64,000 nt of DNA from Pseudoalteromonas sp. 3D05. Lineage in GTDB: Bacteria; Pseudomonadota; Gammaproteobacteria; Enterobacterales; Alteromonadaceae. Below, in pieces: positions 1 through 64,000 of this stretch; within the stretch, counting starts at the first letter, position 1, and every line of letters begins with the position of its first letter. The DNA lies in contig NZ_PDUS01000011.1 in NCBI RefSeq assembly GCF_002723455.1, forward strand, positions 76,203 to 140,202. Direction: 5' to 3'. A model generated the notes under the pieces. That model saw nothing but the letters and a program-made list of their open reading frames with translations. It had not been told where the DNA came from and made no database searches. Made by a program: the position numbers and the translations under genes.

Positions 1-57
1 TCCAGCTCCCTCCACCACTTCTTTTTTCCTCAATTTTTTATTACTTAAATCCGCACG

Positions 58-759
58 CTAATCAAATACCCATTGTAGACTCATTCCATGTTCCTTTAGC
101 CAATTTGATGCCTTTTTGTATTGCGGATAAAATTCCCCCACTCTCAACCAAAATTGAGTACTGTGGTTTAAGTATTTTAAATGTGATAACTCATGCACGA
201 CCACATAATCAATCACCCATTTTGGCGCACCGACGAGTAAAAGATTAAACGTCAACTCCCTACGTCGATTACAACTGCCCCAACGTCGCTTATAAGCCAT
301 AATTTTTAACTTAGTCGGTAACTCTTCACCCATTTGCATACAATATTCATGTATTCGCATTTCAATATAGTTTTCTAATTGCTCATGCATAAAAGCTTCA
401 AGCAGGCTTTGGTACATTTGTTTTTTATGTTTGACACGAGATGAGATTGTAATGTTTAGACCCGACATTGTGCCACTGTCTATCGCATCCACAGCCGTTT
501 TTTTTCCAATATTAAAGCTTAGCTTCAATGGCGAGCCAAACGCGTTTATCTGCAAGGTTTTCAGTGGTAGCTGCTGCGTTTGAGATAATTCACTTTGTTT
601 TGTTATCTGTGATTGGATCCAATCTTGTTTTGTCTGTAGCCAATGTTCTATTGATGAAATCGCGACACCGTAAGGGGCATAAACCGTTAATGATTGCTGT
701 TGTATTTTCATCGCAACCGTTTTACGTCGACGACTTCGCTTTAATGTGTATTCAACCAA
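58..759 (-). CDS. YgjP-type (DUF45) zinc metallopeptidase
   Basis: Predicted cytosolic zinc metalloprotease of the YgjP/DUF45 family, related to the SprT-like and M48 fold. The zinc motif HELSH is at residues 189-193 with a third ligand, H199, in LNHS; the family motif WGSC is at 160-163. The 233 aa length is normal for the family. The frame opens with a TTG codon preceded by AAGAG six bases upstream, which suits a TTG start; the next ATG (M17) would remove the first conserved strand. No signal peptide or membrane segment is seen. It stands alone, divergent from the pentapeptide-channel gene. The substrate is unknown for most family members. Family assignment is firm; the cellular role is not. 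Confidence 0.85.
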   Translation of the reverse strand: MVEYTLKRSRRRKTVAMKIQQQSLTVYAPYGVAISSIEHWLQTKQDWIQSQITKQSELSQTQQLPLKTLQINAFGSPLKLSFNIGKKTAVDAIDSGTMSGLNITISSRVKHKKQMYQSLLEAFMHEQLENYIEMRIHEYCMQMGEELPTKLKIMAYKRRWGSCNRRRELTFNLLLVGAPKWVIDYVVVHELSHLKYLNHSTQFWLRVGEFYPQYKKASNWLKEHGMSLQWVFD

Positions 760-866
760 TTTAAACTCTTGAGGGGGCTAATAAAGAAATTTGCATGCGG
801 ACATAATACCTTGCTAAATAACTGCTAATCTATAAATAAGTGTAATAATTTGAAGCTGAAACAATT

Positions 867-1847
867 ATGCCAGACAAGCCTTGTTGTAGTTATACCTCAC
901 CTGATAACAAACAATGCCAAGAAACCGACATGGGCACAGGATTTTGCTTTTGGCACGATAAGAAATTTGATAAAACTGGCCTTGAGTTGACTCAAAAATT
1001 AGAGCGTTATGCAAAAAAAGGAGGCCTACTCCAAGGGCTCGAGCTTCAGCGCGCAAATTTAACCGGACTAAACTTGGTTAAACATGATGAGGAGGAAGGT
1101 TTCGATCTTTCTTATAGTAATTTTTACCGCACAAATCTTTCAGGTGCTCACTTATTTAACAATAAAATTGCCCACGCCTCATTGATGAAAGCAAACCTTC
1201 ACGAAGCAAGTCTACATTATTGTAATCTTCAGCATACAAATTTATTAGGTATAAAGTTAAGCAATACGCGAATCGATAACATAGATTTAGGCATTCACTT
1301 ACTTCAAGAACAACAAGCAAAAGCTTCTTTAAAAAAGCAAGACGTAGCTAAGGCAATCGATCTCTATGAACAATCCGAAGAGATTTATCGTAATTTGAGA
1401 AAGGCGTCTGAGCAACAGGGTTTGTTTGAACTAGCGGGTAATTTTACATTTAATGAACTGAGAATGCGACATGAGCAATATCCAAAATATTCTTTAAAGC
1501 GACTCAGTTCAAGTTTTATCAATATGTTATGTGGTTACGGTGAAAAACCACAAAATGTGATTCGTTTTAGTTTATCACTCATCGTTATCTGTGCTTTATG
1601 CTATTTTCTATTTGGCGTGACATACAACGATACTCTTCTAAAGCTCAACTTTTCTGCTCCATTAAGTGACAATTTATCAGCCTTACTAAACAGTTTTTAT
1701 TTTAGCGTAGTGACCTTCACTACTTTGGGGTATGGCGATATTACTCCCATTGGCGTATCCCGTTTAATTGCGGCGATTGAAGCTTTCTGTGGAAGCTTTT
1801 CGCTCGCTTTATTCGTAGTCGTATTTGTAAAACGAATGACGCGATAG
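867..1847 (+). CDS. Pentapeptide-repeat protein fused to a two-TM potassium-channel pore
   Basis: 326 aa. The N-terminus carries a Cys/His cluster (C6, C7, C17, C27 and H30 in FCFWHD) of the kind found before bacterial pentapeptide repeats and probably binding metal. Residues about 55-140 form A(D/N)LxxA-type pentapeptide repeats, expected to fold as a right-handed beta-helix. A helical linker (about 150-200) follows, then two hydrophobic segments (about 233-250 and 300-320) flanking the filter TTLGYGD at 285-291. This is the K+ selectivity signature of an inner-membrane 2TM ion channel. The pore implies potassium conductance; the repeat domain is probably a cytoplasmic gating or docking module (inference). 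Single gene with its own upstream region. The architecture is clear; ligand and physiological role are unknown. Confidence 0.8.
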   Translation: MPDKPCCSYTSPDNKQCQETDMGTGFCFWHDKKFDKTGLELTQKLERYAKKGGLLQGLELQRANLTGLNLVKHDEEEGFDLSYSNFYRTNLSGAHLFNNKIAHASLMKANLHEASLHYCNLQHTNLLGIKLSNTRIDNIDLGIHLLQEQQAKASLKKQDVAKAIDLYEQSEEIYRNLRKASEQQGLFELAGNFTFNELRMRHEQYPKYSLKRLSSSFINMLCGYGEKPQNVIRFSLSLIVICALCYFLFGVTYNDTLLKLNFSAPLSDNLSALLNSFYFSVVTFTTLGYGDITPIGVSRLIAAIEAFCGSFSLALFVVVFVKRMTR

Positions 1848-2012
1848 GAAAAGTTAGAAATATTTAACCAAGCTATAATTACTATTAAAATTAATGGTAT
1901 GATATTTACTAATATATTTTTCAGTTAGTTTTGTTTTTAAAATTAATTATTTTCGCACATTTCACTTTCAATCAATGAGTTATCTGATTGTAATCACAAG
2001 ATTAGAGCCGCT

Positions 2013-5000
2013 ATGCTGTCAGCCTTTTTTATTACCGACCAGGATCCTAGTCTCATTATTAACGGGACTTATAATCCATTACTGGTAACATTATCAGTCC
2101 TCACTGCCATCTTTGCAGCTTATTTTGCAGCACTACTCATTGATCTTGCTAAAGTAACTCGATTTCATAACTACCAAAAACTCGCTAATTCAACGGCTGC
2201 ATTAGTGCTGTCTGGCGGTATTTGGAGTATGCACTTTATTGGCATGCTAGCGTTCTCGTTATGCACAAATATTAGCTATGATCCAGCGCTGACCTTTTTA
2301 TCTTTTATTCCTGCATTTTTAGCTTGTCTCACGGCGACATCGATGCTTGTAAAAGAAGATAAATCGAATATACAACTAATCATTCCCGCCATTTTACTAG
2401 GCGCTGGAATTGGAACAATGCATTACAGTGGTATGGCCGCTATGCAGCTTAGCCCTTTACTAAGATATGACCCGCTGACATTCAGTTTGTCGATTTTGGT
2501 TGCTGTTGTACTTGCTTACATTTCACTGTATGCCCGCTTTAATATCAACCGATTGTTCCCCACATTAAACGTGACGCAATCGCGCCTAATTAGTGCAATT
2601 ATTTTAGGTTTTGCCGTTGCAGGAATGCACTACATGGGAATGGCTGCAACTCGCTTTGTTGCAGTATCACCTTTAATCACTGATGGTCAAAGTTCAGAGC
2701 TGACCTTAATTGCTATTAGCGTGGTTTTCTCAACAGTTATTCTCACTGCTATTGTTGCTATTATAAACGGTATGGTCCGCTACAGAATGCTACTGGAAGA
2801 TAAGACCAGTAATGAGTCAAGACTCGCTGCAATTTTATCTACCGCCATTGATGGAATAGTGACAATTGATCAAAAAGGTAACGTCCTTAGTTTCAATAAA
2901 GCAGCTGAGCACATCTTCGGCTGGCAAGAAGCTGATGTACAAGGTAATAACGTTAAAATGCTGATGGATGATGAGATTTCTAAACATCATGATAGCTATT
3001 TATCTAAAGCAAAAAAGAATACATTTGATGTAAAAGCAGTCATTGGGGTCAACCGTGATGTCTTTGCAAAGCATAAAAATGGAAATGTCTTCCCCATCCG
3101 CTTAGGGGTTGGGGAAGTTGAGCAACCTAATCAAGATCCATTATATGTTGGCTTCATTACAGACCTGACAGAGCAACGCAAACTACAGCAAGATTTAGTC
3201 ACCAAAGAACAACAATATCGCTCTTTAATGGATAACATGCCCGGTGTTGTTTTTCGTTGCCAAATAAACGAAAAGTGGAGCATGATATTTATCAGCCCTA
3301 ACATCAATGAAATGACTGGCTATATTCCTAATGAGTTTATAAACAAAGATATAGAATATGGCGATTTACTATTTAAAGACGATATTGCGCATATCAATAA
3401 AGCTGTCGAGCATGCTATTGCTAAGAAAGAGGAATACTCTATTGAATACAGAGTGCGTCACCGTAATGGTAAGTTAATATGGATACTAGAAAAAGGCAGC
3501 TTTGAATTTAACCAGCAAGGCGAAGCTATTTGGATTGATGGTGTTTTAGTCGATATCAGTGAACGACGAGAGTACGAAGACAAGCTAAAACTTGCCAAGG
3601 TTGCAGCAGAGGAAGCTGCACAAGCTAAGCAGTCGTTTATGGCCAACATGAGTCATGAAATTCGCACTCCGATGAATTCAATTATTGGTTTTAGTGACTT
3701 GCTGATGGATACGCCTCTTGATCAAGAGCAACAAAAACATCTGGTGACTGTTAATAACGCTGCGCGCTCGCTGCTTCGGCTGTTAAACGAGGTACTTGAC
3801 TCGGCTAAACTTGAAAAAGGAAAATTAACCATAGAGCCAGTGCATTTTACTTTGCAACCTGTACTCGACAGCATCATTTCAACCTTTTGGTTAGAGGCCA
3901 AGAAAAAAGACCTTGAAATAACGCTAACGATCAAAAACTCTGTTCATAAAGCTTATTATGGTGATCCCGATCGTATTCGCCAAGTTCTAACAAACTTGAT
4001 TGGCAATGCTATTAAATTTACCGAACAAGGCTCTATTCATGTAACAGTGAGTACAACACAAAATGATCACCTGTTTTTTGAAGTCCAAGACACGGGGATT
4101 GGTATTGCACCAGAGCGCATAAAAGCAATATTTCAGCCTTTTGAACAAGCTGATGGCACCACTACACGCCGTTTTGGTGGCACAGGCCTCGGTACTACTA
4201 TTAGTAAACAATTAGTTGAGCTTATGGGTGGGACTATCAATCTAGTAAGTAAAGAAAATAAAGGCAGCTGCTTCTTCTTCTCGCTTCCTTTAGAGGTTGG
4301 TAATGAAAATCTTATTGACTACTTTGACGGTCTACATACCCAATTACCAGCACTTCGAATCTTAGTCGTTGACGATATTGAACAAAATGTAGAACTGCTC
4401 CGCTTATTGCTTTCTCGTGACGATCATACAGTCAGCACAGCTAACAATGGATTAGAAGCTCTGGCTATTTTTGAGCAGCAAGACTTTGATGTGATTTTAA
4501 TGGACATTCACATGCCACAGTGTGATGGCATAACAGCGACTCAAAAAATACGCGAGCTTGAACAGCATAAGCAACTAAAAAACACCCCAATTATTGCCTT
4601 AACAGCGAGCGTTTTACAGCAAGATAAACTAACCGCTAAGAAAGCCGGTATGAATGGCTTTGCAAACAAGCCCGTTGATATTAACCAACTCAATCAAGAA
4701 ATCTCTCAGGTACTTGGCTATAGCCTGAAAAAAGAGGTACTCATAGAACAAAAAGACCCGAATGCAAAGCATATAGATTTTGAAAGAGGACGCCAACTGT
4801 GGGGCACTAAATGCAAACAAATCACACAAATACAGCGTTTCCTTGAACAACAGCAAACGCTTTGCGATGCCCTTTTTAGTGGTGGGATCGATGCCTTAGA
4901 CAATGCACAAAGTAACCTGCATACATTAAAAGGGTTAGCAGGTAACTTAGGTTTACCGACTATGATGGGATTATTTTCAGAGCTGGAAAAGGCACAATCT

Positions 5001-5363
5001 CCACAATTGCAAACTGAGCTAATTTCTAAACTCGAAGTTGAACTAACAGCAGTACGCTTATTACTCGAGGAGAAAACCTTAGCCTGTAAACCTGCTATAA
5101 CAAATGACAATTCAACACACATGAGTGCACTCTCTACTGATGAATTTAAACGACTTTGCGAGCAACTTTATAAAGACGCTGAGAATGCAGAGCTTAATGA
5201 TGAACTTTTAGACATGATTAAACGTCATACACCTGAAGGTTATCAAACTGAGGTAGACAATTTGGTTGAGTACTTCGACGAATTTGATTTCGATGCAGCT
5301 CAAGACAGCTTAATAGCGTTAATCGAGCTGCTGAATAAAACAGAACAAATGGAGGCCCAGTGA
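2013..5363 (+). CDS. MHYT-PAS-PAS hybrid histidine kinase with receiver and HPt domains
   Basis: 1116 aa membrane sensor kinase. Residues 1-250 form a seven-helix MHYT sensor with three MHxxGM motifs at about 73, 136 and 205; MHYT domains are proposed to bind copper and sense oxygen, CO or NO. Two PAS domains follow (about 270-390 and 400-510). The HisKA H-box has H548 in SHEIRTP, and the ATPase domain has its N-box near 668. The G2 box reads GTGLGTTIS instead of the usual GTGLGLAIS. A receiver domain has phospho-acceptor D831, and an HPt domain has H970 in HTLKGLAGN. About 75 acidic residues of unknown function end the protein. The stop overlaps the start of an HD-GYP response regulator, its likely output partner. 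Domain calls are strong; the signal sensed is not known. Confidence 0.9.
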   Translation: MLSAFFITDQDPSLIINGTYNPLLVTLSVLTAIFAAYFAALLIDLAKVTRFHNYQKLANSTAALVLSGGIWSMHFIGMLAFSLCTNISYDPALTFLSFIPAFLACLTATSMLVKEDKSNIQLIIPAILLGAGIGTMHYSGMAAMQLSPLLRYDPLTFSLSILVAVVLAYISLYARFNINRLFPTLNVTQSRLISAIILGFAVAGMHYMGMAATRFVAVSPLITDGQSSELTLIAISVVFSTVILTAIVAIINGMVRYRMLLEDKTSNESRLAAILSTAIDGIVTIDQKGNVLSFNKAAEHIFGWQEADVQGNNVKMLMDDEISKHHDSYLSKAKKNTFDVKAVIGVNRDVFAKHKNGNVFPIRLGVGEVEQPNQDPLYVGFITDLTEQRKLQQDLVTKEQQYRSLMDNMPGVVFRCQINEKWSMIFISPNINEMTGYIPNEFINKDIEYGDLLFKDDIAHINKAVEHAIAKKEEYSIEYRVRHRNGKLIWILEKGSFEFNQQGEAIWIDGVLVDISERREYEDKLKLAKVAAEEAAQAKQSFMANMSHEIRTPMNSIIGFSDLLMDTPLDQEQQKHLVTVNNAARSLLRLLNEVLDSAKLEKGKLTIEPVHFTLQPVLDSIISTFWLEAKKKDLEITLTIKNSVHKAYYGDPDRIRQVLTNLIGNAIKFTEQGSIHVTVSTTQNDHLFFEVQDTGIGIAPERIKAIFQPFEQADGTTTRRFGGTGLGTTISKQLVELMGGTINLVSKENKGSCFFFSLPLEVGNENLIDYFDGLHTQLPALRILVVDDIEQNVELLRLLLSRDDHTVSTANNGLEALAIFEQQDFDVILMDIHMPQCDGITATQKIRELEQHKQLKNTPIIALTASVLQQDKLTAKKAGMNGFANKPVDINQLNQEISQVLGYSLKKEVLIEQKDPNAKHIDFERGRQLWGTKCKQITQIQRFLEQQQTLCDALFSGGIDALDNAQSNLHTLKGLAGNLGLPTMMGLFSELEKAQSPQLQTELISKLEVELTAVRLLLEEKTLACKPAITNDNSTHMSALSTDEFKRLCEQLYKDAENAELNDELLDMIKRHTPEGYQTEVDNLVEYFDEFDFDAAQDSLIALIELLNKTEQMEAQ

Positions 5364-6352
5364 TGGATATCAGCGCAAACCGACCTCGTGTATTAGTTGT
5401 TGATGATGAGCCTGCTAACCTTAAAGTCATGCGCGAGGTGTTAAGTAACCAATACCGTTTGTCGTTTGCAAAATCAGGCGAAGCCGCCCTTGCACTTATA
5501 GATAAAGAGCCTCCTAAGCTTATATTGCTTGATATTATGATGCCTGATATGAACGGCTTTGAAGTATGCAAACGGTTAAAGGGTAACCCCGCAACACAGC
5601 ATATCCCGATTATTTTTGTTACAGCGCTTGCTGATGAAAACGATGAATTTAAAGGTTTTGAAATAGGCGCTGTTGACTACATTACAAAGCCCATTAGCCC
5701 TGCCATTGTTCGTTCTAGAGTAAAAACACACCTATCACTGGTGCAAGCTGAACAACTGAAACTCGCCCACGTTGATTTAGTTCACCGTCTTGGGCAAGCG
5801 GCTGAATATAAGGACACTGATACCGGCGAACACATTGTTCGAATGAGTAAGTATAGTAAGATATTGGCACTCGCTTATGGGATGGATGAACAGCACGCCG
5901 AGCTTCTAAGGCAAGCAGCTCCCATGCACGACATAGGTAAAATAGGTATTCCTGATGCGATTTTATTAAAGCCAGGAAAGCTCACATCTAATGAGTTTGA
6001 TTACATGAAGCAGCACGCTGAGATAGGCGCCAAAATATTAGCCAACTCAACCTCACCATTACTGCAACTCGCTTATATCCTAGCTATGGAGCATCACGAA
6101 AAGTGGGATGGCACAGGTTACCCTAACGGTGTTAAAGGTGAAGAAATTTCGATTGAAGGACGCATAGTCGCCATCGCCGATGTATTTGATGCACTCACCT
6201 CTAAACGTCCTTATAAAAAAGCGTGGAGTGTCGATGAAGCACTCTCGCACATGAGAGAACAAGCAGGTAAGCACTTTGATCCGCAACTTATTGACCTGTT
6301 TGAAGGCCAGCTTGATGAAATAATGAAAGTCTACTCAACCTACCAAGATTGA
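5363..6352 (+). CDS. Response regulator with HD-GYP cyclic-di-GMP phosphodiesterase domain
   Basis: RpfG-like, 329 aa. The N-terminal receiver (1-125) has the acidic pair VVDDEP and phospho-acceptor D57 in LLDIMMPD. The HD-GYP domain (about 135-325) has HDIGKIGIPD near 189 and the GYP loop GTGYPNG near 252, so all expected metal and signature residues are visible and it should hydrolyse cyclic-di-GMP. A GTG at 5360 is in frame, but the ATG at 5363 lies seven bases after a strong GGAGG and is preferred. Its ATG shares the A of the TGA stop of the MHYT kinase, so the two are translationally coupled and probably form one phosphorelay. The 3' end overlaps a convergent VOC-family gene by 18 bases. 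Confidence 0.9.
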   Translation: MDISANRPRVLVVDDEPANLKVMREVLSNQYRLSFAKSGEAALALIDKEPPKLILLDIMMPDMNGFEVCKRLKGNPATQHIPIIFVTALADENDEFKGFEIGAVDYITKPISPAIVRSRVKTHLSLVQAEQLKLAHVDLVHRLGQAAEYKDTDTGEHIVRMSKYSKILALAYGMDEQHAELLRQAAPMHDIGKIGIPDAILLKPGKLTSNEFDYMKQHAEIGAKILANSTSPLLQLAYILAMEHHEKWDGTGYPNGVKGEEISIEGRIVAIADVFDALTSKRPYKKAWSVDEALSHMREQAGKHFDPQLIDLFEGQLDEIMKVYSTYQD

Positions 6353-6745
6353 TTTATCAATGGCCCTGCTGATGTGGTTGTAATCATGGGAAGTAATCTC
6401 ATGATTATTGCCACTGTTATCCTTAAAATACATCGAAAATGTAACACCATGGTCGGCAACAATCGTTTTAATTTTCTGCGATTCAAAATGGTTAAGCCAA
6501 GTAATAAATTGCTCCCCTGTTGCACCAAACGCGATTCCTTTACTTGAACCTGTGCGTTCAAATAATGCCAGTCGTGTTGTTGCTGCTGCGTCTTCGAGCG
6601 TGAGCGGGCCTTTGCCTTTATCCCAAAATGCAAGCTCAGGCACAACATTAAAACCGAGCACCTCTTTATACCAAACAACAGCCTCTGTGAGGTTTTCAAC
6701 GTTTAGATGACAGTGATCAATTCCCGATAATAATGGTGTAGTCAT
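6335..6745 (-). CDS. VOC-superfamily (glyoxalase/dioxygenase-like) protein
   Basis: 136 aa single vicinal-oxygen-chelate unit. It begins with the beta-alpha-beta motif HCHLNVENLTEAVVWYKEVL and ends with a paired strand containing DNSGNNHEITSHD, which supplies typical metal ligands (an N-terminal His and a late Glu). A GTG three codons upstream is also in frame, but the ATG at 6745 follows GGTGAG with a four-base spacer and starts one base after the stop of the upstream HD-domain gene, so it is preferred. The two genes are therefore coupled. VOC proteins include glyoxalases, fosfomycin-resistance enzymes and dioxygenases; nothing here picks one. The 3' end overlaps the convergent HD-GYP gene. 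Confidence 0.75.
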   Translation of the reverse strand: MTTPLLSGIDHCHLNVENLTEAVVWYKEVLGFNVVPELAFWDKGKGPLTLEDAAATTRLALFERTGSSKGIAFGATGEQFITWLNHFESQKIKTIVADHGVTFSMYFKDNSGNNHEITSHDYNHISRAIDKSILVG

Positions 6746-6746
6746 A

Positions 6747-7406
6747 TTACTCACCGACCTCTGATTTTAACTGCTCAATAAATGCCAACATATAATCAGT
6801 GCGGCGCTGAGCTTCTGCTTTAGCTGACGGTGTATTCATACTCTTTGCAACATGAAGTAACTTAATAAAGAAATGATCAAGCGTATAACGTTTATCGTCT
6901 GCTTCACGGTTTTGGCAAAAAGGGTCTTGTGGATGATATAAATGACGGCTTATTGAGCCCCCTACTTTCATACAACGGCTAACCCCAATTGCACCGAGTG
7001 CATCCATTCTATCTGCATCTTGAACGATTTGTGCCTCAATCGATTGCACTTTTATATTGGCACTGAAGCTATGGGCTGCAATGGCATGATGAATCGCATC
7101 AAAGTAACTTTCGTCGTAGTCGATAGAGGCTAAAAAGGTAACCGCTTTATCTGCCGCCATGGTTGAAGCTTTGGCACGATCGGGATGATTTTTTGCAACC
7201 GCTACGCAGTCGTGTAACCACGCAGCAGGGAGCACTACAGCCATCTCGGCCTGCTCTGCAATGCATAATTGTTTGGCTACTCTGACGACCCGTTCAATAT
7301 GCGTTATATCATGGGCTACATCAGCGCAAATAAGTGACGAGATAAAACCACGACATGCATTTTCAAGTTGTTGTAGCGGCGCCGGTAACGCTATTTGCTG
7401 TTCCAT
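6747..7406 (-). CDS. YedJ-like HD-domain phosphohydrolase
   Basis: 219 aa soluble HD-superfamily protein. Metal ligands appear in order: the first His in HDITHIERV, the HD pair in AAWLHDCV, and a late Asp in VQDADRMDALGAIG. This matches the YedJ family of predicted metal-dependent phosphohydrolases, whose substrate is not firmly settled. A TTG nine codons upstream is in frame, but the ATG at 7406 matches family N-termini (MEQQ...). It is the first gene of a two-gene unit with the VOC protein and lies divergent from rlmI. Confidence 0.8.
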   Translation of the reverse strand: MEQQIALPAPLQQLENACRGFISSLICADVAHDITHIERVVRVAKQLCIAEQAEMAVVLPAAWLHDCVAVAKNHPDRAKASTMAADKAVTFLASIDYDESYFDAIHHAIAAHSFSANIKVQSIEAQIVQDADRMDALGAIGVSRCMKVGGSISRHLYHPQDPFCQNREADDKRYTLDHFFIKLLHVAKSMNTPSAKAEAQRRTDYMLAFIEQLKSEVGE

Positions 7407-7543
7407 AAATTTCGCTGTTTCAATGTAAAACAATATATTGTGGCTACTTTAACGCGGTTATAGCCAGTTGTGCAAAACATTCATTGTATGTTCGACCCCG
7501 CTTTACTAAAATGACAGCTAATTTATCTGTTATGAGTATGCAA

Positions 7544-8734
7544 ATGTCATCTGCTATTTACCTGCAAGCTGGTCGTGAGAAATCTTTAAAGAGAAAGCAC
7601 CCTTGGTTATTTTCTAAAGCTATTAAAAAAATTAAAGGCAAGCCTGGCCTAGGTGACACCGTTACTATTCATGATAACGAAGGTAAATTTTTAGCAACTG
7701 CCGCTTATAGCCCGCACTCGCAAATTCGTGCACGTGTTTGGAGCTTTGATGAAAAAGAGGTTATCGACCAAAACTTTTTTGAACGCCGTTTACGTCGTGC
7801 ACTTGAAGCTCGCGCCCAAGTTATTGAAGAAGGTGGTTTAACGGGTTTTCGTTTATGTGCCGCTGAGTCTGACTTTTTACCGGGTGTCACTATTGATAAG
7901 TTTGACAATGTATTGGTCTGTCAGTTGTTGAGCGCAGGTGCAGAGCGTCATAAAGGTGAAATTGTTGCCGCTCTAATGACTATTTTCCCTGGTTGTGATG
8001 TATATGAGCGTTCTGATGTTGATGTGCGTAATAAAGAAGGTTTAGAGCCTACAACAGGTGTACTGTGGGGTAATAAACCACAGCAGCCAGTATTAATAGA
8101 AGAAAACGGTTTAAAACTCGAAGTTGATATTATTGAAGGCCATAAAACTGGCTTTTACCTTGATCAGCGTGATAGCCGTGCCGCGTTAGAACGCTTTTCT
8201 AAAGACAAAAAAGTACTTAACTGCTTTAGTTATACCGGTACTTTTTCACTTTACGCATTACGCGGTGGCTGTGAGCATGTCACTAATGTTGATGTGTCAC
8301 AACCTGCGCTTGATACAGCAAAACGTAACGTCGAACATAACAACCTTGATTTAAATAAAGTCGATTTTGTCAAACAAGATGTCTTTAAGCTCTTACGTCA
8401 ATACCGTGAAGAGGGAGTGTTATTCGACACTATCGTAATGGACCCGCCAAAGTTTGCAGATAATAAAGCGCAACTCACTGGCGCGTGTCGTGGTTACAAA
8501 GATATCAACATGATTGCCATGCAAATACTCAAACCCGGCGGCACATTACTCACATTCTCTTGTTCAGGCTTGATGGAACAAAACTTGTTCCAAAAAGTGG
8601 TTGCCGATGCAGCGCTTGATGCCGGTAAAGACTTGTTGATTATGGAGCGTTTAAACCAAGCTGCAGATCACCCTATTGCTGGTAGCTACCCTGAAGGTTT
8701 TTACCTCAAAGGACTAATTTGTAAGGTTTATTAG
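7544..8734 (+). CDS. rlmI: 23S rRNA m5C1962 methyltransferase RlmI
   Basis: SAM-dependent enzyme that methylates C1962 of 23S rRNA. A PUA domain covers the first 75 residues and contains [15 protein letters not shown], almost the same as in the E. coli enzyme. The Rossmann domain has [10 protein letters not shown], the catalytic-loop motif [10 protein letters not shown], and FSCSG carrying the expected catalytic Cys. Several in-frame starts exist (TTG 7484; ATG 7511, 7532, 7538 and 7544). The ATG at 7544 gives [14 protein letters not shown] and 396 aa, the same length as E. coli RlmI, and is chosen; no clear ribosome-binding site separates the candidates. The stop codon lies in a hairpin shared with the convergent PilZ gene. 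Confidence 0.9.
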
Positions 8735-8752
8735 GCTGACTAGGCAGCCTAA
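8731..8752. terminator. Bidirectional hairpin between rlmI and the PilZ gene
   Basis: Perfect 8-bp stem TTAGGCTG/CAGCCTAA with a 6-base loop ACTAGG. It spans the stop codons of both convergent genes. The flanks are AT-rich but lack a long T tract, so termination would be weak. Confidence 0.5.
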
Positions 8753-9045
8753 TTAAACTGCATAATCTCAAGGCCTGCGGTGATCGTGCCATCCTCTTCT
8801 TTAGAGGCACGGATCACCTTAGCAACAGCATCTAACGGTGCAATTGTAGGACTCGTGGAGTCAATTTTAACCTTAACAATTGTACCTATCTCTAGTAAAT
8901 CGTCTAATTGTAAAGATAAGCCTGTCGCACTCAAATCAACACATAATGCATCGTAGTGCTCATCTTTAATTGGCTCTAACGTTGTTAAAGTGGCTTTTGC
9001 GTTAATTTGCATCCGTCTAAAATTACGTTGGTCTTCATTAAGCAT
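8749..9045 (-). CDS. PilZ-domain protein, predicted cyclic-di-GMP binder
   Basis: 98 aa, essentially one PilZ domain. The cyclic-di-GMP signature is present in both halves: RxxxR as RNFRR near residue 7, and DxSxxG as DLSATG near residue 43. It should therefore bind cyclic-di-GMP rather than being a degenerate PilZ fold. It has no other domain, so it is probably an adaptor acting on a partner protein. It starts 8 bases after a stand-alone receiver-domain gene on the same strand, suggesting that phosphorylation and cyclic-di-GMP signals meet here (inference). Confidence 0.85.
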   Translation of the reverse strand: MLNEDQRNFRRMQINAKATLTTLEPIKDEHYDALCVDLSATGLSLQLDDLLEIGTIVKVKIDSTSPTIAPLDAVAKVIRASKEEDGTITAGLEIMQFN

Positions 9046-9053
9046 ACTGTCTC

Positions 9054-9431
9054 CTAAACAACACTATTAATTTTATCAACTAGTACAACGACTGAAAATG
9101 GTTTAATGACATAGGCATCACAGCCAGCTTCAAATCCAGCTTGTTGTTCTTTTTCAGACTCCAAACCCGACACCATGACAATCGGGATATCTTGTGTCTC
9201 TGGTGTGTTTTTTAGCAGCCGGCAGGTATCGTAGCCATCAAGCCCCGGCATGCATACATCCAACAATATTACATCGGGAGGATTAGCAATGGCAGAAGTT
9301 AAACAGCTTTGCCCTGAATCAGCATAGCTCAAATCGAAACTATTTGATAACGCCGTTGCTAGCATTTCATAATTAAAGTACTCATCGTCTACAACCAGAA
9401 GCCGTAGACGCGAACGAGCCATTGAATCCAT
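9054..9431 (-). CDS. Stand-alone receiver-domain response regulator
   Basis: 125 aa CheY-like protein with no output domain. Acidic pair in LLVVDDEY (residues 15-16), phospho-acceptor D58 in LLDVCMPGLDG, the switch Ser in VMVSG and the conserved Lys in VIKPFS are all visible, so it should be phosphorylatable. M1 is used; M4 is an alternative start. It lies 32 bases after hrpA and 8 bases before the PilZ gene on the same strand, possibly in one transcript. No cognate kinase is adjacent. Confidence 0.85.
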   Translation of the reverse strand: MDSMARSRLRLLVVDDEYFNYEMLATALSNSFDLSYADSGQSCLTSAIANPPDVILLDVCMPGLDGYDTCRLLKNTPETQDIPIVMVSGLESEKEQQAGFEAGCDAYVIKPFSVVVLVDKINSVV

Positions 9432-9463
9432 ATAACGATTAGTTCCTTCTTGTTCTGTTAAAG

Positions 9464-12400
9464 CTATTCACACTCTTTTAAAGCATTTAAAATACGTTTT
9501 GCAGAAATTGGATAAGGCGTGCCTAAAGTTTGCGCAAAAAGTGACACGCGAAGTTCCTGCTGCATCCAAAAAATATCAATTAGCATTTGGGGCACAGGTA
9601 GTCCTGGTGCCACTTTATTAAGCTGCTTTTGATATTCTTGTGCGACCTTGTCTAATTCTAGTACACATAATCTGTCACGATTTGGGTCAACTGGCAACTT
9701 TTCTAAGCGTTTTTCTATCGCTTTTAAATAACGAATTAAGTCGCTTAGTTTTTCAGCGCCATGAGAGGAAACAAAACCTTTAAAGACTAATGACTCAAGC
9801 TGGCTCTTAATATCACCATGAGCGGTGATCATGGTCAAATCAACTCGGCCTTTCATTTTTTTATGTAAAGCGTGGGCAATACTTAATACTTGCTCCACTT
9901 GCGTAGCAATGGCAACAACCCTATCGCCTAGTTCACCACGTACTTGCTCTTTTACTTGCTCAAATGCCTGCTCTGTTCTCACATCGCCTAAATTTTTAAG
10001 TAGGCTATCTACACCTGCGGCAATACAATCATCAATTAAATCAGCCACTTTACCAAATGGGTTAAAGTAGAGGCCAAGTTTGGCTTTATTAGGTAAGTTT
10101 TGTTGTAGATACTTTATTGGCGAAGGTACATTTAATAACACTAACCGACGTAATCCCTGCTGATGTGCAGCTTGCGCTTTGATTTCATTATCAAATAACT
10201 CAACAGCTGTGGAAGATTTTTTATCCACCAAGGCCGGGTATGCTTTAATTTCGTATTGGCCTTGTTTTTTCACATATGAAGCGGGGAGCTTACCAAAATC
10301 CCACTGTGTTAAGTCGGCCTTTTCTATTCCTTTATCGGCTACTTTTGATAGCGTTTGCGTTACTTTACCTTGTAGCTGCGCTTTTAGCTTAGCTAAGTCC
10401 ATACCACGCGCAAGCAAAGTATTTTTATCATCACGTACTTCAAACTGAAAACGTAAATGAGTCGCGAGGGTTGATAAATCCCATGCATCAGGTTCAACAC
10501 GTACCCCGGTCATACGTAACAACTGATGACTGAGCGCCTCAATAAAGTTACCTTGCATTGGCGTAATGGCTGCAAGTACAGCATCGGCGTAATTTGGTGC
10601 GGGCACAAAGTTACGGCGCAACGATTTAGGCAATGATTTAATTAAACCCGTAATGAGTTCATGGCGAAACGCCGGAATATGCCAATCAAAACCGCTTTCT
10701 TCAACCTGATTTAATAAAGCGACGGGTATTTGCACAGCAACGCCATCGACAGCTTGGCCGGGATCAAAATGATAACTCAGCGGCAGCATTAAATTATTTT
10801 GTTGCCACACATCTGGGTAATCAAACTCGGTAACACTATCAGCGCCGTGTTGCATTAAGTCTTCGCGACTCATGTGCAAATAACGTTTATCTTGCTGCTT
10901 TTTGGTTTTGTACCACTTAGTGAATGCCGCACGGTTATTTATATCTTGCGGGATTTTTTTCTCGTAGAACTCATAAAGCGTTTGTTCATCGACAAGAATA
11001 TCGCGGCGGCGGCTTTTATTTTCCAGTGTTTGAATATCTTCGATCAGCTCACGGTTAAACTGTAAAAAGCCTTCATTTTGACCCAACTCTTGTTCAACCA
11101 AAGCACTACGAATAAATAGCTCTCGGCTCACTTTGGGGTCAATATTGCTATACACACAACGGCGTTTAGAAACAATAATCAACCCGTAAAGCACTTGCTG
11201 TTCAAATGCGATGACAGCGCCCGGCTTTTTCTCCCAGTGGGGTTCACTGTAGCTACGTTTAACTAAATGCTGAGCAAAGGGTTCAACCCAATCAAGGTTT
11301 ATTTTGGCGTTGATACGCGCATATAACTTACTGGTTTCAACCAGTTCAGCCGACATAATCCATTTAGGGCTCTTTTTAAATAACCCTGAGCCTGGAAAAA
11401 TATGAAACTGGCTATTGCGCGCACCTTTGTACAATTGCTTTTCGTCTTTAAAACCAATATGACTTAGCATACCGCTCAACAATGCTTGGTGAATTTTATC
11501 GCCATCCGCTACATTGGTAGTGGCTTTCATGCCCATTTCGTTACAAACCGTGCTTAGTTGATAAACAATATCTTGCCATTCACGGATACGCATATACGCC
11601 AGCATGTCTTTTTGGCAAAGCTTTCTAAATTGGCTGTTGCTGAGCTCGCTTTGTTGTTCTTCTAAATAGTTCCACAAGTTCAAAAACGCAATAAAGTCTG
11701 AATCGGGGTCGTCAAAACGGCCATGCTTTTCATTGGCTGCGGCACGTTTTTCTTGCGGGCGTTCACGAGGGTCTTGAATAGACAAAGCTGCAACAATAAT
11801 AATTACTTCACGCAATGCACCCAGCTTTTGCGCAGTCAGTACCATTTTTGCTAAACGGGGGTCGACGGGCAAGCGACTTAAATCCATGCCCGATTTAGTT
11901 AATCGTGTTTCTTGATTGCGCTTGCTAGGCTTAACCGCTTCAAGTTCTTCGAGTAAAGTTAAACCATCATTAATATTACGGCTATCAGGTGCTTGTACAA
12001 ATGGGAAATTAGCCATGTCACCTAGGCCTAAGCCAAGCATTTTTAAAATAACCGAGGCTAAGTTGGTGCGCAGTATTTCAGGGTCGGTAAACTCAGGACG
12101 CGAATTAAAGTCATCTTCACTATATAACCGAATGCAAATCCCCGCCTCAACACGGCCACAACGCCCTTTACGCTGGTTCGCGCTGGCTTGAGATATCGGT
12201 TCAATAGGCAAGCGCTGTACTTTAGTGCGGTAGCTGTAGCGGCTAATACGCGCAGTACCTGGGTCAATAACATAACGAATGCCCGGCACCGTTAAAGACG
12301 TTTCAGCCACGTTGGTCGACAATATAATATGACGGCGACTGTGCGGAGCAAAAATGCGGTTCTGCTCTGCATTTGATAGCCGCGAATACAAAGGCAGTAC

Positions 12401-13351
12401 GTCAGCGCCTTTTAAGTTACGTTTACTGAGTGCATCGGCGGTGTCACGAATTTCCCGTTCACCATTTAAAAAGATCAAAATATCGCCGGGGCCTTCTTGG
12501 CACAGTTCATCCACAGCATCAAAAATGCCTTGTAGTTGATCGCCCTCTGCTTCCATGTCGTCTTTATCAATTTCAATTAACGGCCTGTAACGTACATCAA
12601 CGGGGAAAGTACGCCCTGATACCTCAATAATGGGTGCATCATTAAAATGTTTTGAAAAACGCTCAGGGTCAATGGTGGCAGAGGTAATAATAACTTTTAA
12701 ATCGGGGCGCTTTGGTAATAGGTTTTTTAAATAACCTAAAATAAAATCGATATTAAGGCTACGCTCGTGGGCTTCATCAATAATGATGGTATCGTATTGA
12801 TTTAAAAAACGGTCTTGCTGAATTTCGGCTAGCAAAATACCATCGGTCATCAATTTAATGTAACTATTGTTTGATACTTGGTCGCTAAAACGAATTTTAA
12901 AACCTACCTGTTGGCCAAGCTCGCATTGCATCTCACTGGCGATACGATCAGCAACACTGCGCGCTGCTAAACGTCTCGGTTGGGTGTGACCAATATAGCC
13001 ATCAACCCCACGACCAAGCTCTAAACACATTTTCGGTATTTGCGTGGTTTTACCTGAGCCTGTTTCACCAGCAATGATCACCACTTGGTTATTGGCAATC
13101 GCGTCTTTAATGTCGTCTTTTTTCTGGCTAACCGGAAGTTGCTCTGGGTACGTTACCTTTGGTAACTGGGCTAAGCGAACCTCACGTAACTGTTGGCTAC
13201 GTGTTATATCAGCGGTTATTTTTTCTATAACAGCCGCTTGTTTAGCTTCATCAGATATTTTTTTGATGCCATGAAGGCGCTTTTTGAAGATGAATTGATC
13301 TTTTCTTAAACACGTTTTGAGTTCACCAAACAATTGACCTAGGTTTACCAC
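9464..13351 (-). CDS. hrpA: ATP-dependent RNA helicase HrpA
   Basis: 1295 aa DEAH-box RNA helicase, close to the 1300 aa of E. coli HrpA, implicated in mRNA processing and ribosome rescue. Walker A GETGSGKT is at 95-102, the DEAH box at 192-195, SATI follows, and motif VI reads QRKGRCGR. The long C-terminal half matches the HrpA-specific region (DUF3418). The start is GTG, and the following residues, including FKKRLHGIKK, align with the E. coli N-terminus, so the start is probably right though no strong ribosome-binding site is seen. Receiver and PilZ genes follow on the same strand. Confidence 0.93.
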   Translation of the reverse strand: MVNLGQLFGELKTCLRKDQFIFKKRLHGIKKISDEAKQAAVIEKITADITRSQQLREVRLAQLPKVTYPEQLPVSQKKDDIKDAIANNQVVIIAGETGSGKTTQIPKMCLELGRGVDGYIGHTQPRRLAARSVADRIASEMQCELGQQVGFKIRFSDQVSNNSYIKLMTDGILLAEIQQDRFLNQYDTIIIDEAHERSLNIDFILGYLKNLLPKRPDLKVIITSATIDPERFSKHFNDAPIIEVSGRTFPVDVRYRPLIEIDKDDMEAEGDQLQGIFDAVDELCQEGPGDILIFLNGEREIRDTADALSKRNLKGADVLPLYSRLSNAEQNRIFAPHSRRHIILSTNVAETSLTVPGIRYVIDPGTARISRYSYRTKVQRLPIEPISQASANQRKGRCGRVEAGICIRLYSEDDFNSRPEFTDPEILRTNLASVILKMLGLGLGDMANFPFVQAPDSRNINDGLTLLEELEAVKPSKRNQETRLTKSGMDLSRLPVDPRLAKMVLTAQKLGALREVIIIVAALSIQDPRERPQEKRAAANEKHGRFDDPDSDFIAFLNLWNYLEEQQSELSNSQFRKLCQKDMLAYMRIREWQDIVYQLSTVCNEMGMKATTNVADGDKIHQALLSGMLSHIGFKDEKQLYKGARNSQFHIFPGSGLFKKSPKWIMSAELVETSKLYARINAKINLDWVEPFAQHLVKRSYSEPHWEKKPGAVIAFEQQVLYGLIIVSKRRCVYSNIDPKVSRELFIRSALVEQELGQNEGFLQFNRELIEDIQTLENKSRRRDILVDEQTLYEFYEKKIPQDINNRAAFTKWYKTKKQQDKRYLHMSREDLMQHGADSVTEFDYPDVWQQNNLMLPLSYHFDPGQAVDGVAVQIPVALLNQVEESGFDWHIPAFRHELITGLIKSLPKSLRRNFVPAPNYADAVLAAITPMQGNFIEALSHQLLRMTGVRVEPDAWDLSTLATHLRFQFEVRDDKNTLLARGMDLAKLKAQLQGKVTQTLSKVADKGIEKADLTQWDFGKLPASYVKKQGQYEIKAYPALVDKKSSTAVELFDNEIKAQAAHQQGLRRLVLLNVPSPIKYLQQNLPNKAKLGLYFNPFGKVADLIDDCIAAGVDSLLKNLGDVRTEQAFEQVKEQVRGELGDRVVAIATQVEQVLSIAHALHKKMKGRVDLTMITAHGDIKSQLESLVFKGFVSSHGAEKLSDLIRYLKAIEKRLEKLPVDPNRDRLCVLELDKVAQEYQKQLNKVAPGLPVPQMLIDIFWMQQELRVSLFAQTLGTPYPISAKRILNALKECE

Positions 13352-13506
13352 CCGCGACTTCCTTAATAATTTTGAATAAAGACGCTCGATTGTATCAAAC
13401 TTCCTGGCAGGGGTTAACTTTGTCAGCTTACTATATTTAATGTCATTACACGTTTATAAATCATAAGCCGTAGATGTCACCCATTTAGGGTTCTGGTTTA
13501 TATTTT

Positions 13507-13515
13507 TGTTATAAT
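13507..13515 (+). promoter_or_regulatory. Extended -10 promoter for the small membrane-protein gene
   Basis: TGTTATAAT is an extended -10 with a consensus TATAAT hexamer, about 85 bases before the ATG at 13600. No good -35 is present, as allowed for extended -10 promoters. Downstream, a 12-base T6A6 palindrome lies in the leader. The rest of 13352-13599 holds the hrpA upstream region on the other strand. Confidence 0.45.
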
Positions 13516-13599
13516 GAGTGCGTTTGTTGGACATATTTTTTAAAAAATAAATATAACGTACTATTATATACTGTATTAAAAAGCATGAAAGGATCATAG

Positions 13600-13893
13600 A
13601 TGTCAGAACAGCCTTGGATCAAAATTTATAATGAGGTCAACTCAGACTGTATTCTTGGAAACAAAGAAGGGTTATTAACTCTCAGAAACGCTATTGATTT
13701 CACTCTAGATAACCGAATTTATTCCGTGGATGAAAATTTTCAAGCTGATTTTAATTCAATCATACTTGTCGATAAAAACTGGCAAGAACCCAAGCCTGAA
13801 AAGTTTTCTTACTGGCAGACAAGTATATTATTCACCCTCCTCACTATCTGGGCGATATTATTGCCAATATACGCTTTATGGACTTTGATTTAA
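13600..13893 (+). CDS. Small hypothetical protein with C-terminal membrane anchor
   Basis: 97 aa, not recognised. An N-terminal soluble part of about 70 residues (GNKEGLLTLRNAID near residue 21) is followed by one hydrophobic segment, about 73-96 (TSILFTLLTIWAILLPIYAL), ending at the C-terminus. AAAGGA upstream of the ATG is a plausible ribosome-binding site, and a strong terminator lies right after the stop, so it is a genuine single-gene unit. It resembles small membrane-tethered proteins but no function can be given. Confidence 0.65.
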   Translation: MSEQPWIKIYNEVNSDCILGNKEGLLTLRNAIDFTLDNRIYSVDENFQADFNSIILVDKNWQEPKPEKFSYWQTSILFTLLTIWAILLPIYALWTLI

Positions 13894-13894
13894 A

Positions 13895-13918
13895 AAAGGC
13901 GCATTTACATGCGCCTTT
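13895..13918. terminator. Rho-independent terminator, bidirectional
   Basis: 10-bp perfect stem AAAGGCGCAT/ATGCGCCTTT with a 4-base loop TTAC, between the convergent small membrane-protein gene and phhB. The A and T ends of the stem give U-rich tails in both directions. Confidence 0.8.
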
Positions 13919-13950
13919 AGAAATTTCATAAGAGTCGTTTTATTAACATC

Positions 13951-14295
13951 TTATAGCGCAGCAAAAACATCGTCAGTCTTTGCAGCACAGATAAAATCAT
14001 TTTTATGCAGACCTTTAATTGAATGGCTCCACCAAGTAACCGTCACTTTGCCCCATTCAGTTAATAAACCCGGGTGATGACCTTCGTCTTCAGCCATATC
14101 ACCCACTTTATTAGTAAAGGCAATAGCTTGTTTAAAGTTTTTAAATTTATAAACACGCTCTAACTGCATAATGCCATCGCGTACTTCTGGCACCCAGTCC
14201 GGGATCATTTTAATTAGTTCTGCTAGCTCTTCGTCTGACACTTTTGGAGCATCAACATGACATGCTTCACACTTTTGTGCGCTTAATGATGACAT
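13951..14295 (-). CDS. phhB: Pterin-4a-carbinolamine dehydratase PhhB
   Basis: 114 aa. It dehydrates the 4a-hydroxytetrahydropterin made by phenylalanine hydroxylase, regenerating the pterin cofactor. Active-site residues H73 and H74 in [12 protein letters not shown] and the following [12 protein letters not shown] with H91 match the family. It begins 9 bases after phhA on the same strand, the usual phhAB arrangement, and ends at a strong bidirectional terminator. A short Cys-containing N-terminal extension (QKCEACHVD) is common in this group. Confidence 0.93.
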
Positions 14296-14304
14296 TTTAA
14301 ATCC

Positions 14305-15102
14305 TTAACTTGCTATTTTTTCTTTAGGAGGAAATTTTGGGTCGTGTAACCCTAACTCTTTTGCTTGCTCAACTATCGCCATAATATCCAACTGTGAAAT
14401 ATCAAATAAATCATGGATAGAATTTATGGTGTAGTACAAAGGCTGCATTATATCAATGCGGTACGGTGTGCGTAATACATCAAGTACATTCATTGGGTTA
14501 ATTTCAGGCTTATCAGAGTAGACGTATTGTGTCTCGCCTGGGCTTGATAAAATACCACCACCGTAAATACGTAAGCCGTCTTCGGTTTGCATCAAACCAA
14601 ACTCTACAGTAAACCAATACATACGCGCTAAATAAACGCGATCTTTTTTCTCTGCTGCGTAGCCTAACTGGCCATACTTATGAGTGAACTCAGCAAAGTC
14701 AGGGTTGGTGAGCATCGCGCAATGGCCAAAAATTTCATGGAAAATATCTGGTTCTTGTAAATAATCAAACTCTTCACGTGTTCTTATAAAAGTCGCCACA
14801 GGAAACTGCTTGTTTGCTAATAAGCGAAAGAACTCATCAAAGTCAATCAATGCAGGCACAGGTGCTACTTGCCAACCTGTGGTTGCTAACAACACTTCGT
14901 TTAACTCACTTAACTGCGGAATGCGATCATGAGGAAGGTTTATTTTTTTTAGCCCTTCCATATATTCATCACACGCCTTGCCTTCAATACACTTTAATTG
15001 ACGGGCAACGAGTTCTGACCATGTTTTGTTTTCTTCATCGCTCCAGTGAATCACCCCATTTTCATCAGGTGTTCTAGAGGTGTACTTACTTGCTTTAGCC
15101 AT
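14305..15102 (-). CDS. phhA: Phenylalanine 4-monooxygenase PhhA
   Basis: 265 aa iron- and pterin-dependent hydroxylase converting phenylalanine to tyrosine. The non-haem iron ligands are H122 and H127 in DIFHEIFGHC and E167 in YWFTVEFGL, as in bacterial PheH. The length equals the single-domain bacterial enzyme, without the regulatory domain of animal forms. It is followed at once by phhB. A TyrR/PhhR-like box lies 63-80 bases upstream of the ATG, suggesting control by aromatic amino acids. Confidence 0.95.
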   Translation of the reverse strand: MAKASKYTSRTPDENGVIHWSDEENKTWSELVARQLKCIEGKACDEYMEGLKKINLPHDRIPQLSELNEVLLATTGWQVAPVPALIDFDEFFRLLANKQFPVATFIRTREEFDYLQEPDIFHEIFGHCAMLTNPDFAEFTHKYGQLGYAAEKKDRVYLARMYWFTVEFGLMQTEDGLRIYGGGILSSPGETQYVYSDKPEINPMNVLDVLRTPYRIDIMQPLYYTINSIHDLFDISQLDIMAIVEQAKELGLHDPKFPPKEKIAS

Positions 15103-15164
15103 AATTACCTTCTTGCTGTTAAACCGAATATCGGTATCAACGTGTTACCCAGATACTAAGCAAA

Positions 15165-15182
15165 TGTAAGGCAAAGTTTAAT
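15165..15182 (-). promoter_or_regulatory. TyrR/PhhR-like operator upstream of phhA
   Basis: TGTAAG-GCAAAG-TTTAAT fits the TyrR consensus TGTAAA-N6-TTTACA at 9 of 12 defined positions. It lies at a suitable distance upstream of phhA. No regulator gene is in the window, so this rests on motif and context only. Confidence 0.4.
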
Positions 15183-15259
15183 AGCTGGGTTAATATCAGC
15201 CGATGGTCACAACACAAAAAACGTAAAGCTAAAATTACAGTTATAAAGCAAAATATTTA

Positions 15260-15281
15260 CAGGCCTAATTTAAAAGGCCTG
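15260..15281 (-). terminator. Hairpin after the methionine gamma-lyase gene
   Basis: 7-bp stem CAGGCCT/AGGCCTG with an 8-base AT loop. On the minus strand it follows the lyase stop codon and is trailed by an AT-rich stretch (TAAATATTTT). Probable weak terminator separating the lyase from phhA. Confidence 0.5.
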
Positions 15282-15315
15282 AAGCGACACTTTACCGTAT
15301 ACAAAAGATTACACT

Positions 15316-16497
15316 CTACATGATTTGAGTAAATGCATGGTTGAGATCGTTAATAATGTCGTTAACATCTTCAAGCCCAACAGAAAGGCGAATTAAGCCA
15401 TCGCTTATGCCTGCAGCTGCTCTCTCCTCTGGCGTATAGGGCGAATGAGTCATCGACGCAGGGTGTTGTATCAATGTTTCAGCATCACCTAAGCTCACCG
15501 CTAATGTGCACAGTTTGGTGCTATTAATAAATTGTTCGCCATCTTTTAAGCTGCCTTTTAACTCAAATGCGATTACACCTCCCGCCGCTTTCATTTGTGT
15601 GCCAATAAACTTATTACCAGGATGGGACTCCAAACCTGGGTAATAAACAGTATTAACGTGAGGATGTTGCTCTAAAAATTCAGCTATAGTTTGCGCACTT
15701 TCACAATGGCGTTGCATTCGTATTGCTAATGTTTTTAAACCACGGTTAATTAGCCAAGCATCATGGGGGCTGATGGTTGCGCCAATGTCTTTAAGTACTG
15801 TCATTTTGATTAAGTTTATATGCTCATCGGAGCCACACACTAAACCTGCCACAACATCACCATGGCCGTTTAGGTATTTTGTTGCGCTGTGGACAATTAG
15901 ATCAATGCCATAATCGGTTGGTTTTTGCAGCAGTGGCGTTAAAAAAGTATTGTCGATAACGCTAATAAGCTGATGCTGCTTGGCAACATCACTGATCAAG
16001 TTTAAATCCATTACCGCCATTGTTGGGTTAATCGGGGTTTCAGCAAAAATCATTTTTGAGTTGGGTTTTATCGCCTCTCGTAATGCTTGCTCATTCGTCA
16101 TATCAACAAAGCTAACCTCAATTCCCCAGCGCGGCAGCATATGAGCAAAAAAAGCAAATGTGCAGCCATACAAAGCACTCGACGCAACAAGGTGATCGCC
16201 TTGTGATAAAAAGCTCAACACCGATGCTGACACTGCCCCCATGCCAGTTGCAGTGGCGGCAGCGGCTTCACAGTTTTCAAGTTGAGCAACCTTTTGCTCA
16301 AGCTCTGTAGTCGTTGGGTTACCTAAACGGGTATAAATATAACCAGGCTCTTCGCCTGCAAAGCGAGCTGCACCTTGGGCTGCATCGGTAAAGTGAAAAG
16401 TAGAGGTTTGGTATAAAGGCGATGTTAAAGCACCATGTGGGTCGTTAGCTTTATTTGGCCCATGAATACATTGACTGTCGATGTGGAGTTTTTTCAT
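15316..16497 (-). CDS. Methionine gamma-lyase (PLP-dependent)
   Basis: 393 aa Cys/Met-metabolism PLP enzyme, predicted to split methionine into methanethiol, 2-oxobutyrate and ammonia. The PLP lysine is in HSATKYLNGHGD. The residue pattern SALYGCTFAFF includes the Cys typical of methionine gamma-lyases (C116 in the Pseudomonas enzyme), which favours this call over cystathionine gamma-synthase or beta-lyase. An upstream in-frame ATG would add MIIILIIIKKDQT, a run unlike any family N-terminus, so the ATG at 16497 is used. Single gene; no MetJ box was found. Confidence 0.85.
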   Translation of the reverse strand: MKKLHIDSQCIHGPNKANDPHGALTSPLYQTSTFHFTDAAQGAARFAGEEPGYIYTRLGNPTTTELEQKVAQLENCEAAAATATGMGAVSASVLSFLSQGDHLVASSALYGCTFAFFAHMLPRWGIEVSFVDMTNEQALREAIKPNSKMIFAETPINPTMAVMDLNLISDVAKQHQLISVIDNTFLTPLLQKPTDYGIDLIVHSATKYLNGHGDVVAGLVCGSDEHINLIKMTVLKDIGATISPHDAWLINRGLKTLAIRMQRHCESAQTIAEFLEQHPHVNTVYYPGLESHPGNKFIGTQMKAAGGVIAFELKGSLKDGEQFINSTKLCTLAVSLGDAETLIQHPASMTHSPYTPEERAAAGISDGLIRLSVGLEDVNDIINDLNHAFTQIM

Positions 16498-16579
16498 TGT
16501 TTGATCTTTTTTGATTATTATTAATATGATAATCAAAGCGTATCAGCTGATAGATAACAAGCATGCCGGATGCACAGAT

Positions 16580-16608
16580 GGCTATTCAGTGCTAAGCACC
16601 TAATAGCC
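16580..16608. terminator. Two-part hairpin downstream of ycjF
   Basis: Outer stem GGCTATT/AATAGCC and inner stem GTGCT/AGCAC around a single A. It sits after the ycjF stop and before the lyase promoter region on the minus strand. No T tract follows, so it may stabilise or process RNA rather than terminate it. Confidence 0.4.
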
Positions 16609-16631
16609 ACTGTACAGATATGTTGTCAGTT

Positions 16632-17666
16632 CTATAGGGGTTGTTGATCTTGGCTTGTCTTTTTACGAGACACAATCTTACTAGCAATAAGCTGGGCGGT
16701 ACCTTTAAGCAAGCTGCGTTTATGCTCAAGACGAGGTAGCGGACGACTTAACTCCATCGCTTTATAACCAATACGCGCGGTAAATATGCCAGCACTTAAA
16801 CCTTGCGCCGCACGACCAGACAGCTTACCCAGTAACTCAGCACTAAGTGCGGTTGCCGCTAAGTCAGATACCAGCTCTGCACTTCCTACAAACATCACTT
16901 GTTTTATCAGCATTTTATAGAGCTTAATACGGCTTGCATAACCAAATCCAATACCATAAATACGCCCTATTTGCTCTATTAATTTAGTGCCTCGCCACAG
17001 TACAGCCATCATATCAACTAATGCAATCGGGCTAAGTGCCACCAGCAAACCAGACTCTGTGGCAAAGCGGTTAATTAATTTCTTTGCTTGGGTGTCTTGC
17101 GCGACCAATAAGCTATCAGCGTACAAGGTCATGATTTCTTTATCTGTATGGTGCGTTGCAACACTTGCTTTAAACTCTTCAAAGCTTGTTAATTGCTGAT
17201 GCTTATTAAGCTTTTCTAGCCAAGGCAAGGCACCACCCACCTGCTCTGAATTAAGTAACCTATCGGCTTCGTGACGGTGTAATTGATTGCGCTTTAAACT
17301 GCGTAACATGCGGTATTCACGCCATAACAAACGGCCAATTAGCAAAAAGCCAGTAACAACGGCAATCGAATAAACAGTGCCTAAAATAATTGATTGTTGA
17401 AATGCAATCATTAGCGAAAATGCAAATTCCATGAGCACTAAGGTTAAAAAACTTACGACAAATACCCCTTTTAAGGTTTGCCATTTTGATTTTTTATAAA
17501 CGGGTGCTAAGTCAATATCATCGTCTAACTCAGGCTCTTGTTCTGTTTGGTGCTCAAATTCACCGTGTTCAACGATTTTTGCAGTCACCAAGTTTAATTC
17601 AGGATCGGCAACTGGCTGCTCTGACTCAATACGCCTTCCTGCTTGAAATGAAGTTGATTCGCTCAT
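16632..17666 (-). CDS. ycjF: YcjF-family inner-membrane protein (DUF697)
   Basis: 344 aa. Two hydrophobic segments lie at about residues 70-115 (VFVVSFLTLVLMEFAFSL and a second one ending in LLIGRLLW), and a DUF697-type C-terminal half contains SPIALVDMMAVLWRGTKLIEQI. The acidic N-terminus is cytoplasmic. In E. coli ycjX and ycjF follow the psp genes and are PspF-regulated; here they keep that position downstream of pspC. The start overlaps the ycjX stop by 4 bases, so the two are coupled. Molecular role not established. Confidence 0.88.
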   Translation of the reverse strand: MSESTSFQAGRRIESEQPVADPELNLVTAKIVEHGEFEHQTEQEPELDDDIDLAPVYKKSKWQTLKGVFVVSFLTLVLMEFAFSLMIAFQQSIILGTVYSIAVVTGFLLIGRLLWREYRMLRSLKRNQLHRHEADRLLNSEQVGGALPWLEKLNKHQQLTSFEEFKASVATHHTDKEIMTLYADSLLVAQDTQAKKLINRFATESGLLVALSPIALVDMMAVLWRGTKLIEQIGRIYGIGFGYASRIKLYKMLIKQVMFVGSAELVSDLAATALSAELLGKLSGRAAQGLSAGIFTARIGYKAMELSRPLPRLEHKRSLLKGTAQLIASKIVSRKKTSQDQQPL

Positions 17667-19078
17667 GTAAGTTTATCTCCTAATAGGTACTGCATAACAT
17701 GATCTAACCGAATATGCTTTAACTGCTTATCTGGGCATGGCATAGGTGAGAATGACAAAAACTCAAATCCGTTTGCAGGCCATTCTGTTTTAGTCAACAT
17801 ACGTGATGGCGGTTGCCCAGGTAAGTAAGTCAACCATTGCTGCTCATTTAATGGCTTGCCATAAATACAATTAAGGGGTTTGCCTTGCTCAATAATTTTT
17901 CGCGGTTGCGTCGCGGCGATAGATGACATGGCGATGGTTTCAATTTTTACCCCATCAAACTTAAGCTGATTTGCTTGCTCATGTACCAATGAATCAAGTA
18001 GTAAGGCTAAATCTTTGTGGTGTTCACCGCTAATGTGATCGGATTTATTAGCTGCAAACAATAATTTATCTATATTGGGTTTGAATAAACGCTTTATGAA
18101 GCTATTTTCACCATAATTAAAATGCGCCAGTAATTGCCCAATAACAGCGCTTTGTTCATGCAGCGTCTCAGGTCCTTCATTTAATGCACTCAGTACATCA
18201 ACCAATACAATCTGACGGTCAAAATGACGAAAGTGCTGGGTATAAAATGGTTTCACCACTTCTTTTACATAGGCGTTAAAACGCTTATGTAAATGTGCCA
18301 AATTTGAACCGGGTATGACTTCAGAGTCATATTCAGCCACAGGGAAAAACAACAAAAGTGGTGCGCCTTGCAGTTCACCTGGCATCAGCATACGCCCCGG
18401 TTGGAGCATGGCAAGTTTAGTGTCTTTTTTTAAACCCACTAGCAAGCTTTGGTAGAGTTTGGCAATTTCACTTAAGGCGTGCTCATCGACAGGCGCATCC
18501 AAATCAAGATTATTAAGTGCAGATAAAAAGTTTTGTGCTTTATCTACGCGAGGCTGCTGCACTAATAACGCGTATTGTTGCTCACACCACTGCTGGTAGC
18601 TTTGCTCAAGCATCGGTAAATCGAGCAACCATTCACCCGGGTAATCAATAATATCAAGATATAAGGTTGACTGTGGTGCAATGTGCGAGCGTAAACCCGA
18701 GCCACTTTGGTATTTAATAGCCAAACGTAGGGTATTTATGCGCTCTGTTGAGGCAGGCCACATAGGTTCGCCATCGTGAGGCAGTAATGCCCCTAACGCA
18801 TTTTGATAAGCAAAGGTAGGAATAGTTAGCGCTTGCTGCGGCACCACCTTAGTGGCGATATGGCGCTTTTGCTGCATAACATCAAAAAAAGGTAAGTTTT
18901 TATCGTCAGCTTGACTGGTTAAATGTTTAACAAGTGCGGTAATAAAGGCGGTTTTACCGCTACCACTTAAGCCTGTTACGGCAAGCTTTACGTGTTGATC
19001 TAGACTGCGATGGACCGCTTTTTCAGCTTTCCCTTTGAGTTTACTAAAGGCTTTTTTAGCAGATGAAGTGTTTATCAT
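17663..19078 (-). CDS. ycjX: YcjX-family P-loop NTPase
   Basis: 471 aa predicted GTP- or ATP-binding protein. The P-loop GLSGSGKT is at 36-43, DIIDYPGEW is a candidate switch/Walker B region, and FAANKSDHI resembles a base-specificity NKxD motif, pointing to guanine binding (inference). Known from E. coli as a phage-shock-associated protein. It lies 58 bases after pspC on the same strand, separated by an 11-bp hairpin, and is coupled to ycjF. Probably a cytoplasmic partner of the membrane protein YcjF. Confidence 0.9.
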   Translation of the reverse strand: MINTSSAKKAFSKLKGKAEKAVHRSLDQHVKLAVTGLSGSGKTAFITALVKHLTSQADDKNLPFFDVMQQKRHIATKVVPQQALTIPTFAYQNALGALLPHDGEPMWPASTERINTLRLAIKYQSGSGLRSHIAPQSTLYLDIIDYPGEWLLDLPMLEQSYQQWCEQQYALLVQQPRVDKAQNFLSALNNLDLDAPVDEHALSEIAKLYQSLLVGLKKDTKLAMLQPGRMLMPGELQGAPLLLFFPVAEYDSEVIPGSNLAHLHKRFNAYVKEVVKPFYTQHFRHFDRQIVLVDVLSALNEGPETLHEQSAVIGQLLAHFNYGENSFIKRLFKPNIDKLLFAANKSDHISGEHHKDLALLLDSLVHEQANQLKFDGVKIETIAMSSIAATQPRKIIEQGKPLNCIYGKPLNEQQWLTYLPGQPPSRMLTKTEWPANGFEFLSFSPMPCPDKQLKHIRLDHVMQYLLGDKLT

Positions 19079-19086
19079 AATGAGTG

Positions 19087-19126
19087 AGCACTTTATCTAC
19101 TTAGTTTACGAGCCTGATAAAGTGCT
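19087..19126 (-). terminator. 11-bp hairpin between pspC and ycjX
   Basis: Perfect inverted repeat AGCACTTTATC/GATAAAGTGCT with an 18-base loop, filling most of the gap between pspC and ycjX. No U tract follows on the minus strand, so partial attenuation or RNA processing is more likely than full termination. Confidence 0.5.
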
Positions 19127-19136
19127 ATTGAATCCT

Positions 19137-19538
19137 TTAAAGCTTATTGATTTCACGGCTAACCGTAAATTCAGTTGAAGTAACGTAACGTTCCATCTCT
19201 TGCAAACGAGAATCAACACGGCCTAAACGATCTTTAAGATCTTGCAATGCGCGACGTGGTGGCTCACCTTTTTGCCATACTTTAAATTTTACTTCAAGTG
19301 GGTCTTCATGCTGTGTTGCATAAGAGCTTGCCGGTGAATTTGCAGGCTTTTTATCTAAAATAAACCACGCTGCAATATAGGCAACCACAAATAAAGGACC
19401 GCCGGCTAATAAAACTGCGGTGACAAAAATAATTCTGACTAACCACAATTCCATATTAAAGTAATCACTGAGTCCTGCACATACACCGGCAATTTTGCCT
19501 CGTACTGGGTCTCTTAACAGTTCACGTTTAGTATTCAT
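19137..19538 (-). CDS. pspC: Phage shock protein C
   Basis: 133 aa. The PspC domain starts at residue 8 (RDPVRGKIAGVCAGLSDYF), followed by a membrane segment of about 22 residues (LVRIIFVTAVLLAGGPLFVVAY) and a C-terminal region with heptad-like spacing (LQDLKDRLGRVDSRLQEMERYV). PspC and PspB form the inner-membrane complex that draws PspA away from PspF under envelope stress. The start overlaps the pspB stop by 4 bases. Confidence 0.93.
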   Translation of the reverse strand: MNTKRELLRDPVRGKIAGVCAGLSDYFNMELWLVRIIFVTAVLLAGGPLFVVAYIAAWFILDKKPANSPASSYATQHEDPLEVKFKVWQKGEPPRRALQDLKDRLGRVDSRLQEMERYVTSTEFTVSREINKL

Positions 19539-19768
19539 ACTTTACGCCTCCACTGTGGGGCCTCTTGATCAAGTAGTGCTTCTAGTGTTTCTACTCGGTC
19601 TGCCATTTTATCTGCCTTTTGAGCAAGCTCTAATAACTGGCGATGTTCATGTTCACTCAAGCCTTGGCTTACCTGCTTTTTGCTACGATAATGTAAAATT
19701 AACCATAGTGGCGCAACCACAATCATAAAAATGATAATTGGGGCAACCAGCACATCTGCGTCAATCAT
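19535..19768 (-). CDS. pspB: Phage shock protein B
   Basis: 77 aa, near the usual 74. A single N-terminal membrane helix (VAPIIIFMIVVAPLWLILHY) is followed by an amphipathic coiled coil ending EALLDQEAPQWRRK, the typical PspB tail. An upstream in-frame start would add MQEKV, but CAGGAGAAGG lies just before the ATG at 19768, which is therefore chosen. It acts with PspC as a positive effector of the Psp response. It is separated from pspA by 71 bases that hold a GC-rich hairpin. Confidence 0.92.
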   Translation of the reverse strand: MIDADVLVAPIIIFMIVVAPLWLILHYRSKKQVSQGLSEHEHRQLLELAQKADKMADRVETLEALLDQEAPQWRRKV

Positions 19769-19807
19769 AACCTTCTCCTGCACAATCCGTTTATTTGTTT
19801 AAGCATA

Positions 19808-19825
19808 GGGGGAAAGTATTCCCCC
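19808..19825 (-). terminator. Hairpin between pspA and pspB
   Basis: Perfect 7-bp stem GGGGGAA/TTCCCCC with a 4-base loop, 15 bases after the pspA stop. The minus-strand downstream sequence (TATGCTTAAAC) is not a proper U tract. It probably lowers read-through or protects pspA mRNA, keeping PspA in excess over PspB and PspC. Confidence 0.55.
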
Positions 19826-19839
19826 TTAATTATTATATT

Positions 19840-20499
19840 TTATTTGTCAGCAAGCTTCTTTTTAAGCGCTGCTAGCTCGTCGTCAATCTTCTCATTTTGC
19901 TGTAAATCAGCAATTTCATCAGATAATGACTTTTTACCTAAGTCGTACGATTCTACTTGAGATTCTAGACCATCAATTTTAGTTTCGTAACGTTCAAAGC
20001 GATTTAAAGCATCTTCAACTTTTGAGCTATCGAGTGCTTTTTTCACTTCAAGGCGCGACTCAGCCGAGCGTTGACGTAAGATAATAGCTTTTTGACGTGC
20101 TTTCGCGTCAGCCAATTTCTCTTGTAATGTGCTCACTTCCTGCTGCAATTTCTCGATATGAGACTCTACATGGCTAAGCTCATTTTCAACGGCAGCAACA
20201 GCGTCAGCCGACTTTTGCTTTTCAAGCAATGCGGCACGCGCTAGGTCATCACGATCTTTGCTTAGTGCCAGCTCTGCTTTGTCTTGCCACTCTGACACTT
20301 GTGCTTTTAATGTATCAACGCGACGTACTAACTCTTTTTTCTCAGCGAGTGTTTTAGCTGATGTTGAACGAACTTCAACTAATGTGTCTTCCATTTCTTG
20401 AATGATAAGACGAACCATTTTTTCAGGATCTTCTGCTTTATCCAAAATGGCATTGATATTAGAATTAACAATGTCTGCAAAACGTGAAAAAATTCCCAT
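19840..20499 (-). CDS. pspA: Phage shock protein A
   Basis: 219 aa, almost entirely coiled coil, as in the PspA/IM30 (ESCRT-III-like) family. The N-terminal amphipathic helix begins MGIFSRFADIVNSNINAIL, followed by DKAEDPEKMVRLIIQEMED. PspA inhibits PspF AAA+ activity in unstressed cells and forms scaffolds on damaged inner membrane. First gene of pspABC, expressed from a sigma-54-type promoter about 50-65 bases upstream of the ATG. Confidence 0.95.
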   Translation of the reverse strand: MGIFSRFADIVNSNINAILDKAEDPEKMVRLIIQEMEDTLVEVRSTSAKTLAEKKELVRRVDTLKAQVSEWQDKAELALSKDRDDLARAALLEKQKSADAVAAVENELSHVESHIEKLQQEVSTLQEKLADAKARQKAIILRQRSAESRLEVKKALDSSKVEDALNRFERYETKIDGLESQVESYDLGKKSLSDEIADLQQNEKIDDELAALKKKLADK

Positions 20500-20546
20500 A
20501 ACATTTACCTCTGTGATGTTTAACTTAATTGGTCTGCACTCACTGT

Positions 20547-20563
20547 TACAATATGCTTGCCAA
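20547..20563 (-). promoter_or_regulatory. Sigma-54 promoter of pspABC
   Basis: On the minus strand TTGGCAAG-CATA-TTGTA matches the sigma-54 consensus TGGCACG-N4-TTGCA. The GG of the -24 element and the GT of the -12 element are separated by exactly 10 bases. It lies 48 bases before the pspA ATG and reads away from pspF, as PspF-dependent control requires. Confidence 0.8.
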
Positions 20564-20650
20564 CTTTATAAAACATAAAATACATTAATATTTTCATAAA
20601 GTTAAACTAAAAATACAAATTCCTTTAGTTCTCCCGAATTATGAAATACA

Positions 20651-20681
20651 CTAACAGTTAGTAAAAATGACTAAGAGTTAG
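20651..20681. promoter_or_regulatory. Paired palindromic sites, likely PspF upstream activating sequences
   Basis: CTAACAGTTAG (20651-20661, perfect palindrome) and CTAAGAGTTAG (20671-20681, one mismatched pair) are spaced exactly 20 bases, about two helical turns. They lie about 90-135 bases upstream of the sigma-54 promoter and just before the pspF ATG. That is where PspF sites would activate pspA and repress pspF. Binding itself is inferred. Confidence 0.6.
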
Positions 20682-20686
20682 GGAAT

Positions 20687-21745
20687 ATGAGCCAATTTCG
20701 TCAACAGGATAACTTACTCGGCCAATCAGACAGCTTTTTAGCTGTATTGGATCAAGTATCGCAGCTGGCAAGTTTAGATAAACCGGTATTAATTATTGGT
20801 GAGCGCGGTACAGGTAAAGAGTTAATTGCTGCTCGTTTACATTTTTTGTCAAAACGCTGGGAGCAAAACTATGTAAAGCTCAACTGCGCGGCATTAAATG
20901 AAAACCTACTTGAAAGCGAATTGTTTGGCCACGAAAGTGGCGCATTTACGGGTGCCAGTAAACGCCATGAAGGTCGCTTTGAGCGTGCTAATTCCGGTAC
21001 CCTGTTTTTAGATGAGTTAGCCAATACCTCAGCTATGGTGCAAGAAAAGCTACTACGAGTCATTGAATACGGCGAGTTTGAACGGGTGGGTGGTAAACAA
21101 ACCGTTAAAGTAGATACCCGCTTAGTGTGTGCTACCAATGAAGACTTACCCTATTTGGCCGAACAAGGCGAATTTAGAAGTGATTTACTTGACCGACTTG
21201 CCTTTGATGTAATTACTCTGCCGCCGCTACGTGAGCGCCAAGACGACATCATGTTATTAGCTGAGCAGTTTGCCATTAATATGGCCCGTGATTTAGAGTG
21301 GGAGCTTTTTAGTGGCTTTACCCGAAGCGCCGTTGAAATACTGCAAACCTATGACTGGCCAGGTAACATTCGTGAGTTAAAAAATGTCGTGGAGCGAAGC
21401 TTATACCGACATGGTAATGAACATATTCCCGTTCACCAGATTGTTTTAGATCCATTTGAAAGTAAATTCAGACCCAAACAACGTATTAAAGCCCCTGTTA
21501 AGGCTGAACAATCAACACAAGATGCGCCGATTGTTAAAGAAGTTACTCCGATTAGTGAGCCTGTGGTTCATAGTTTTCCATGCAGTTTAAAAGATCTTTC
21601 AAATGAGTTTGAAATTGATTTAATAAAAAAAGCACTGGAATACAGTCAATTTAATCAAAAGAAGACTGCAGAAGTACTTGGTTTGACGTATCATCAACTT
21701 AGAGGCTATTTGAAAAAATATAATTTGCTAGATCAACAACAATAG
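20687..21745 (+). CDS. pspF: Psp operon transcriptional activator PspF
   Basis: 352 aa sigma-54 enhancer-binding protein without an N-terminal receiver, as in all PspF. Walker A GERGTGKE is at 38-45, the sigma-54 contact loop GAFTGA at 85-90 and Walker B LFLDE at 106-110. The C-terminal Fis-type helix-turn-helix is QKKTAEVLGLTYHQLRGYL. A 70-residue linker before the HTH is low in complexity. It is divergent from pspA, with candidate binding sites overlapping its own leader, and 15 bases upstream of sapA, as in enterobacteria. Confidence 0.95.
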   Translation: MSQFRQQDNLLGQSDSFLAVLDQVSQLASLDKPVLIIGERGTGKELIAARLHFLSKRWEQNYVKLNCAALNENLLESELFGHESGAFTGASKRHEGRFERANSGTLFLDELANTSAMVQEKLLRVIEYGEFERVGGKQTVKVDTRLVCATNEDLPYLAEQGEFRSDLLDRLAFDVITLPPLRERQDDIMLLAEQFAINMARDLEWELFSGFTRSAVEILQTYDWPGNIRELKNVVERSLYRHGNEHIPVHQIVLDPFESKFRPKQRIKAPVKAEQSTQDAPIVKEVTPISEPVVHSFPCSLKDLSNEFEIDLIKKALEYSQFNQKKTAEVLGLTYHQLRGYLKKYNLLDQQQ

Positions 21746-21760
21746 TCAGAGGTTGAACGA

Positions 21761-23368
21761 GTGTATAAATTATTACTTGGTATGCTGTCGCTCTGCCTAG
21801 CAGGCTGCATCGATACCGAAGAAAAAACGCTAGAAGAAAAGAACCAAGGCTTAGTGTATTGCGCTGAGGCAAATCCTGTTTCGTTTAATCCACAAGTTAC
21901 AACCACTGGTTCAACTATTGACATCATTGCCAATCAACTTTATGACCGCTTAATCAGCATTGACCCTGTTACGGCTGAATTTCAAAGTGAACTAGCAACA
22001 GATTGGAAAATTAGCCCCGACGGTAAAGCCGTCACCTTTACTTTGCGCAAAGGCGTTAAATTTCACACTACTAATTACTTTACCCCCTCGCGAGACTTTA
22101 ACGCCGACGATGTGATATTTACTTTTAGTCGTTTATTTGATGTCTACAACCCTTACCACTTTGTTGGTGATGCAAATTACCCCTACTTTCAAAGTGTGGG
22201 AATTGATCAACTTATTCGCCGCATAGTGCGTGTATCTGACTACCAAGTTCGGTTTGAGCTATTTAATGCTGAAAGCAGCTTTTTAGCTAATATGGCAACC
22301 GATTTTGCAGTGGTATTGTCTCGTGAATACGCGATGCAACTAAAAGCACAAGAGCAACTCAATTTATTTGATCAATACCCAATTGGTACTGGTCCTTATA
22401 TATATAAAGAGTACCGCCGTGATCATTTAGTACGTTATTACCGTAATAACGACTACTGGAAACACAAAGTCGTGCTTGAGCAGTTGGTTTATGATATTAC
22501 GCCCAACGGTACGACACGTATTGCAAAAATGCTCACTAAAGAATGTGATGTAACAGCTCACCCAAGTAGCGCTCAATTGAGTATTTTGGCGCAACGCGAC
22601 GACATAAACGTTCAAAAAGAAACGAATCTCAATGTGGGGTATTGGGCGTTTAACACTGAACGACCACCATTTAATGATATAAGAGTGCGCAAAGCGCTTG
22701 CTCATGCCATCGATATTGAAAAAATCATGCAAGCCGTTTTTTATGGTAACGGTATTCGAGCAAGATCTATTCTCCCTCCCACCTCATGGGCATTTAAATC
22801 ACAACAAAATATGCCTGATTTTAACCCTGACTTGTCTATGGCACTTTTAAAAGAAGCGGGTCTGGAAAACGGTTTCAATATGACTATTTGGGCTATGCCC
22901 GTGAGTCGAATTTATAACCCAAATGCGCGTAAAATGGCAGAGTTAATGCAAAGCGACTTACGCAAAATTGGTGTCAATGTCAGCATTGTAGAATATGAGT
23001 GGAATACGTTTATTCAACGTATTGGTGAACATCGCCATGATAGTGTTTTACTTGGATGGGCTGCTGATACACCGGACCCAGATAACTTTTTTAGTCCTTT
23101 ACTCAGTTGCTCTGCCACCTTTAGTGGTAAAAATCCTGCAAATTGGTGTGACCCTAAGTTTGACTTATTGTTGACACAGGCACTTGATAGCACTGATTTG
23201 GCTATGCGCAAACAATATTACCAACAAGCGCAATCCATGCTTATCAATGAACTTCCATTGTTACCGCTTGCTCATGGTATGCGATTTCAAGCAAGTAGCA
23301 GCGATGTAGAAGGCATTCCGCTTGGGCCATTCGGCGGGATTTCGCTGGCTAATGCGAGGAAGAAGTAA
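21761..23368 (+). CDS. sapA: Peptide ABC transporter substrate-binding lipoprotein SapA
   Basis: 535 aa family-5 extracellular solute-binding protein. It has a GTG start and a lipoprotein signal ending in the lipobox LAGC, so it should be anchored to a membrane facing the periplasm; enterobacterial SapA is a soluble periplasmic protein. The family signature is visible in LYDRLISIDPVTAEFQSELATDWKIS-type sequence near residue 60. It binds peptides, in some bacteria antimicrobial ones, for import through SapBCDF. First gene of sapABCDF; its stop overlaps the sapB ATG by one base. Confidence 0.9.
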   Translation: MYKLLLGMLSLCLAGCIDTEEKTLEEKNQGLVYCAEANPVSFNPQVTTTGSTIDIIANQLYDRLISIDPVTAEFQSELATDWKISPDGKAVTFTLRKGVKFHTTNYFTPSRDFNADDVIFTFSRLFDVYNPYHFVGDANYPYFQSVGIDQLIRRIVRVSDYQVRFELFNAESSFLANMATDFAVVLSREYAMQLKAQEQLNLFDQYPIGTGPYIYKEYRRDHLVRYYRNNDYWKHKVVLEQLVYDITPNGTTRIAKMLTKECDVTAHPSSAQLSILAQRDDINVQKETNLNVGYWAFNTERPPFNDIRVRKALAHAIDIEKIMQAVFYGNGIRARSILPPTSWAFKSQQNMPDFNPDLSMALLKEAGLENGFNMTIWAMPVSRIYNPNARKMAELMQSDLRKIGVNVSIVEYEWNTFIQRIGEHRHDSVLLGWAADTPDPDNFFSPLLSCSATFSGKNPANWCDPKFDLLLTQALDSTDLAMRKQYYQQAQSMLINELPLLPLAHGMRFQASSSDVEGIPLGPFGGISLANARKK

Positions 23369-24402
23369 TGGTGTTAGATTATTTCTTACGGCGCTTGGGC
23401 TTACTTTTTTTTATGATGCTCACCTTAAGCATATTCACATTTTCACTTAGTTACTTGTTTCCAGGTGATGCATTAAGTAATTTAAGCGGGATTTCTAATA
23501 CAAGCTTTTCACAAACGAGTGAACTTCAAGAAAAATACCACTTTAACGAAAATTACGTGTCTCAATACTTTGCTTTTTTAGAGCGTATAAGTTCGGGGGA
23601 TTGGGGGTTATCATTTGCCTCTGGCGATAATGTTTTTAACCATATTGTGGATTTATTTCCCGCTACACTTGAGCTAAGTTTATACGCGTTAATTATTTCA
23701 GTGATAGTTGGCGTGCCCGCAGGAATAATAGCATCAGCCTATTATAAAAAGTGGCCAGATAAACTGATTAACTCCTCAACACTTGCTGGGTATTCAATGC
23801 CCGTTTTTTGGTTGGCGCTATTGCTCATCATGGTCTTTTCGTTGCAACTAGGTTGGTTTCCGATGTCGGGCCGTATGGGGCTGCTATACGAAATCCCACC
23901 AGACACAGGGTTTATCCTCATTGATATTGCTTTGGCTGGGTTTCCTTACTCTGGCATGGCAATGATTGATGCAGTTCATCACTTAACGTTACCGACCATT
24001 GTATTGGCCATGTACCCCACCACGGTATTGATTCGTTTTACACGTGAATCGATGCTAAATGTGCTTGAGCAAAATTTTATTAAAACTGCACGAGCTAAAG
24101 GGCTTAATAGAGCACAATTAATAGTGCATCATGCACTGCGTAATGCGCTTTTACCTGTTATTAAACAAATCGGTCTTCAATTTAGTACTTTGATCACACT
24201 TGCAATGATAACAGAAGTTATTTTCTCATGGCCTGGTGTAGGCCGTTGGCTCATTGATAGTATTTATCAACGTGATTACCCTGCAATTCAAGGCGGTTTA
24301 CTTGCGGTTTCTATGTTTGTTATTTTAGCCACTATCATTGCTGAACTGACCTATACCCTGTTCGATCCGCTTTCTCGGAACCAAGCGCATGGCAAAGTTT
24401 AA
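23368..24402 (+). CDS. sapB: Peptide ABC transporter permease SapB
   Basis: 344 aa inner-membrane permease of the DppB/OppB class. An N-terminal helix (residues 8-30), a periplasmic loop and five further helices are seen. The EAA-type cytoplasmic loop reads NFIKTARAKGLNRAQLIVHHALRNAL, the contact site for the ATPases. It is slightly longer than E. coli SapB (321 aa) because of the periplasmic loop. It overlaps both sapA (1 base) and sapC (14 bases), showing tight coupling. Confidence 0.92.
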   Translation: MVLDYFLRRLGLLFFMMLTLSIFTFSLSYLFPGDALSNLSGISNTSFSQTSELQEKYHFNENYVSQYFAFLERISSGDWGLSFASGDNVFNHIVDLFPATLELSLYALIISVIVGVPAGIIASAYYKKWPDKLINSSTLAGYSMPVFWLALLLIMVFSLQLGWFPMSGRMGLLYEIPPDTGFILIDIALAGFPYSGMAMIDAVHHLTLPTIVLAMYPTTVLIRFTRESMLNVLEQNFIKTARAKGLNRAQLIVHHALRNALLPVIKQIGLQFSTLITLAMITEVIFSWPGVGRWLIDSIYQRDYPAIQGGLLAVSMFVILATIIAELTYTLFDPLSRNQAHGKV

Positions 24403-25282
24403 TTTATTTTCAGAAGAGTCTAACAAATCGCCCCTAGCGCGATTTTGGCGAAAGTTTAAGTCTAATCACCCGGCATTAGTTGGCTTATGGGTGTTTATTG
24501 CTTTTGTTTTGTTGGCTACGACGGCGCCTTTTCTTGCACCTTATGGTGTTAATCAACAGCACAGCGATGCATTGCTCATCCCTCCTTCATGGCATGACCT
24601 TGGGGATGTCCGTTTTATTCTGGGCACTGATGACCTCGGTCGTGATGTTCTGTCACGCTTAATGAACGGGGCAACTTATACCTTTGGTTTATCTGTTATT
24701 GCGGCATTAATAACCACTGTTATAGGTGTTTTGGTGGGCACGTTTGCCGGTATTAGCCGCGGTTTACGCTCGAGCTTTTTAAATCATTTACTTGATATCA
24801 CGTTATCCATTCCATCGCTTTTATTGGCCATTATTATTATTGCCATTCTAGGTCCTGGTTTGATGAACACTGTTTGGGCAATTATTTTGGCCTTGTTACC
24901 TCAGTTTATTCATTCAGTGCGAAACCTGATTGTGGAAGAACTTAACAAAGACTATATCACCGCTTTTAAGCTTGATGGCGCCTCAAACTGGCATGTGCTT
25001 TCTCGTGGTATTTTCCCTAACATTTATGAGCATATTGTGGTTATTTTTACCATGGCGCTGTCTACAGCTATATTAGATATAGCGGCTCTGGGCTTTCTCA
25101 AGCTAGGCGCACAACCACCCACGACTGAGTGGGGGGCTATTTTAGCTGAAAACCTTGGATTAATTTATTTGGCTCCTTGGACAGTTGGATTACCCGGCGT
25201 ATTGCTCTTTTTAGCCGTCCTCTCTACTAACTTAGTCGGTGACGGTCTTCGCCAAGTGTTAAAAGAACGTAAGGCAGATTAA
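24389..25282 (+). CDS. sapC: Peptide ABC transporter permease SapC
   Basis: 297 aa, the same size as E. coli SapC. DppC/OppC-type permease with an N-terminal cytoplasmic segment, the family motif LGTDDLGRDVLSRLMNGA after the first helix, and the EAA loop containing ITAFKLDGASNWHVLSRGIFP. It pairs with SapB to form the membrane channel. sapD follows without a gap. Confidence 0.92.
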   Translation: MAKFNLFSEESNKSPLARFWRKFKSNHPALVGLWVFIAFVLLATTAPFLAPYGVNQQHSDALLIPPSWHDLGDVRFILGTDDLGRDVLSRLMNGATYTFGLSVIAALITTVIGVLVGTFAGISRGLRSSFLNHLLDITLSIPSLLLAIIIIAILGPGLMNTVWAIILALLPQFIHSVRNLIVEELNKDYITAFKLDGASNWHVLSRGIFPNIYEHIVVIFTMALSTAILDIAALGFLKLGAQPPTTEWGAILAENLGLIYLAPWTVGLPGVLLFLAVLSTNLVGDGLRQVLKERKAD

Positions 25283-26275
25283 ATGCAATTACTCGACATA
25301 CGTAACTTAACGATAGAGCTTAGAACTTCAGACACTGTAATTCGTGCAGTAGATAGAGTGAGCTTAAGCTTAAAAGAGGGTGAAGTTCACGCCCTAGTCG
25401 GTGAATCTGGCTCAGGAAAAAGCTTAATTGCCAAAGCCATTGTGGGCGTGCTCAATAAACGCTGGCACATTACAGCCGATCGTATGCACTGGCGAGGTGT
25501 CGATTTAATGCGGTTATCAAGTGAACAACGACGAAAAATTGTTGGTCAAGATATCGCAATGATATATCAAGACCCAAGTCGCTGCCTTGACCCCACAGCT
25601 AAAATATTTGACCAAATAGCAGAAACCTTACCTGAAATTCAAAGTAAGGGCTTTTTCTTAAAGCGCAATCGTCAGCGTAAAGACCGTGTAAAAGCGCTTA
25701 TTCATAAGGTGGGTATTAAAGACCATGAAAAGGTTTTAACAAGTTACCCACATGAGCTTTCTGAAGGGGTTTGCCAAAAGGTTATGATAGCAATGGCCAT
25801 TGCTCGTACTCCTAAACTTTTAATTGCAGATGAACCCACCACCGCACTTGAAAGCACGACTCGTGCTCAAGTATTCAGATTACTAAAAAGTTTGAATCAA
25901 CTTAAAAACATGTCGATCCTCATGATTTCTCATGAACTTGAAGAAATCGTGAACTGGTCTCATGGCATGCATGTTTTGTATTGCGGACAAATGGTTGAAG
26001 CAGGTCCAACGGGGAAAATTTTTAAACAGCCTCGTCACCCATACACTCAAGCCCTATTAAAGAGCCTTCCAGATTATGAACAAGGCTTAGCACATAAAGA
26101 GCCTTTTTATGCGCTAAAAGGGACTATTCCAACCTTGCAGCATTTACCCATTGGATGCAGGCTCGGACCACGTTGTCCACAAGCACAAAAGGCCTGTGTT
26201 GTAACTCCCCCATTAACGAAACAACATGGCCATAGTTATGCCTGCCATTTTCCATTAATTAAGGCGATGAAATGA
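25283..26275 (+). CDS. sapD: Peptide ABC transporter ATPase SapD
   Basis: 330 aa, the same length as E. coli SapD. Walker A is GESGSGKS (near residue 41) and Walker B LLIADEPTT. The ABC signature is the unusual LSEGVCQKV instead of LSGGQ, a known SapD trait. The C-terminal oligopeptide-transporter extension has the Cys pattern CRLGPRCPQAQKAC, which in related ATPases binds an iron-sulfur cluster. It energises SapBC with SapF, and SapD has also been linked to Trk potassium uptake in E. coli. Overlaps sapF by 4 bases. Confidence 0.92.
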   Translation: MQLLDIRNLTIELRTSDTVIRAVDRVSLSLKEGEVHALVGESGSGKSLIAKAIVGVLNKRWHITADRMHWRGVDLMRLSSEQRRKIVGQDIAMIYQDPSRCLDPTAKIFDQIAETLPEIQSKGFFLKRNRQRKDRVKALIHKVGIKDHEKVLTSYPHELSEGVCQKVMIAMAIARTPKLLIADEPTTALESTTRAQVFRLLKSLNQLKNMSILMISHELEEIVNWSHGMHVLYCGQMVEAGPTGKIFKQPRHPYTQALLKSLPDYEQGLAHKEPFYALKGTIPTLQHLPIGCRLGPRCPQAQKACVVTPPLTKQHGHSYACHFPLIKAMK

Positions 26276-27036
26276 TGCAACCATTGCTCAAGGTACAAGC
26301 CTTATCAAAGAGCTTTAACTTACGCGCAGGCCTGTTTTCACGTAAACGCTTTGAGGTCTTGAAGAATATCTCGTTTTGTTTGAATCAAGGTGAAACTTTA
26401 GCCATTATTGGCGAAACTGGCTCAGGAAAAAGTACGCTTGCGAAACTTTTATCTGGTGCAGACAGCGCTGATAGCGGGCAAATATTACTTGATGGCACAA
26501 TTATCGAAGATAAAGGTATACGTGATCAACAATGCCGCCATATAAGAATGATTTTCCAAGACTCGGAAGCTTCATTAAATCCAGGCTTAACCATTGGCGA
26601 TATGCTCGACGATTGCTTGCAATACAATAGTGATTTAGATAAAGAAACTCGCGCCAACAAAATCTCAGCGACCTTACATAAAGTGGGGTTATTGAACGAC
26701 CACCAACATTACTACCCGCATATGTTTAGCGGCGGTCAATTGCAGCGAGTCGCTCTGGCTCGTGCTTTAATCCTCGATCCAAAAGTTGTTGTATTAGATG
26801 AAGCTTTATCTTCGTTAGATCCCTCTGTGCGCGCTCAAACCGTTAACTTGTTGCTAAAATTACAGCAAGACACTGGGTTAAGCTATATTTTGATTACTCA
26901 TCACTTAAGCTTAGTTCGCCATATAAGCGACCATTTAGTCGTGCTAGATCACGGCGAAATTGTTGAAAGTGGTAAAACTGAAACTATCTTTGGTCAGCCT
27001 CAATCAAAAGTTACGCAAAAGTTATTAAGCTGCTAA
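26272..27036 (+). CDS. sapF: Peptide ABC transporter ATPase SapF
   Basis: 254 aa. Walker A GETGSGKS, canonical signature SGGQLQRVALARAL, Walker B VVLDEALSSLD and the H-loop in ILITHH are all present, so this subunit has the intact signature that SapD lacks. Last gene of the sap operon, followed by a strong terminator shared with the convergent abgT gene. Confidence 0.92.
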   Translation: MMQPLLKVQALSKSFNLRAGLFSRKRFEVLKNISFCLNQGETLAIIGETGSGKSTLAKLLSGADSADSGQILLDGTIIEDKGIRDQQCRHIRMIFQDSEASLNPGLTIGDMLDDCLQYNSDLDKETRANKISATLHKVGLLNDHQHYYPHMFSGGQLQRVALARALILDPKVVVLDEALSSLDPSVRAQTVNLLLKLQQDTGLSYILITHHLSLVRHISDHLVVLDHGEIVESGKTETIFGQPQSKVTQKLLSC

Positions 27037-27091
27037 CTGCTTCCTTGTTAGCTTTTAATACATTAGCTAGGGTATAAAACATCGTAAATAC

Positions 27092-27127
27092 AAAAAAACC
27101 TCACCATTTTCATGATGAGGTTTTTTT
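27092..27127. terminator. Bidirectional terminator between sapF and abgT
   Basis: A7CCTCA ... TGAGGT7 stem, extended by CAT/ATG after a mismatch, with a TTTC loop. Seven A and seven T residues flank the GC part, giving a U tail in both directions for the two convergent genes. Confidence 0.85.
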
Positions 27128-27150
27128 AATTTAAAAATAAGATGGTTAAG

Positions 27151-28710
27151 CTATGGTGCAACTGCAGGGTAAACGTAGCTTGCATCAAGACCAAGCGGGA
27201 TACCAAGTGCCCAATAGCCTAGTAAAAACAAACTCCAACCAATCATAAAGGCAATTGAATACGGCAGCATCATTGCAATCAAGGTGCCGATGCCCGTGCC
27301 TTTAACATACTTCTGACAGTACACCACCACAAGCGGGAAGTAAGGCATTAGCGGAGTAATAATGTTTGAGCTTGAATCACCTACACGATACGCGGCTTGC
27401 GTTAAATCAGGTGAAATACCCAGTTGCATTAACATAGGCACAAATACAGGACCTAGTAACGCCCATTTAGCCGAGCTAGAACCAACAAATAAGTTAACAA
27501 AGCCAGTCAAAAAGATGATACCTACAACCGTTACAGCACTCGGTAGCTCCATTGCTTTTAAGATTTGTGCGCCTTCAATTGCCAGTAACGCACCTAAGTT
27601 TGATTTACTAAACGCTGCAATAAATAACGAACAGAAAAACGCCATTACAATGTAATAAGCCATGCCATTCATCGCTTTACTCATTGCATCTATCATGTCT
27701 TTAGTGCTTTTAAACGTGCCAACTGTAAAACCATAAACCGCACCTGGGATCCAAAACAATAAAAAGATAAGCGGCACGATTGACTGCATTAAAGGTGAAC
27801 TAAAATTAGTAAGTGAACCATCAGCGCTGCGCATTGCTGAATCCGCTGGTGCAGAAACAAATGCCAATAAAGCAAGTCCCGCCACCATTACTGCACTTGC
27901 AATAAAGAAAGCTCGCTTTTCATCGCTACGCGCATCTTCAAACACAGGAAGATCTTCTTCATTTCCGTCAAGATCTGTATTTTTCAATCGAGGTTCAATA
28001 ATTTTATCAGTGATATACCAGCCTAATAAAACAATAAATAAGCTAGAAGCTGAAGTGAACGCCCAGTTATTTAATGGGTTAATCGACATTGTCGGGTTAA
28101 TTATTTGCGCCGCACTTTGGGTAAAGCTTTGCAATAATGGGTCAATGCCTGAAGGAATAAAGTTAGCACCAAAACCGCCACTTACACCAGCAAACGCCGC
28201 TGCAATACCCGCAAGCGGATGACGCCCTGCCGCATAAAAAATAACGCCAGCGAGTGGGATAACTAATACATATCCGGCATCCGTTGCGGTGTGGCTAACA
28301 ATGGCAACCAAAATAATAGACGGTGTAAGTAACTGTTTAGGCGTTACCTTTAACATAAGCTTTAAGCCCGTGTTAATAAAGCCTGAATGCTCAGCGACAC
28401 CGACACCCAGCATTGCTACTAGTACCACGCCTAATGGGGCAAAACCGGTAAATGTTTTTACCATAGACGATAAGAAGGTGGCGAGTGAATCACTGGCCAA
28501 CATATTATTAATAATAATGGCTTCGCCAGTGCGTGGATCTATTGCATCAAACTGAATACCTGAAAACCACCACGACAAAACCCAAATGAGTAGCATGGCA
28601 AATAGAAAGATAATTGCTGGATCAGGTAGTTTGTTACCCACCCTTTCGACAAAGTTTAAAAATCGCGCAACTAGCCCGGTCGGCATTGTCGCATCATTAT
28701 TGTTGTTCAT
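27151..28710 (-). CDS. abgT: AbgT-family transporter
   Basis: 519 aa polytopic inner-membrane protein. It begins with the family motif FLNFVERVGNKLPDPAIIFL and has about 11-12 hydrophobic segments. The conserved hairpin VSGGFGANFIPSGIDPLL and the late motif RVGDSSSNIITPLMPYFPLV are typical of AbgT. E. coli AbgT imports p-aminobenzoyl-glutamate; relatives such as MtrF and YdaH export sulfonamides, so the direction of transport cannot be told from sequence. It is monocistronic between two terminators. Confidence 0.88.
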   Translation of the reverse strand: MNNNNDATMPTGLVARFLNFVERVGNKLPDPAIIFLFAMLLIWVLSWWFSGIQFDAIDPRTGEAIIINNMLASDSLATFLSSMVKTFTGFAPLGVVLVAMLGVGVAEHSGFINTGLKLMLKVTPKQLLTPSIILVAIVSHTATDAGYVLVIPLAGVIFYAAGRHPLAGIAAAFAGVSGGFGANFIPSGIDPLLQSFTQSAAQIINPTMSINPLNNWAFTSASSLFIVLLGWYITDKIIEPRLKNTDLDGNEEDLPVFEDARSDEKRAFFIASAVMVAGLALLAFVSAPADSAMRSADGSLTNFSSPLMQSIVPLIFLLFWIPGAVYGFTVGTFKSTKDMIDAMSKAMNGMAYYIVMAFFCSLFIAAFSKSNLGALLAIEGAQILKAMELPSAVTVVGIIFLTGFVNLFVGSSSAKWALLGPVFVPMLMQLGISPDLTQAAYRVGDSSSNIITPLMPYFPLVVVYCQKYVKGTGIGTLIAMMLPYSIAFMIGWSLFLLGYWALGIPLGLDASYVYPAVAP

Positions 28711-28824
28711 TTCGCTTGTTCCCTAGAAGTTTAACCAGCATACATTACCGCAAATGCTGCGTTAGGTAAATTTTAAGTAAACAATAAAGCTGTAAATTAG
28801 GAACAAACATTTGTAAGTGCACAA

Positions 28825-28848
28825 AAAAACGGCCATTCAGCCGTTTTT
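28825..28848 (-). terminator. Terminator of the yfcL cluster
   Basis: ACGGC/GCCGT stem extended by A/T pairs, with a 6-base loop CATTCA. On the minus strand it ends in a run of T, 24 bases after the yfcL stop. Confidence 0.8.
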
Positions 28849-28871
28849 ATTTGTACAACAATAAATCACAT

Positions 28872-29147
28872 TCAAGCGAGTGCTTTTACTTCTTCCCAGA
28901 TACGCACTACAAGTGCTTTATCATCTTCGTTTAGTTCACCATTGCGATAAGCTTTAACTAAGCTTTTCTCAACCGTTTCATTAAGCTCTGACACTTCTAA
29001 ATTAAGCTCTTCTACTTGTGCATAGCCTACGGCTAAATCAAAATGACCACGTAGATAACCACCTGCAAAAAGCTCATCATCAGTGGCTTTTACTACTAAA
29101 TCGTCAAAATATTGCTGCGCTGCATCAATGTAACTTACTAAACTCAT
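28872..29147 (-). CDS. yfcL: YfcL-family protein
   Basis: 91 aa small acidic helical protein of the YfcL family (function unknown). In E. coli yfcL is next to epmC (yfcM), and here it is the last gene of a three-gene unit with epmC. It starts directly after the stop of the ATP-NAD-kinase-like gene and is followed by a terminator. No membrane segment or catalytic motif is seen. Confidence 0.75.
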   Translation of the reverse strand: MSLVSYIDAAQQYFDDLVVKATDDELFAGGYLRGHFDLAVGYAQVEELNLEVSELNETVEKSLVKAYRNGELNEDDKALVVRIWEEVKALA

Positions 29148-30290
29148 TTAATTCTCCTGTACTTGCAGGGTGTCTTGGTGACCCACAGCATACATAACAT
29201 GGTCGTTAAATCCGGTTGTAACCCGCATATAACCACTTAATTCATCATCTAGTTCGCTATCGCCAGTATCAGCAATGAGCGGCCGGCCATTTAAGGCCTG
29301 TAATTTTGTTTTGGTTGCCACAACGATAATATTGTCTTTACCAATTGCACGAATAAGTGCAGGGCTTAATTGTTGATTACCCCGACCAAATATATGCCCT
29401 TGTCCGCCGATCAAAGTGATCACCAACTTTGTTGGCACACCTTTCGTTAAATCAATTAATTGTTGAGCGGTCAAGTCGTTGCCTAAGAGGCTTTGATCTT
29501 GCACTAAATCAACCCCGAGCAAGGTGTTACTAAGGCCCATTTCTTCCATTATTGCCTCAACGGTTGAGCCACTGCCCATAATGTACTGGGTATCTTCTTC
29601 CATTTCTGACACCACGTAAGCTGCAATATCAGCAAGTACTAATTCATCAGTTTCTTTACCGCCGTTTTTAACGGCTTGTACATAACGTACTTCACTAGGT
29701 ACTTGCATTTCACCGTAACGCTTGGCTTTTACTGTGCCTTGGCGAAAAGCATCTTCATCAATATCCATGACATCCGCATCTGCTAATGTAACTAGCTCGC
29801 CTTTAACCAGCATCTCTACAACCCGACCCGCTGCTTTAGGGGTAATGGCATAAACTCCTGAATGAATCTTACAGCCAGCAGGAATGCCAAGCACTGGTAC
29901 GCTGTCATCCACCGCATGACAAATATTGCGTGCGGTACCATCGCCACCAGCAAACAATATTAAATCTACACCAAGTTGCTGCAAGGCTTTTGCAGCAAGC
30001 TCTGTATCATCACTGGTTGTCGAGTGCTCGCTGCGATAAATAACCTGCGTTGAAAAGCCAAGTTCCTTAGCCGTGTTTTCACCCATGACATCATTAACAG
30101 TAAAAATGGTTAACTGCTCTTTATAAGGCAGCAACACCTCAAGCGCGGCTATAGTGCGTAAATTGGCTTTAGGCTGGGCGCCTAATTCAATGGCTTTTGC
30201 AGCGGTATCAATACCATCGCTGCCCTTCAATGCAACACTTCCACCTAAACCCGCAACAGGGTTTACAATTAAGCCTAATTTAAACTGCAT
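29148..30290 (-). CDS. ATP-NAD kinase family protein (AcoX-like)
   Basis: 380 aa. The N-terminal kinase fold starts LGLIVNPVAGLGG and contains the nucleotide-binding motif FAGGDGTARNI (near residue 110). The C-terminal part has VATKTKLQALNGRPL and a final strand RVTTGFNDHVMY. This is the long family related to NAD and diacylglycerol kinases but distinct from NadK; the true substrate is unknown. It overlaps epmC by 11 bases and abuts yfcL, so it is part of one operon with an EF-P modification gene. No functional link between them is evident. Confidence 0.8.
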   Translation of the reverse strand: MQFKLGLIVNPVAGLGGSVALKGSDGIDTAAKAIELGAQPKANLRTIAALEVLLPYKEQLTIFTVNDVMGENTAKELGFSTQVIYRSEHSTTSDDTELAAKALQQLGVDLILFAGGDGTARNICHAVDDSVPVLGIPAGCKIHSGVYAITPKAAGRVVEMLVKGELVTLADADVMDIDEDAFRQGTVKAKRYGEMQVPSEVRYVQAVKNGGKETDELVLADIAAYVVSEMEEDTQYIMGSGSTVEAIMEEMGLSNTLLGVDLVQDQSLLGNDLTAQQLIDLTKGVPTKLVITLIGGQGHIFGRGNQQLSPALIRAIGKDNIIVVATKTKLQALNGRPLIADTGDSELDDELSGYMRVTTGFNDHVMYAVGHQDTLQVQEN

Positions 30291-30834
30291 TCTTTAGCTC
30301 CTCAGGGGGCTGCCACTCAAATTGCGTAGCACTGATAGGCCACGGTGTTTTATAAAATGAACTTAACGCATGTAATAACCGATTAGTACGCTCATTGAAG
30401 CCTACTTGTAGCAAATGTAAAACCTGCTGGTATACGCGTGCTTGAAAAGCGAATCGGCACGTTTGTTCGCCATTTAAATTATCAACCGAGACATTAAAAT
30501 TAACCCCAGCGGCAACACTAAGTGCCCATTCAATGGCTTGTGGTTTAATTTCAACGCTTTCAAACTCAGCTTGCTGCGCTTTATCACGGCCATCAGGGCA
30601 ATACCAATAACCGTAATCTTCTAATAATCGTCGTTTATCGCCAGCGACTAACCAATGAGCAATTTCATGCAGAGCACTGGCATAAAAACCATGAGCAAAT
30701 ATAATTTGGTGAAAGCTTGTTTCATCACTAGCAGGAATATAAATGGGCTCATGCTCACCTTTTACTAAGCGCGTATTATGGCTTTGATAAAACGTTGACT
30801 CAAAAATAGATATTAGATCGGCTATTTGGTGCAT
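30280..30834 (-). CDS. epmC: Elongation factor P hydroxylase EpmC
   Basis: 184 aa, against 182 in E. coli. Non-haem iron enzyme that hydroxylates the lysyl-modified lysine of EF-P. The metal motif HEIAHW lies near residue 56, with WYCPDGRDKAQQAEFE as the conserved following block. First gene of the epmC / ATP-NAD kinase / yfcL unit. The accessory cassette island begins just upstream, so the gene marks the edge of the conserved backbone. Confidence 0.9.
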   Translation of the reverse strand: MHQIADLISIFESTFYQSHNTRLVKGEHEPIYIPASDETSFHQIIFAHGFYASALHEIAHWLVAGDKRRLLEDYGYWYCPDGRDKAQQAEFESVEIKPQAIEWALSVAAGVNFNVSVDNLNGEQTCRFAFQARVYQQVLHLLQVGFNERTNRLLHALSSFYKTPWPISATQFEWQPPEELKNAV

Positions 30835-30915
30835 AAGGTTTAATAATTCGCCTGAATAAACTGTAATAAGTACATGCTAAAAACGAGGCGAATTGTACGG
30901 GCTTTTAAAGGGAAA

Positions 30916-31049
30916 GTAAAAAGCGTTACACATAGACTAAGTGAATAAGTCTTAACTTAATCTGTCAGGTTTGACTTTTAGATTTTGATCAATCTGACAG
31001 TCGCATAGTGCCAATTGCGGACACTCATAAACTTAGTCGCTTTTTACAC
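30916..31049 (-). repeat. Decayed attC-like end of the second cassette
   Basis: On the minus strand the stop TAG of the membrane-protein gene is followed by CA and CGTGTAA. This is the complement of the TTACACG that opens this cassette and has the same stop-CA-R'' layout as the first cassette. An imperfect long inverted repeat spans the segment: GTAAAAAGCGACTAAGT on one side, ACTTAGT and CGCTTTTTAC on the other, with 10 extra bases. The AAC/GTT triplets needed for recombination are lost (AAA, and TAC), so it is probably inactive. Confidence 0.4.
30931..30970 (+). repeat. Left copy of a diverged 37-40 base inverted repeat
   Basis: Contains AAGTGAATAAGTCTTAACTT followed by AATCTGTCAG. About 29 of 37 positions match the reverse complement of 32976-33014. 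The pair brackets the cassette island. A partial third copy (ATCTGACAG at 30992-31000) lies next to it. It resembles an insertion-sequence end but no transposase is nearby. Confidence 0.5.
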
Positions 31050-31052
31050 GTG

Positions 31053-31526
31053 CTATATAGTGGGCCAAAACATTTCCTCATACTTCTCACCGTTCTCACT
31101 TTCCCAAGTTAACTTAACTTGATACTTTTTGGGGCTTCCCGTGTGTATTCCCGCTAAGAGCTTAACTCTTGAGTTTGCCTTTATCTCTTGGTGAGGAAAC
31201 TTATCTTTTAGGTCATGAGATGACAAAGGACTATCTTCGCAATCGACTAGCTCAAAATTGACATTGTAGGCACTACCGTGTCCTGTGTTGGAAATATAAA
31301 AGTTGTAAGACTTACCAAGCTTCGTGAGATTTACATTGAATTTTGGCTTCGTTCTATTTGATTTTTCTTCTGCGATACTTTCAATTTGAAGCCTAGATAG
31401 CTCAGCGGTGATCCTTTCAAGTTCTAAATGTTCTTTAGCTAACTTCCTTGTGCGCATCAAAGATACGGTAGAAATTATCGCTGCCAAAGCAGATACAAGT
31501 AAGCTTAGAGTTTCAAACTTACTCAT
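31053..31526 (-). CDS. Hypothetical membrane-anchored protein in cassette 2
   Basis: 157 aa, not recognised. One hydrophobic N-terminal segment (residues about 5-22, LSLLVSALAAIISTVSLM) is followed by a basic helical stretch (RKLAKEHLELERITAELS) and a beta-rich domain (about 60-157) containing FNVNLTKLGKSYNFYISNTG. Probably anchored in the inner membrane with the domain on the cytoplasmic side, judging by the Arg/Lys after the helix. Its ATG overlaps the TGA of the zinc-ribbon gene by 4 bases, so the two are co-translated. The stop TAG is followed two bases later by a cassette-end motif. Confidence 0.6.
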   Translation of the reverse strand: MSKFETLSLLVSALAAIISTVSLMRTRKLAKEHLELERITAELSRLQIESIAEEKSNRTKPKFNVNLTKLGKSYNFYISNTGHGSAYNVNFELVDCEDSPLSSHDLKDKFPHQEIKANSRVKLLAGIHTGSPKKYQVKLTWESENGEKYEEMFWPTI

Positions 31527-31759
31527 TTAAAACGCCCCTTAAATGTTTTCTTGAGCATTTTTTCAATTTCTGCCTTCGCTTCAGGAATGACGACTTCTTT
31601 AGCTTGCTCAATACCCACTTCTTTTAGGTCTGCCAACATGATTTTAAAATGACAGCTATTACATTTCACGAAGTCGTCATCTTTTGGGTTTTCTGGTTGC
31701 TCAAATTCAGTATGTCCACACTGGGGGCATTGAATAGATATATGGTCAGTTTTAATCAC
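31523..31759 (-). CDS. Small zinc-ribbon protein in cassette 2
   Basis: 78 aa with two CxxC knuckles, CPQCGH (11-16) and CNSCHF (33-38), forming a zinc ribbon. An alpha-helical basic tail (IEKMLKKTFKGRFK) follows. GTG start with AAGGAG six bases upstream. It opens cassette 2, 16 bases after the attC-like site, and its stop overlaps the start of the membrane-anchored protein. Zinc ribbons of this kind often bind nucleic acid or protein; no specific function is claimed. Confidence 0.65.
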   Translation of the reverse strand: MIKTDHISIQCPQCGHTEFEQPENPKDDDFVKCNSCHFKIMLADLKEVGIEQAKEVVIPEAKAEIEKMLKKTFKGRFK

Positions 31760-31774
31760 GATATCTCCTTGTAC

Positions 31775-31874
31775 GTGTAACGATAAACTAAGCGGAAAAA
31801 TACAATTTGGCTAAAATTAGCGAGGTACGAGCAAAAGCTAACTGTAGTTTTTCCGATTAAGTGCCTTGTTAAGT
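31775..31874 (-). repeat. attC-like recombination site of cassette 1
   Basis: Reading the minus strand: R'' ACTTAAC fits RYYYAAC exactly, then AAGGCACTTAATCGGAAAAA, about 45 central bases, TTTTTCCGCTTAGTTTATC, and R' GTTACAC, which fits GTTRRRY at 6 of 7 positions. The inner arms pair imperfectly, as attC stems do, and the site is 100 bases long. It starts two bases after the stop of the tetratricopeptide gene. R'' is the exact complement of the GTTAAGT that precedes that gene. Confidence 0.65.
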
Positions 31875-31876
31875 TG

Positions 31877-32692
31877 CTAGTACTCTACTTTTTGCAAACG
31901 GCGCTGAGCAGTGTCTTTGTAGAAACTATCAGTATCACCTGCTTTTGTGATAATGGTATTCAGCCACAAACGAGTATTTGCCCAGTCTTTTTGACTCCAA
32001 TAAGCTTGTGCAATTTGATAGCGGAAAGCTTGTAACGTAGAAGCTTTTGAAAATTGCGTTTCAAGCTCCTTAAAAGCTTTTAGAACCTGAGGCATGTATT
32101 TGGCAAAATCTTCTTCAACACCAAATCTAGAACCATATTGGCCGCGCTCTTTCCAACCCAAAAGAGTTCTTATTTTTTCTTCGTAGGCGATTCTTGCTGC
32201 TTTGCTATTTGGGAATTCAGTAATCGTTTTGTCATACCATTTGTTAGCTGTTTCTACTTTTGGAATCCAACTAGAGTCAATTGTAAAACGACTATCTTTA
32301 TCTGATGACCAAAAATCCGCGTGTTTTAAATAAGATGCAGCGATTGCATTATCTACAGACTCTTTAGCACTTTCGCCTACTATTTCAGATAACTGATCAA
32401 TTTTATTTTTAACTGATTTAGCTTCATTTGAAGAGGGGTATTTAAGAGAGAGTTGAGTCCATGTTTTTAAGGCTTGTGTGACTTGATTACTTTCAAATGA
32501 GACTCTCCCTAATTCATAGTAGGCTTTAGCTTTGTTGGAGTCTGATGTTTTACTAAATATAATATCAATTAACTCAATCTTAGCCTGGTCTTTCAAACCA
32601 TGCTCAGATAGAACCTTTGCCTTTTCAAGAGACGCTGCATAGGAGCTTGTAATAACAAGCGATAAACTTAAAGCGATAATTGTTTTTTTCAT
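31877..32692 (-). CDS. Periplasmic TPR-like repeat protein in cassette 1
   Basis: 271 aa with an N-terminal signal peptide (MKKTIIALSLSLVITSSYA) and presumed cleavage after SYA, so exported. The mature part is helical with tetratricopeptide-like units (AKAYYELGRVSFESNQVTQA; later FRYQIAQAYWSQKDW). The longer in-frame start 14 codons upstream would hide the signal peptide; the ATG at 32692 follows GGAAGAA and is chosen. It is the only gene of cassette 1, flanked by 13-base inverted repeats at 31867-31879 and 32729-32741. Likely a protein-interaction scaffold; function unknown. Confidence 0.75.
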   Translation of the reverse strand: MKKTIIALSLSLVITSSYAASLEKAKVLSEHGLKDQAKIELIDIIFSKTSDSNKAKAYYELGRVSFESNQVTQALKTWTQLSLKYPSSNEAKSVKNKIDQLSEIVGESAKESVDNAIAASYLKHADFWSSDKDSRFTIDSSWIPKVETANKWYDKTITEFPNSKAARIAYEEKIRTLLGWKERGQYGSRFGVEEDFAKYMPQVLKAFKELETQFSKASTLQAFRYQIAQAYWSQKDWANTRLWLNTIITKAGDTDSFYKDTAQRRLQKVEY

Positions 32693-32733
32693 GATTCTTC
32701 CTTGGCTTAGATTGATACTGAATATAGATAGCA

Positions 32734-32870
32734 ACTTAACAGCTTATTGAACACCATTTGGGTGGTTTATAACACACTAAAACGGCGTATATTACAGACC
32801 TTGATAATTTCACCAATAATTACTTTTGTAAACAAGTAATTAAAGTGGCTGAGAATTACGCTTGTTATTT
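32734..32870 (-). repeat. attC-like site preceding cassette 1
   Basis: On the minus strand it runs from AAATAAC (weak R'') to GTTAAGT (perfect GTTRRRY). The arms TAACAAGC...CAGCCA and TGG..TG...GCTGTTA pair with two unpaired bases on one side, as in folded attC bottom strands. The length of 137 is within the known range. The centre holds a 9-bp hairpin TAATTACTT/AAGTAATTA (32817-32842). A 14-base direct repeat CACYAAAACGGCGT lies at 32775-32788 and 32873-32886. No intact cassette precedes it. Confidence 0.45.
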
Positions 32871-32974
32871 TGCACCAAAACGGCGTTTAATAATGCTATT
32901 GGACAAAATTAGATTTCTACTTAAAACATAGGAATAAATTTAACTTTTGCAGTGTTCGTTAATCGCTCATGGCT

Positions 32975-33014
32975 GTCTGTCAGATGAAGTCTAAACCTAT
33001 TCACTTAATCTGTA
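32975..33014 (-). repeat. Right copy of the diverged inverted repeat
   Basis: Minus strand TTAAGTGAATAGGTTTAGAC followed by TTCATCTGACAG, matching the copy at 30931-30970 in opposite orientation. On the plus strand it reads TGTCAGATGAAGTC. Together the pair encloses about 2 kb. The rest of 32870-33047 shows no gene. Confidence 0.5.
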
Positions 33015-33047
33015 AGCTCAGATATGAGCTAGTACAAAGTTACAAAT

Positions 33048-33416
33048 TTATAAATCTTCTATCTTACTTCGCTCATGAAGATAACGTTTTAAAAGCTGAG
33101 TATTGCGGGTATTTGCTTTAAAAAAAGCATCAAAAATATCACCCACAATAGGGATCAAGCCAACAAAAAAATCAATGAGCATATTTGTGATTATTCTTGA
33201 TTTAACGCGCCAACCAACACCTAAACGCTGCGCTTCAAAAAGTACATAACTTGAAAGAATTAGTCCTGCTGCATCTCCAATACCGGGAATAATACCAATC
33301 AGCGCTTCTATACCAAACTTAAATTTTGTAAAAGGTATACCAACACTGCTGTCGGTAAACCGGCTAAATCTTTCTAAGCGTTTTAATGTTGCTTGGTGCT
33401 CAATGTCCGTTTTCAT
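33048..33416 (-). CDS. DUF4112 membrane protein
   Basis: 122 aa. Contains the DUF4112 pattern: RLERFSRFTDSSVGIP..FKFGIEALIGIIPGIGDAAGLILSS, then a second hydrophobic stretch NMLIDFFVGLIPIVGDIFD and a conserved KANTRN near the end. Two glycine/proline-rich hydrophobic repeats (IPGIGDA and IPIVGDI) suggest a re-entrant or hairpin membrane structure. AAGGAGGTTGTT precedes the ATG, a very strong ribosome-binding site. Function of the family is unknown. It lies just outside the cassette island. Confidence 0.8.
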   Translation of the reverse strand: MKTDIEHQATLKRLERFSRFTDSSVGIPFTKFKFGIEALIGIIPGIGDAAGLILSSYVLFEAQRLGVGWRVKSRIITNMLIDFFVGLIPIVGDIFDAFFKANTRNTQLLKRYLHERSKIEDL

Positions 33417-33464
33417 AACAACCTCCTTTAATCATCATAAATAAACGCCTAATCCACTAGAATA

Positions 33465-35465
33465 TTAATTTAAGCGCACTAAGGTACGTGTTCTTTTGGG
33501 CTCGGTTAAATAAAGAAATTGCTGAAAATCATGGGATGTATTTATCAGCATTTTTCCATCATCTTTGCCATTAAATATGGTTTTATTACTCCCTGTTTTA
33601 AAATCTATTTCATTCATCTCATAACCGTCTTTATCTGCAAGGGTGACTGTCATTTTCGTAGCTCCGGCGCTCAAACCGATGATCTCTTTTGTAGATGATT
33701 GCCAAACAGTTTCAAGCGCTTTGTTTTTGTTCAATCTAAACACTTGTTTTTCATTGGAAAAGTAAACCTGATCTTGCTCATCTATATCCATTGCGTAACA
33801 TGCCAAGCGTTCTCCTGAGCCTGTATAAGATGTTAACTCAAGCGTCTCTAAGTCAAATTTAGCGGGATGAAAAGTAACCCCGTCTGCAGCGCGATAAGAA
33901 ACTAAAATAGCGTCTTCGTGGTGATACATTTCTCGCAGATAAAATGAATGGTAGGAGTGAGGAATACTTTCAAAGCTTTCTTCTTTTAGATTAATTCTGA
34001 AGAGTGTATTTTTACTGGCAGTGATCACTTCTTCACCATTTTTTGACCAAACTATACCAAATAGTTCTTCGTTGTTTGGGTTAGAAAAAATCAGCGTTTG
34101 CGTGCCATTTTCATATAAAAATAATTGCTTTATACCAAACCGATGAGATTCAAATACAAATTTTGACGAATCAGGGGAATACACAGGTAAAAAGTCGACC
34201 GATGAGGTATCTACGAGCGTTTCGAATTGCGTTGGCGCTTGACGAGTTGAGCGGATTATATCTACATCAACTTTAACTAATTCCATTAAAATCTCGTTAC
34301 CTGACAGCGAGAAATGCGCGTCTCTAATAATGTGGTAATTATTAAACGCCAACTTTTTTAGTTGCCCCTGTAAATTTAATAACTGGAGTTCATGTTTATT
34401 ACTGATCAATAATTGTTTTTCATCGGGGTGCCAGCTCAAACCTTGCACTGAGTCTTCAACAACCGCTAATGTTTTTGTTGTGCTTGTTTTAATGTCGAAC
34501 AAATCAATTCTGTATTTATTTTGCCCAGCCTCAGAGGCAAGCGCAATAGACTGCTGACTTGGTGATAGTGCCTGCAACTTCATCCAATCTTGCCCAGCGG
34601 ATGACTTAATGACTCTTTTTTCTTGGGTTGTTAAATCGATTGAACTTAGCTGAGTATGGTTATCGCTTTGACGTTTTTCAATAAAATAAATATGGTTGTC
34701 ATGGGCCCACTCTAACTGCTGGCTCGTCACTTTAAAGTCTTTAAAAGTATAAATTTCTCTGTAGTTTGCAGGTTGTAATGTCAGTTTATCTAAGGTGAAA
34801 TACCCCAATGTTTGGGTATCTTGCTGGTGCACAAATACGATTTCACTGTCGTCGCTGCTCCACCCAAGACTGTGATACGTTGACTGTTTTTGGGTTAACC
34901 TAATTTCTTTTCCTGAGCGTAAGTTTTTTAACCAGATAGTTTGGTTTGACTTATCACCTCGCACAAAGGCTACATATTCACCATTATGTGATAAAGAAAT
35001 ACTAGATTCATTTTCTTCACTCGAAGAAATAGGCATCAATTTAGTAAAGTGTGTTTTTACTTGCGGTGTATCAGGGTAAAGCCAACTTACAATCCCAATC
35101 AACATGACGATTAAAATAGCCAACGCTGGTAAGTATAGACGTTTGGGTTTATTTAACTGCGGCTCAGCTACTTCGAGGCTGTACCCGCGCTTTGGGTGAG
35201 TAATAATAAAACGTGGATTTTTTGAATCTTCATTCAATGCCTTTCTAAGCAATGCTATACAGCGCTGCACATAGCTTGGGCTGAATGTCGCATTTGGCCA
35301 TACAGCTGAAAAAATTTGTTCCTGGCTAACCACAGTACCCCGATGAGAATACAAATATTGCAGTACATCCATGACTTTAGGTTCAACGACTTGCTCTGTA
35401 TCAGCTGATGATATTTTACATCTACTGACATCTATAGCGAATTCCCCTATTACAAACTTGCCCAC
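33465..35465 (-). CDS. CadC-like membrane-bound transcriptional regulator with beta-propeller
   Basis: 666 aa. An OmpR/PhoB-type winged helix (residues about 3-105, with SPSYVQRCIALLRKALNED as the recognition region and HPKRGYSLEV as the wing) is followed by one membrane helix (about 128-148) and a large periplasmic WD40/TolB-like beta-propeller built of repeats such as HNGEYVAFVRGDKSNQTIWL. It should bind DNA from the inner membrane and sense a periplasmic signal, as CadC and ToxR do. It is divergent from the spermidine-synthase-like gene across 129 bases, which may be its target. Signal and target are inferred. Confidence 0.82.
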   Translation of the reverse strand: MGKFVIGEFAIDVSRCKISSADTEQVVEPKVMDVLQYLYSHRGTVVSQEQIFSAVWPNATFSPSYVQRCIALLRKALNEDSKNPRFIITHPKRGYSLEVAEPQLNKPKRLYLPALAILIVMLIGIVSWLYPDTPQVKTHFTKLMPISSSEENESSISLSHNGEYVAFVRGDKSNQTIWLKNLRSGKEIRLTQKQSTYHSLGWSSDDSEIVFVHQQDTQTLGYFTLDKLTLQPANYREIYTFKDFKVTSQQLEWAHDNHIYFIEKRQSDNHTQLSSIDLTTQEKRVIKSSAGQDWMKLQALSPSQQSIALASEAGQNKYRIDLFDIKTSTTKTLAVVEDSVQGLSWHPDEKQLLISNKHELQLLNLQGQLKKLAFNNYHIIRDAHFSLSGNEILMELVKVDVDIIRSTRQAPTQFETLVDTSSVDFLPVYSPDSSKFVFESHRFGIKQLFLYENGTQTLIFSNPNNEELFGIVWSKNGEEVITASKNTLFRINLKEESFESIPHSYHSFYLREMYHHEDAILVSYRAADGVTFHPAKFDLETLELTSYTGSGERLACYAMDIDEQDQVYFSNEKQVFRLNKNKALETVWQSSTKEIIGLSAGATKMTVTLADKDGYEMNEIDFKTGSNKTIFNGKDDGKMLINTSHDFQQFLYLTEPKRTRTLVRLN

Positions 35466-35594
35466 TGGCTACTCCAATAAATTATTATAAATCATATATT
35501 AAGGTTTTCTTAAGAGAAACTCTAGGCTAATTCCATTGCTGCTTGATCTGTTACCCGCAATGCTGCTCACATGATTCATTAATAATTAATATCC

Positions 35595-37595
35595 ATGCTT
35601 CGTATCTTATTCTTATTAACCATTTTTGTTAGCGCCTTTTTGCTATTTCAAATTCAACCTATGCTATCTAAAGAGCTGTTACCACGATTTGGAGGCGGCG
35701 CATCAGTGTGGTCAGCTAGTCTATTTTTTTATCAAACTGTTTTATTACTTGGTTACTTTTACGCACACTTTTTAAGTCATTACCCTTTAAAAAAACAAAT
35801 GGTAATCCATATTTCGCTTGTTGTTGTAGCGAGCTTAATTAGCCTAAACAAATTCCACGTTAATTTAGATTTAGCCCCTAACTGGTCAGTTATGGCAATC
35901 TTATTAAATCAAATTGGCTTAGTGTTTATGTTGCTAAGCGCCACAAGTGTACTTATGCAACGATGGTACATAGAGCGTGGTAAAAATGCAGTGCCCTACC
36001 ATTGGTATTCGGTTTCTAATCTTGGCTCTTTATTAGCCTTAATAAGCTACCCACTCGTATTTGAGGTGTTATTTTCACTGCCGCAACAAAAAAATTACTG
36101 GCAAATAGGGCTGCTTACCTACTGCATACTATTAATTTGTTTAGCCTATAAACTATTAGGCAAAAGCAGCAAAGAAAATAACTCATCGCTACCACACGTA
36201 CAAACCATTCTAAAAAAGCCCAATATGCTTTGGCTTATTTTATCCGCAACAAGCTCAATTTTGCTAATTGCAACCACACAAATGATCAGCACCAACATTC
36301 CACCAATGCCACTTGTATGGGTGGTGCCTCTCGCTATCTATTTAGGTAGTTTTAGTTATACGTTTGCCAATAAAAACAACTATAACCGCTCTGTTTGGGG
36401 TTATGCTTTTATATTCAGCGCATTTGCAGGTTTAATAATGTACTTCTTAGGAAGTCAGTTTAATGCAATTGCGCAAATTATTATTTATAGCTTTATATTA
36501 TTGAGTGGCTGCATGATTTGCCACGGTGAACTTAGGCAACTCGCACCACAAGGTACATTACTAACACACTTTTATTTGTATATTGCTTTAGGTGGCGCAC
36601 TTGGTAGTTTATTTACAACGTTACTTGCTCCGCTGCTGTTTGAACAAATCACCGAGTATATCGTCGCTTTAGCAGTACTGCTTATTCTCATTAGTTACAT
36701 TCATCTAACTCAAATTAAAAAAATAAATACGATATTGCTCGGTGCGACAGCTTTGTGGTGTGGCTGCTATTTAGTGCTTTATTCTAGTTTTAATCAATAT
36801 AACGTTGCATCGCAGAGGAATTTTTATGGTTACATAACAGTAAAAGATATCAATACTCCTGAGCTTGCGCAAAGGCGTTTAATTGATGGTACTACGGTGC
36901 ATGGTTCACAACCCTTACATGGTCAAGATGAACTCACTAGCAGTTACTATCATCAACATACAGGCGTCGCTAAGTCGTTGGCGATACTTAAAAGCCAAGA
37001 AAAGCTTAACATGGGCGTCGTGGGGTTAGGTGCAGGTGTTTTAGCTAGCCTCGCAGACAAGCACGAAACAGTGCATTTTTATGAGTTAAACCCCGCGGTT
37101 TATACAATGGCAAATAGGTATTTTGATTACCTTAAAAACAGCCCAGCCAAAATAAATGTCACCATTGGTGATGGCAGAGTCGCATTAACAAACGAGCTTA
37201 AAAGTAATGCACCTTTAATGAACGCATTGGTTATTGATGCATTTTCAAGTGATGTTATTCCCGCCCACCTATTAACTCAAGAAGCGTTTGAGCTTTACTG
37301 GCAACGATTAAGTAAAAATGGCATTTTAATCATCCATATATCAAATAACCATATAGATTTACTGCCAGTGATCCAAGCGCATAGTAGGTACTTTGATAAA
37401 GCATTAATAAAGTTTAAGCACAGTGCAAAAAAGTTAACTGCATTAGGCTCTGAATGGGTTGTATTAACCAGCAACCAACAGTTTTTAGATGCCATAGAAA
37501 TCAGTGAATTATCGCCAATAAAACCCTACCCAAACACTCAGTTAGTACACTGGACGGATCAAAAAAATAGTGCATTACCGCTAATAAAACTCTAG
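35595..37595 (+). CDS. Membrane-fused spermidine-synthase-like protein
   Basis: 666 aa. The first 400 residues hold about ten or more hydrophobic segments (starting ILFLLTIFVSAFLLFQIQPML, a block shared by this family). The C-terminal part (about 425-650) is a Rossmann methyltransferase/SpeE-like fold with VGLGAGVLASLA, an acidic ribose ligand in HFYELNPAV, GDGR, and DAFSSDVIPAHLL. Such fusions are common but their product is unsettled; no speD decarboxylase is near, so polyamine synthesis is not assured. Monocistronic, ending at a strong terminator, divergent from a CadC-like regulator. Confidence 0.78.
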   Translation: MLRILFLLTIFVSAFLLFQIQPMLSKELLPRFGGGASVWSASLFFYQTVLLLGYFYAHFLSHYPLKKQMVIHISLVVVASLISLNKFHVNLDLAPNWSVMAILLNQIGLVFMLLSATSVLMQRWYIERGKNAVPYHWYSVSNLGSLLALISYPLVFEVLFSLPQQKNYWQIGLLTYCILLICLAYKLLGKSSKENNSSLPHVQTILKKPNMLWLILSATSSILLIATTQMISTNIPPMPLVWVVPLAIYLGSFSYTFANKNNYNRSVWGYAFIFSAFAGLIMYFLGSQFNAIAQIIIYSFILLSGCMICHGELRQLAPQGTLLTHFYLYIALGGALGSLFTTLLAPLLFEQITEYIVALAVLLILISYIHLTQIKKINTILLGATALWCGCYLVLYSSFNQYNVASQRNFYGYITVKDINTPELAQRRLIDGTTVHGSQPLHGQDELTSSYYHQHTGVAKSLAILKSQEKLNMGVVGLGAGVLASLADKHETVHFYELNPAVYTMANRYFDYLKNSPAKINVTIGDGRVALTNELKSNAPLMNALVIDAFSSDVIPAHLLTQEAFELYWQRLSKNGILIIHISNNHIDLLPVIQAHSRYFDKALIKFKHSAKKLTALGSEWVVLTSNQQFLDAIEISELSPIKPYPNTQLVHWTDQKNSALPLIKL

Positions 37596-37630
37596 GGCGT
37601 GTTGACCTTTCGTGATTGAAATTTATTCAA

Positions 37631-37659
37631 ATAAGGGGCAAGCTATCTTGCCCCATTTT
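37631..37659. terminator. Bidirectional terminator
   Basis: 8-bp perfect stem GGGGCAAG/CTTGCCCC with a CTAT loop, flanked by AAATAA and ATTTT. It serves the spermidine-synthase-like gene and the convergent lipoprotein gene. A second small hairpin, TTAGCC/GGCTAA, lies about 15 bases further on. Confidence 0.8.
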
Positions 37660-37715
37660 GGTAGTTAGCCCTTTAGGCTAATAAGAAGAAACTTTAGATC
37701 CGTAAAATATGGGTG

Positions 37716-38324
37716 CTATGAAAATATGCGCTCTAGCCAACCTTTGTCCAAATCGTCTTCGCATTTTTTTAATTGTGCACCGTACCGACTTGCGCGGTTT
37801 TTTACTTTATTAGCAACGCTCATTAACCATTTTTTCTTTTTATAGGTTCCGCGCTTATAACCGCCCCACCCTTCGTGGTAATTTAGGTATTGCGCGTACG
37901 CATCCCATTTAGATACGCCATTGACTTTGTTGGTTTTATAAACAAACCACGCCATAAAATCAATGGCGTCATCAAAGTCATCTCTGTCGGCACCATTATT
38001 ACCGGTTTCACGAATGTAATCTGACCACGTGGGGGTTTTTGCTTGTGAGTAACCGTAGGCTGAACTGGCTCGTCCTGTTGGAATTATCCATAAAAAATAT
38101 TCCATCGGCGGCGCTGCGTCATGACGAAAAGAACTTTCTTGGTACATCATGCTCATTAGAACATGTTTAGGCGATCCCCACTTTTCTTGAGCATCTCTTG
38201 CATCATAATACCAATCGTTTTTTTCTTCAAAAATTTTACATATATCATTAGGTTGCTTAGGGGGCGCTGTTGCGCAACCAGTTAAAATAGCTCCCAGCGA
38301 TAAGATTATTAAACTTTTTTTCAT
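37716..38324 (-). CDS. Lipoprotein with lysozyme-like (SLT) fold
   Basis: 202 aa. The signal peptide ends in the lipobox LTGC (Cys16), so it is a lipid-anchored envelope protein. The domain begins MSMMYQESSFRHDA, where the Glu of QESSF is the expected catalytic acid of lytic transglycosylases. Conserved SSAYGYSQAKTPTWSDY and YLNYHEGWGGY follow. It should cleave peptidoglycan strands, or bind them if inactive. It stands alone on the minus strand; the region upstream holds an orphan terminator pointing the other way. Confidence 0.8.
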   Translation of the reverse strand: MKKSLIILSLGAILTGCATAPPKQPNDICKIFEEKNDWYYDARDAQEKWGSPKHVLMSMMYQESSFRHDAAPPMEYFLWIIPTGRASSAYGYSQAKTPTWSDYIRETGNNGADRDDFDDAIDFMAWFVYKTNKVNGVSKWDAYAQYLNYHEGWGGYKRGTYKKKKWLMSVANKVKNRASRYGAQLKKCEDDLDKGWLERIFS

Positions 38325-38417
38325 TTTTTTGCGTTCTCGCTGAACTTTTTATAAAAGTGTGAGTCAGATTATTTGAATGCGCAGTTTAGCATTGTTTCAT
38401 CCCTGAAGAATCTTTAT

Positions 38418-38444
38418 GCAGCCCACATTGGGCTGCTTTTTTTT
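38418..38444 (+). terminator. Orphan rho-independent terminator, plus direction
   Basis: 8-bp perfect stem GCAGCCCA/TGGGCTGC with a 3-base CAT loop and eight T residues on the plus strand. No plus-strand gene lies upstream (the nearest, at 35595-37595, already has its own terminator). On the minus strand it follows gshA but lacks a U tail there. Confidence 0.8.
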
Positions 38445-38446
38445 GC

Positions 38447-40027
38447 TTATTGATTACCTTTAAAATACTCAGATAAATAGCCTTTAAAAGAAATGCTATC
38501 TGCAGCTGTAATCGCTTGTTCATCAACAATCGATTGTTCAGCTTGCTGTTGCAAGTAAGTATCTGAAAACACATGATATGGAGTCACTTGGTGGCTTTGT
38601 TTATACTTCTGTGCAAGTGCCAGTGCAAAGTGACCATTATCAACATCTTGTTCTTTGAGCTGAGCAACATATTGACCTGAATACGTCAGCGAGGCGTCGT
38701 TTAACCATGTTTTCAATCGTGCAATGGTTTGCACATAATGACTCGTACCGTAAGCTGTATCCATATAATCTGCTACATCAGCTAACTGAGCGAATATCTC
38801 TTCACCCCATTGCACTAAGTTCGTTGGATTGCCAGACTTATTCAATAACAGTGACGCATCTCGGCCATTATTCACGACAGAGTCTAGATTTTCAGTACTG
38901 CGTGTTTGCGAATCCCAATCCATCTCAGGGGAATCTTTTAATAAACAGTACGTTAAAAACACGTCTAGGAAGTGTATTTGCTCTAAAGAAATACCCGTTT
39001 CACTGAATGGATTAACATCCAAAGCGCGTATTTCAATATATTCTATACCACCGCGTAAAAGCGCATCAGTCGGAGTTTCACCACTTTGCGCATTTCGCTT
39101 AGGGCGAATCGGCGAGTAAAACTCATTTTCAATTTGCAGGATATTTTTATTTAACTGCTTTGGTTCATCGCTTTTATAGTCAGCAATATCAGCGTAAATA
39201 TCTGAAGGTGAGTGAATGGCTCGCTTTAGGCCTGCAACATATTCATCTAATGAGTTATACATAACTTTTAGTGATGACTGCGCGCTATTAGTGTAACCCA
39301 AATCACCTAAACGCAACGCAGTGCCAGTCTCTAAGAACAACGTACCCTTACCCAGCTTTTTAAACGGAAGATCTGTTTTACGACCTTGCAAAAAAGAGCT
39401 GCATAAAGCAGGTGATGCCCCGAACAAATAACTAATTAACCACAATTCGCGCTTAAAGTTTCGAATAAGCCCCAAATAACCTGCAGAAATAAATGTATCT
39501 AAAGGCCCTGTGTCTCCTTTTAAAGCTTGGAGTGATTGCCACAGGCTTTTAGGAAATGAGATATTAAAATGAACACCAGCAATCGCCTGCATCATACTGC
39601 CGTAACGATTTTTTAAACCTTCACGGTATAGAGTTTTCATGCGACCAACATTAGACTCACCGAATTGAGCAAGTACAATATCATCTTGATGATCGATAAA
39701 GCACGGCATACTGATTGGCCACAATAATTCATCATCCATTTTTGATAATGTAAATTTTTGCAAGTCTTGTAGTTGTTTAAGAGTTTCTTCCGCTGACTCA
39801 CTAACAGGCGTAATAAATTCTAAAAGAGATTCTGAAAAGTCAGTAGTGATATGGCCATTTGTTAGCGCACAGCCCACTCCTTTTGGGTGCCCTAATTGAG
39901 AGATAACGCCATTAGGCTTAATTCTAAGCGCTTCTCTTTCAATACCACGTTGAATACCTTTTATGGCGTGTTTATTTTTTTCTGAAGATAACGCTGTTAA
40001 CGTTGTAGTTAGTTCATGTGTAGTCAA
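38447..40027 (-). CDS. gshA: Glutamate-cysteine ligase GshA
   Basis: 526 aa, ATP-dependent ligase making gamma-glutamylcysteine, the first step of glutathione synthesis. The N-terminal block IKGIQRGIEREALRI, TDFSESLLEFITP and the later RNGRDASLLL-like segment (NNGRDASLLLNKSG) match the proteobacterial family. An ATG nine codons upstream (MPRGSRKYF) lacks a ribosome-binding site. The TTG at 40027 sits six bases after GAGGAAG and gives MTTHELTTTLTAL, so a TTG start is chosen. Monocistronic. Confidence 0.92.
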   Translation of the reverse strand: MTTHELTTTLTALSSEKNKHAIKGIQRGIEREALRIKPNGVISQLGHPKGVGCALTNGHITTDFSESLLEFITPVSESAEETLKQLQDLQKFTLSKMDDELLWPISMPCFIDHQDDIVLAQFGESNVGRMKTLYREGLKNRYGSMMQAIAGVHFNISFPKSLWQSLQALKGDTGPLDTFISAGYLGLIRNFKRELWLISYLFGASPALCSSFLQGRKTDLPFKKLGKGTLFLETGTALRLGDLGYTNSAQSSLKVMYNSLDEYVAGLKRAIHSPSDIYADIADYKSDEPKQLNKNILQIENEFYSPIRPKRNAQSGETPTDALLRGGIEYIEIRALDVNPFSETGISLEQIHFLDVFLTYCLLKDSPEMDWDSQTRSTENLDSVVNNGRDASLLLNKSGNPTNLVQWGEEIFAQLADVADYMDTAYGTSHYVQTIARLKTWLNDASLTYSGQYVAQLKEQDVDNGHFALALAQKYKQSHQVTPYHVFSDTYLQQQAEQSIVDEQAITAADSISFKGYLSEYFKGNQ

Positions 40028-40054
40028 AAAATACTTCCTCGAGCCACGTGGCAT

Positions 40055-40450
40055 AATCCTAAGTCTATGGGGGCGAAATGATAATACTCAAGGCAAAACA
40101 ATCAGGATCACCGTAATATCTATTACTTACTGTTCATGAAAGAATACGACATTCAACGCGTGACCAATGCCCATACACTTTTTCACTATTATTAATCTTG
40201 CCATTGAAAAGGGGATTATACAATTGCTTTGATAGCACCACTGTCGTGCCAATATATAACCCCGCCCATAAATGCATAATAATAGACCTAGTAAACTCAT
40301 AAAATCATTCGCCTAGAATGTAATTAATCATAAACTAAAACTAATAGTAGACTTTAAGCTTGCCCCACCCCCAAAACCTAGTATTTTAGGTGTGTAATAA
40401 TCATTTAAGCTCTATAATAGCCTTAATAAATGAGTATTTAAGGATATCCC
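40055..40450. other. Intergenic region between gshA and the chemoreceptor gene
   Basis: About 400 bases between divergent genes. No RNA gene, repeat or coding frame of note is seen. A small hairpin ACCTA/TAGGT lies near 40377-40392, and CTATAATAG near 40411 is a plausible -10 for the chemoreceptor. Confidence 0.4.
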
Positions 40451-41998
40451 ATGCGTCGTGGCCAACAATTAATCGATGAAGAAGTTTCATTTTCGCAAGA
40501 CGAAGCCCTCGTTTCAACAACCGACCTACGAGGCATCATAACTTATGCCAATGAATCATTTTGCAACATTGCCGGCTATTCACTAGAAGAGTTAATGGGA
40601 AAAAACCACAACATCGTTCGCCACCCAGACATGCCTAAAGCAGCATTTAAAGAAATGTGGGAAAAATTAAAAGCGGGTCACTCATGGCGTGGAATGGTAA
40701 AGAATCGTTGTAAAGATGGCCGTTACTATTGGGTAGATGCATTCGTAACCCCTATTTTTGAAAATAACCAACTCGTTGGTTATCAATCAGTAAGAAGTAA
40801 ACCCACAACGCAATTAAAGGAACGTGCAGCTGCGCTTTACAAGAAAATTAACGCTGGTAAATCAGTTACTTCATACCGAGAGCTTGTTACTCTAAGGCAG
40901 TCTTTATCTGCAATAGTGACACTTATTGGTCTAGTATTATTAGCCATATATTCTTCTATGACTATCGCATTAATTACCACCGTATTTTGTTTGGTGGTTA
41001 TGGCACTAAATTATGATGAGCTTTTTGTCACCCCAGCTTTATTAAAGCAACAAAAAGCAACGTTTGATTCTGTCTCTCGGTATATCTATGTTGGCGCTTA
41101 TCCATTTAGTATTAGTCACTATAATAATGAAATGCTGAACGCAAAGCTAAGTACAGTTTTGGGCCGTATAAAAGATGCAACTGCGACATTTAATTCCATT
41201 GCTTCAAACTTAGACAATCAGTCATCTCTTACTGAGCAAGGTATTTCTGCCCAAGGCGAACGCCTTAGTCAAATTGCCACTGCTATGTCACAAATGAGCG
41301 CCACTATTGGTGAGATTTCTAGTAGCACACATGATACTGCAGAAAAAGTAAATGTGACTTACCAAAGTTGCTCAGATATCAAGCTTCATATAGCAGACAA
41401 TAGCACTATGGTGTCTAGCCTTGCTGTTCAAGTAGAGGAAGCGGCCAGTACTGCCAACGCATTAGCCACTGAAGCCGATAAAATTGGTCAAGTAATGACT
41501 GAAATTGAGGGCATAGCTGAGCAAACTAATTTACTTGCATTAAATGCTGCAATTGAGGCTGCTCGAGCAGGTGAACATGGCCGTGGTTTTGCGGTAGTAG
41601 CCGATGAAGTTCGTGCTTTATCATCTCGTACTCAAAAAGCCACATCACAGATTCATAATTCTATAAAAGAAATACAAGACACCTTATTTAGCTGGTCGTC
41701 TGTTATGAAAAACACCAAAACCCAAGCTGATCAATGCGTAGATACAACAGGTCACACCCAAGTGGAGCTCGACAGTATTTTTGCACAGATTAGCGAGATT
41801 TCTCAATTAGCAACGCAAATATCCACTGCAGCAGAAGAGCAGCAGGTGGTCAGTGGTGATATAAGCAACAATATTGAGCAAATTAAAGGCTTTAGTGATG
41901 AGAACTTAAATATGAGTTATAAAGTAGCTCAAGATGCAGCTCACCTTGTTGAGGGTTCAGCAAAAGTCAGAGATATATTACAAACTTTTAAGGTATAA
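40451..41998 (+). CDS. PAS-domain methyl-accepting chemotaxis protein (Aer-like)
   Basis: 515 aa. An N-terminal PAS domain (about 15-125; [20 protein letters not shown] and [15 protein letters not shown]) resembles the FAD-binding Aer sensor of energy and oxygen taxis. Two adjacent membrane helices (about 153-190) form a hairpin, so there is no periplasmic sensor. The cytoplasmic signalling domain has the hairpin tip [20 protein letters not shown]. No C-terminal CheR-binding pentapeptide is seen. Monocistronic, ending in a strong terminator. Confidence 0.9.
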
Positions 41999-42010
41999 AT
42001 AGTCACTGAG

Positions 42011-42039
42011 AAAAAAGGCCAGCTAATTGCTGGCCTTTT
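42011..42039. terminator. Bidirectional terminator between chemoreceptor and clpB
   Basis: 11-bp perfect stem AAAAGGCCAGC/GCTGGCCTTTT with a 5-base loop TAATT. A and T ends give U tails in both directions. Confidence 0.9.
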
Positions 42040-42059
42040 ATGTACCCAAAGCCCCAATA

Positions 42060-44636
42060 CTAACGTGCCGTAAAGATAAGCCCGTTTTCATCGGCATCTA
42101 TTACTATCATACTGCCACTCTGATATTCTCCTGCTAAAAGCTTCTGCGCTAGTGGGTTTTCGATAGTATGTTGAATAGCACGCTTGAGCGGTCGAGCACC
42201 ATAAACAGGATCAAACCCACTTGCAGCAATACGCTCCAATGCGCCTTCACTTATTTCAAGTAAGTAACCCATCTGCGTTAAGCGCTCGCGTAATTTAGTT
42301 AATTGGATATCAGCAATCTCTTTAATATGCTCATTCGCCAGCGAATGAAACACAACTGTTTCATCAATTCGGTTTATAAACTCTGGCCTAAATTGACTGA
42401 CTAACACACCCATCACTTTTTCTTTAAGTGTGTCGTAATCGTTATTACTCGCTTGCTCTTGAATGATATCTGAGCCTAGGTTTGAGGTCATGATGATCAC
42501 AGTGTTTTTAAAATCAACTGTGCGCCCCTGCCCGTCAGTTAAGCGGCCATCATCTAAAACTTGCAGCAAAATATTAAACACATCTGGGTGTGCTTTCTCA
42601 ACTTCGTCGAGTAAAATTACAGAGTATGGGCGACGCCTAACAGCTTCTGTTAAATAGCCACCTTCTTCATAACCAACATAACCTGGAGGCGCACCAACAA
42701 GGCGTGCCACAGAGTGTTTTTCCATAAACTCTGACATATCGATACGCACCATCGCGCTTTCTGTATCAAACATGTAAGTTGCAAGCGCTTTGGTCAACTC
42801 AGTTTTACCTACCCCTGTTGGGCCTAAGAACAAAAATGAGCCAATAGGACGATTAGGATCCGCAAGCCCTGCACGTGAACGTCGAATTGCATTTGATACA
42901 GCAACAACTGCTTCATCCTGACCGATTACTTTTGCATGAAGTTGCTCTTCCATTTGTAATAACTTTTCACGCTCACCTTGAAGCATCTTAGATACTGGAA
43001 TACCCGTCCAACGCGATAATATTTCAGCAATTTCGTCTTCACCTACTTGGTTTTTTAGCAAGCTCATATCTTGCATTTCAGCTTGCGACGCTAAATCAAG
43101 TTTACGCTCAAGATCAGGGATTCGACCGTATTGCAGCTCAGACATACGTTGAAGATCCGTTGCACGTCTTGCGACCTCTAAATCTAAACGTGCCTGCTCT
43201 AGCTCCGCTTTAATTACTTGCGTGCCTTGTAACGAAGCTTTTTCTGCGTTCCACACTTCGTCGAGTTCACGATATTGTGATTCTAAATCACTGATCAACT
43301 CTTGCATCTCTGAGCGACGCTTTTGGCTGGCCTCGTCTTTTTCTTTTGCAAGCGCGTTATCTTCAAGCTTTAATTGAATAACGCGGCGCTCTAGTTTATC
43401 CAAGGACTCTGGCTTTGAGTCAATTTGCAGACGAATTGACGAACCGGCCTCATCGATAAGGTCAATGGCTTTATCTGGTAGCTGCCTATCACTTATATAT
43501 CGGTGCGATAAATGCGCTGCTGCCACAATTGCAGGATCGGTTATGTCAACGCTGTGATGTAATTCATAGCGCTCTTTTAAGCCACGTAAAATAGCGATAG
43601 TGTCTTCAACGGATGGCTCTTCAACCAAGACTTTTTGAAAGCGTCGCTCAAGTGCTGCATCTTTTTCAATGTATTGGCGATATTCGTCAAGCGTTGTTGC
43701 CCCCACACAGTGAAGCTCACCACGCGCTAGCGCAGGCTTTAACATATTGCCTGCATCCATGGCCCCATCGGTTTTACCCGCGCCAACCATAGTATGGATT
43801 TCATCAATAAACAGAATAACTTGGCCTTCTTCTTTAGCCAGTTCATTCAGTACAGACTTTAAACGTTCTTCAAATTCACCACGGTATTTAGCACCGGCTA
43901 CCAACGCACCTAAATCAAGAGACAACACTCGCTTATTTTTAAGCCCTTCTGGTACTTCACCATTAATAATACGTTGTGCTAAGCCTTCGGCAATCGCCGT
44001 TTTACCAACACCCGGTTCACCAATTAATACGGGGTTATTTTTAGTTCGACGTTGCAGTACTTGAATAGTACGGCGAATCTCATCATCACGGCCAATAACA
44101 GGATCAAGCTTACCTTGCTCAGCACGCTCAGTTAGATCAATAGTAAATTTCTTAAGTGCTTGTCGTGTTTCTTCTGCGTTTGGATCATCGACTTTTTGAC
44201 CGCCACGAATCGCTTCAATCGCTGATTCTATCTTGGGTGCGGTGACGTTTAACGCCCGAAGCACGTCCCCCAAAGGGCCTTTATCAGCACACGCAGCAAG
44301 CACAAATAATTCACTCGAAATAAATTTGTCTTTACGCTTTTGTGCATATTTATCGCATAAATTGATCAGTGAAACCATGTTGTTTGATAATTGAACATCA
44401 CCGCCAACACCTTCCACTTTGAATAACTTTTCAATCTCTTTGGATAGTTTAGTATTTAGCTCATCAGCACTGACGCCGGCTTGTGCAAACAACGCTCGAA
44501 CACTTGAGCCACTTTGTTGTAATAATGAATACATCAAATGTACGGGCTCAATAAATTGGTGATCACGACCAAGCGCTAATGATTGGGCATCAGAAAGCGC
44601 AGATTGAAATTTACTGGTAAATCTATCTAAACGCAT
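42060..44636 (-). CDS. clpB: ClpB disaggregase
   Basis: 858 aa, E. coli length 857. Hsp100 AAA+ chaperone that rescues aggregated proteins with DnaK. N-terminal Clp repeats (1-145), the first ATPase site GEPGVGKT (near 205) with LFIDEIHTM, the middle coiled-coil M domain (about 400-525) specific to ClpB, and the second ATPase site GPTGVGKT (near 605) with [11 protein letters not shown]. No ClpP-binding loop. Preceded by a sigma-32-like promoter. Confidence 0.97.
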
Positions 44637-44668
44637 GAGGGTTACCTATTAAAAAATTAATTAGTTAA

Positions 44669-44698
44669 TTAATGGGTATGTTTGATGATTTGTTCAAG
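44669..44698 (-). promoter_or_regulatory. Sigma-32 heat-shock promoter of clpB
   Basis: On the minus strand CTTGAA (-35, complement of 44693-44698) and ACCCATTAA (-10, complement of 44669-44677) are separated by 15 bases, close to the consensus CTTGAAA-N13-15-CCCCATTT. It lies about 33 bases upstream of the clpB ATG, which also has an AGGGT-type ribosome-binding site. Confidence 0.75.
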
Positions 44699-44732
44699 GT
44701 GTGAGAAGAAATATAATCCGCGTAGAACACAA

Positions 44733-45467
44733 TTACTTGCGCCAGATCAAAGATGCCATTCGCCCTGTTTTACCGTCTCGTCGGTATGAAAAAAACATTT
44801 CTGGCTGACTCACTGTACAGTGCTCACCCCCACTAATCGTTTTAACTCCAGTTTGCCGTAATTGGAGCTGTGCAATGGCATATATATCGAGAAGGTATTT
44901 GTTTATTTTTAATGGTGAAAAAGCTTGTTCATACTCAACTGATTGCTCAATAAAGCTAGCTTTCACCTCAGCACCCACTTCAAACTGCTGTGCGCCAATT
45001 GCAGGCCCTAGCCACGCAATAATATCTGAGGCTGGGAATGAAAAATTAGACACCGTGTTCGTAATAATACCCGCATTTAATCCCCGCCACCCGCCATGTA
45101 TTGCAGCAATCTCACTGCCACATTGGGTACTAAGTAAAATAGGTAAGCAATCAGCTGTCATGATAGCAAGAGGTTGATTCTGTTCGCGCGTAAAAAGCGC
45201 ATCCCCCGTTAAAATGGTTTTATAATCAAAGTGCTCATCTACAATGACCACATCACTGCTATGTACTTGATTTAACCAGATAGGGCTTGCAGGTAAGTAA
45301 TCTGTCGTTAGTATTTGTCGATTTTGTTGTACATGTTGCTGATTATCACCTACATGAAGCCCCAAGTTTAAACTTGCGAAAGGGGCATCAGAAAAACCAC
45401 CCTCTCGCGTTGTGCTCAGTGCACCAATGTTATTTGGCGCATGCCATGTAGGTGTCAAATGCATCAC
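44733..45467 (-). CDS. pgeF: Peptidoglycan editing factor PgeF (YfiH)
   Basis: 244 aa DUF152/laccase-domain protein. The metal and active-site motifs are present: H near residue 69 in LNQVHSSDV, TADCLPIL with the catalytic Cys, AAIHGGWRGL, and SGGEHCTV. The family was first called polyphenol oxidase; YfiH is now known as a purine-nucleoside/peptidoglycan editing enzyme. The start overlaps the rluD stop by one base, the conserved rluD-yfiH order. Confidence 0.9.
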   Translation of the reverse strand: MMHLTPTWHAPNNIGALSTTREGGFSDAPFASLNLGLHVGDNQQHVQQNRQILTTDYLPASPIWLNQVHSSDVVIVDEHFDYKTILTGDALFTREQNQPLAIMTADCLPILLSTQCGSEIAAIHGGWRGLNAGIITNTVSNFSFPASDIIAWLGPAIGAQQFEVGAEVKASFIEQSVEYEQAFSPLKINKYLLDIYAIAQLQLRQTGVKTISGGEHCTVSQPEMFFSYRRDGKTGRMASLIWRK

Positions 45468-46444
45468 TAAATATCGATATTAGGATTAGCTTTTGTGTCT
45501 TCACGCAAAGCATGCGTCATAGCGACCATGTCATCAGGGATTGGCGCTTGCCACGTCATCATTTCACCCGTAATTGGGTGCGCAATACTAAGTTTTACAG
45601 CGTGTAGCGCTTGACGATTAAATGCTCTGAGCATTTCAAATAACTCAGGTGTTGCACCTTTAGGTGGGCGAGGACGTCCGCCATATGAGCGATCACCAAT
45701 AAGTGGATGATTAATAAACGCCATATGCACACGAATTTGGTGTGTACGCCCTGTTTCTAAGCGTAAACGTAAACGGGTATGCGCACGAAATTTTTCAGCT
45801 ACACGGTAATGCGTGATAGCAGGCTTACCTTGCTCATGCACGGCCATGTGCGTGCGTTGAGTTGGGTGACGACCAATTGGCTTTTCAACCATACCACCAG
45901 CAGTCATAGTCCCATTACAGATTGCTTCATATTCACGTGTAAAGTTTTCACGCTTTTGCAATGCCGTCACTAAGTGTGTTTGAGCTGGAATTGTTTTAGC
46001 CACCACCATCAAGCCTGTCGTGTCTTTATCTAGACGATGCACAATACCTGCACGTGGGACATTGATGATTTCTGGGAAATGATGCAATAGCGCATTTAAC
46101 ACCGTGCCATCTGGATTACCTGCCCCAGGATGTACGACTAAGCCCATTGGTTTGTTGATGACCAAAATATCATCATCTTCATAAACAATGTTTAATTTTA
46201 TATCTTGCGCTTCATATTCTCTTGGCGCTTCAATGCTGGTTTCAACGTTTACCATCTCGCCACCAAGCAGTTTCTCTCTTGGTGTGTTGAATATTTCACC
46301 ATCTACGGTGATTTTATCATCCAAAATCCACGTTTTTATGCGTGAACGTGAATAATCAGGGAACAATTGCGCCAATATTTGGTCTAGACGTTTACCGCCT
46401 AACTCAGTTGGCACCTCGGCTTGAAGTGAAATTTGTTCTGACAT
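45467..46444 (-). CDS. rluD: 23S rRNA pseudouridine synthase RluD
   Basis: 325 aa. Forms pseudouridines 1911, 1915 and 1917 in helix 69 of 23S rRNA. N-terminal S4 RNA-binding domain (1-75), catalytic motif HRLDKDTTG at 136-144 with D139 as nucleophile, and C-terminal RTHQIRVHMAFINHPLIGD. It is divergent from bamD, as in E. coli where yfiO and rluD are back to back. Confidence 0.95.
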   Translation of the reverse strand: MSEQISLQAEVPTELGGKRLDQILAQLFPDYSRSRIKTWILDDKITVDGEIFNTPREKLLGGEMVNVETSIEAPREYEAQDIKLNIVYEDDDILVINKPMGLVVHPGAGNPDGTVLNALLHHFPEIINVPRAGIVHRLDKDTTGLMVVAKTIPAQTHLVTALQKRENFTREYEAICNGTMTAGGMVEKPIGRHPTQRTHMAVHEQGKPAITHYRVAEKFRAHTRLRLRLETGRTHQIRVHMAFINHPLIGDRSYGGRPRPPKGATPELFEMLRAFNRQALHAVKLSIAHPITGEMMTWQAPIPDDMVAMTHALREDTKANPNIDI

Positions 46445-46586
46445 TAGTAACTTTACCCAATTTACCAGTGCAAGCTGTGCTCGACTGGGTTAGAATCGCT
46501 TTTAGTAAAAGCATTTATATAATAAGTATAGTTTACTCGGTTTTACCCACTTGGCCTAGCCGAAGACATCGAAGGTAACAAATAAA

Positions 46587-47348
46587 ATGATAAATAGAAT
46601 AGGTAAACGTGCATTCGCCATCGTTTTTACAGTTTCATTACTTGGTTTAGGGGCATGTTCATCAGCTCCGGATCAAGAAGATATACAACGCGTTCCTAAT
46701 AAGTCTGCACAAGCGCTTTATGAAGATGCTAAACAAACGCTGGATTCTGGTTTATATGCACGAGCAATTGAGTTACTAAGCGCCATTGATTCTCGCTACC
46801 CATTTGGCCCAATGTCAAAGCAAGTACAAATGGATTTAGTGTTTGCTCATTATCAAGCAGGTAATACTGAGCAAGCACTTGCAACAATTGATCGTTTTAT
46901 TCGATTAAATCCAAACCATAAAGACTTGGATTACATGTACTACATGCGCGGTCTGGTGAATATCAAAGCGGACGAAAATGCATTCCAAGAATATTTTGGT
47001 GTTGACAGAGCTGACCGCGATGCCAAGCGTACACGAGTAGCATTTACTGATTTATCAACATTAGTAAATCGCTTTCCTGACAGCAGCTACGCGCCTGAGG
47101 CAAAAAGACGTTTAGTTTGGTTATTAAATAAAATGGCCCGTTATGAACTAAAAGTGGCTGACTATTACTATGAGCGTGAAGCATACCTGGCTGCTGCAAA
47201 TAGAGGTAAATACGTTGTTGAACATTATTCTCAAAGTAGTTATTTGAACCAAGCACTCGAGATGATGGAAAAAAGCTATGAAAAACTTGGCTTACCCGAG
47301 CTTAGTAAGCACGCTAAACTAACGCGTGAATTAAACCAGAAGAAATAA
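46587..47348 (+). CDS. bamD: Outer-membrane assembly lipoprotein BamD
   Basis: 253 aa. The signal peptide ends in the lipobox LGAC, giving an outer-membrane lipoprotein. Five TPR units follow, with the conserved RYPFGPMSKQVQMDLVFAHY and DYMYYMRGL blocks. Essential partner of BamA in the beta-barrel assembly machine. A TATAAT-type -10 lies near 46517. Followed by a terminator and then by a transposase relic. Confidence 0.95.
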   Translation: MINRIGKRAFAIVFTVSLLGLGACSSAPDQEDIQRVPNKSAQALYEDAKQTLDSGLYARAIELLSAIDSRYPFGPMSKQVQMDLVFAHYQAGNTEQALATIDRFIRLNPNHKDLDYMYYMRGLVNIKADENAFQEYFGVDRADRDAKRTRVAFTDLSTLVNRFPDSSYAPEAKRRLVWLLNKMARYELKVADYYYEREAYLAAANRGKYVVEHYSQSSYLNQALEMMEKSYEKLGLPELSKHAKLTRELNQKK

Positions 47349-47360
47349 TACTCTTCTTAC

Positions 47361-47385
47361 ACGACGCCTCTAAAAGGGGCGTTGT
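47361..47385 (+). terminator. Terminator of bamD
   Basis: 10-bp stem ACGACGCCTC/GGGGCGTTGT (two G-T pairs) with a TAAAA loop, 13 bases after the bamD stop and followed by TT. Confidence 0.7.
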
Positions 47386-47401
47386 TTAATCCAATGTTAA
47401 G

Positions 47402-47515
47402 CTTGTGCTTGCTTTTCTCTTTCTACTAATTCCTCACATACCTTCGTATTACGTCTTCGTTTGTGCCTGACGTATCAACAAAATACCCTCACTGCCAAAA
47501 GTGACTACCCCACAT
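47402..47515 (-). pseudogene. Relic of an IS200/IS605-type TnpA transposase
   Basis: Translating the minus strand gives MWGSHFWQ*GYFVDTSG followed by TNEDVIRRYVRN**KEKSK (asterisks are stops). This is the recognisable C-terminus of an IS200-like Y1 transposase (usually WGxHxWxRGYF..T.G). Three in-frame stops, at least one easily explained as CGA to TGA, and no N-terminal part with the HUH motif. The rest of the gene is missing, so it is a dead fragment. Confidence 0.65.
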
Positions 47516-47560
47516 GATAGACTCTAATGTATTGATATTAATACACAAATATATTTATCC

Positions 47561-47652
47561 GTCTTCAGCCGAAGACTTTTAGCGATAAAAAGGCGAATTT
47601 ACGCGTCAATAGCTGGTCTATTGAAAGCAAGTTCAACGCCGTTAGCGTTGAA
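47561..47652. repeat. Cluster of three short perfect hairpins next to the transposase relic
   Basis: GTCTTC-AGCC-GAAGAC (47561-47576), CAATAG-CTGGT-CTATTG (47607-47623) and TTCAACGC-CGTTA-GCGTTGAA (47632-47652). IS200/IS605 elements carry subterminal hairpins recognised by TnpA, so these may be remnants of an element end; they may also be an unrelated intergenic repeat. The rest of the bamD-cysS gap (47386-47730) shows no intact gene. Confidence 0.4.
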
Positions 47653-47730
47653 AATAGCCGCTGGAGATAGATGTATTATCCAGAGTTCAGATTATTTAAC
47701 TAAAGTAGATGCTCTAGGTGCTGAAAACAA

Positions 47731-47759
47731 AAAAAGGTTGCCAATGTGGCAACCTTTTT
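47731..47759. terminator. Terminator of cysS
   Basis: 12-bp perfect stem AAAAAGGTTGCC/GGCAACCTTTTT with a 5-base loop AATGT, 20 bases after the cysS stop on the minus strand. Symmetrical ends would also work in the plus direction. Confidence 0.9.
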
Positions 47760-47778
47760 AAACTTTTAACCGATATAC

Positions 47779-49158
47779 CTACGCTTTACGCCACGTAGTT
47801 TTACCAGCAGAATCTTCAAGCACAACACCGAGTGCATTGAGTGCATCGCGAGCTTCATCCGCAGCAGCCCAATCTTTATTGGTACGAGCATCGTTGCGCT
47901 TAACAATTAACGCCTCTATTTGGGCAACTTCTTCATCAGCTTGGCCACCTTGTAAAAATGTTTCTGGGGCTTGCTGAGCTACGCCAAGCACTTCTCCAAG
48001 ACAACGTAAAACATAAGCAATTTTACCTGCTTGATCAGCATCTGAGCTTTTAACCCGATTAAGCTCTTTTGCTAGCTCAAATAAAACAGGTAGTGCTTCA
48101 GGCGTGTTAAAGTCATCGTTCATTGCTTTTCTGAACTTAGCGACATACTCGTTACTTTCAAGCTCACATACGATAGGCTCAACTCCACGCAGTGCTGTGT
48201 AAATACGTTCAAGCGAAGAACGTGCTTGATCTAAATTCTCTTGCGAGTAATTTAGTTGGCTACGGTAATGACCTGAGATCAAAAAGTAACGTACCGATTC
48301 AGCATCGTACTCTTTAAGTACATCACGTACGGTGAAAAAGTTATCTAATGATTTAGACATCTTTTCTTTGTTTACCTGCACCATACCAGTGTGGATCCAC
48401 GTATTTACGTATTTACCATTATTGGCACAGCATGATTGCGCGATTTCGTTTTCATGATGCGGAAACTGCAAGTCTGACCCGCCACCGTGAATATCAAAAT
48501 GCTCGCCTAAATGCTTAGAGCTCATTGCCGAACATTCGATGTGCCAACCAGGGCGACCCTCGCCCCAAGGTGACGACCACGAAGGCTCACCTGCTTTGGC
48601 TTTTTTCCACAATACAAAGTCAAGTGGATCGTCTTTATCTTGTGCAACTTCAACGCGTGAACCAGCCTGTAGCATTGTTAAATCTTGTTGCGAAAGCGCA
48701 CCGTATTGCTCAAACGTCGATACGTCAAACAATACATCGCCATCCGCAGCAACATAAGCATGGCCTTTTGCAATTAAACGCTCAACCATTTCGATGATCT
48801 CGTCCATGTGGCCTGTTACCGTTGGTTCGATATCAGGACGCAACATATTTAAACTATCAAAGTCTTCATGCATGGCAACTGTCATACGAGTGGTTAAGTC
48901 ATTAATAGCTTCACCGTTTTCATTAGCACGCTTAATAATTTTATCATCTACATCGGTAATATTACGCACATATTTTAAATCATAACCAATGTGGCGAAGG
49001 TAGCGCACGATAACGTCAAAACCGACAAATGTACGAGCATGGCCAATGTGACAGTAATCATAAATGGTGATACCACACACATACATGTCGATTTTTCCTT
49101 CGACCATAGGTTTAAACTGCTCTTTTTGACGCGTGAGTGTGTTGTATATATTTACCAT
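47779..49158 (-). CDS. cysS: Cysteinyl-tRNA synthetase
   Basis: 459 aa class I synthetase charging tRNA-Cys. Zinc ligand C28 in [11 protein letters not shown], the HIGH motif at 37-40, further zinc ligands in [10 protein letters not shown] and HHENE, and KMSKS at 266-270. Divergent from ppiB, the order known from E. coli. Single gene with its own terminator. Confidence 0.97.
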
Positions 49159-49308
49159 TTATTTTAAGTCCTTGACTGTTTACTTGATTGGCTATGTTAC
49201 CACTTGAAAAGCCCCTGCTCTAGCGCTTTATCAAATCAATAAGCACTTTGTTAATCTTAGCTAACTAAGATAAAATAGTGCTAAATAAATCAGCTAATAG
49301 GAAACCTC

Positions 49309-49800
49309 ATGGTTGTTCTACACACAAATTTTGGTGATATCACCATAAACATGCACAAAGAAGATGCTCCGAATACTGTTAAGAACTTTTTGCAGTACGC
49401 GAATGCAGGCTTTTACGACGGCACAATCTTTCACCGTGTAATTGATGGTTTCATGGTTCAAGGTGGTGGTTTTGAGCCAGGTATGACACAAAAAGAAGTA
49501 CATGACCCTATTCAAAACGAAGCAAACAATGGCCTTTCAAATAAAAAAGGCACATTGGCTATGGCACGTACGCCGGATCCACATTCAGCGACAGCTCAGT
49601 TTTTCATTAACGTGAACGACAATGATTTTTTAAACTTTAGCAGCGAAACTTCACAAGGTTGGGGTTACTGCGTGTTTGCTGAAGTTGTTGAAGGCATGGA
49701 TGTAGTTGAGAAAATCAAGTCAGTTGCAACTGGCAGCTCTGGTTTCCACCAAGATGTACCACTTGATGATGTTATTATCAAAAGCGTAACTGTAGACTAA
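49309..49800 (+). CDS. ppiB: Cytoplasmic peptidyl-prolyl isomerase B (cyclophilin)
   Basis: 163 aa, one base pattern from the 164 aa E. coli PpiB. The catalytic [34 protein letters not shown] and [12 protein letters not shown] blocks are intact, and there is no signal peptide, which separates it from periplasmic PpiA. Catalyses cis-trans isomerisation of prolyl bonds. Followed by lpxH. Confidence 0.95.
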
Positions 49801-49813
49801 GTTAAGTTTACAC

Positions 49814-49858
49814 CCAAACCACCTAAAAGTGCATAACTCGCATCTTGAGGTGGTTTGG
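49814..49858. repeat. Palindromic repeat with 11-bp stem after ppiB
   Basis: CCAAACCACCT and AGGTGGTTTGG form a perfect 11-bp stem around 23 bases containing TCGCATCTTG. The same end sequences border the 258-base element at 54849-55107, so this looks like a short member of one repeat family. It may also end ppiB transcription. Confidence 0.7.
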
Positions 49859-49923
49859 ATATATTATAAAAGCGGGTGAAATCATCCGCTTTTTATTTAT
49901 TAAGATCCAGCACTCGAGTCAAA

Positions 49924-50655
49924 ATGCGCCAAACTTACTTTATAGCCGACCTACACTTATCTGAGAGCCGCCCAGATATCACCGCTGCTTTTTACCAGTT
50001 TTTAGATAGCCACATTGTTAATAAAGATGTCGATGCTTTGTATATTTTGGGTGATTTTTTTGAAGTGTGGGTAGGCGATGATTATGTCACGCAATTATCC
50101 ACAGACGTCGCTGCAAGGCTCAAGCAGGTAAGCAATAACGGCACGTCAGTGTTTTTTATTCATGGGAATCGCGACTTTATCATGCGTGATGGCTACGCTA
50201 AAAAAGCCGGTATGACTATACTCGATGAACAAACGGTGATTGATTTATATGGCACACCTACTGTCATATTGCATGGCGATGAAATGTGTACTCAAGATAT
50301 TGAATACCAAAAATTTCGTAAAAAAGGTCGAGGTTGGTGGTGGCCACGTTTAATGCTGGCACTACCCTTGTGGTATCGCCGAAGTGTGGCAAAAAAAGCA
50401 CGCGAAAAATCAAAGCAAAACCAAGCCGGAAAATCATTAGACATCCTCGATGTGACCGAAGAAGCCGTGCTGAATGTTTTTGCAAAACATCAGGTGAATA
50501 ATATGATCCACGGACATACTCACCGCCCCGATGTACATCACTATAAAGCACATGGTGAAGCCCTTACTCGCACAGTCCTGGGCGATTGGTACACGCAAGG
50601 GTCATATTTAGTTGTGACACCTGAGTCTCAAAAGCTCATGTCGACTCCTTTTTAA
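49924..50655 (+). CDS. lpxH: UDP-2,3-diacylglucosamine hydrolase LpxH
   Basis: 243 aa calcineurin-type phosphoesterase that makes lipid X from UDP-diacylglucosamine, step four of lipid A synthesis, at the inner-membrane face. Metal ligands D9 and H11 in IADLHLSES, D in YILGDFFEVW, HGNRDF, ILHGDEMCT and MIHGHTHRP are all present. An upstream in-frame ATG (49876) would add 16 unmatched residues; the ATG at 49924 matches the E. coli N-terminus. The cysS/ppiB/lpxH order is conserved. Confidence 0.93.
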   Translation: MRQTYFIADLHLSESRPDITAAFYQFLDSHIVNKDVDALYILGDFFEVWVGDDYVTQLSTDVAARLKQVSNNGTSVFFIHGNRDFIMRDGYAKKAGMTILDEQTVIDLYGTPTVILHGDEMCTQDIEYQKFRKKGRGWWWPRLMLALPLWYRRSVAKKAREKSKQNQAGKSLDILDVTEEAVLNVFAKHQVNNMIHGHTHRPDVHHYKAHGEALTRTVLGDWYTQGSYLVVTPESQKLMSTPF

Positions 50656-50667
50656 GTTGACAAGCAA

Positions 50668-52593
50668 TTAGCTTCTTCCCAAATCTGGCATAGTAATCGT
50701 GAATTGGGTTTTATAGAAGTCCTCAGTCTGTGGGTCCGAATCTAATGTTATTTCACCGTGCAATACCTCAGTAACCCATTGATGTACCATATATAAACCT
50801 AAACCTGTGTTCCCATTCCCTCGAGCTGTTGTATAAAATGGTTCAAAGATATTACTTTTTACATCATCACTAATACCACACCCGCTATCAGAAACTGTAA
50901 GCCTTATAGCTTCACCATTATATTGCTCGACTTTAATGTTTATTGCGCCCGATTGAAATTCGTCGAATGCATGATTCATCGCATTCATAACTAAATTTTC
51001 AATAACTTGCGAAATAATACCTGGGCGGCTGGCAATATGTTTATCTGTTAAAAGTTGGGTACTAATTTTCACAGAAGAAGTTTTTAACCGTGAGTTTAAT
51101 GAAAGAAGCAATTCTTTTATTAGTTTATCAAAATCACACAACTCAACTTCATCACTGTGACGTTCTATAGCCATTTTTTTAAAACTTTTAACAAGAACAG
51201 CTGTTTTTTCTAAGTTCGTTTTAGCGAGTACTAAATTCTCATTAAAGCTAAACATTGTTTCGTCTAGCATTGACTTGGTTAACCCTTTTTCTACTGCTTT
51301 GCTTAACTTTTTTAATGCTAAATCTGCGTTAGATATTGAAATTAATGCACCACCAATAGGCGTATTCATTTCATGTGCAACACCTGCAACAAGAAGACCT
51401 AATGAAGAAAGTTTACGTGCCTCAATTAAACTTGCTTGCAATGCTAATTGCCGTTTAAGTGTCTTATCTAACTGACGATTCACAATTGCGAGTTCGACTT
51501 TGTCAACATACAGTTTATTCGACAGAGTTAATAATTTATTTTGGTATTTATGATCACGATAAATCAAACCAAAACTAACCAAACTTAACAATAAACCAAC
51601 TATAGCCGTTAATTGAACTGCAAAGCGCTTCTCATTATTAATTAAACCATTTGGACTGCTCAATAGAATGATTATTTCTTTATTCGCATCACTGATATTG
51701 TTTTTACTTTCTGGTATTGAATGCATCGAAAAACGGCGATACGTAAACATATTATTATCGATTAAGATGGAATTTATGCCTGTTTGACCCTGTGTCATCG
51801 TACTCCAAAGTTCAGGAGACCGAATGGCTAACGTATTGTTTGGTTTGTTATACATAAACCCCCACTCTAACGCAGGATCTTTATTTAAAAGCCAAAAACC
51901 ATCTTGATTTAAAATACTTACTTGAGCCATTTTTTTGTTAAACGTTTGTATTTCTCTAAACAAGTAATCGAGGTTAAAATTCACGACTATCAGGCCATCA
52001 ATAAGGTACTCGTTCCTATTTGTTCTGTATGTTACGCGAATTGTGGGCTCATGCGGCTTAACTATTTTTCCTCGTTCAATATTTAAGTCAACCTGTGAAG
52101 TGAATGTGTTTGGTGCTTCAACTTGCATGCCTTGGATAAAATAATACCTATTTTTTTTATTCTGCAAGAAGCGCTGTTTAACAATTGTGTTTTTATTCTG
52201 ACTGATATCAACCCTAAAGCGCTCTTGGCCTTGCGAGTCAATCCACCTTACTTGAGAAATATTTTTTGTAGCTGCTGCAAAGTTTAAAAAATACTCATTG
52301 ATGCGAGGCCTTTTCTCATAAATTGTTGATAACGCCTCAGATCCATTTTTTTTTAAAACTGAACCCTGCCCGAGTATTTTTGTCAATTTTTCAATGCTGC
52401 TTATTTCTCTCGTAAGGCTATTACTTATAAATGTGAGCTTTTCATCTTGTATCGCATTAAGTTCATTTATTTCACTTTGATAAACCTGCGAATAAATCAA
52501 CCACATAATTAATAGGTTAATAAACGCGCTAAACAAAGACTTTAATATTAAACCTTTATTTGACGCTGTAAGTGTAGGATCAGTGTTATTCAT
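50668..52593 (-). CDS. Cache-type membrane sensor histidine kinase
   Basis: 641 aa. Membrane helix at about 15-35, a periplasmic sensor of about 290 residues with Cache-like features (FAAATKNISQVRWIDSQGQE), a second helix at about 326-346, then a coiled coil and the H-box GVAHEMNTPIGGAL with H407. The ATPase domain has NLVMNAMNHAFDE (N-box), DSGCGIS and GNTGLGLYMV. No receiver. The start overlaps the receiver-EAL gene by 8 bases, so the two form a two-component pair feeding cyclic-di-GMP turnover. The convergent lpxH stop is only 12 bases away. Confidence 0.88.
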   Translation of the reverse strand: MNNTDPTLTASNKGLILKSLFSAFINLLIMWLIYSQVYQSEINELNAIQDEKLTFISNSLTREISSIEKLTKILGQGSVLKKNGSEALSTIYEKRPRINEYFLNFAAATKNISQVRWIDSQGQERFRVDISQNKNTIVKQRFLQNKKNRYYFIQGMQVEAPNTFTSQVDLNIERGKIVKPHEPTIRVTYRTNRNEYLIDGLIVVNFNLDYLFREIQTFNKKMAQVSILNQDGFWLLNKDPALEWGFMYNKPNNTLAIRSPELWSTMTQGQTGINSILIDNNMFTYRRFSMHSIPESKNNISDANKEIIILLSSPNGLINNEKRFAVQLTAIVGLLLSLVSFGLIYRDHKYQNKLLTLSNKLYVDKVELAIVNRQLDKTLKRQLALQASLIEARKLSSLGLLVAGVAHEMNTPIGGALISISNADLALKKLSKAVEKGLTKSMLDETMFSFNENLVLAKTNLEKTAVLVKSFKKMAIERHSDEVELCDFDKLIKELLLSLNSRLKTSSVKISTQLLTDKHIASRPGIISQVIENLVMNAMNHAFDEFQSGAINIKVEQYNGEAIRLTVSDSGCGISDDVKSNIFEPFYTTARGNGNTGLGLYMVHQWVTEVLHGEITLDSDPQTEDFYKTQFTITMPDLGRS

Positions 52594-54808
52594 GTTTGTC
52601 GGTATAACGATTTAACCAAATCAGTAAATCATCCATAAATTGGGGTTTTGAAAAATAATAACCTTGCGCTGTTTCGCATCCTTGTTCGAGCAACCAGCTA
52701 GCCTCGAATTCATTTTCAACTCCCTCCGCAATAACAAGAAAATTATATTGCTCCGCTAAAGAGAGGATCATTTTAATCATATACTGGTTATTTTTGTTAG
52801 ACTCGAGGTTAGTAACAAAGTACTGATCAATTTTTATTGATGTAGAAGGTATTTCGTTTATATGTGCCAACGATGAATACCCAGTCCCAAAATCATCAAT
52901 ACTAACTTTCAAGCCTAAGGCTTTAAATCGCTCTAACGTTTCTTTTATCAAACCATAGTTACTTATCGCCTGCGTCTCTGTAACTTCGATTTCGAGCTGT
53001 GAAGGAGAAATTCCATGCGCGTCAATTTTTGACTTTACCTGATTAAAATAATCTGGGTTAACTAAATCGTACGAAGAGGCATTAAACGCTACAGGTAAAT
53101 TAAAGCCGTGACTATTTAACACTTTGATACTTTGTAGTACTTTTTCAAAAATGACATTGTCGAGCTCATTAATCAAACCAGCGGTCTCGGCAAGCTCTAT
53201 AAATTCATCTGGGCGCACAAACGAGCCGTCAGCCAATCGCCACCTTGCTAAAGCTTCAAAACCAACCGGTGTTAACGATGATAAACTCATTTTTGGCTGC
53301 AATGCCACTTCTAAACTTTTAGTGCCAATAGCCGTTCTGAGTTGCGCCATTAACTGATAACGCCTCGCTATTGCTTGTGTTTTTTCTTTGGTGTGTTTGA
53401 TGTAGTGAACTTGATTTGACTTTATAGTTAAACTTGACTCAGCCAAATTAATAATTTTATCTGGTGATAATCCAATCACTGAACTCAGCTCAAGCTCCAA
53501 AGTACTAACATCTATAAATTGCTTTACGTTTTCAATTTCATATTGTTGTTTGCTTTGAAACAGTTTTACACCTTCAGCGATATCAAAATCATCGCTAACT
53601 AACAGGCCAAATGCTCTGTTACTAATAAGCGCAATACGAGGCATTTCTTGCGCGAAAACTGATGTAATACTGTCGTGCACTAATTTAATAAGTTTATTAC
53701 AAAACTCATGACCAAATGTGAATGACTTTTCATCAAACTGATAAATATCAAAAAGCAATAATCGGGTTTTCAAGCGCTCGCGCGAGTTCATGTTTTTTAT
53801 TTCTCGCATTAACCAATTTCGATTTTTTAAGTTAAGTGTGACATCGGTATAGGCAAGCTCAGTTAGACGGTTCAACAATGATATATTTGAAAAGCCAGTA
53901 TTAACATTTTCACTAAACACTTTTAGTAAATACTCATGTTGTTCATTGATGGGGTTGTTTGATTTTACTATTGTGATGTAATCAACTTCCCCCTCTGCTG
54001 GGGCACCAAAGAAAAACACACTGTGATGTTTGGCAAAAACATGTTGGCGACGCTCAATTGCAGATTGAAAGTCTTGGTAAATCTCTTCAGATAAAGTATT
54101 TTCATGAAGCGTCCCCTTAGCCCCTCTGAAACAACCTTGAGTAGAAAGTATTGTTGCTTTGCAATCAATAGAAGAATTGCTAGAACAAAATATGCCGCCT
54201 CCTTGCGTAATATTTAAAATATTACTAATTTCTTCAAGTACAGCATATGAAAATGAAGCCATATCATGCTTACTATTAATACTACGGGACGCATCTAATA
54301 CTAGCTGCAAGCCTTGTTTGGCTGATTTTATCTGAGAAATATACTCCCAAGTACGCATATTACTGTTTACGATTGATTGTAATTTTTCAACAGAAATGTC
54401 TGATTTATTCCAATACTCATCTATGTCGAGCACTTTCATTACTTCAGCCTCGGGAGCAAAACCAGGTTGTCCTGTCAACAGGACAATTCTCATTTCAGCA
54501 TTACCAATGATTTCTCTTATTGTATTGACCAAGCGTAAACCAGAATCATCATCTTCCATCACTACATCAATAAAAATTAAAGCAATATCGGGGTGCATAC
54601 TTAACGCAAGGGCAGCTTGTGACACGGAGTTTGCCGTCAGTAATTCAAACTTATAGCCGTCCTTAACATTTAGAACTTTTAAGCTGTTAATTAACGCATT
54701 TTGATAATCTAAATCATCTTCAACGCTTAAAATTTTCCATATCTTTAAGTCTTTATCTACTGCTTTTTCTTCTTCAGCAAATAAAAACAATCCATCTTTA
54801 TCGCTCAT
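52586..54808 (-). CDS. Response regulator with degenerate GGDEF and intact EAL domain
   Basis: 740 aa. Receiver (about 25-145; SVEDDLDY and phospho-acceptor Asp in FIDVVMEDDDSG), then a DUF3369/GAF-like segment (about 165-310), a GGDEF-fold domain whose active-site loop reads ISNRAFGLL instead of GGDEF, and an EAL domain (about 480-735) with FEALARW, DDFGTGYSSLA, AEGVEN and QGYYFSKP. It should degrade cyclic-di-GMP but not make it. The TTG at 54820 is in frame, but GGTGA five bases before the ATG at 54808 favours the latter. Cognate kinase follows at once. Confidence 0.88.
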   Translation of the reverse strand: MSDKDGLFLFAEEEKAVDKDLKIWKILSVEDDLDYQNALINSLKVLNVKDGYKFELLTANSVSQAALALSMHPDIALIFIDVVMEDDDSGLRLVNTIREIIGNAEMRIVLLTGQPGFAPEAEVMKVLDIDEYWNKSDISVEKLQSIVNSNMRTWEYISQIKSAKQGLQLVLDASRSINSKHDMASFSYAVLEEISNILNITQGGGIFCSSNSSIDCKATILSTQGCFRGAKGTLHENTLSEEIYQDFQSAIERRQHVFAKHHSVFFFGAPAEGEVDYITIVKSNNPINEQHEYLLKVFSENVNTGFSNISLLNRLTELAYTDVTLNLKNRNWLMREIKNMNSRERLKTRLLLFDIYQFDEKSFTFGHEFCNKLIKLVHDSITSVFAQEMPRIALISNRAFGLLVSDDFDIAEGVKLFQSKQQYEIENVKQFIDVSTLELELSSVIGLSPDKIINLAESSLTIKSNQVHYIKHTKEKTQAIARRYQLMAQLRTAIGTKSLEVALQPKMSLSSLTPVGFEALARWRLADGSFVRPDEFIELAETAGLINELDNVIFEKVLQSIKVLNSHGFNLPVAFNASSYDLVNPDYFNQVKSKIDAHGISPSQLEIEVTETQAISNYGLIKETLERFKALGLKVSIDDFGTGYSSLAHINEIPSTSIKIDQYFVTNLESNKNNQYMIKMILSLAEQYNFLVIAEGVENEFEASWLLEQGCETAQGYYFSKPQFMDDLLIWLNRYTDKHE

Positions 54809-54848
54809 ACTTTTCACCAAAATTAAACAGAGGAGTAAACCTTATAAA

Positions 54849-55107
54849 TCCAAGCCACCTCAAAATACAGAACTCAGCGTTGCACAGGGAATTAAAATCA
54901 AAGCGTTACTTTTCAACAATGGCCATCCCTTTTTAGAAGGAACAGCGATGGGAGTAAGTACCTTTGAAACGCCCTGCGAGTTGGTTTAAAAGCGATGTAT
55001 ACTGCGTTATTGATTTTAACAAGGTAACAACCATTATTTACAATCAATACCTTGGCTACATCGATTTTTAATTCCAATGGCCCTCGCATCTTGAGGAGGC
55101 TTTGGTA
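54849..55107. mobile_element. MITE-like non-coding repeat element
   Basis: About 258 bases bounded by imperfect inverted ends: TCCAAGCCACCTCAA on the left, and TTGAGGAGGCTTTGGTA on the right. No coding frame is inside. The ends match the palindrome after ppiB (49814-49858), including CGCATCTTGAGG. The AT-rich flanks may hold a short target duplication, but none is certain. It occupies the upstream region of the receiver-EAL gene. Confidence 0.5.
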
Positions 55108-55403
55108 TTAATAAATCTCAATAATTGAATTAAATACCCAATTAGAGAACACCCTGAATTAACACTAGAAGAGAGATGGTAAAGAGTCCAATTTGTTTCA
55201 GAAATAAAATGGATATTGGCAATAAATGTGTTTTATTTTGGTAAGTTATATAGCAATTGTTAACGCCAAAGAGCCGCTATATGTGGCGCTCAAACACCGA
55301 GCCCAAGAAAAAATAAAAAATTTAAAAAAAATCAAAAAAATGTATTAAATAATCATGGATTGAAAGGAAGAAGAAATATTTATAAAACTTAAAAGATAAG
55401 TGC

Positions 55404-55441
55404 CCTAATACACAAAACAAGGAGATATCGAGTGTATTAGG
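55404..55441. repeat. 10-bp inverted repeat in the long intergenic region before miaE
   Basis: CCTAATACAC and GTGTATTAGG form a perfect 10-bp stem with an 18-base loop containing AAGGAGATAT. It lies about 50 bases beyond the miaE stop. No U tail is present. The remainder of 55108-55492 is AT-rich, with a poly-A stretch near 55305-55350, and shows no gene. Confidence 0.5.
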
Positions 55442-55492
55442 AAGCCGCTCATGTCTTATTGATTAATTTAATGCTTGGTGTTTAGTGTATTT

Positions 55493-56251
55493 TTAGGTGG
55501 GTAATCCACTATGAAACTTAAAGTCCTCATCAGGGCTAGAGATAAGCTCAGCTTCTAGATTACCAAAAAATTCAACCCGTTCCGTAATATCAAACTGTGC
55601 AATTTCTTGCGCTAAGGCTAAGTAATCTTGATAATGACGCGCCTCAGAACGCAGGAGCGAAATATAAAAATCACCTAGGCGTTTATCAACATGTGGTGCA
55701 AGTTTTGCAAACCGTTCGCATGAGCGGGCCTCAATATATGCACCTACTATCAGTTTATCCACTAACGCGTCTGGTTCAAAGGTTTTAACGTGGCGTAACA
55801 TACCTTTGGCGTAACGGCACGGCGTAATACTTTTATATTCAACGCCATACTCATCCATAATTTCAAGTACCTGATAAAAATGATGTAGCTCTTCTTTTAT
55901 CAGCATCACCATTTTGTCAATTAAGTCTTGCCCATAAGGTGAGTTAGATTTAGGAATAATAGACTTCGTTAGTTTATTTTTAGATGCTAAATCACGCCAA
56001 TTTCCTTCACGCTTGTAAATAAGCGTTTCAAACGGTTTAAGCCATTCAAGCAGAGCGTCACCACTTTCCTTGTCTACTGCGTATTTTCTTATTAAAAACA
56101 TTGCGCTTTGCGCGGCTTTTAACTCACAAATTAAGTGATCGATTAGGATTATAGGTAGGTTTTCTTTTTTAGTTGCTTTATCGATCCAACCATTTGGCGT
56201 TTCACAGTTTAAAAAGTCGTTGATTGGTTGCAAAAGTTCGCTATGTGGCAC
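55493..56251 (-). CDS. miaE: tRNA-(ms2io6A)-hydroxylase MiaE
   Basis: 252 aa non-haem diiron monooxygenase that hydroxylates the isopentenyl group of ms2i6A37 in tRNA. The carboxylate/His ligands of the ferritin-like fold are seen in KEELHHFYQVLEIM, IEARSCERFAKLAPH and RSEARHYQDYL. GTG start, without a strong ribosome-binding site. Monocistronic, divergent from the Yip1 gene. Confidence 0.92.
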   Translation of the reverse strand: MPHSELLQPINDFLNCETPNGWIDKATKKENLPIILIDHLICELKAAQSAMFLIRKYAVDKESGDALLEWLKPFETLIYKREGNWRDLASKNKLTKSIIPKSNSPYGQDLIDKMVMLIKEELHHFYQVLEIMDEYGVEYKSITPCRYAKGMLRHVKTFEPDALVDKLIVGAYIEARSCERFAKLAPHVDKRLGDFYISLLRSEARHYQDYLALAQEIAQFDITERVEFFGNLEAELISSPDEDFKFHSGLPT

Positions 56252-56454
56252 AGTTGGAATTGCTCATAAAATAGAATAATAGAAACCGTATATTACCATG
56301 GAACACCGACAAAGATAAATCAGCCCAACCTCTACTAATGTCTAATACACCTTAGCAAATGGCACTTTCTTGACAAGGTCGAATTACTGAACCATAACTT
56401 AATATAAGCTGTATAAAAATAAAACAGTAAATTTATCCTTTTAAGGGGCACGCA

Positions 56455-57054
56455 ATGATTTTAAACCATTTATGGGGCATTTATGCTCACCCACTTGAAG
56501 AGTGGCAAACGATAGACAACCGTCATGAAAGCCTAAGCTATAGCCTTTCTCACATCCTGCTTATTGCATTATTTCCATCTGCAATGGGGTATTACTCTTC
56601 AGTGTATCTAGGCTGGAGCATTGGCGCCGGAAACCCTGTTTTCCTCACGCATGACAGTGCACTTTTAATTGCGATCGCCATGTATGCCGCATTAATTATA
56701 GGTGTTTTTGCACTTGCCTATTTATCTCATTGGATGGCGGTTACGTTCGGGGCAAAGCCCACTTTCACTCAAACACTCGAGCTTGCAGCTTATACTTCAA
56801 CGCCGGTGTTTATGTCTGCACTAGCAGCATTTATACCTGAGTTGTGGTTCGTAGTATGCGCAGGCATGGTCGCATTAGCATACTCTGTCTATTTGCTTTA
56901 CACTGGCGTACCGATTTTAATGCATATTCCCGAAGAAAGGGGGTTCATCTACGCAAGTTCAGTTGTTACATGCGGCTTGATTCTATTGGTAATTATTTTA
57001 GCCGTCACAGCTATGTTGTGGACAAATGGCATTATTAACCCAGCATTTACATAA
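56455..57054 (+). CDS. Yip1-family membrane protein
   Basis: 199 aa with five hydrophobic segments. It starts with the bacterial Yip1 pattern NHLWGIYAHPLEEWQTI, and has a mid-protein AYTSTPVFMSALAAFIPELW and a late YLLYTGVPILMHIPEERGF. AAGGGG lies seven bases before the ATG. Bacterial members are inner-membrane proteins of unknown function. Single gene, convergent with purF. Confidence 0.8.
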   Translation: MILNHLWGIYAHPLEEWQTIDNRHESLSYSLSHILLIALFPSAMGYYSSVYLGWSIGAGNPVFLTHDSALLIAIAMYAALIIGVFALAYLSHWMAVTFGAKPTFTQTLELAAYTSTPVFMSALAAFIPELWFVVCAGMVALAYSVYLLYTGVPILMHIPEERGFIYASSVVTCGLILLVIILAVTAMLWTNGIINPAFT

Positions 57055-57147
57055 ATGTTGTTCTTGAGCTGAGATAGTCAATTTTTGAAGTAGAAAACAG
57101 GCGTGAAGAAGTTATTAAATGTGTTTCGTTATTTTCCTTTCCTATGC

Positions 57148-57179
57148 AAAAAAGGAGCTAAATTAGCTCCTTTTTTTTT
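57148..57179. terminator. Bidirectional terminator between the Yip1 gene and purF
   Basis: AAAAAAGGAGC/GCTCCTTTTTT stem with a 7-base loop TAAATTA, followed by further T residues on the plus strand and by an A/T mirror on the minus strand. Serves both convergent genes. Confidence 0.9.
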
Positions 57180-57195
57180 GCGCTTGCAAATTCAG

Positions 57196-58722
57196 TTAAT
57201 CTGAACCGTTTTCTTCTTGGTTATGTAATTCTAACCCTGAAGACATTGCGCTTTCTCGCGTTGATTTAGCGGAGTCATTACGCAGTCTATCAATACGATT
57301 AAGGTAATCTTGATCGATACCGCCTGTAATGTATTGACCATCAAATACTGAAGTTTCAAACCGGCTAATTTCTGGATTTTCTTGGCGAACTGCGGCAATT
57401 AAGTCATCGAGTGATTGGAAGATTAAACCATCAGAGCCAATGCTAGCGTTAATGTCTTCTACTTCACGACCATGAGCAATAAGCTCAGCAGCAGATGGCA
57501 TATCAATACCATACACGTTCGGGAAGCGAATTTCTGGTGCAGCTGAGGCAAAGTAAACATTCTTAGCGCCTGATTCACGGGCCATTTCAACGATTTGAGC
57601 TGAAGTAGTACCACGCACAATTGAGTCGTCAACTAATAGAACATTTTTACCTTTGAACTCACGATCAATAGCATTCAGCTTTTGGCGCACTGACTTTTTA
57701 CGCATTTCTTGGCCTGGCATAATAAAAGTACGACCAATATAACGGTTTTTCACAAAGCCTTGACGGTAAGGTAATTCAAGTACGCGGGCTATCTCAAGCG
57801 CTACATCGCACGATGTTTCAGGGATAGGAATAACCACATCAATGTCTTTATCAGCCCAGTCACGGGCTATTTTTTCACCTAACTTGGTGCCCATGTTTAC
57901 GCGTGTTGCATACACTGACATACGGTCTATATTTGAATCTGGACGAGCAAAGTAAACAAACTCAAAGATACACGGTGAATAAGAGGCTTTTTCAGCACAA
58001 GCTTGAGAATAAAACTCACCCGCTTCGGTTACGTAAATTGCTTCGCCTGGTGCTACATCGCGTACAAACTCAAAACCATCAGTTTTTAGTGCTACACTCT
58101 CTGAAGCGAACATGTACTCTGTACCGTTTGCAGTTTCTCGCTTACCAAATACGAGTGGACGAATGCCATTTGGGTCACGAAATGCAAGCACACCATGGCC
58201 AATTACCATTGCGATGGCTGCATAGCCACCTTGTACTTTGCTAATAACCTCAGTGACAGCAGTGAACACATCTTCAGCATCAAGCTTCAATTTGTCAGCT
58301 TTGCTTAACTCATGAGCCATGATGTTAAGTAAAATTTCAGAATCTGATGTCGTGTTAACGTGACGGCGTGCTTCAGAGAATAATTGCTCTTTAAGCTGCT
58401 CTGCATTGGTTAAGTTACCATTATGAGCTAAGGCAATACCAAACGGTGAGTTAACGTAAAAAGGTTGTGCTTCTGACGAGCTAGACGAGCCAGCTGTTGG
58501 GTAGCGTACATGGCCGATACCAATAGTCCCTTGTAAGCGCTTCATATGACGAGTGTGAAAAACATCTTTCACTAAGCCATTCGCTTTACGTAAACTAAAC
58601 GTGTTGTTCTCTATGGTAATGATGCCCGCAGCATCTTGACCACGGTGTTGCAAAACAGTTAAGCCATCATATATCGCCTGATTTACAGGAGATGTTCCGA
58701 CTATTCCAACGATACCGCACAT
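57196..58722 (-). CDS. purF: Amidophosphoribosyltransferase PurF
   Basis: 508 aa. First committed enzyme of purine synthesis, moving glutamine amide nitrogen onto PRPP. Cys2 in MCGIVGIVG becomes the N-terminal nucleophile after Met removal. The glutaminase half ends near residue 235, and the phosphoribosyltransferase half has the PRPP motif [14 protein letters not shown]. It is the last gene of the cvpA-purF pair and ends near a strong terminator. A PurR site was looked for and not found convincingly. Confidence 0.96.
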
Positions 58723-58740
58723 GCAATTTTTCCTCGGTGA

Positions 58741-59235
58741 TTAACGGTTGACCGAATTTAAAAAGCTTGAATTGTTTTCGAGGTACGAAAAGAACCACTC
58801 AACAACAAAGCCAAATTCTGGGATCAAAATAGAATTACCCCACCAATGCGTATTTGGCGCACCGGTAAAAGCATCAAGAAAGAAGAGTAACGCGCTCACG
58901 ACCAACACGCCACGCAGTGCACCAAACACAATGCCAAAGACACGGTCGGTGCCAGATAAGCCTGTACGTTGTACAAGTTCACCTAAGAGGTAGTTTAACA
59001 TTCCGCCTAACAATAGCGTCGCAAAGAATAATATGGCAATGGCCGCTGCATTTCTTAAAAGGGGTTCAGAAATACTGGTTAGGAAGGAGGCTAAATATTG
59101 GTAAAATAAACTAGAAATGATAAAAGCGCCGGCCCATACGGCTAAAGACATTGCTTCTTTAATAAAGCCACGAATTAAACCTATGATAGTAGACAGTGCA
59201 ATAATGCCAAGAATGGCGTAATCAACCCAGATCAT
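58741..59235 (-). CDS. cvpA: CvpA-family membrane protein
   Basis: 164 aa with four hydrophobic segments and the family motif [20 protein letters not shown]. Known in E. coli from colicin V production; it is thought to help envelope or bile-salt tolerance. The frame also opens at a TTG three codons upstream; the ATG at 59235 ([10 protein letters not shown]) matches E. coli and is used. 18 bases separate it from purF, the conserved gene pair. Confidence 0.92.
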
Positions 59236-59296
59236 AATAACCAACTAGTCGTTAATTTGGGGCGCATTCTATAAGACAACCCGCCCAATTGCCAGA

Positions 59297-59959
59297 TCAT
59301 TTTGTTACTTCGAATTGCGTAACTTTGCCGTTTAACTTTGTAAGTTCTTTTAATTCAGGCAGTTTGCTTTGAAGTTGCGCTTTATCTAGCGATGGACCAA
59401 CAAAAACTTTGGTTAAAGTACCGTTTGGAGTTTTAACTGGACGGGTAAAGGTTTTAAAACCATTTGCCTTAAGTTTAGCTTGAAGAGATTTAACATTCGC
59501 TGCATGAGAAAAGCTGCCTAGCTGGATAACATAGGCCATTTTGGTCAGGTTTTCTTCTGGCTGACGAACAGGCTCTGGGGCTTGCTCAATCTGTTTTTGA
59601 GTATTAATCGCCGGAGTTGAATGTGTGTTTACTTGCCCATTGCTATCCGTTGTTGCTGTAACGAACTCTGGTTCTGCGGTTATAACTTCAGGCGCCTTGT
59701 CTGCTTTATTGTCACTGAGTAATGCATCATCATTTGAAATATCTTCAACGACTTGCATTTTTGGTTGCTCAGCATTGGCAAACGAGTCATCTATTGTTTC
59801 TTGCAAATCAATGGTTTTGAACTCAGGACGTTCAGGTATGGCCTTAAACCCTTCTTGGTAATGCACCTTCTCACCATCCAATATATTTGGAATAAATATG
59901 ATAGCTGCAATCACTACAATGCTGGTGCCGACTAAACGATTTATGAAGCCTGAGTTCAC
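59297..59959 (-). CDS. dedD: DedD-like SPOR-domain protein
   Basis: 220 aa. Short cytoplasmic N-terminus, one membrane helix (about 10-28), an acidic/proline-rich periplasmic linker, and a C-terminal SPOR domain (about 140-218; YVIQLGSFSHAANVKSLQAKL) that binds denuded septal glycan. GTG at 59959, preceded by AGAGAG seven bases upstream, gives MNSGFINRLVGTSIV, which matches E. coli DedD (NRLVGT), while the upstream ATG would overlap folC. Acts at the division septum. Lies between folC and cvpA as in E. coli. Confidence 0.88.
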   Translation of the reverse strand: MNSGFINRLVGTSIVVIAAIIFIPNILDGEKVHYQEGFKAIPERPEFKTIDLQETIDDSFANAEQPKMQVVEDISNDDALLSDNKADKAPEVITAEPEFVTATTDSNGQVNTHSTPAINTQKQIEQAPEPVRQPEENLTKMAYVIQLGSFSHAANVKSLQAKLKANGFKTFTRPVKTPNGTLTKVFVGPSLDKAQLQSKLPELKELTKLNGKVTQFEVTK

Positions 59960-59970
59960 TGTGTATCTCT

Positions 59971-61236
59971 CTATTTTTTCCAATATTGAATTGCTGCTGC
60001 AACCGTAAAAAATGAACCAAAAACAATGAGCACTGAACGCTCATCCATTTTTGGGAGTAGAGCATTTAGCGCGCTTTCAACATTCTTGTATTGCGCCAGT
60101 GGTGCATGAGATTTTACATTATTCATTGCATTGGCTAAGTTTTCTACTGTATCGCCTCTAAAGCAATCAAGACCAGCTAAATGCCATTGGTCTATAACAG
60201 GGCTTACTTCATTTAAAACAGCTACTTTATCTTTATCTTTAAGCATAGCGACTAACGCATGAACTTTAAAGCCTTGATCTGCTAAGTGCTTTAATTTTTT
60301 GGTCAAGTAACGTGCTGATTCAGGATTATGTGCAACATCAGTATAAACCAAAGGCGATGAACTTAGCCTCTGAAAGCGCCCTTCGACCACTAGATTACTT
60401 AAACATTTATTGATTACATCTTTGCTAGGCAATAAATCAAGCACAGCGAGTGTAGTCAATGCAGTGGCTGCATTTTGACAAGGAATACTTGGCTTCACAA
60501 ACTCATAATCAAATTCACTAAATTGCCAAGTAAAGCTGCTTTGATGCTCTTTAAATACAAAATCCTTACCAGAAAGATACATATCCGCCGCAACTTCTGT
60601 GCCGTAATCAGTCACAGTATGAGGTATATTTAAATCCCCAACGATAGCTGGTGTATTAACCCTAAAGATGCCCGCTTTATCGTAGCCAACTAATTCGCGG
60701 GTATCGCCAAGGTACTCTTTGTGGTCTAAATCTATCGTGGTTATAACACTTGCATAAGGAGTGACGATATTTGTAGCGTCAAAACGGCCACCGAGGCCCA
60801 CTTCAAGTAGTACGTAATCCACGCTATGGCGTTTAAATATCGCCAACGCACCTAAGGTGCCATACTCGAAGTACGTTAATGGTGTTTCACCACGACCCTG
60901 CTCTAACAAGTCAAATGCATCAACGTGAAATTGATCATCAAGCTCAGCGCCATTAATGCGAACACGTTCATTGTATTGAATTAAATGCGGAGAAGCATAC
61001 GTGCCCACACTGTACCCTTGAGCCAACAAGAGTGACTCTAAACAACGTGCTGTAGTACCTTTGCCGTTTGTGCCGCCAATCAGAATAATTTTACTTGAGG
61101 TGTCTAATAAACCAATGTTGCTGGCAACGTCGGCTACGCGCTCGAGCCCCATAGCTATATTTGCAGGGTGAACACTTTCTAAATAACAAAGCCAATCATC
61201 AAGGCTTGATGATTGGCTAGGAATATTTTTTGTCAT
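59971..61236 (-). CDS. folC: Dihydrofolate/folylpolyglutamate synthase FolC
   Basis: 421 aa Mur-ligase-fold enzyme that adds glutamate to dihydropteroate and folates. ATP loop IGGTNGKGTTARCLESLL (near residue 53), the folate motif VLLEVGLGGRFDATN and HKEYLGDT are all present. Follows accD by 25 bases and precedes dedD by 11 bases, so it is probably co-transcribed. Confidence 0.95.
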   Translation of the reverse strand: MTKNIPSQSSSLDDWLCYLESVHPANIAMGLERVADVASNIGLLDTSSKIILIGGTNGKGTTARCLESLLLAQGYSVGTYASPHLIQYNERVRINGAELDDQFHVDAFDLLEQGRGETPLTYFEYGTLGALAIFKRHSVDYVLLEVGLGGRFDATNIVTPYASVITTIDLDHKEYLGDTRELVGYDKAGIFRVNTPAIVGDLNIPHTVTDYGTEVAADMYLSGKDFVFKEHQSSFTWQFSEFDYEFVKPSIPCQNAATALTTLAVLDLLPSKDVINKCLSNLVVEGRFQRLSSSPLVYTDVAHNPESARYLTKKLKHLADQGFKVHALVAMLKDKDKVAVLNEVSPVIDQWHLAGLDCFRGDTVENLANAMNNVKSHAPLAQYKNVESALNALLPKMDERSVLIVFGSFFTVAAAIQYWKK

Positions 61237-61261
61237 AGCGTGTAATCAGTTAAGCTGAAAT

Positions 61262-62137
61262 TTACGCTACTCTATGCTCTTGTTCAGTAGAAGGCAAGTT
61301 CATAAATTTAGCCAGTACGCGAGCTAGCGTATCACGCATCTCACGACGGTCTACAATCATGTCAATTGCACCATGCTCGAGTAGGAATTCACTGCGTTGA
61401 AAACCATCCGGTAAGGTTTCACGTACTGTTTGCTCGATAACACGTGGTCCAGCAAAACCAATTAACGCTTTTGGCTCAGCCACATTGATATCACCTAACA
61501 TTGCTAATGACGCCGATACCCCCCCCATTGTAGGGTCGGTCATCACCGAAATAAACGGCAAGCCTTTTTCACTCATTTTAGCAAGTGCAGCACTGGTTTT
61601 GGCCATTTGCATTAACGACATAAGCGCCTCTTGCATACGTGCACCACCTGAGGCAGAAAAACAAATAAGCGGCATGTTGTGCTCTAAACATTGGTCAACA
61701 GCATCTACAAAACGCGCGCCAACAACCGACGCCATTGAGCCACCCATAAATGAGAACTCAAATGCAACAGCAGCAACAGGAATACCTTTTAATCGACCTT
61801 TCATCGCAACTAAGGCGTCTTTTTCGCCACTTGATTTTTGCGCTGCGCTAATGCGGTCTGAATACTTTTTAGAATCTTTGAACTTTAAAACATCTTTTGG
61901 TTCGTGCTCGGTACCTAGCTCTTGACGATCTGCATCATCAAGAAAATGCTCTAAACGTTTACGTCCACTCACCCGCATGTGATGATCACATTTAGGACAT
62001 ACATTCAGTGATTTTTCTAACTCTGCTTTATATAAAATCGAATCACAATCTGTACATTTAGCCCAAACCCCTTCAGGGATCTCTTTACGGCCAGAAGATT
62101 TTGTCGTTTTAGGTAAGATTTTTTCTAACCAACTCAT
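61262..62137 (-). CDS. accD: Acetyl-CoA carboxylase carboxyltransferase subunit beta
   Basis: 291 aa. With AccA it moves the carboxyl group from biotin to acetyl-CoA in fatty-acid synthesis. An N-terminal zinc ribbon (CTDCD ... CPKCDHH, about residues 28-52) is followed by the crotonase-fold carboxyltransferase with [20 protein letters not shown] and [10 protein letters not shown]. The ATG at 62137 ([10 protein letters not shown]) matches E. coli; an in-frame TTG two codons earlier is not used. AAGAGAG precedes it. Confidence 0.96.
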
Positions 62138-62288
62138 TTGCAACTCTCTTAATACTGTTCTGTGTCGCTTCCTGCCCGAATATACAGGCAGACAATTTTT
62201 TCAATTAAAACATGAATTACACGCCGACGGTATAAAAAACTGGTCTTAGTAGTGAAATGACCTTGACTTCTGGCGGCTTAGAAATTCT

Positions 62289-63083
62289 TTATTTATCCGA
62301 ATCTGCTAAAAATAAAGGGCCCAGCGTTGTTGATGGGATCTCAAACTGCGCAGGATAATCAACATCAACAAGATATAAACCCGCCGCTTTAGCCGTTGCA
62401 CTGGCTTTTGCGCGCTCTTTTAAATCAAGTAGCTCTTTAAGCCATACCGGCTTGTGCTTATGTAATCCAATATCCATTAAACACCCTGTAATATTTCGCA
62501 CCATGTGATGTAGAAAAGCATTCGCTTTTATATCAATAATCACATAGTCGCCTTGGCGTTTAACAGATAAGTGATGAATAGTTCTATTTGCTGTGTTTGC
62601 TTGACAATGCAGCGCACGGAACGATGTAAAATCGTGCTCACCAATTAAATACTGACAGGCTTCTTGCATTTGAACTTCGTCTAATGGGTGATAAAAATGC
62701 GTGACACCTTCATTCATAATCGCCCCGCGGTAAGCGAAGTTATAAATAACGTAGCGGTAACGCCTTGCTGTTGCGCTAAAGCGAGCATGAAAATCTTCGC
62801 TGACAGGTTTCGCAAATCGAATAGCAATATCTTTTGGTAGGAGTGTGTTCATTCCCATTGTAAAGGCAACCATTTCTCGGTCAGCCTCAGTATCAAAATG
62901 TACCACTTGACCCGTGCCATGAACGCCCGCATCGGTGCGTCCCGCACAAACAATTTCAACTGGGTGATTACAAATACGCGAAAGCGCTGTTTCTACTTCT
63001 TGTTGTACACTGTTAACGTGCGATTGACGCTGCCAACCACTGTATCGTGCGCCGTTGTATTCAACCCCAAGTGCTACTCGCAT
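62289..63083 (-). CDS. truA: tRNA pseudouridine(38-40) synthase TruA
   Basis: 264 aa. Modifies U38-U40 in the anticodon arm. Catalytic D51 in the motif [13 protein letters not shown]; later [15 protein letters not shown] and [13 protein letters not shown] are the family RNA-contact blocks. Lies between fimV and accD on the same strand, with a 145-base gap before accD that could hold its promoter. Confidence 0.96.
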
Positions 63084-63204
63084 AATGACTGCTTTACCTA
63101 CTGTGCTAATGAACGAGGCATTTTATGCTATATAGCAATCTAATAAAAGTGACACTATACAAATAAACTAATCGCCACACCTTTCATTTAAAAGGTGTAA
63201 TAAA

Positions 63205-63234
63205 AAAGGGCCTAAACGTGAGTTCAGACCCTTT
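63205..63234 (-). terminator. Terminator of fimV
   Basis: 13-bp stem with AAAGGG/CCCTTT and GAAC/GTTT parts joined by G-U pairs that form only in the minus-strand RNA, a 4-base loop and a run of T. The strand-specific pairing shows it serves fimV. Confidence 0.75.
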
Positions 63235-63251
63235 GTTTATATAAAACACTA

Positions 63252-64000
63252 TTAGCCTAATTTAGCCTTCAAACTCTGCGCTTCTTGTTGCACTTCTTCA
63301 GGGCCATTCGCTATAACATCTTCAATAGCATCAAGCGCTGAGTCCATATCGTCTATTTCAATGTATGCGCGCGCTAAATCAAGCTTGGCAGAGTAGCCTC
63401 CGCTCTCTAAATCTACATCAGTCGGGTTTTCTCCCGCCAATAATGCATCATATTCACTTAGCCCCACATCCATATCAATGTCGTCATAAGGTTCGTGTTC
63501 AGGGCTTGCATCATCACTTTGTTCTATCAAGGCATCAATATCTACAAATTCATCATCAACAGGATCAAGGGTGCTTTGAGAGCTTTCTAACTCACTTGCT
63601 GGCGTGTCAGTTAACCCATTCAGCTCTGTTAGGTCCTCATTAAGCAACGCATCAAAGTCAACATCAAAATCATCACTGTCTTCAATGTTTAAAGGCTCAG
63701 GCTCCGCTAACTCACTGAGTAAAGAATCAAAATCAGTTTGAGTAAGATCGGCCATAAAGTCATCATCAAGTTCATCGTCTGATAAACTTGTTTCATCAAT
63801 ACTGCTTTCTAACTCTGTAGCAACGTCATCGTTAGCTATCTGACCAAGGGCCTCTTCATTGATATCATCAAGTTGACTGTCAAACACTGGCTCTTTCTTT
63901 TCATCATCAACCAGTAATTCATCCCCAATCAAGGGCTCGTCATCAAAATCTTGCTCTAATGTGTCAGAGTTTTCATTTGCGGACATAGCCTCAGCTAAGT
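63252..64000 (-). CDS. fimV: FimV-like protein, C-terminal part (runs off the window)
   Basis: The frame stays open to the window edge, so only the last 249 or so codons are seen; an internal Met at 63986 is not the likely start. About 190 residues are very rich in Asp and Glu (for example DDFMADLTQTDFDSLL), and the end is the FimV C-terminal TPR-like domain, YSAKLDLARAYIEIDDMDSALDAIEDVI followed by AQSLKAKLG. FimV/HubP proteins are peptidoglycan-binding polar organisers that recruit flagellar, chemotaxis and pilus proteins. Followed by a terminator, then truA. Confidence 0.88.
   Translation of the reverse strand, partial: LAEAMSANENSDTLEQDFDDEPLIGDELLVDDEKKEPVFDSQLDDINEEALGQIANDDVATELESSIDETSLSDDELDDDFMADLTQTDFDSLLSELAEPEPLNIEDSDDFDVDFDALLNEDLTELNGLTDTPASELESSQSTLDPVDDEFVDIDALIEQSDDASPEHEPYDDIDMDVGLSEYDALLAGENPTDVDLESGGYSAKLDLARAYIEIDDMDSALDAIEDVIANGPEEVQQEAQSLKAKLG

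Follow-up and report, generated by a model that had tools for sequence, protein, structure and literature searches.

A two-gene integron cassette behind an integrase-less attI platform in Pseudoalteromonas sp. 3D05, a candidate anti-phage module

Two tandem cassettes and a crippled attC

The window analyzed here is a 64,000-nucleotide stretch of the Pseudoalteromonas sp. 3D05 genome. On its minus strand, between a DUF4112 gene (33416 to 33048) and epmC (30834 to 30280), lie two cassettes in tandem. The features of the region are as follows:

32737 to 32969, minus strand: leader without intI ("type B") that opens with TGAGCGATTAACGAACACTG and is scattered through the genus
32737 to 32911, minus strand: attI/Pc module, 77% identical to the segment from intI to the first cassette in Pseudoalteromonas sp. 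MMG010
31781 to 32739, minus strand: cassette 1, a single gene with a TPR match
31775 to 31875, minus strand: attC1, the attC of cassette 1 (covariance model R1; 66.5 bits; E = 4.3 × 10−15)
31032 to 31780, minus strand: cassette 2, which extends from TTACACG through the final G ahead of the right boundary
31760 to 31780, minus strand: leader of cassette 2, 21 nt, with AAGGAG at 31770 to 31765 and scant space for a promoter
31523 to 31759, minus strand: gene for a 78-aa zinc-ribbon protein of the ECs_2282 family, with a GTG start at 31759
31053 to 31526, minus strand: gene for a 157-aa membrane protein with a phrog_6723 match
31032 to 31050, minus strand: crippled attC2, with R'' GTGTAA(A) plus AAGCGACTAAG and the 3' half missing
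31008 to 31031, minus strand: right end of the platform, TTTATGAGTGTCCGCAATTGGCAC

The gene of cassette 1 encodes 285 aa from a TTG at 32734 (alternative start, ATG at 32692), and its product appears by eye to carry a signal peptide. The first-pass annotation had described cassette 2 as a unit opening with TTACACG right after the first attC-like site, holding two genes overlapping by ATGA and ending in TAG, CA, and the complement of its own start. We recovered each of these elements: TTACACG at 31780 to 31774, immediately past G31781 of attC1; the two overlapping genes at 31759 to 31523 and 31526 to 31053; and TAG (31055 to 31053), CA, and CGTGTAA (31050 to 31044). The same relation between cassette start and R'' extends in cassette 1 over 13 nt with 100% complementarity. 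Given G|TT borders and a start complementary to R'' (TTACACG/CGTGTAA), as in integron cassettes generally, cassette 2 is almost certainly an integron gene cassette.

We built a covariance model from 17 attCs in arrays of the same genome and of the sister genome G005, with the window site excluded. Across 20 sources, the model gave 53 matches at E values up to 1, exactly one of which, attC1, fell in the window. Folded alone as single-stranded DNA, attC1 was unremarkable in stability relative to shuffled sequences (z = −1.4 and −1.5); judged by its sequence, it is a real attC. At the end of cassette 2, the model returned no match at E values up to 1. Since the window copy reads CACGTGTAAA where the usual cassette end in homologues reads CACGTGTAAC, the AAC of R'' has been lost (AAC to AAA), and this comparison bears out the earlier view that the attC2 core had decayed. 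About 19 nt of the 5' half are left (31050 to 31032), followed by G|TTTATGAGTGTCCGC.

The long inverted arms that had been read as the rest of attC2 fared differently, as did the limit of 30916 drawn for the unit, which is wrong: cassette 2 stops at about 31032 and the platform at about 31008. We rejected the arms of 30916 to 31051 as an attC2, since the distal arm (30916 to 30941) is part of the flank. The sister genome G005, with an EpmC of 99% identity, has the same flank next to different cassettes and behind other sequence; the left side of this place in G005 carries other cassettes (143 and 276 aa) up to a contig end that falls, by eye, inside a transposase-like gene. Alignment of the attC2 remnant with the reverse complement of the flank scored 10, and when the flank was shuffled with its dinucleotides preserved, 17 of 400 shuffles reached that score, so that shuffled sequence pairs equally well. 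The 135 nt of the inverted-arm region gave a folding z score of −4.2, a value that includes the flank's own hairpins.

Two further repeats were observed. A 35-nt inverted repeat with 80% complementarity (30934 to 30968 and 32977 to 33011) flanks the two-cassette unit and is kept in G005; its left part (query positions 1 to 73) is a separate dispersed repeat that also precedes a Gabija locus in another genome of the genus, G014. In the sister genome G005 (L062 and L069), the same GAGGCTGTAGAATTACT comes after three attCs, starting at GTT, and looks like an insertion element targeting the attC crossover.

An attI/Pc head without integrase, dispersed in the genus

The leader upstream of cassette 1 ends CAATAAGCTG|TTA. 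Because its last 175 nt are those that match the intI-to-first-cassette segment of MMG010, we took the leader to be attI plus Pc; the same 175 nt are likewise 77% identical to a segment beside an intI fragment in the 3D05 genome itself. The intI side of the MMG010 segment carries a LexA-like box (by eye), and in the window the sequence beginning TGAGCGATTAACGAACACTG stands in place of intI and the LexA part. A candidate Pc consists of TTTACA (32832 to 32827), a 17-nt spacer, and AATTAT (32809 to 32804), with similar sites seen by eye in other leaders, although a promoter consensus scan of the region ran at chance level (7 found, 5.9 expected).

We found no IntI match in the window, which thus holds an attI without the adjacent intI of a complete integron. 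Elsewhere in the genome, there is an open intI on another contig (C40:42657-43604), a second, near-full-length intI with two stops, and a 74-residue intI fragment. The attI region of the C40 integron showed no match to the window leader.

Some part of the 299-nt leader was matched in 85 of 108 genomes of the genus. Near-full copies, defined as starting no later than query position 70 and reaching at least position 292, with six candidates scored per genome, numbered at least 39 in at least 27 of the 108 genomes, the window included. From these searches we fetched 20 copies (19 near-full and one starting at position 82) in stretches of 3.0 to 7.4 kb. None of the 20 stretches contained an IntI match at or above 38% identity, and 9 contained a covariance-model attC at E values up to 0.1, which in one case lay on the opposite strand. 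These 20 copies, the window, and the loci L062, L064, L065, L067, and L077 made up 26 units for inspection. A right end like TGTCCGCTTATGGCAC was present in 14 of the 26, window included; the G005 unit has its right end on a different contig (L063), and this end was excluded from the count. Five of the 14 right ends follow a longer attC-like stretch (a model match in L125 and L130, by eye in three), 8, window included, follow a short site like TAACAAGAGTCTAAG|GTTACGAC, and 1 is unclear. The left and right ends of the units form imperfect inverted repeats of about 19 nt, and inspection by eye revealed no convincing target-site duplications. In the window (31050 to 31031), as in L126, L129, L131, L134, L135, L137, and L138, the last gene thus ends in a short site of the TAACAAGAGTCTAAG|GTTACGAC type, with variants, and without a full attC. 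In origin, such terminal sites are perhaps akin to the delta-attI sites treated in PMC12901181.

The cargo of the units was compared with PADLOC models at E values up to 10−5. Among first genes, 4 of 18 were matched, compared to 0 of 5 control genes from the window. Counted by unit, 7 of 18 had a match, a biased rate, since size or a defense-like look had guided the choice of 10 of the genes scanned. These counts omit L119 to L122 (near-copies with no notable gene behind attI), L138 (which holds the same cargo as L135, both being among the 8 units with short sites), L062, L077, and the window, whose three cassette proteins had no defense match in PADLOC. Overall, the cargo of the intI-less units (L064, L065, L067, L077, and L119 to L138) was varied, with AriA/AriB, a CBASS cyclase, Drt4, or ThsB in several of them.

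A search of the open PMC literature, judged from titles and the beginnings of abstracts, returned nothing on intI-less attI units in Pseudoalteromonas. The repetition of an attI head lacking intI through the genus is the unusual part of the finding. If such heads indeed exist in many copies per genus, one integrase could serve scattered cassette ports, and cassettes would thereby be placed beside a promoter at several loci at once. We also entertain, with more doubt than confidence, a broader proposal: that Pseudoalteromonas harbors satellite integrons (an attI/Pc head, no integrase, and short imperfect inverted repeats at the ends) that move within the chromosome or are copied to other places in it, load cassettes through a chromosomal IntI supplied in trans, and act as defense islands, the window being one of them and cassette 2 a new two-protein anti-phage system found across about ten genera.

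A zinc-ribbon and membrane-protein pair that travels together

The 78-aa protein carries CPQC...CNSC, followed by helices and a basic tail, and it matched NF047912 (the NCBIfam model for ECs_2282 zinc-binding proteins) at 40.9 bits, above the curated cutoff of 37. Its predicted structure (pLDDT 69.8) comprises a zinc ribbon and two C-terminal helices, with RNA polymerase and ribosomal ribbons as the nearest folds in Foldseek (E of at least 0.09; best, 0.094). The 157-aa protein matched PHROG 6723 (phrog_6723; E = 1.3 × 10−21). In its AlphaFold model (pLDDT 71.6, pTM 0.44), a helix at residues 3 to 56, the first part of which is the predicted membrane span, precedes an Ig-like beta domain at residues 63 to 153 with a poorly defined middle; the Foldseek matches were weak and Ig-like, the best being an archaeal pilin (E = 0.011). 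The family matches and predicted models thus agree with the zinc ribbon and one-helix, beta-domain protein proposed in the first-pass annotation. The structure and remote-homology check that it had called for delivered the domain layout and the families, whereas the fold searches were weak, and for both model-based comparisons there is no reading past the type of fold. No solved structure matched the sequence of the 157-aa protein at an E value below 0.1, and with the zinc-ribbon profile the top matches were designed repeat proteins or generic ribbons. DUF8453 did not match the 157-aa protein in the copies of Pfam and NCBIfam searched; the label is carried by one record of a distant Escherichia coli homolog. 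Positive charges mark the cytosolic side of a membrane span (the positive-inside rule), and since the residues RTRK follow the span of the 157-aa protein, its sequence suggests that the beta domain is cytosolic.

A scan of 84,980 species genomes yielded 11 loci with the pair; together with G091, G073, and a Moellerella plasmid, these constitute 14 close homologs (L084 and G285 were taken as one genome). In all 14, the zinc-ribbon gene lies directly upstream of the membrane-protein gene, with a 4-nt overlap in 12 and a 1-nt gap in 2. Protein sizes are 77 to 81 aa for the zinc ribbon and 155 to 157 aa for the membrane protein. The membrane protein is 54 to 90% identical in these homologs and the zinc ribbon is better conserved (79 to 94%, but 70% in two Psychrobacter species). 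A copy from Motiliproteus is 90% and 94% identical to the window pair, in which both reading frames are open. In 8 of the 11 loci, the membrane-protein gene is followed directly by an attC that begins 3 to 5 positions past the stop and scores 25.6 to 73.5 bits; because homologs possess this site, cassette 2 reads as a cassette that lost its own. Another locus, L082, has an attC-like stretch by eye, with no covariance-model match. An attC of 38.4 bits also follows the pair in G073, which belongs to another family of the same order, and in G091 the pair sits inside an array, with a weak attC after it (19.8 bits; E = 0.059). Homologs therefore travel as a pair in cassettes, one of the settings that the first-pass annotation had proposed to check.

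An integron integrase gene was present within the fetched flank of the pair in 4 of the 11 loci (L078, L079, L080, and L084). It is open or intact in L080 and L084 and damaged in L078 and L079; in L078 it is interrupted and the last 183 residues alone are open. The catalysis of integron integrases depends on a tyrosine near the end of the protein; the intI of L079 is open for 307 aa, and its end departs from the usual tyrosine-bearing form. L079 is MMG010 itself, in which the same cassette (86%) stands in an array behind intI and the same attI module. In two Psychrobacter species (L081 and L088), the pair occupies one chromosomal place between the same two genes, a 467-aa fumarase-like gene (by eye) and a gene of 270 to 271 aa, and the covariance model found no attC after it. 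This may be a resident form, possibly the ancestor or a captured copy. The first-pass annotation had named single housekeeping genes in syntenic positions as the contrary pattern. The genus does not display it, with any match to the pair in 3 of 60 sampled genomes (own included), and Psychrobacter approaches it in part, syntenic though still paired.

More distant versions were detected in several settings. The two other matching genomes among the 60 have homologs of 27 to 28% identity: in G014 the membrane protein is accompanied by a zinc ribbon, and in G046 the membrane gene, without a zinc ribbon, is the first cassette behind an attI head. Among 369 genomes of the class, PHROG 6723 matched 4 and the ECs_2282 model scored above its cutoff in 3 (G000, G285, and G419), all of which have the two genes side by side. 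The Klebsiella version (27% identical to the window in the membrane protein, 32% in the zinc ribbon), searched as DNA against 5,426 E. coli genomes, matched 104 of them, 79 over at least 80% of the query. Inspection covered five regions of E. coli and one from a ColV plasmid. Strain 16843 carries the pair inside a filamentous prophage, alongside its genes for replication, coat, Zot-domain, and secretin proteins; in 510016, it lies in an IS-damaged relative of that prophage; and in F11, the membrane gene alone takes the corresponding position. In LD93-1 and two plasmids, the pair is behind an ISNCY transposase. The covariance model found no attC in five E. coli stretches. The prophages of F11 (L146) and 16843 (L148) are tandem filamentous prophages, with a cargo slot filled by the pair or by the membrane gene alone.

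A phage origin was considered for the pair and set aside: tblastn searches of phage records with both proteins and their Klebsiella versions were negative, and a scan of IMG/VR viral contigs gave 66 pattern hits with zero relatives. Across the window, Rfam returned no family at gathering thresholds.

Possible function and relation to known systems

Distant versions of the pair have PADLOC-named defense genes nearby in 5 of 9 partly scanned contexts, a raw count uncorrected for background. In G014, the pair adjoins HsdR (type I R), two ThsB-like TIR genes, GajA, and GajB, and in G419, SIR2 and HerA lie about 5.5 kb away in the same stretch. On plasmids, the pair is beside HsdR (type I R) and AbiJ in Moellerella, beside PD-T4-5-like and Ppl-like genes in Serratia, and beside AbiTii in Klebsiella. 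The first set of neighbors (G014, G419, and Moellerella) came from contexts chosen as already looking defense-like. A second set of 10 further neighbors from Serratia, Klebsiella, E. coli, and Psychrobacter gave 3 clear matches (two in Serratia and one in Klebsiella), one generic UvrD match, which was the only one on the E. coli plasmid, and 6 without a match; the scanned neighbors in LD93-1, the 16843 prophage, and Psychrobacter had none. Against PADLOC 2.0.0, the 157-aa protein had no match and the 78-aa protein had generic zinc-ribbon scores alone. Because the distant pairs adjoin defense genes and sit in filamentous prophages, anti-phage defense is the best reading of the pair, at about even confidence. 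Counting against it are the negative PADLOC result for the pair, the failure to find relatives in phage records and viral contigs (prophage copies do exist), the contexts whose scanned neighbors gave no defense match, the weak fold-search hits, and the resident-looking pair in Psychrobacter.

We lean slightly toward the following account as a whole: cassette 2 is a promoterless two-gene operon, captured by an integrase-less attI platform and probably fixed there, whose protein pair is most likely anti-phage. Transcription from Pc would read through cassette 1 into cassette 2 and yield both proteins. With the R'' AAC and the 3' half gone from attC2, excision of cassette 2 at the right border should be blocked, so that the pair is probably fixed in this place. 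The one-helix protein would be anchored in the inner membrane and expose its coiled helix and beta domain to the cytosol, where the zinc-ribbon protein may interact with it as a partner that senses or binds some mark of infection, either nucleic acid or protein. Acting jointly at the membrane, the two might stop the infection or damage the infected cell.

A lesser but appreciable possibility is that the same cassette encodes a pair for some other accessory task, such as envelope stress or metal or membrane homeostasis, and that integrons, plasmids, and prophages carry it as passive cargo. The syntenic pair in the two Psychrobacter species looks resident, the pair matches nothing in the defense library, 3 of the 9 contexts had no defense match among scanned neighbors and a fourth had the generic one only, and most cassettes in the Vibrio screens, by the account in PMC12409362, gave no defense. 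The defense genes in the other five contexts and the cargo slot in E. coli filamentous prophages nevertheless argue for the anti-phage role.

The first-pass annotation had suggested a toxin-antitoxin or defense module. The contexts of the distant versions favor the second half of this suggestion. In the first, the zinc ribbon would be the antitoxin and the membrane protein the toxin of an addiction module stabilizing the array, as a small overlapping pair with the smaller gene first would allow, a membrane toxin being plausible. Addiction cassettes usually bring their own promoter, however, and the 21 nt before the first start codon of cassette 2 leave little room for one, so that toxin-antitoxin looks less likely than defense; no promoter-like site was scored in these 21 nt by the consensus scan, which ran at chance level over the region. 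Moreover, the membrane gene is found with no zinc ribbon in E. coli F11 and in G046, where it forms the first cassette after attI. Occurrence in integrons, defense-gene neighborhoods, filamentous prophages, and plasmids likewise fits phage defense or superinfection exclusion better than addiction, which we consider improbable. That cassette 2 is a dead remnant, unexpressed or useless in this genome, would accord with a crippled attC2, the second array position, and a window without an IntI match, but it is very improbable given two open reading frames so close to the Motiliproteus copy and a Pc-like site upstream that is present in other leaders too.

If the anti-phage reading holds, the pair would be a compact two-gene system, found in integrons, filamentous prophages, and plasmids, that is missing from the 2023 defense library. 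Cassettes of this kind are already known, and the pair has names (ECs_2282 and DUF8453), while our literature search found no paper on either and no function for the pair. Cassette 2 resembles the cassettes of sedentary chromosomal integrons in its G|TT borders, R''/R' complementarity, the neighboring attC1, the attI/Pc head, and apparently promoterless ORFs of unknown function, and it differs in having two genes, a crippled attC of its own, and no intI in cis. Arrays without intI are known as CALIN in IntegronFinder usage (PMC9024848, in its treatment of such arrays); the window array likewise bears an attC without intI but differs in its attI/Pc module, in ends shared with other units, and in having one detectable attC, fewer than the default of two. 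In Acinetobacter, MITE-flanked class 1 integrons have been described (PMC10969869). The ECs_2282/DUF8453 pair of E. coli prophages and plasmids, many copies of which are near-identical in DNA to the Klebsiella version, has the same two-protein layout as the window pair; unlike the window cassette, it resides in filamentous prophages or behind ISNCY transposases. Integron cassettes serve as defense stores in Vibrio, where, by the summary in PMC12409362, phage resistance was obtained from at least 16 of 179 cassettes (88 expressed) of one integron and 9 of 57 of another. Those antiphage cassettes (Darracq 2025; Getz; Kieffer; via PMC12409362) hold small defense genes, as we propose for the window pair, a candidate only, which differs from them in matching no PADLOC model.
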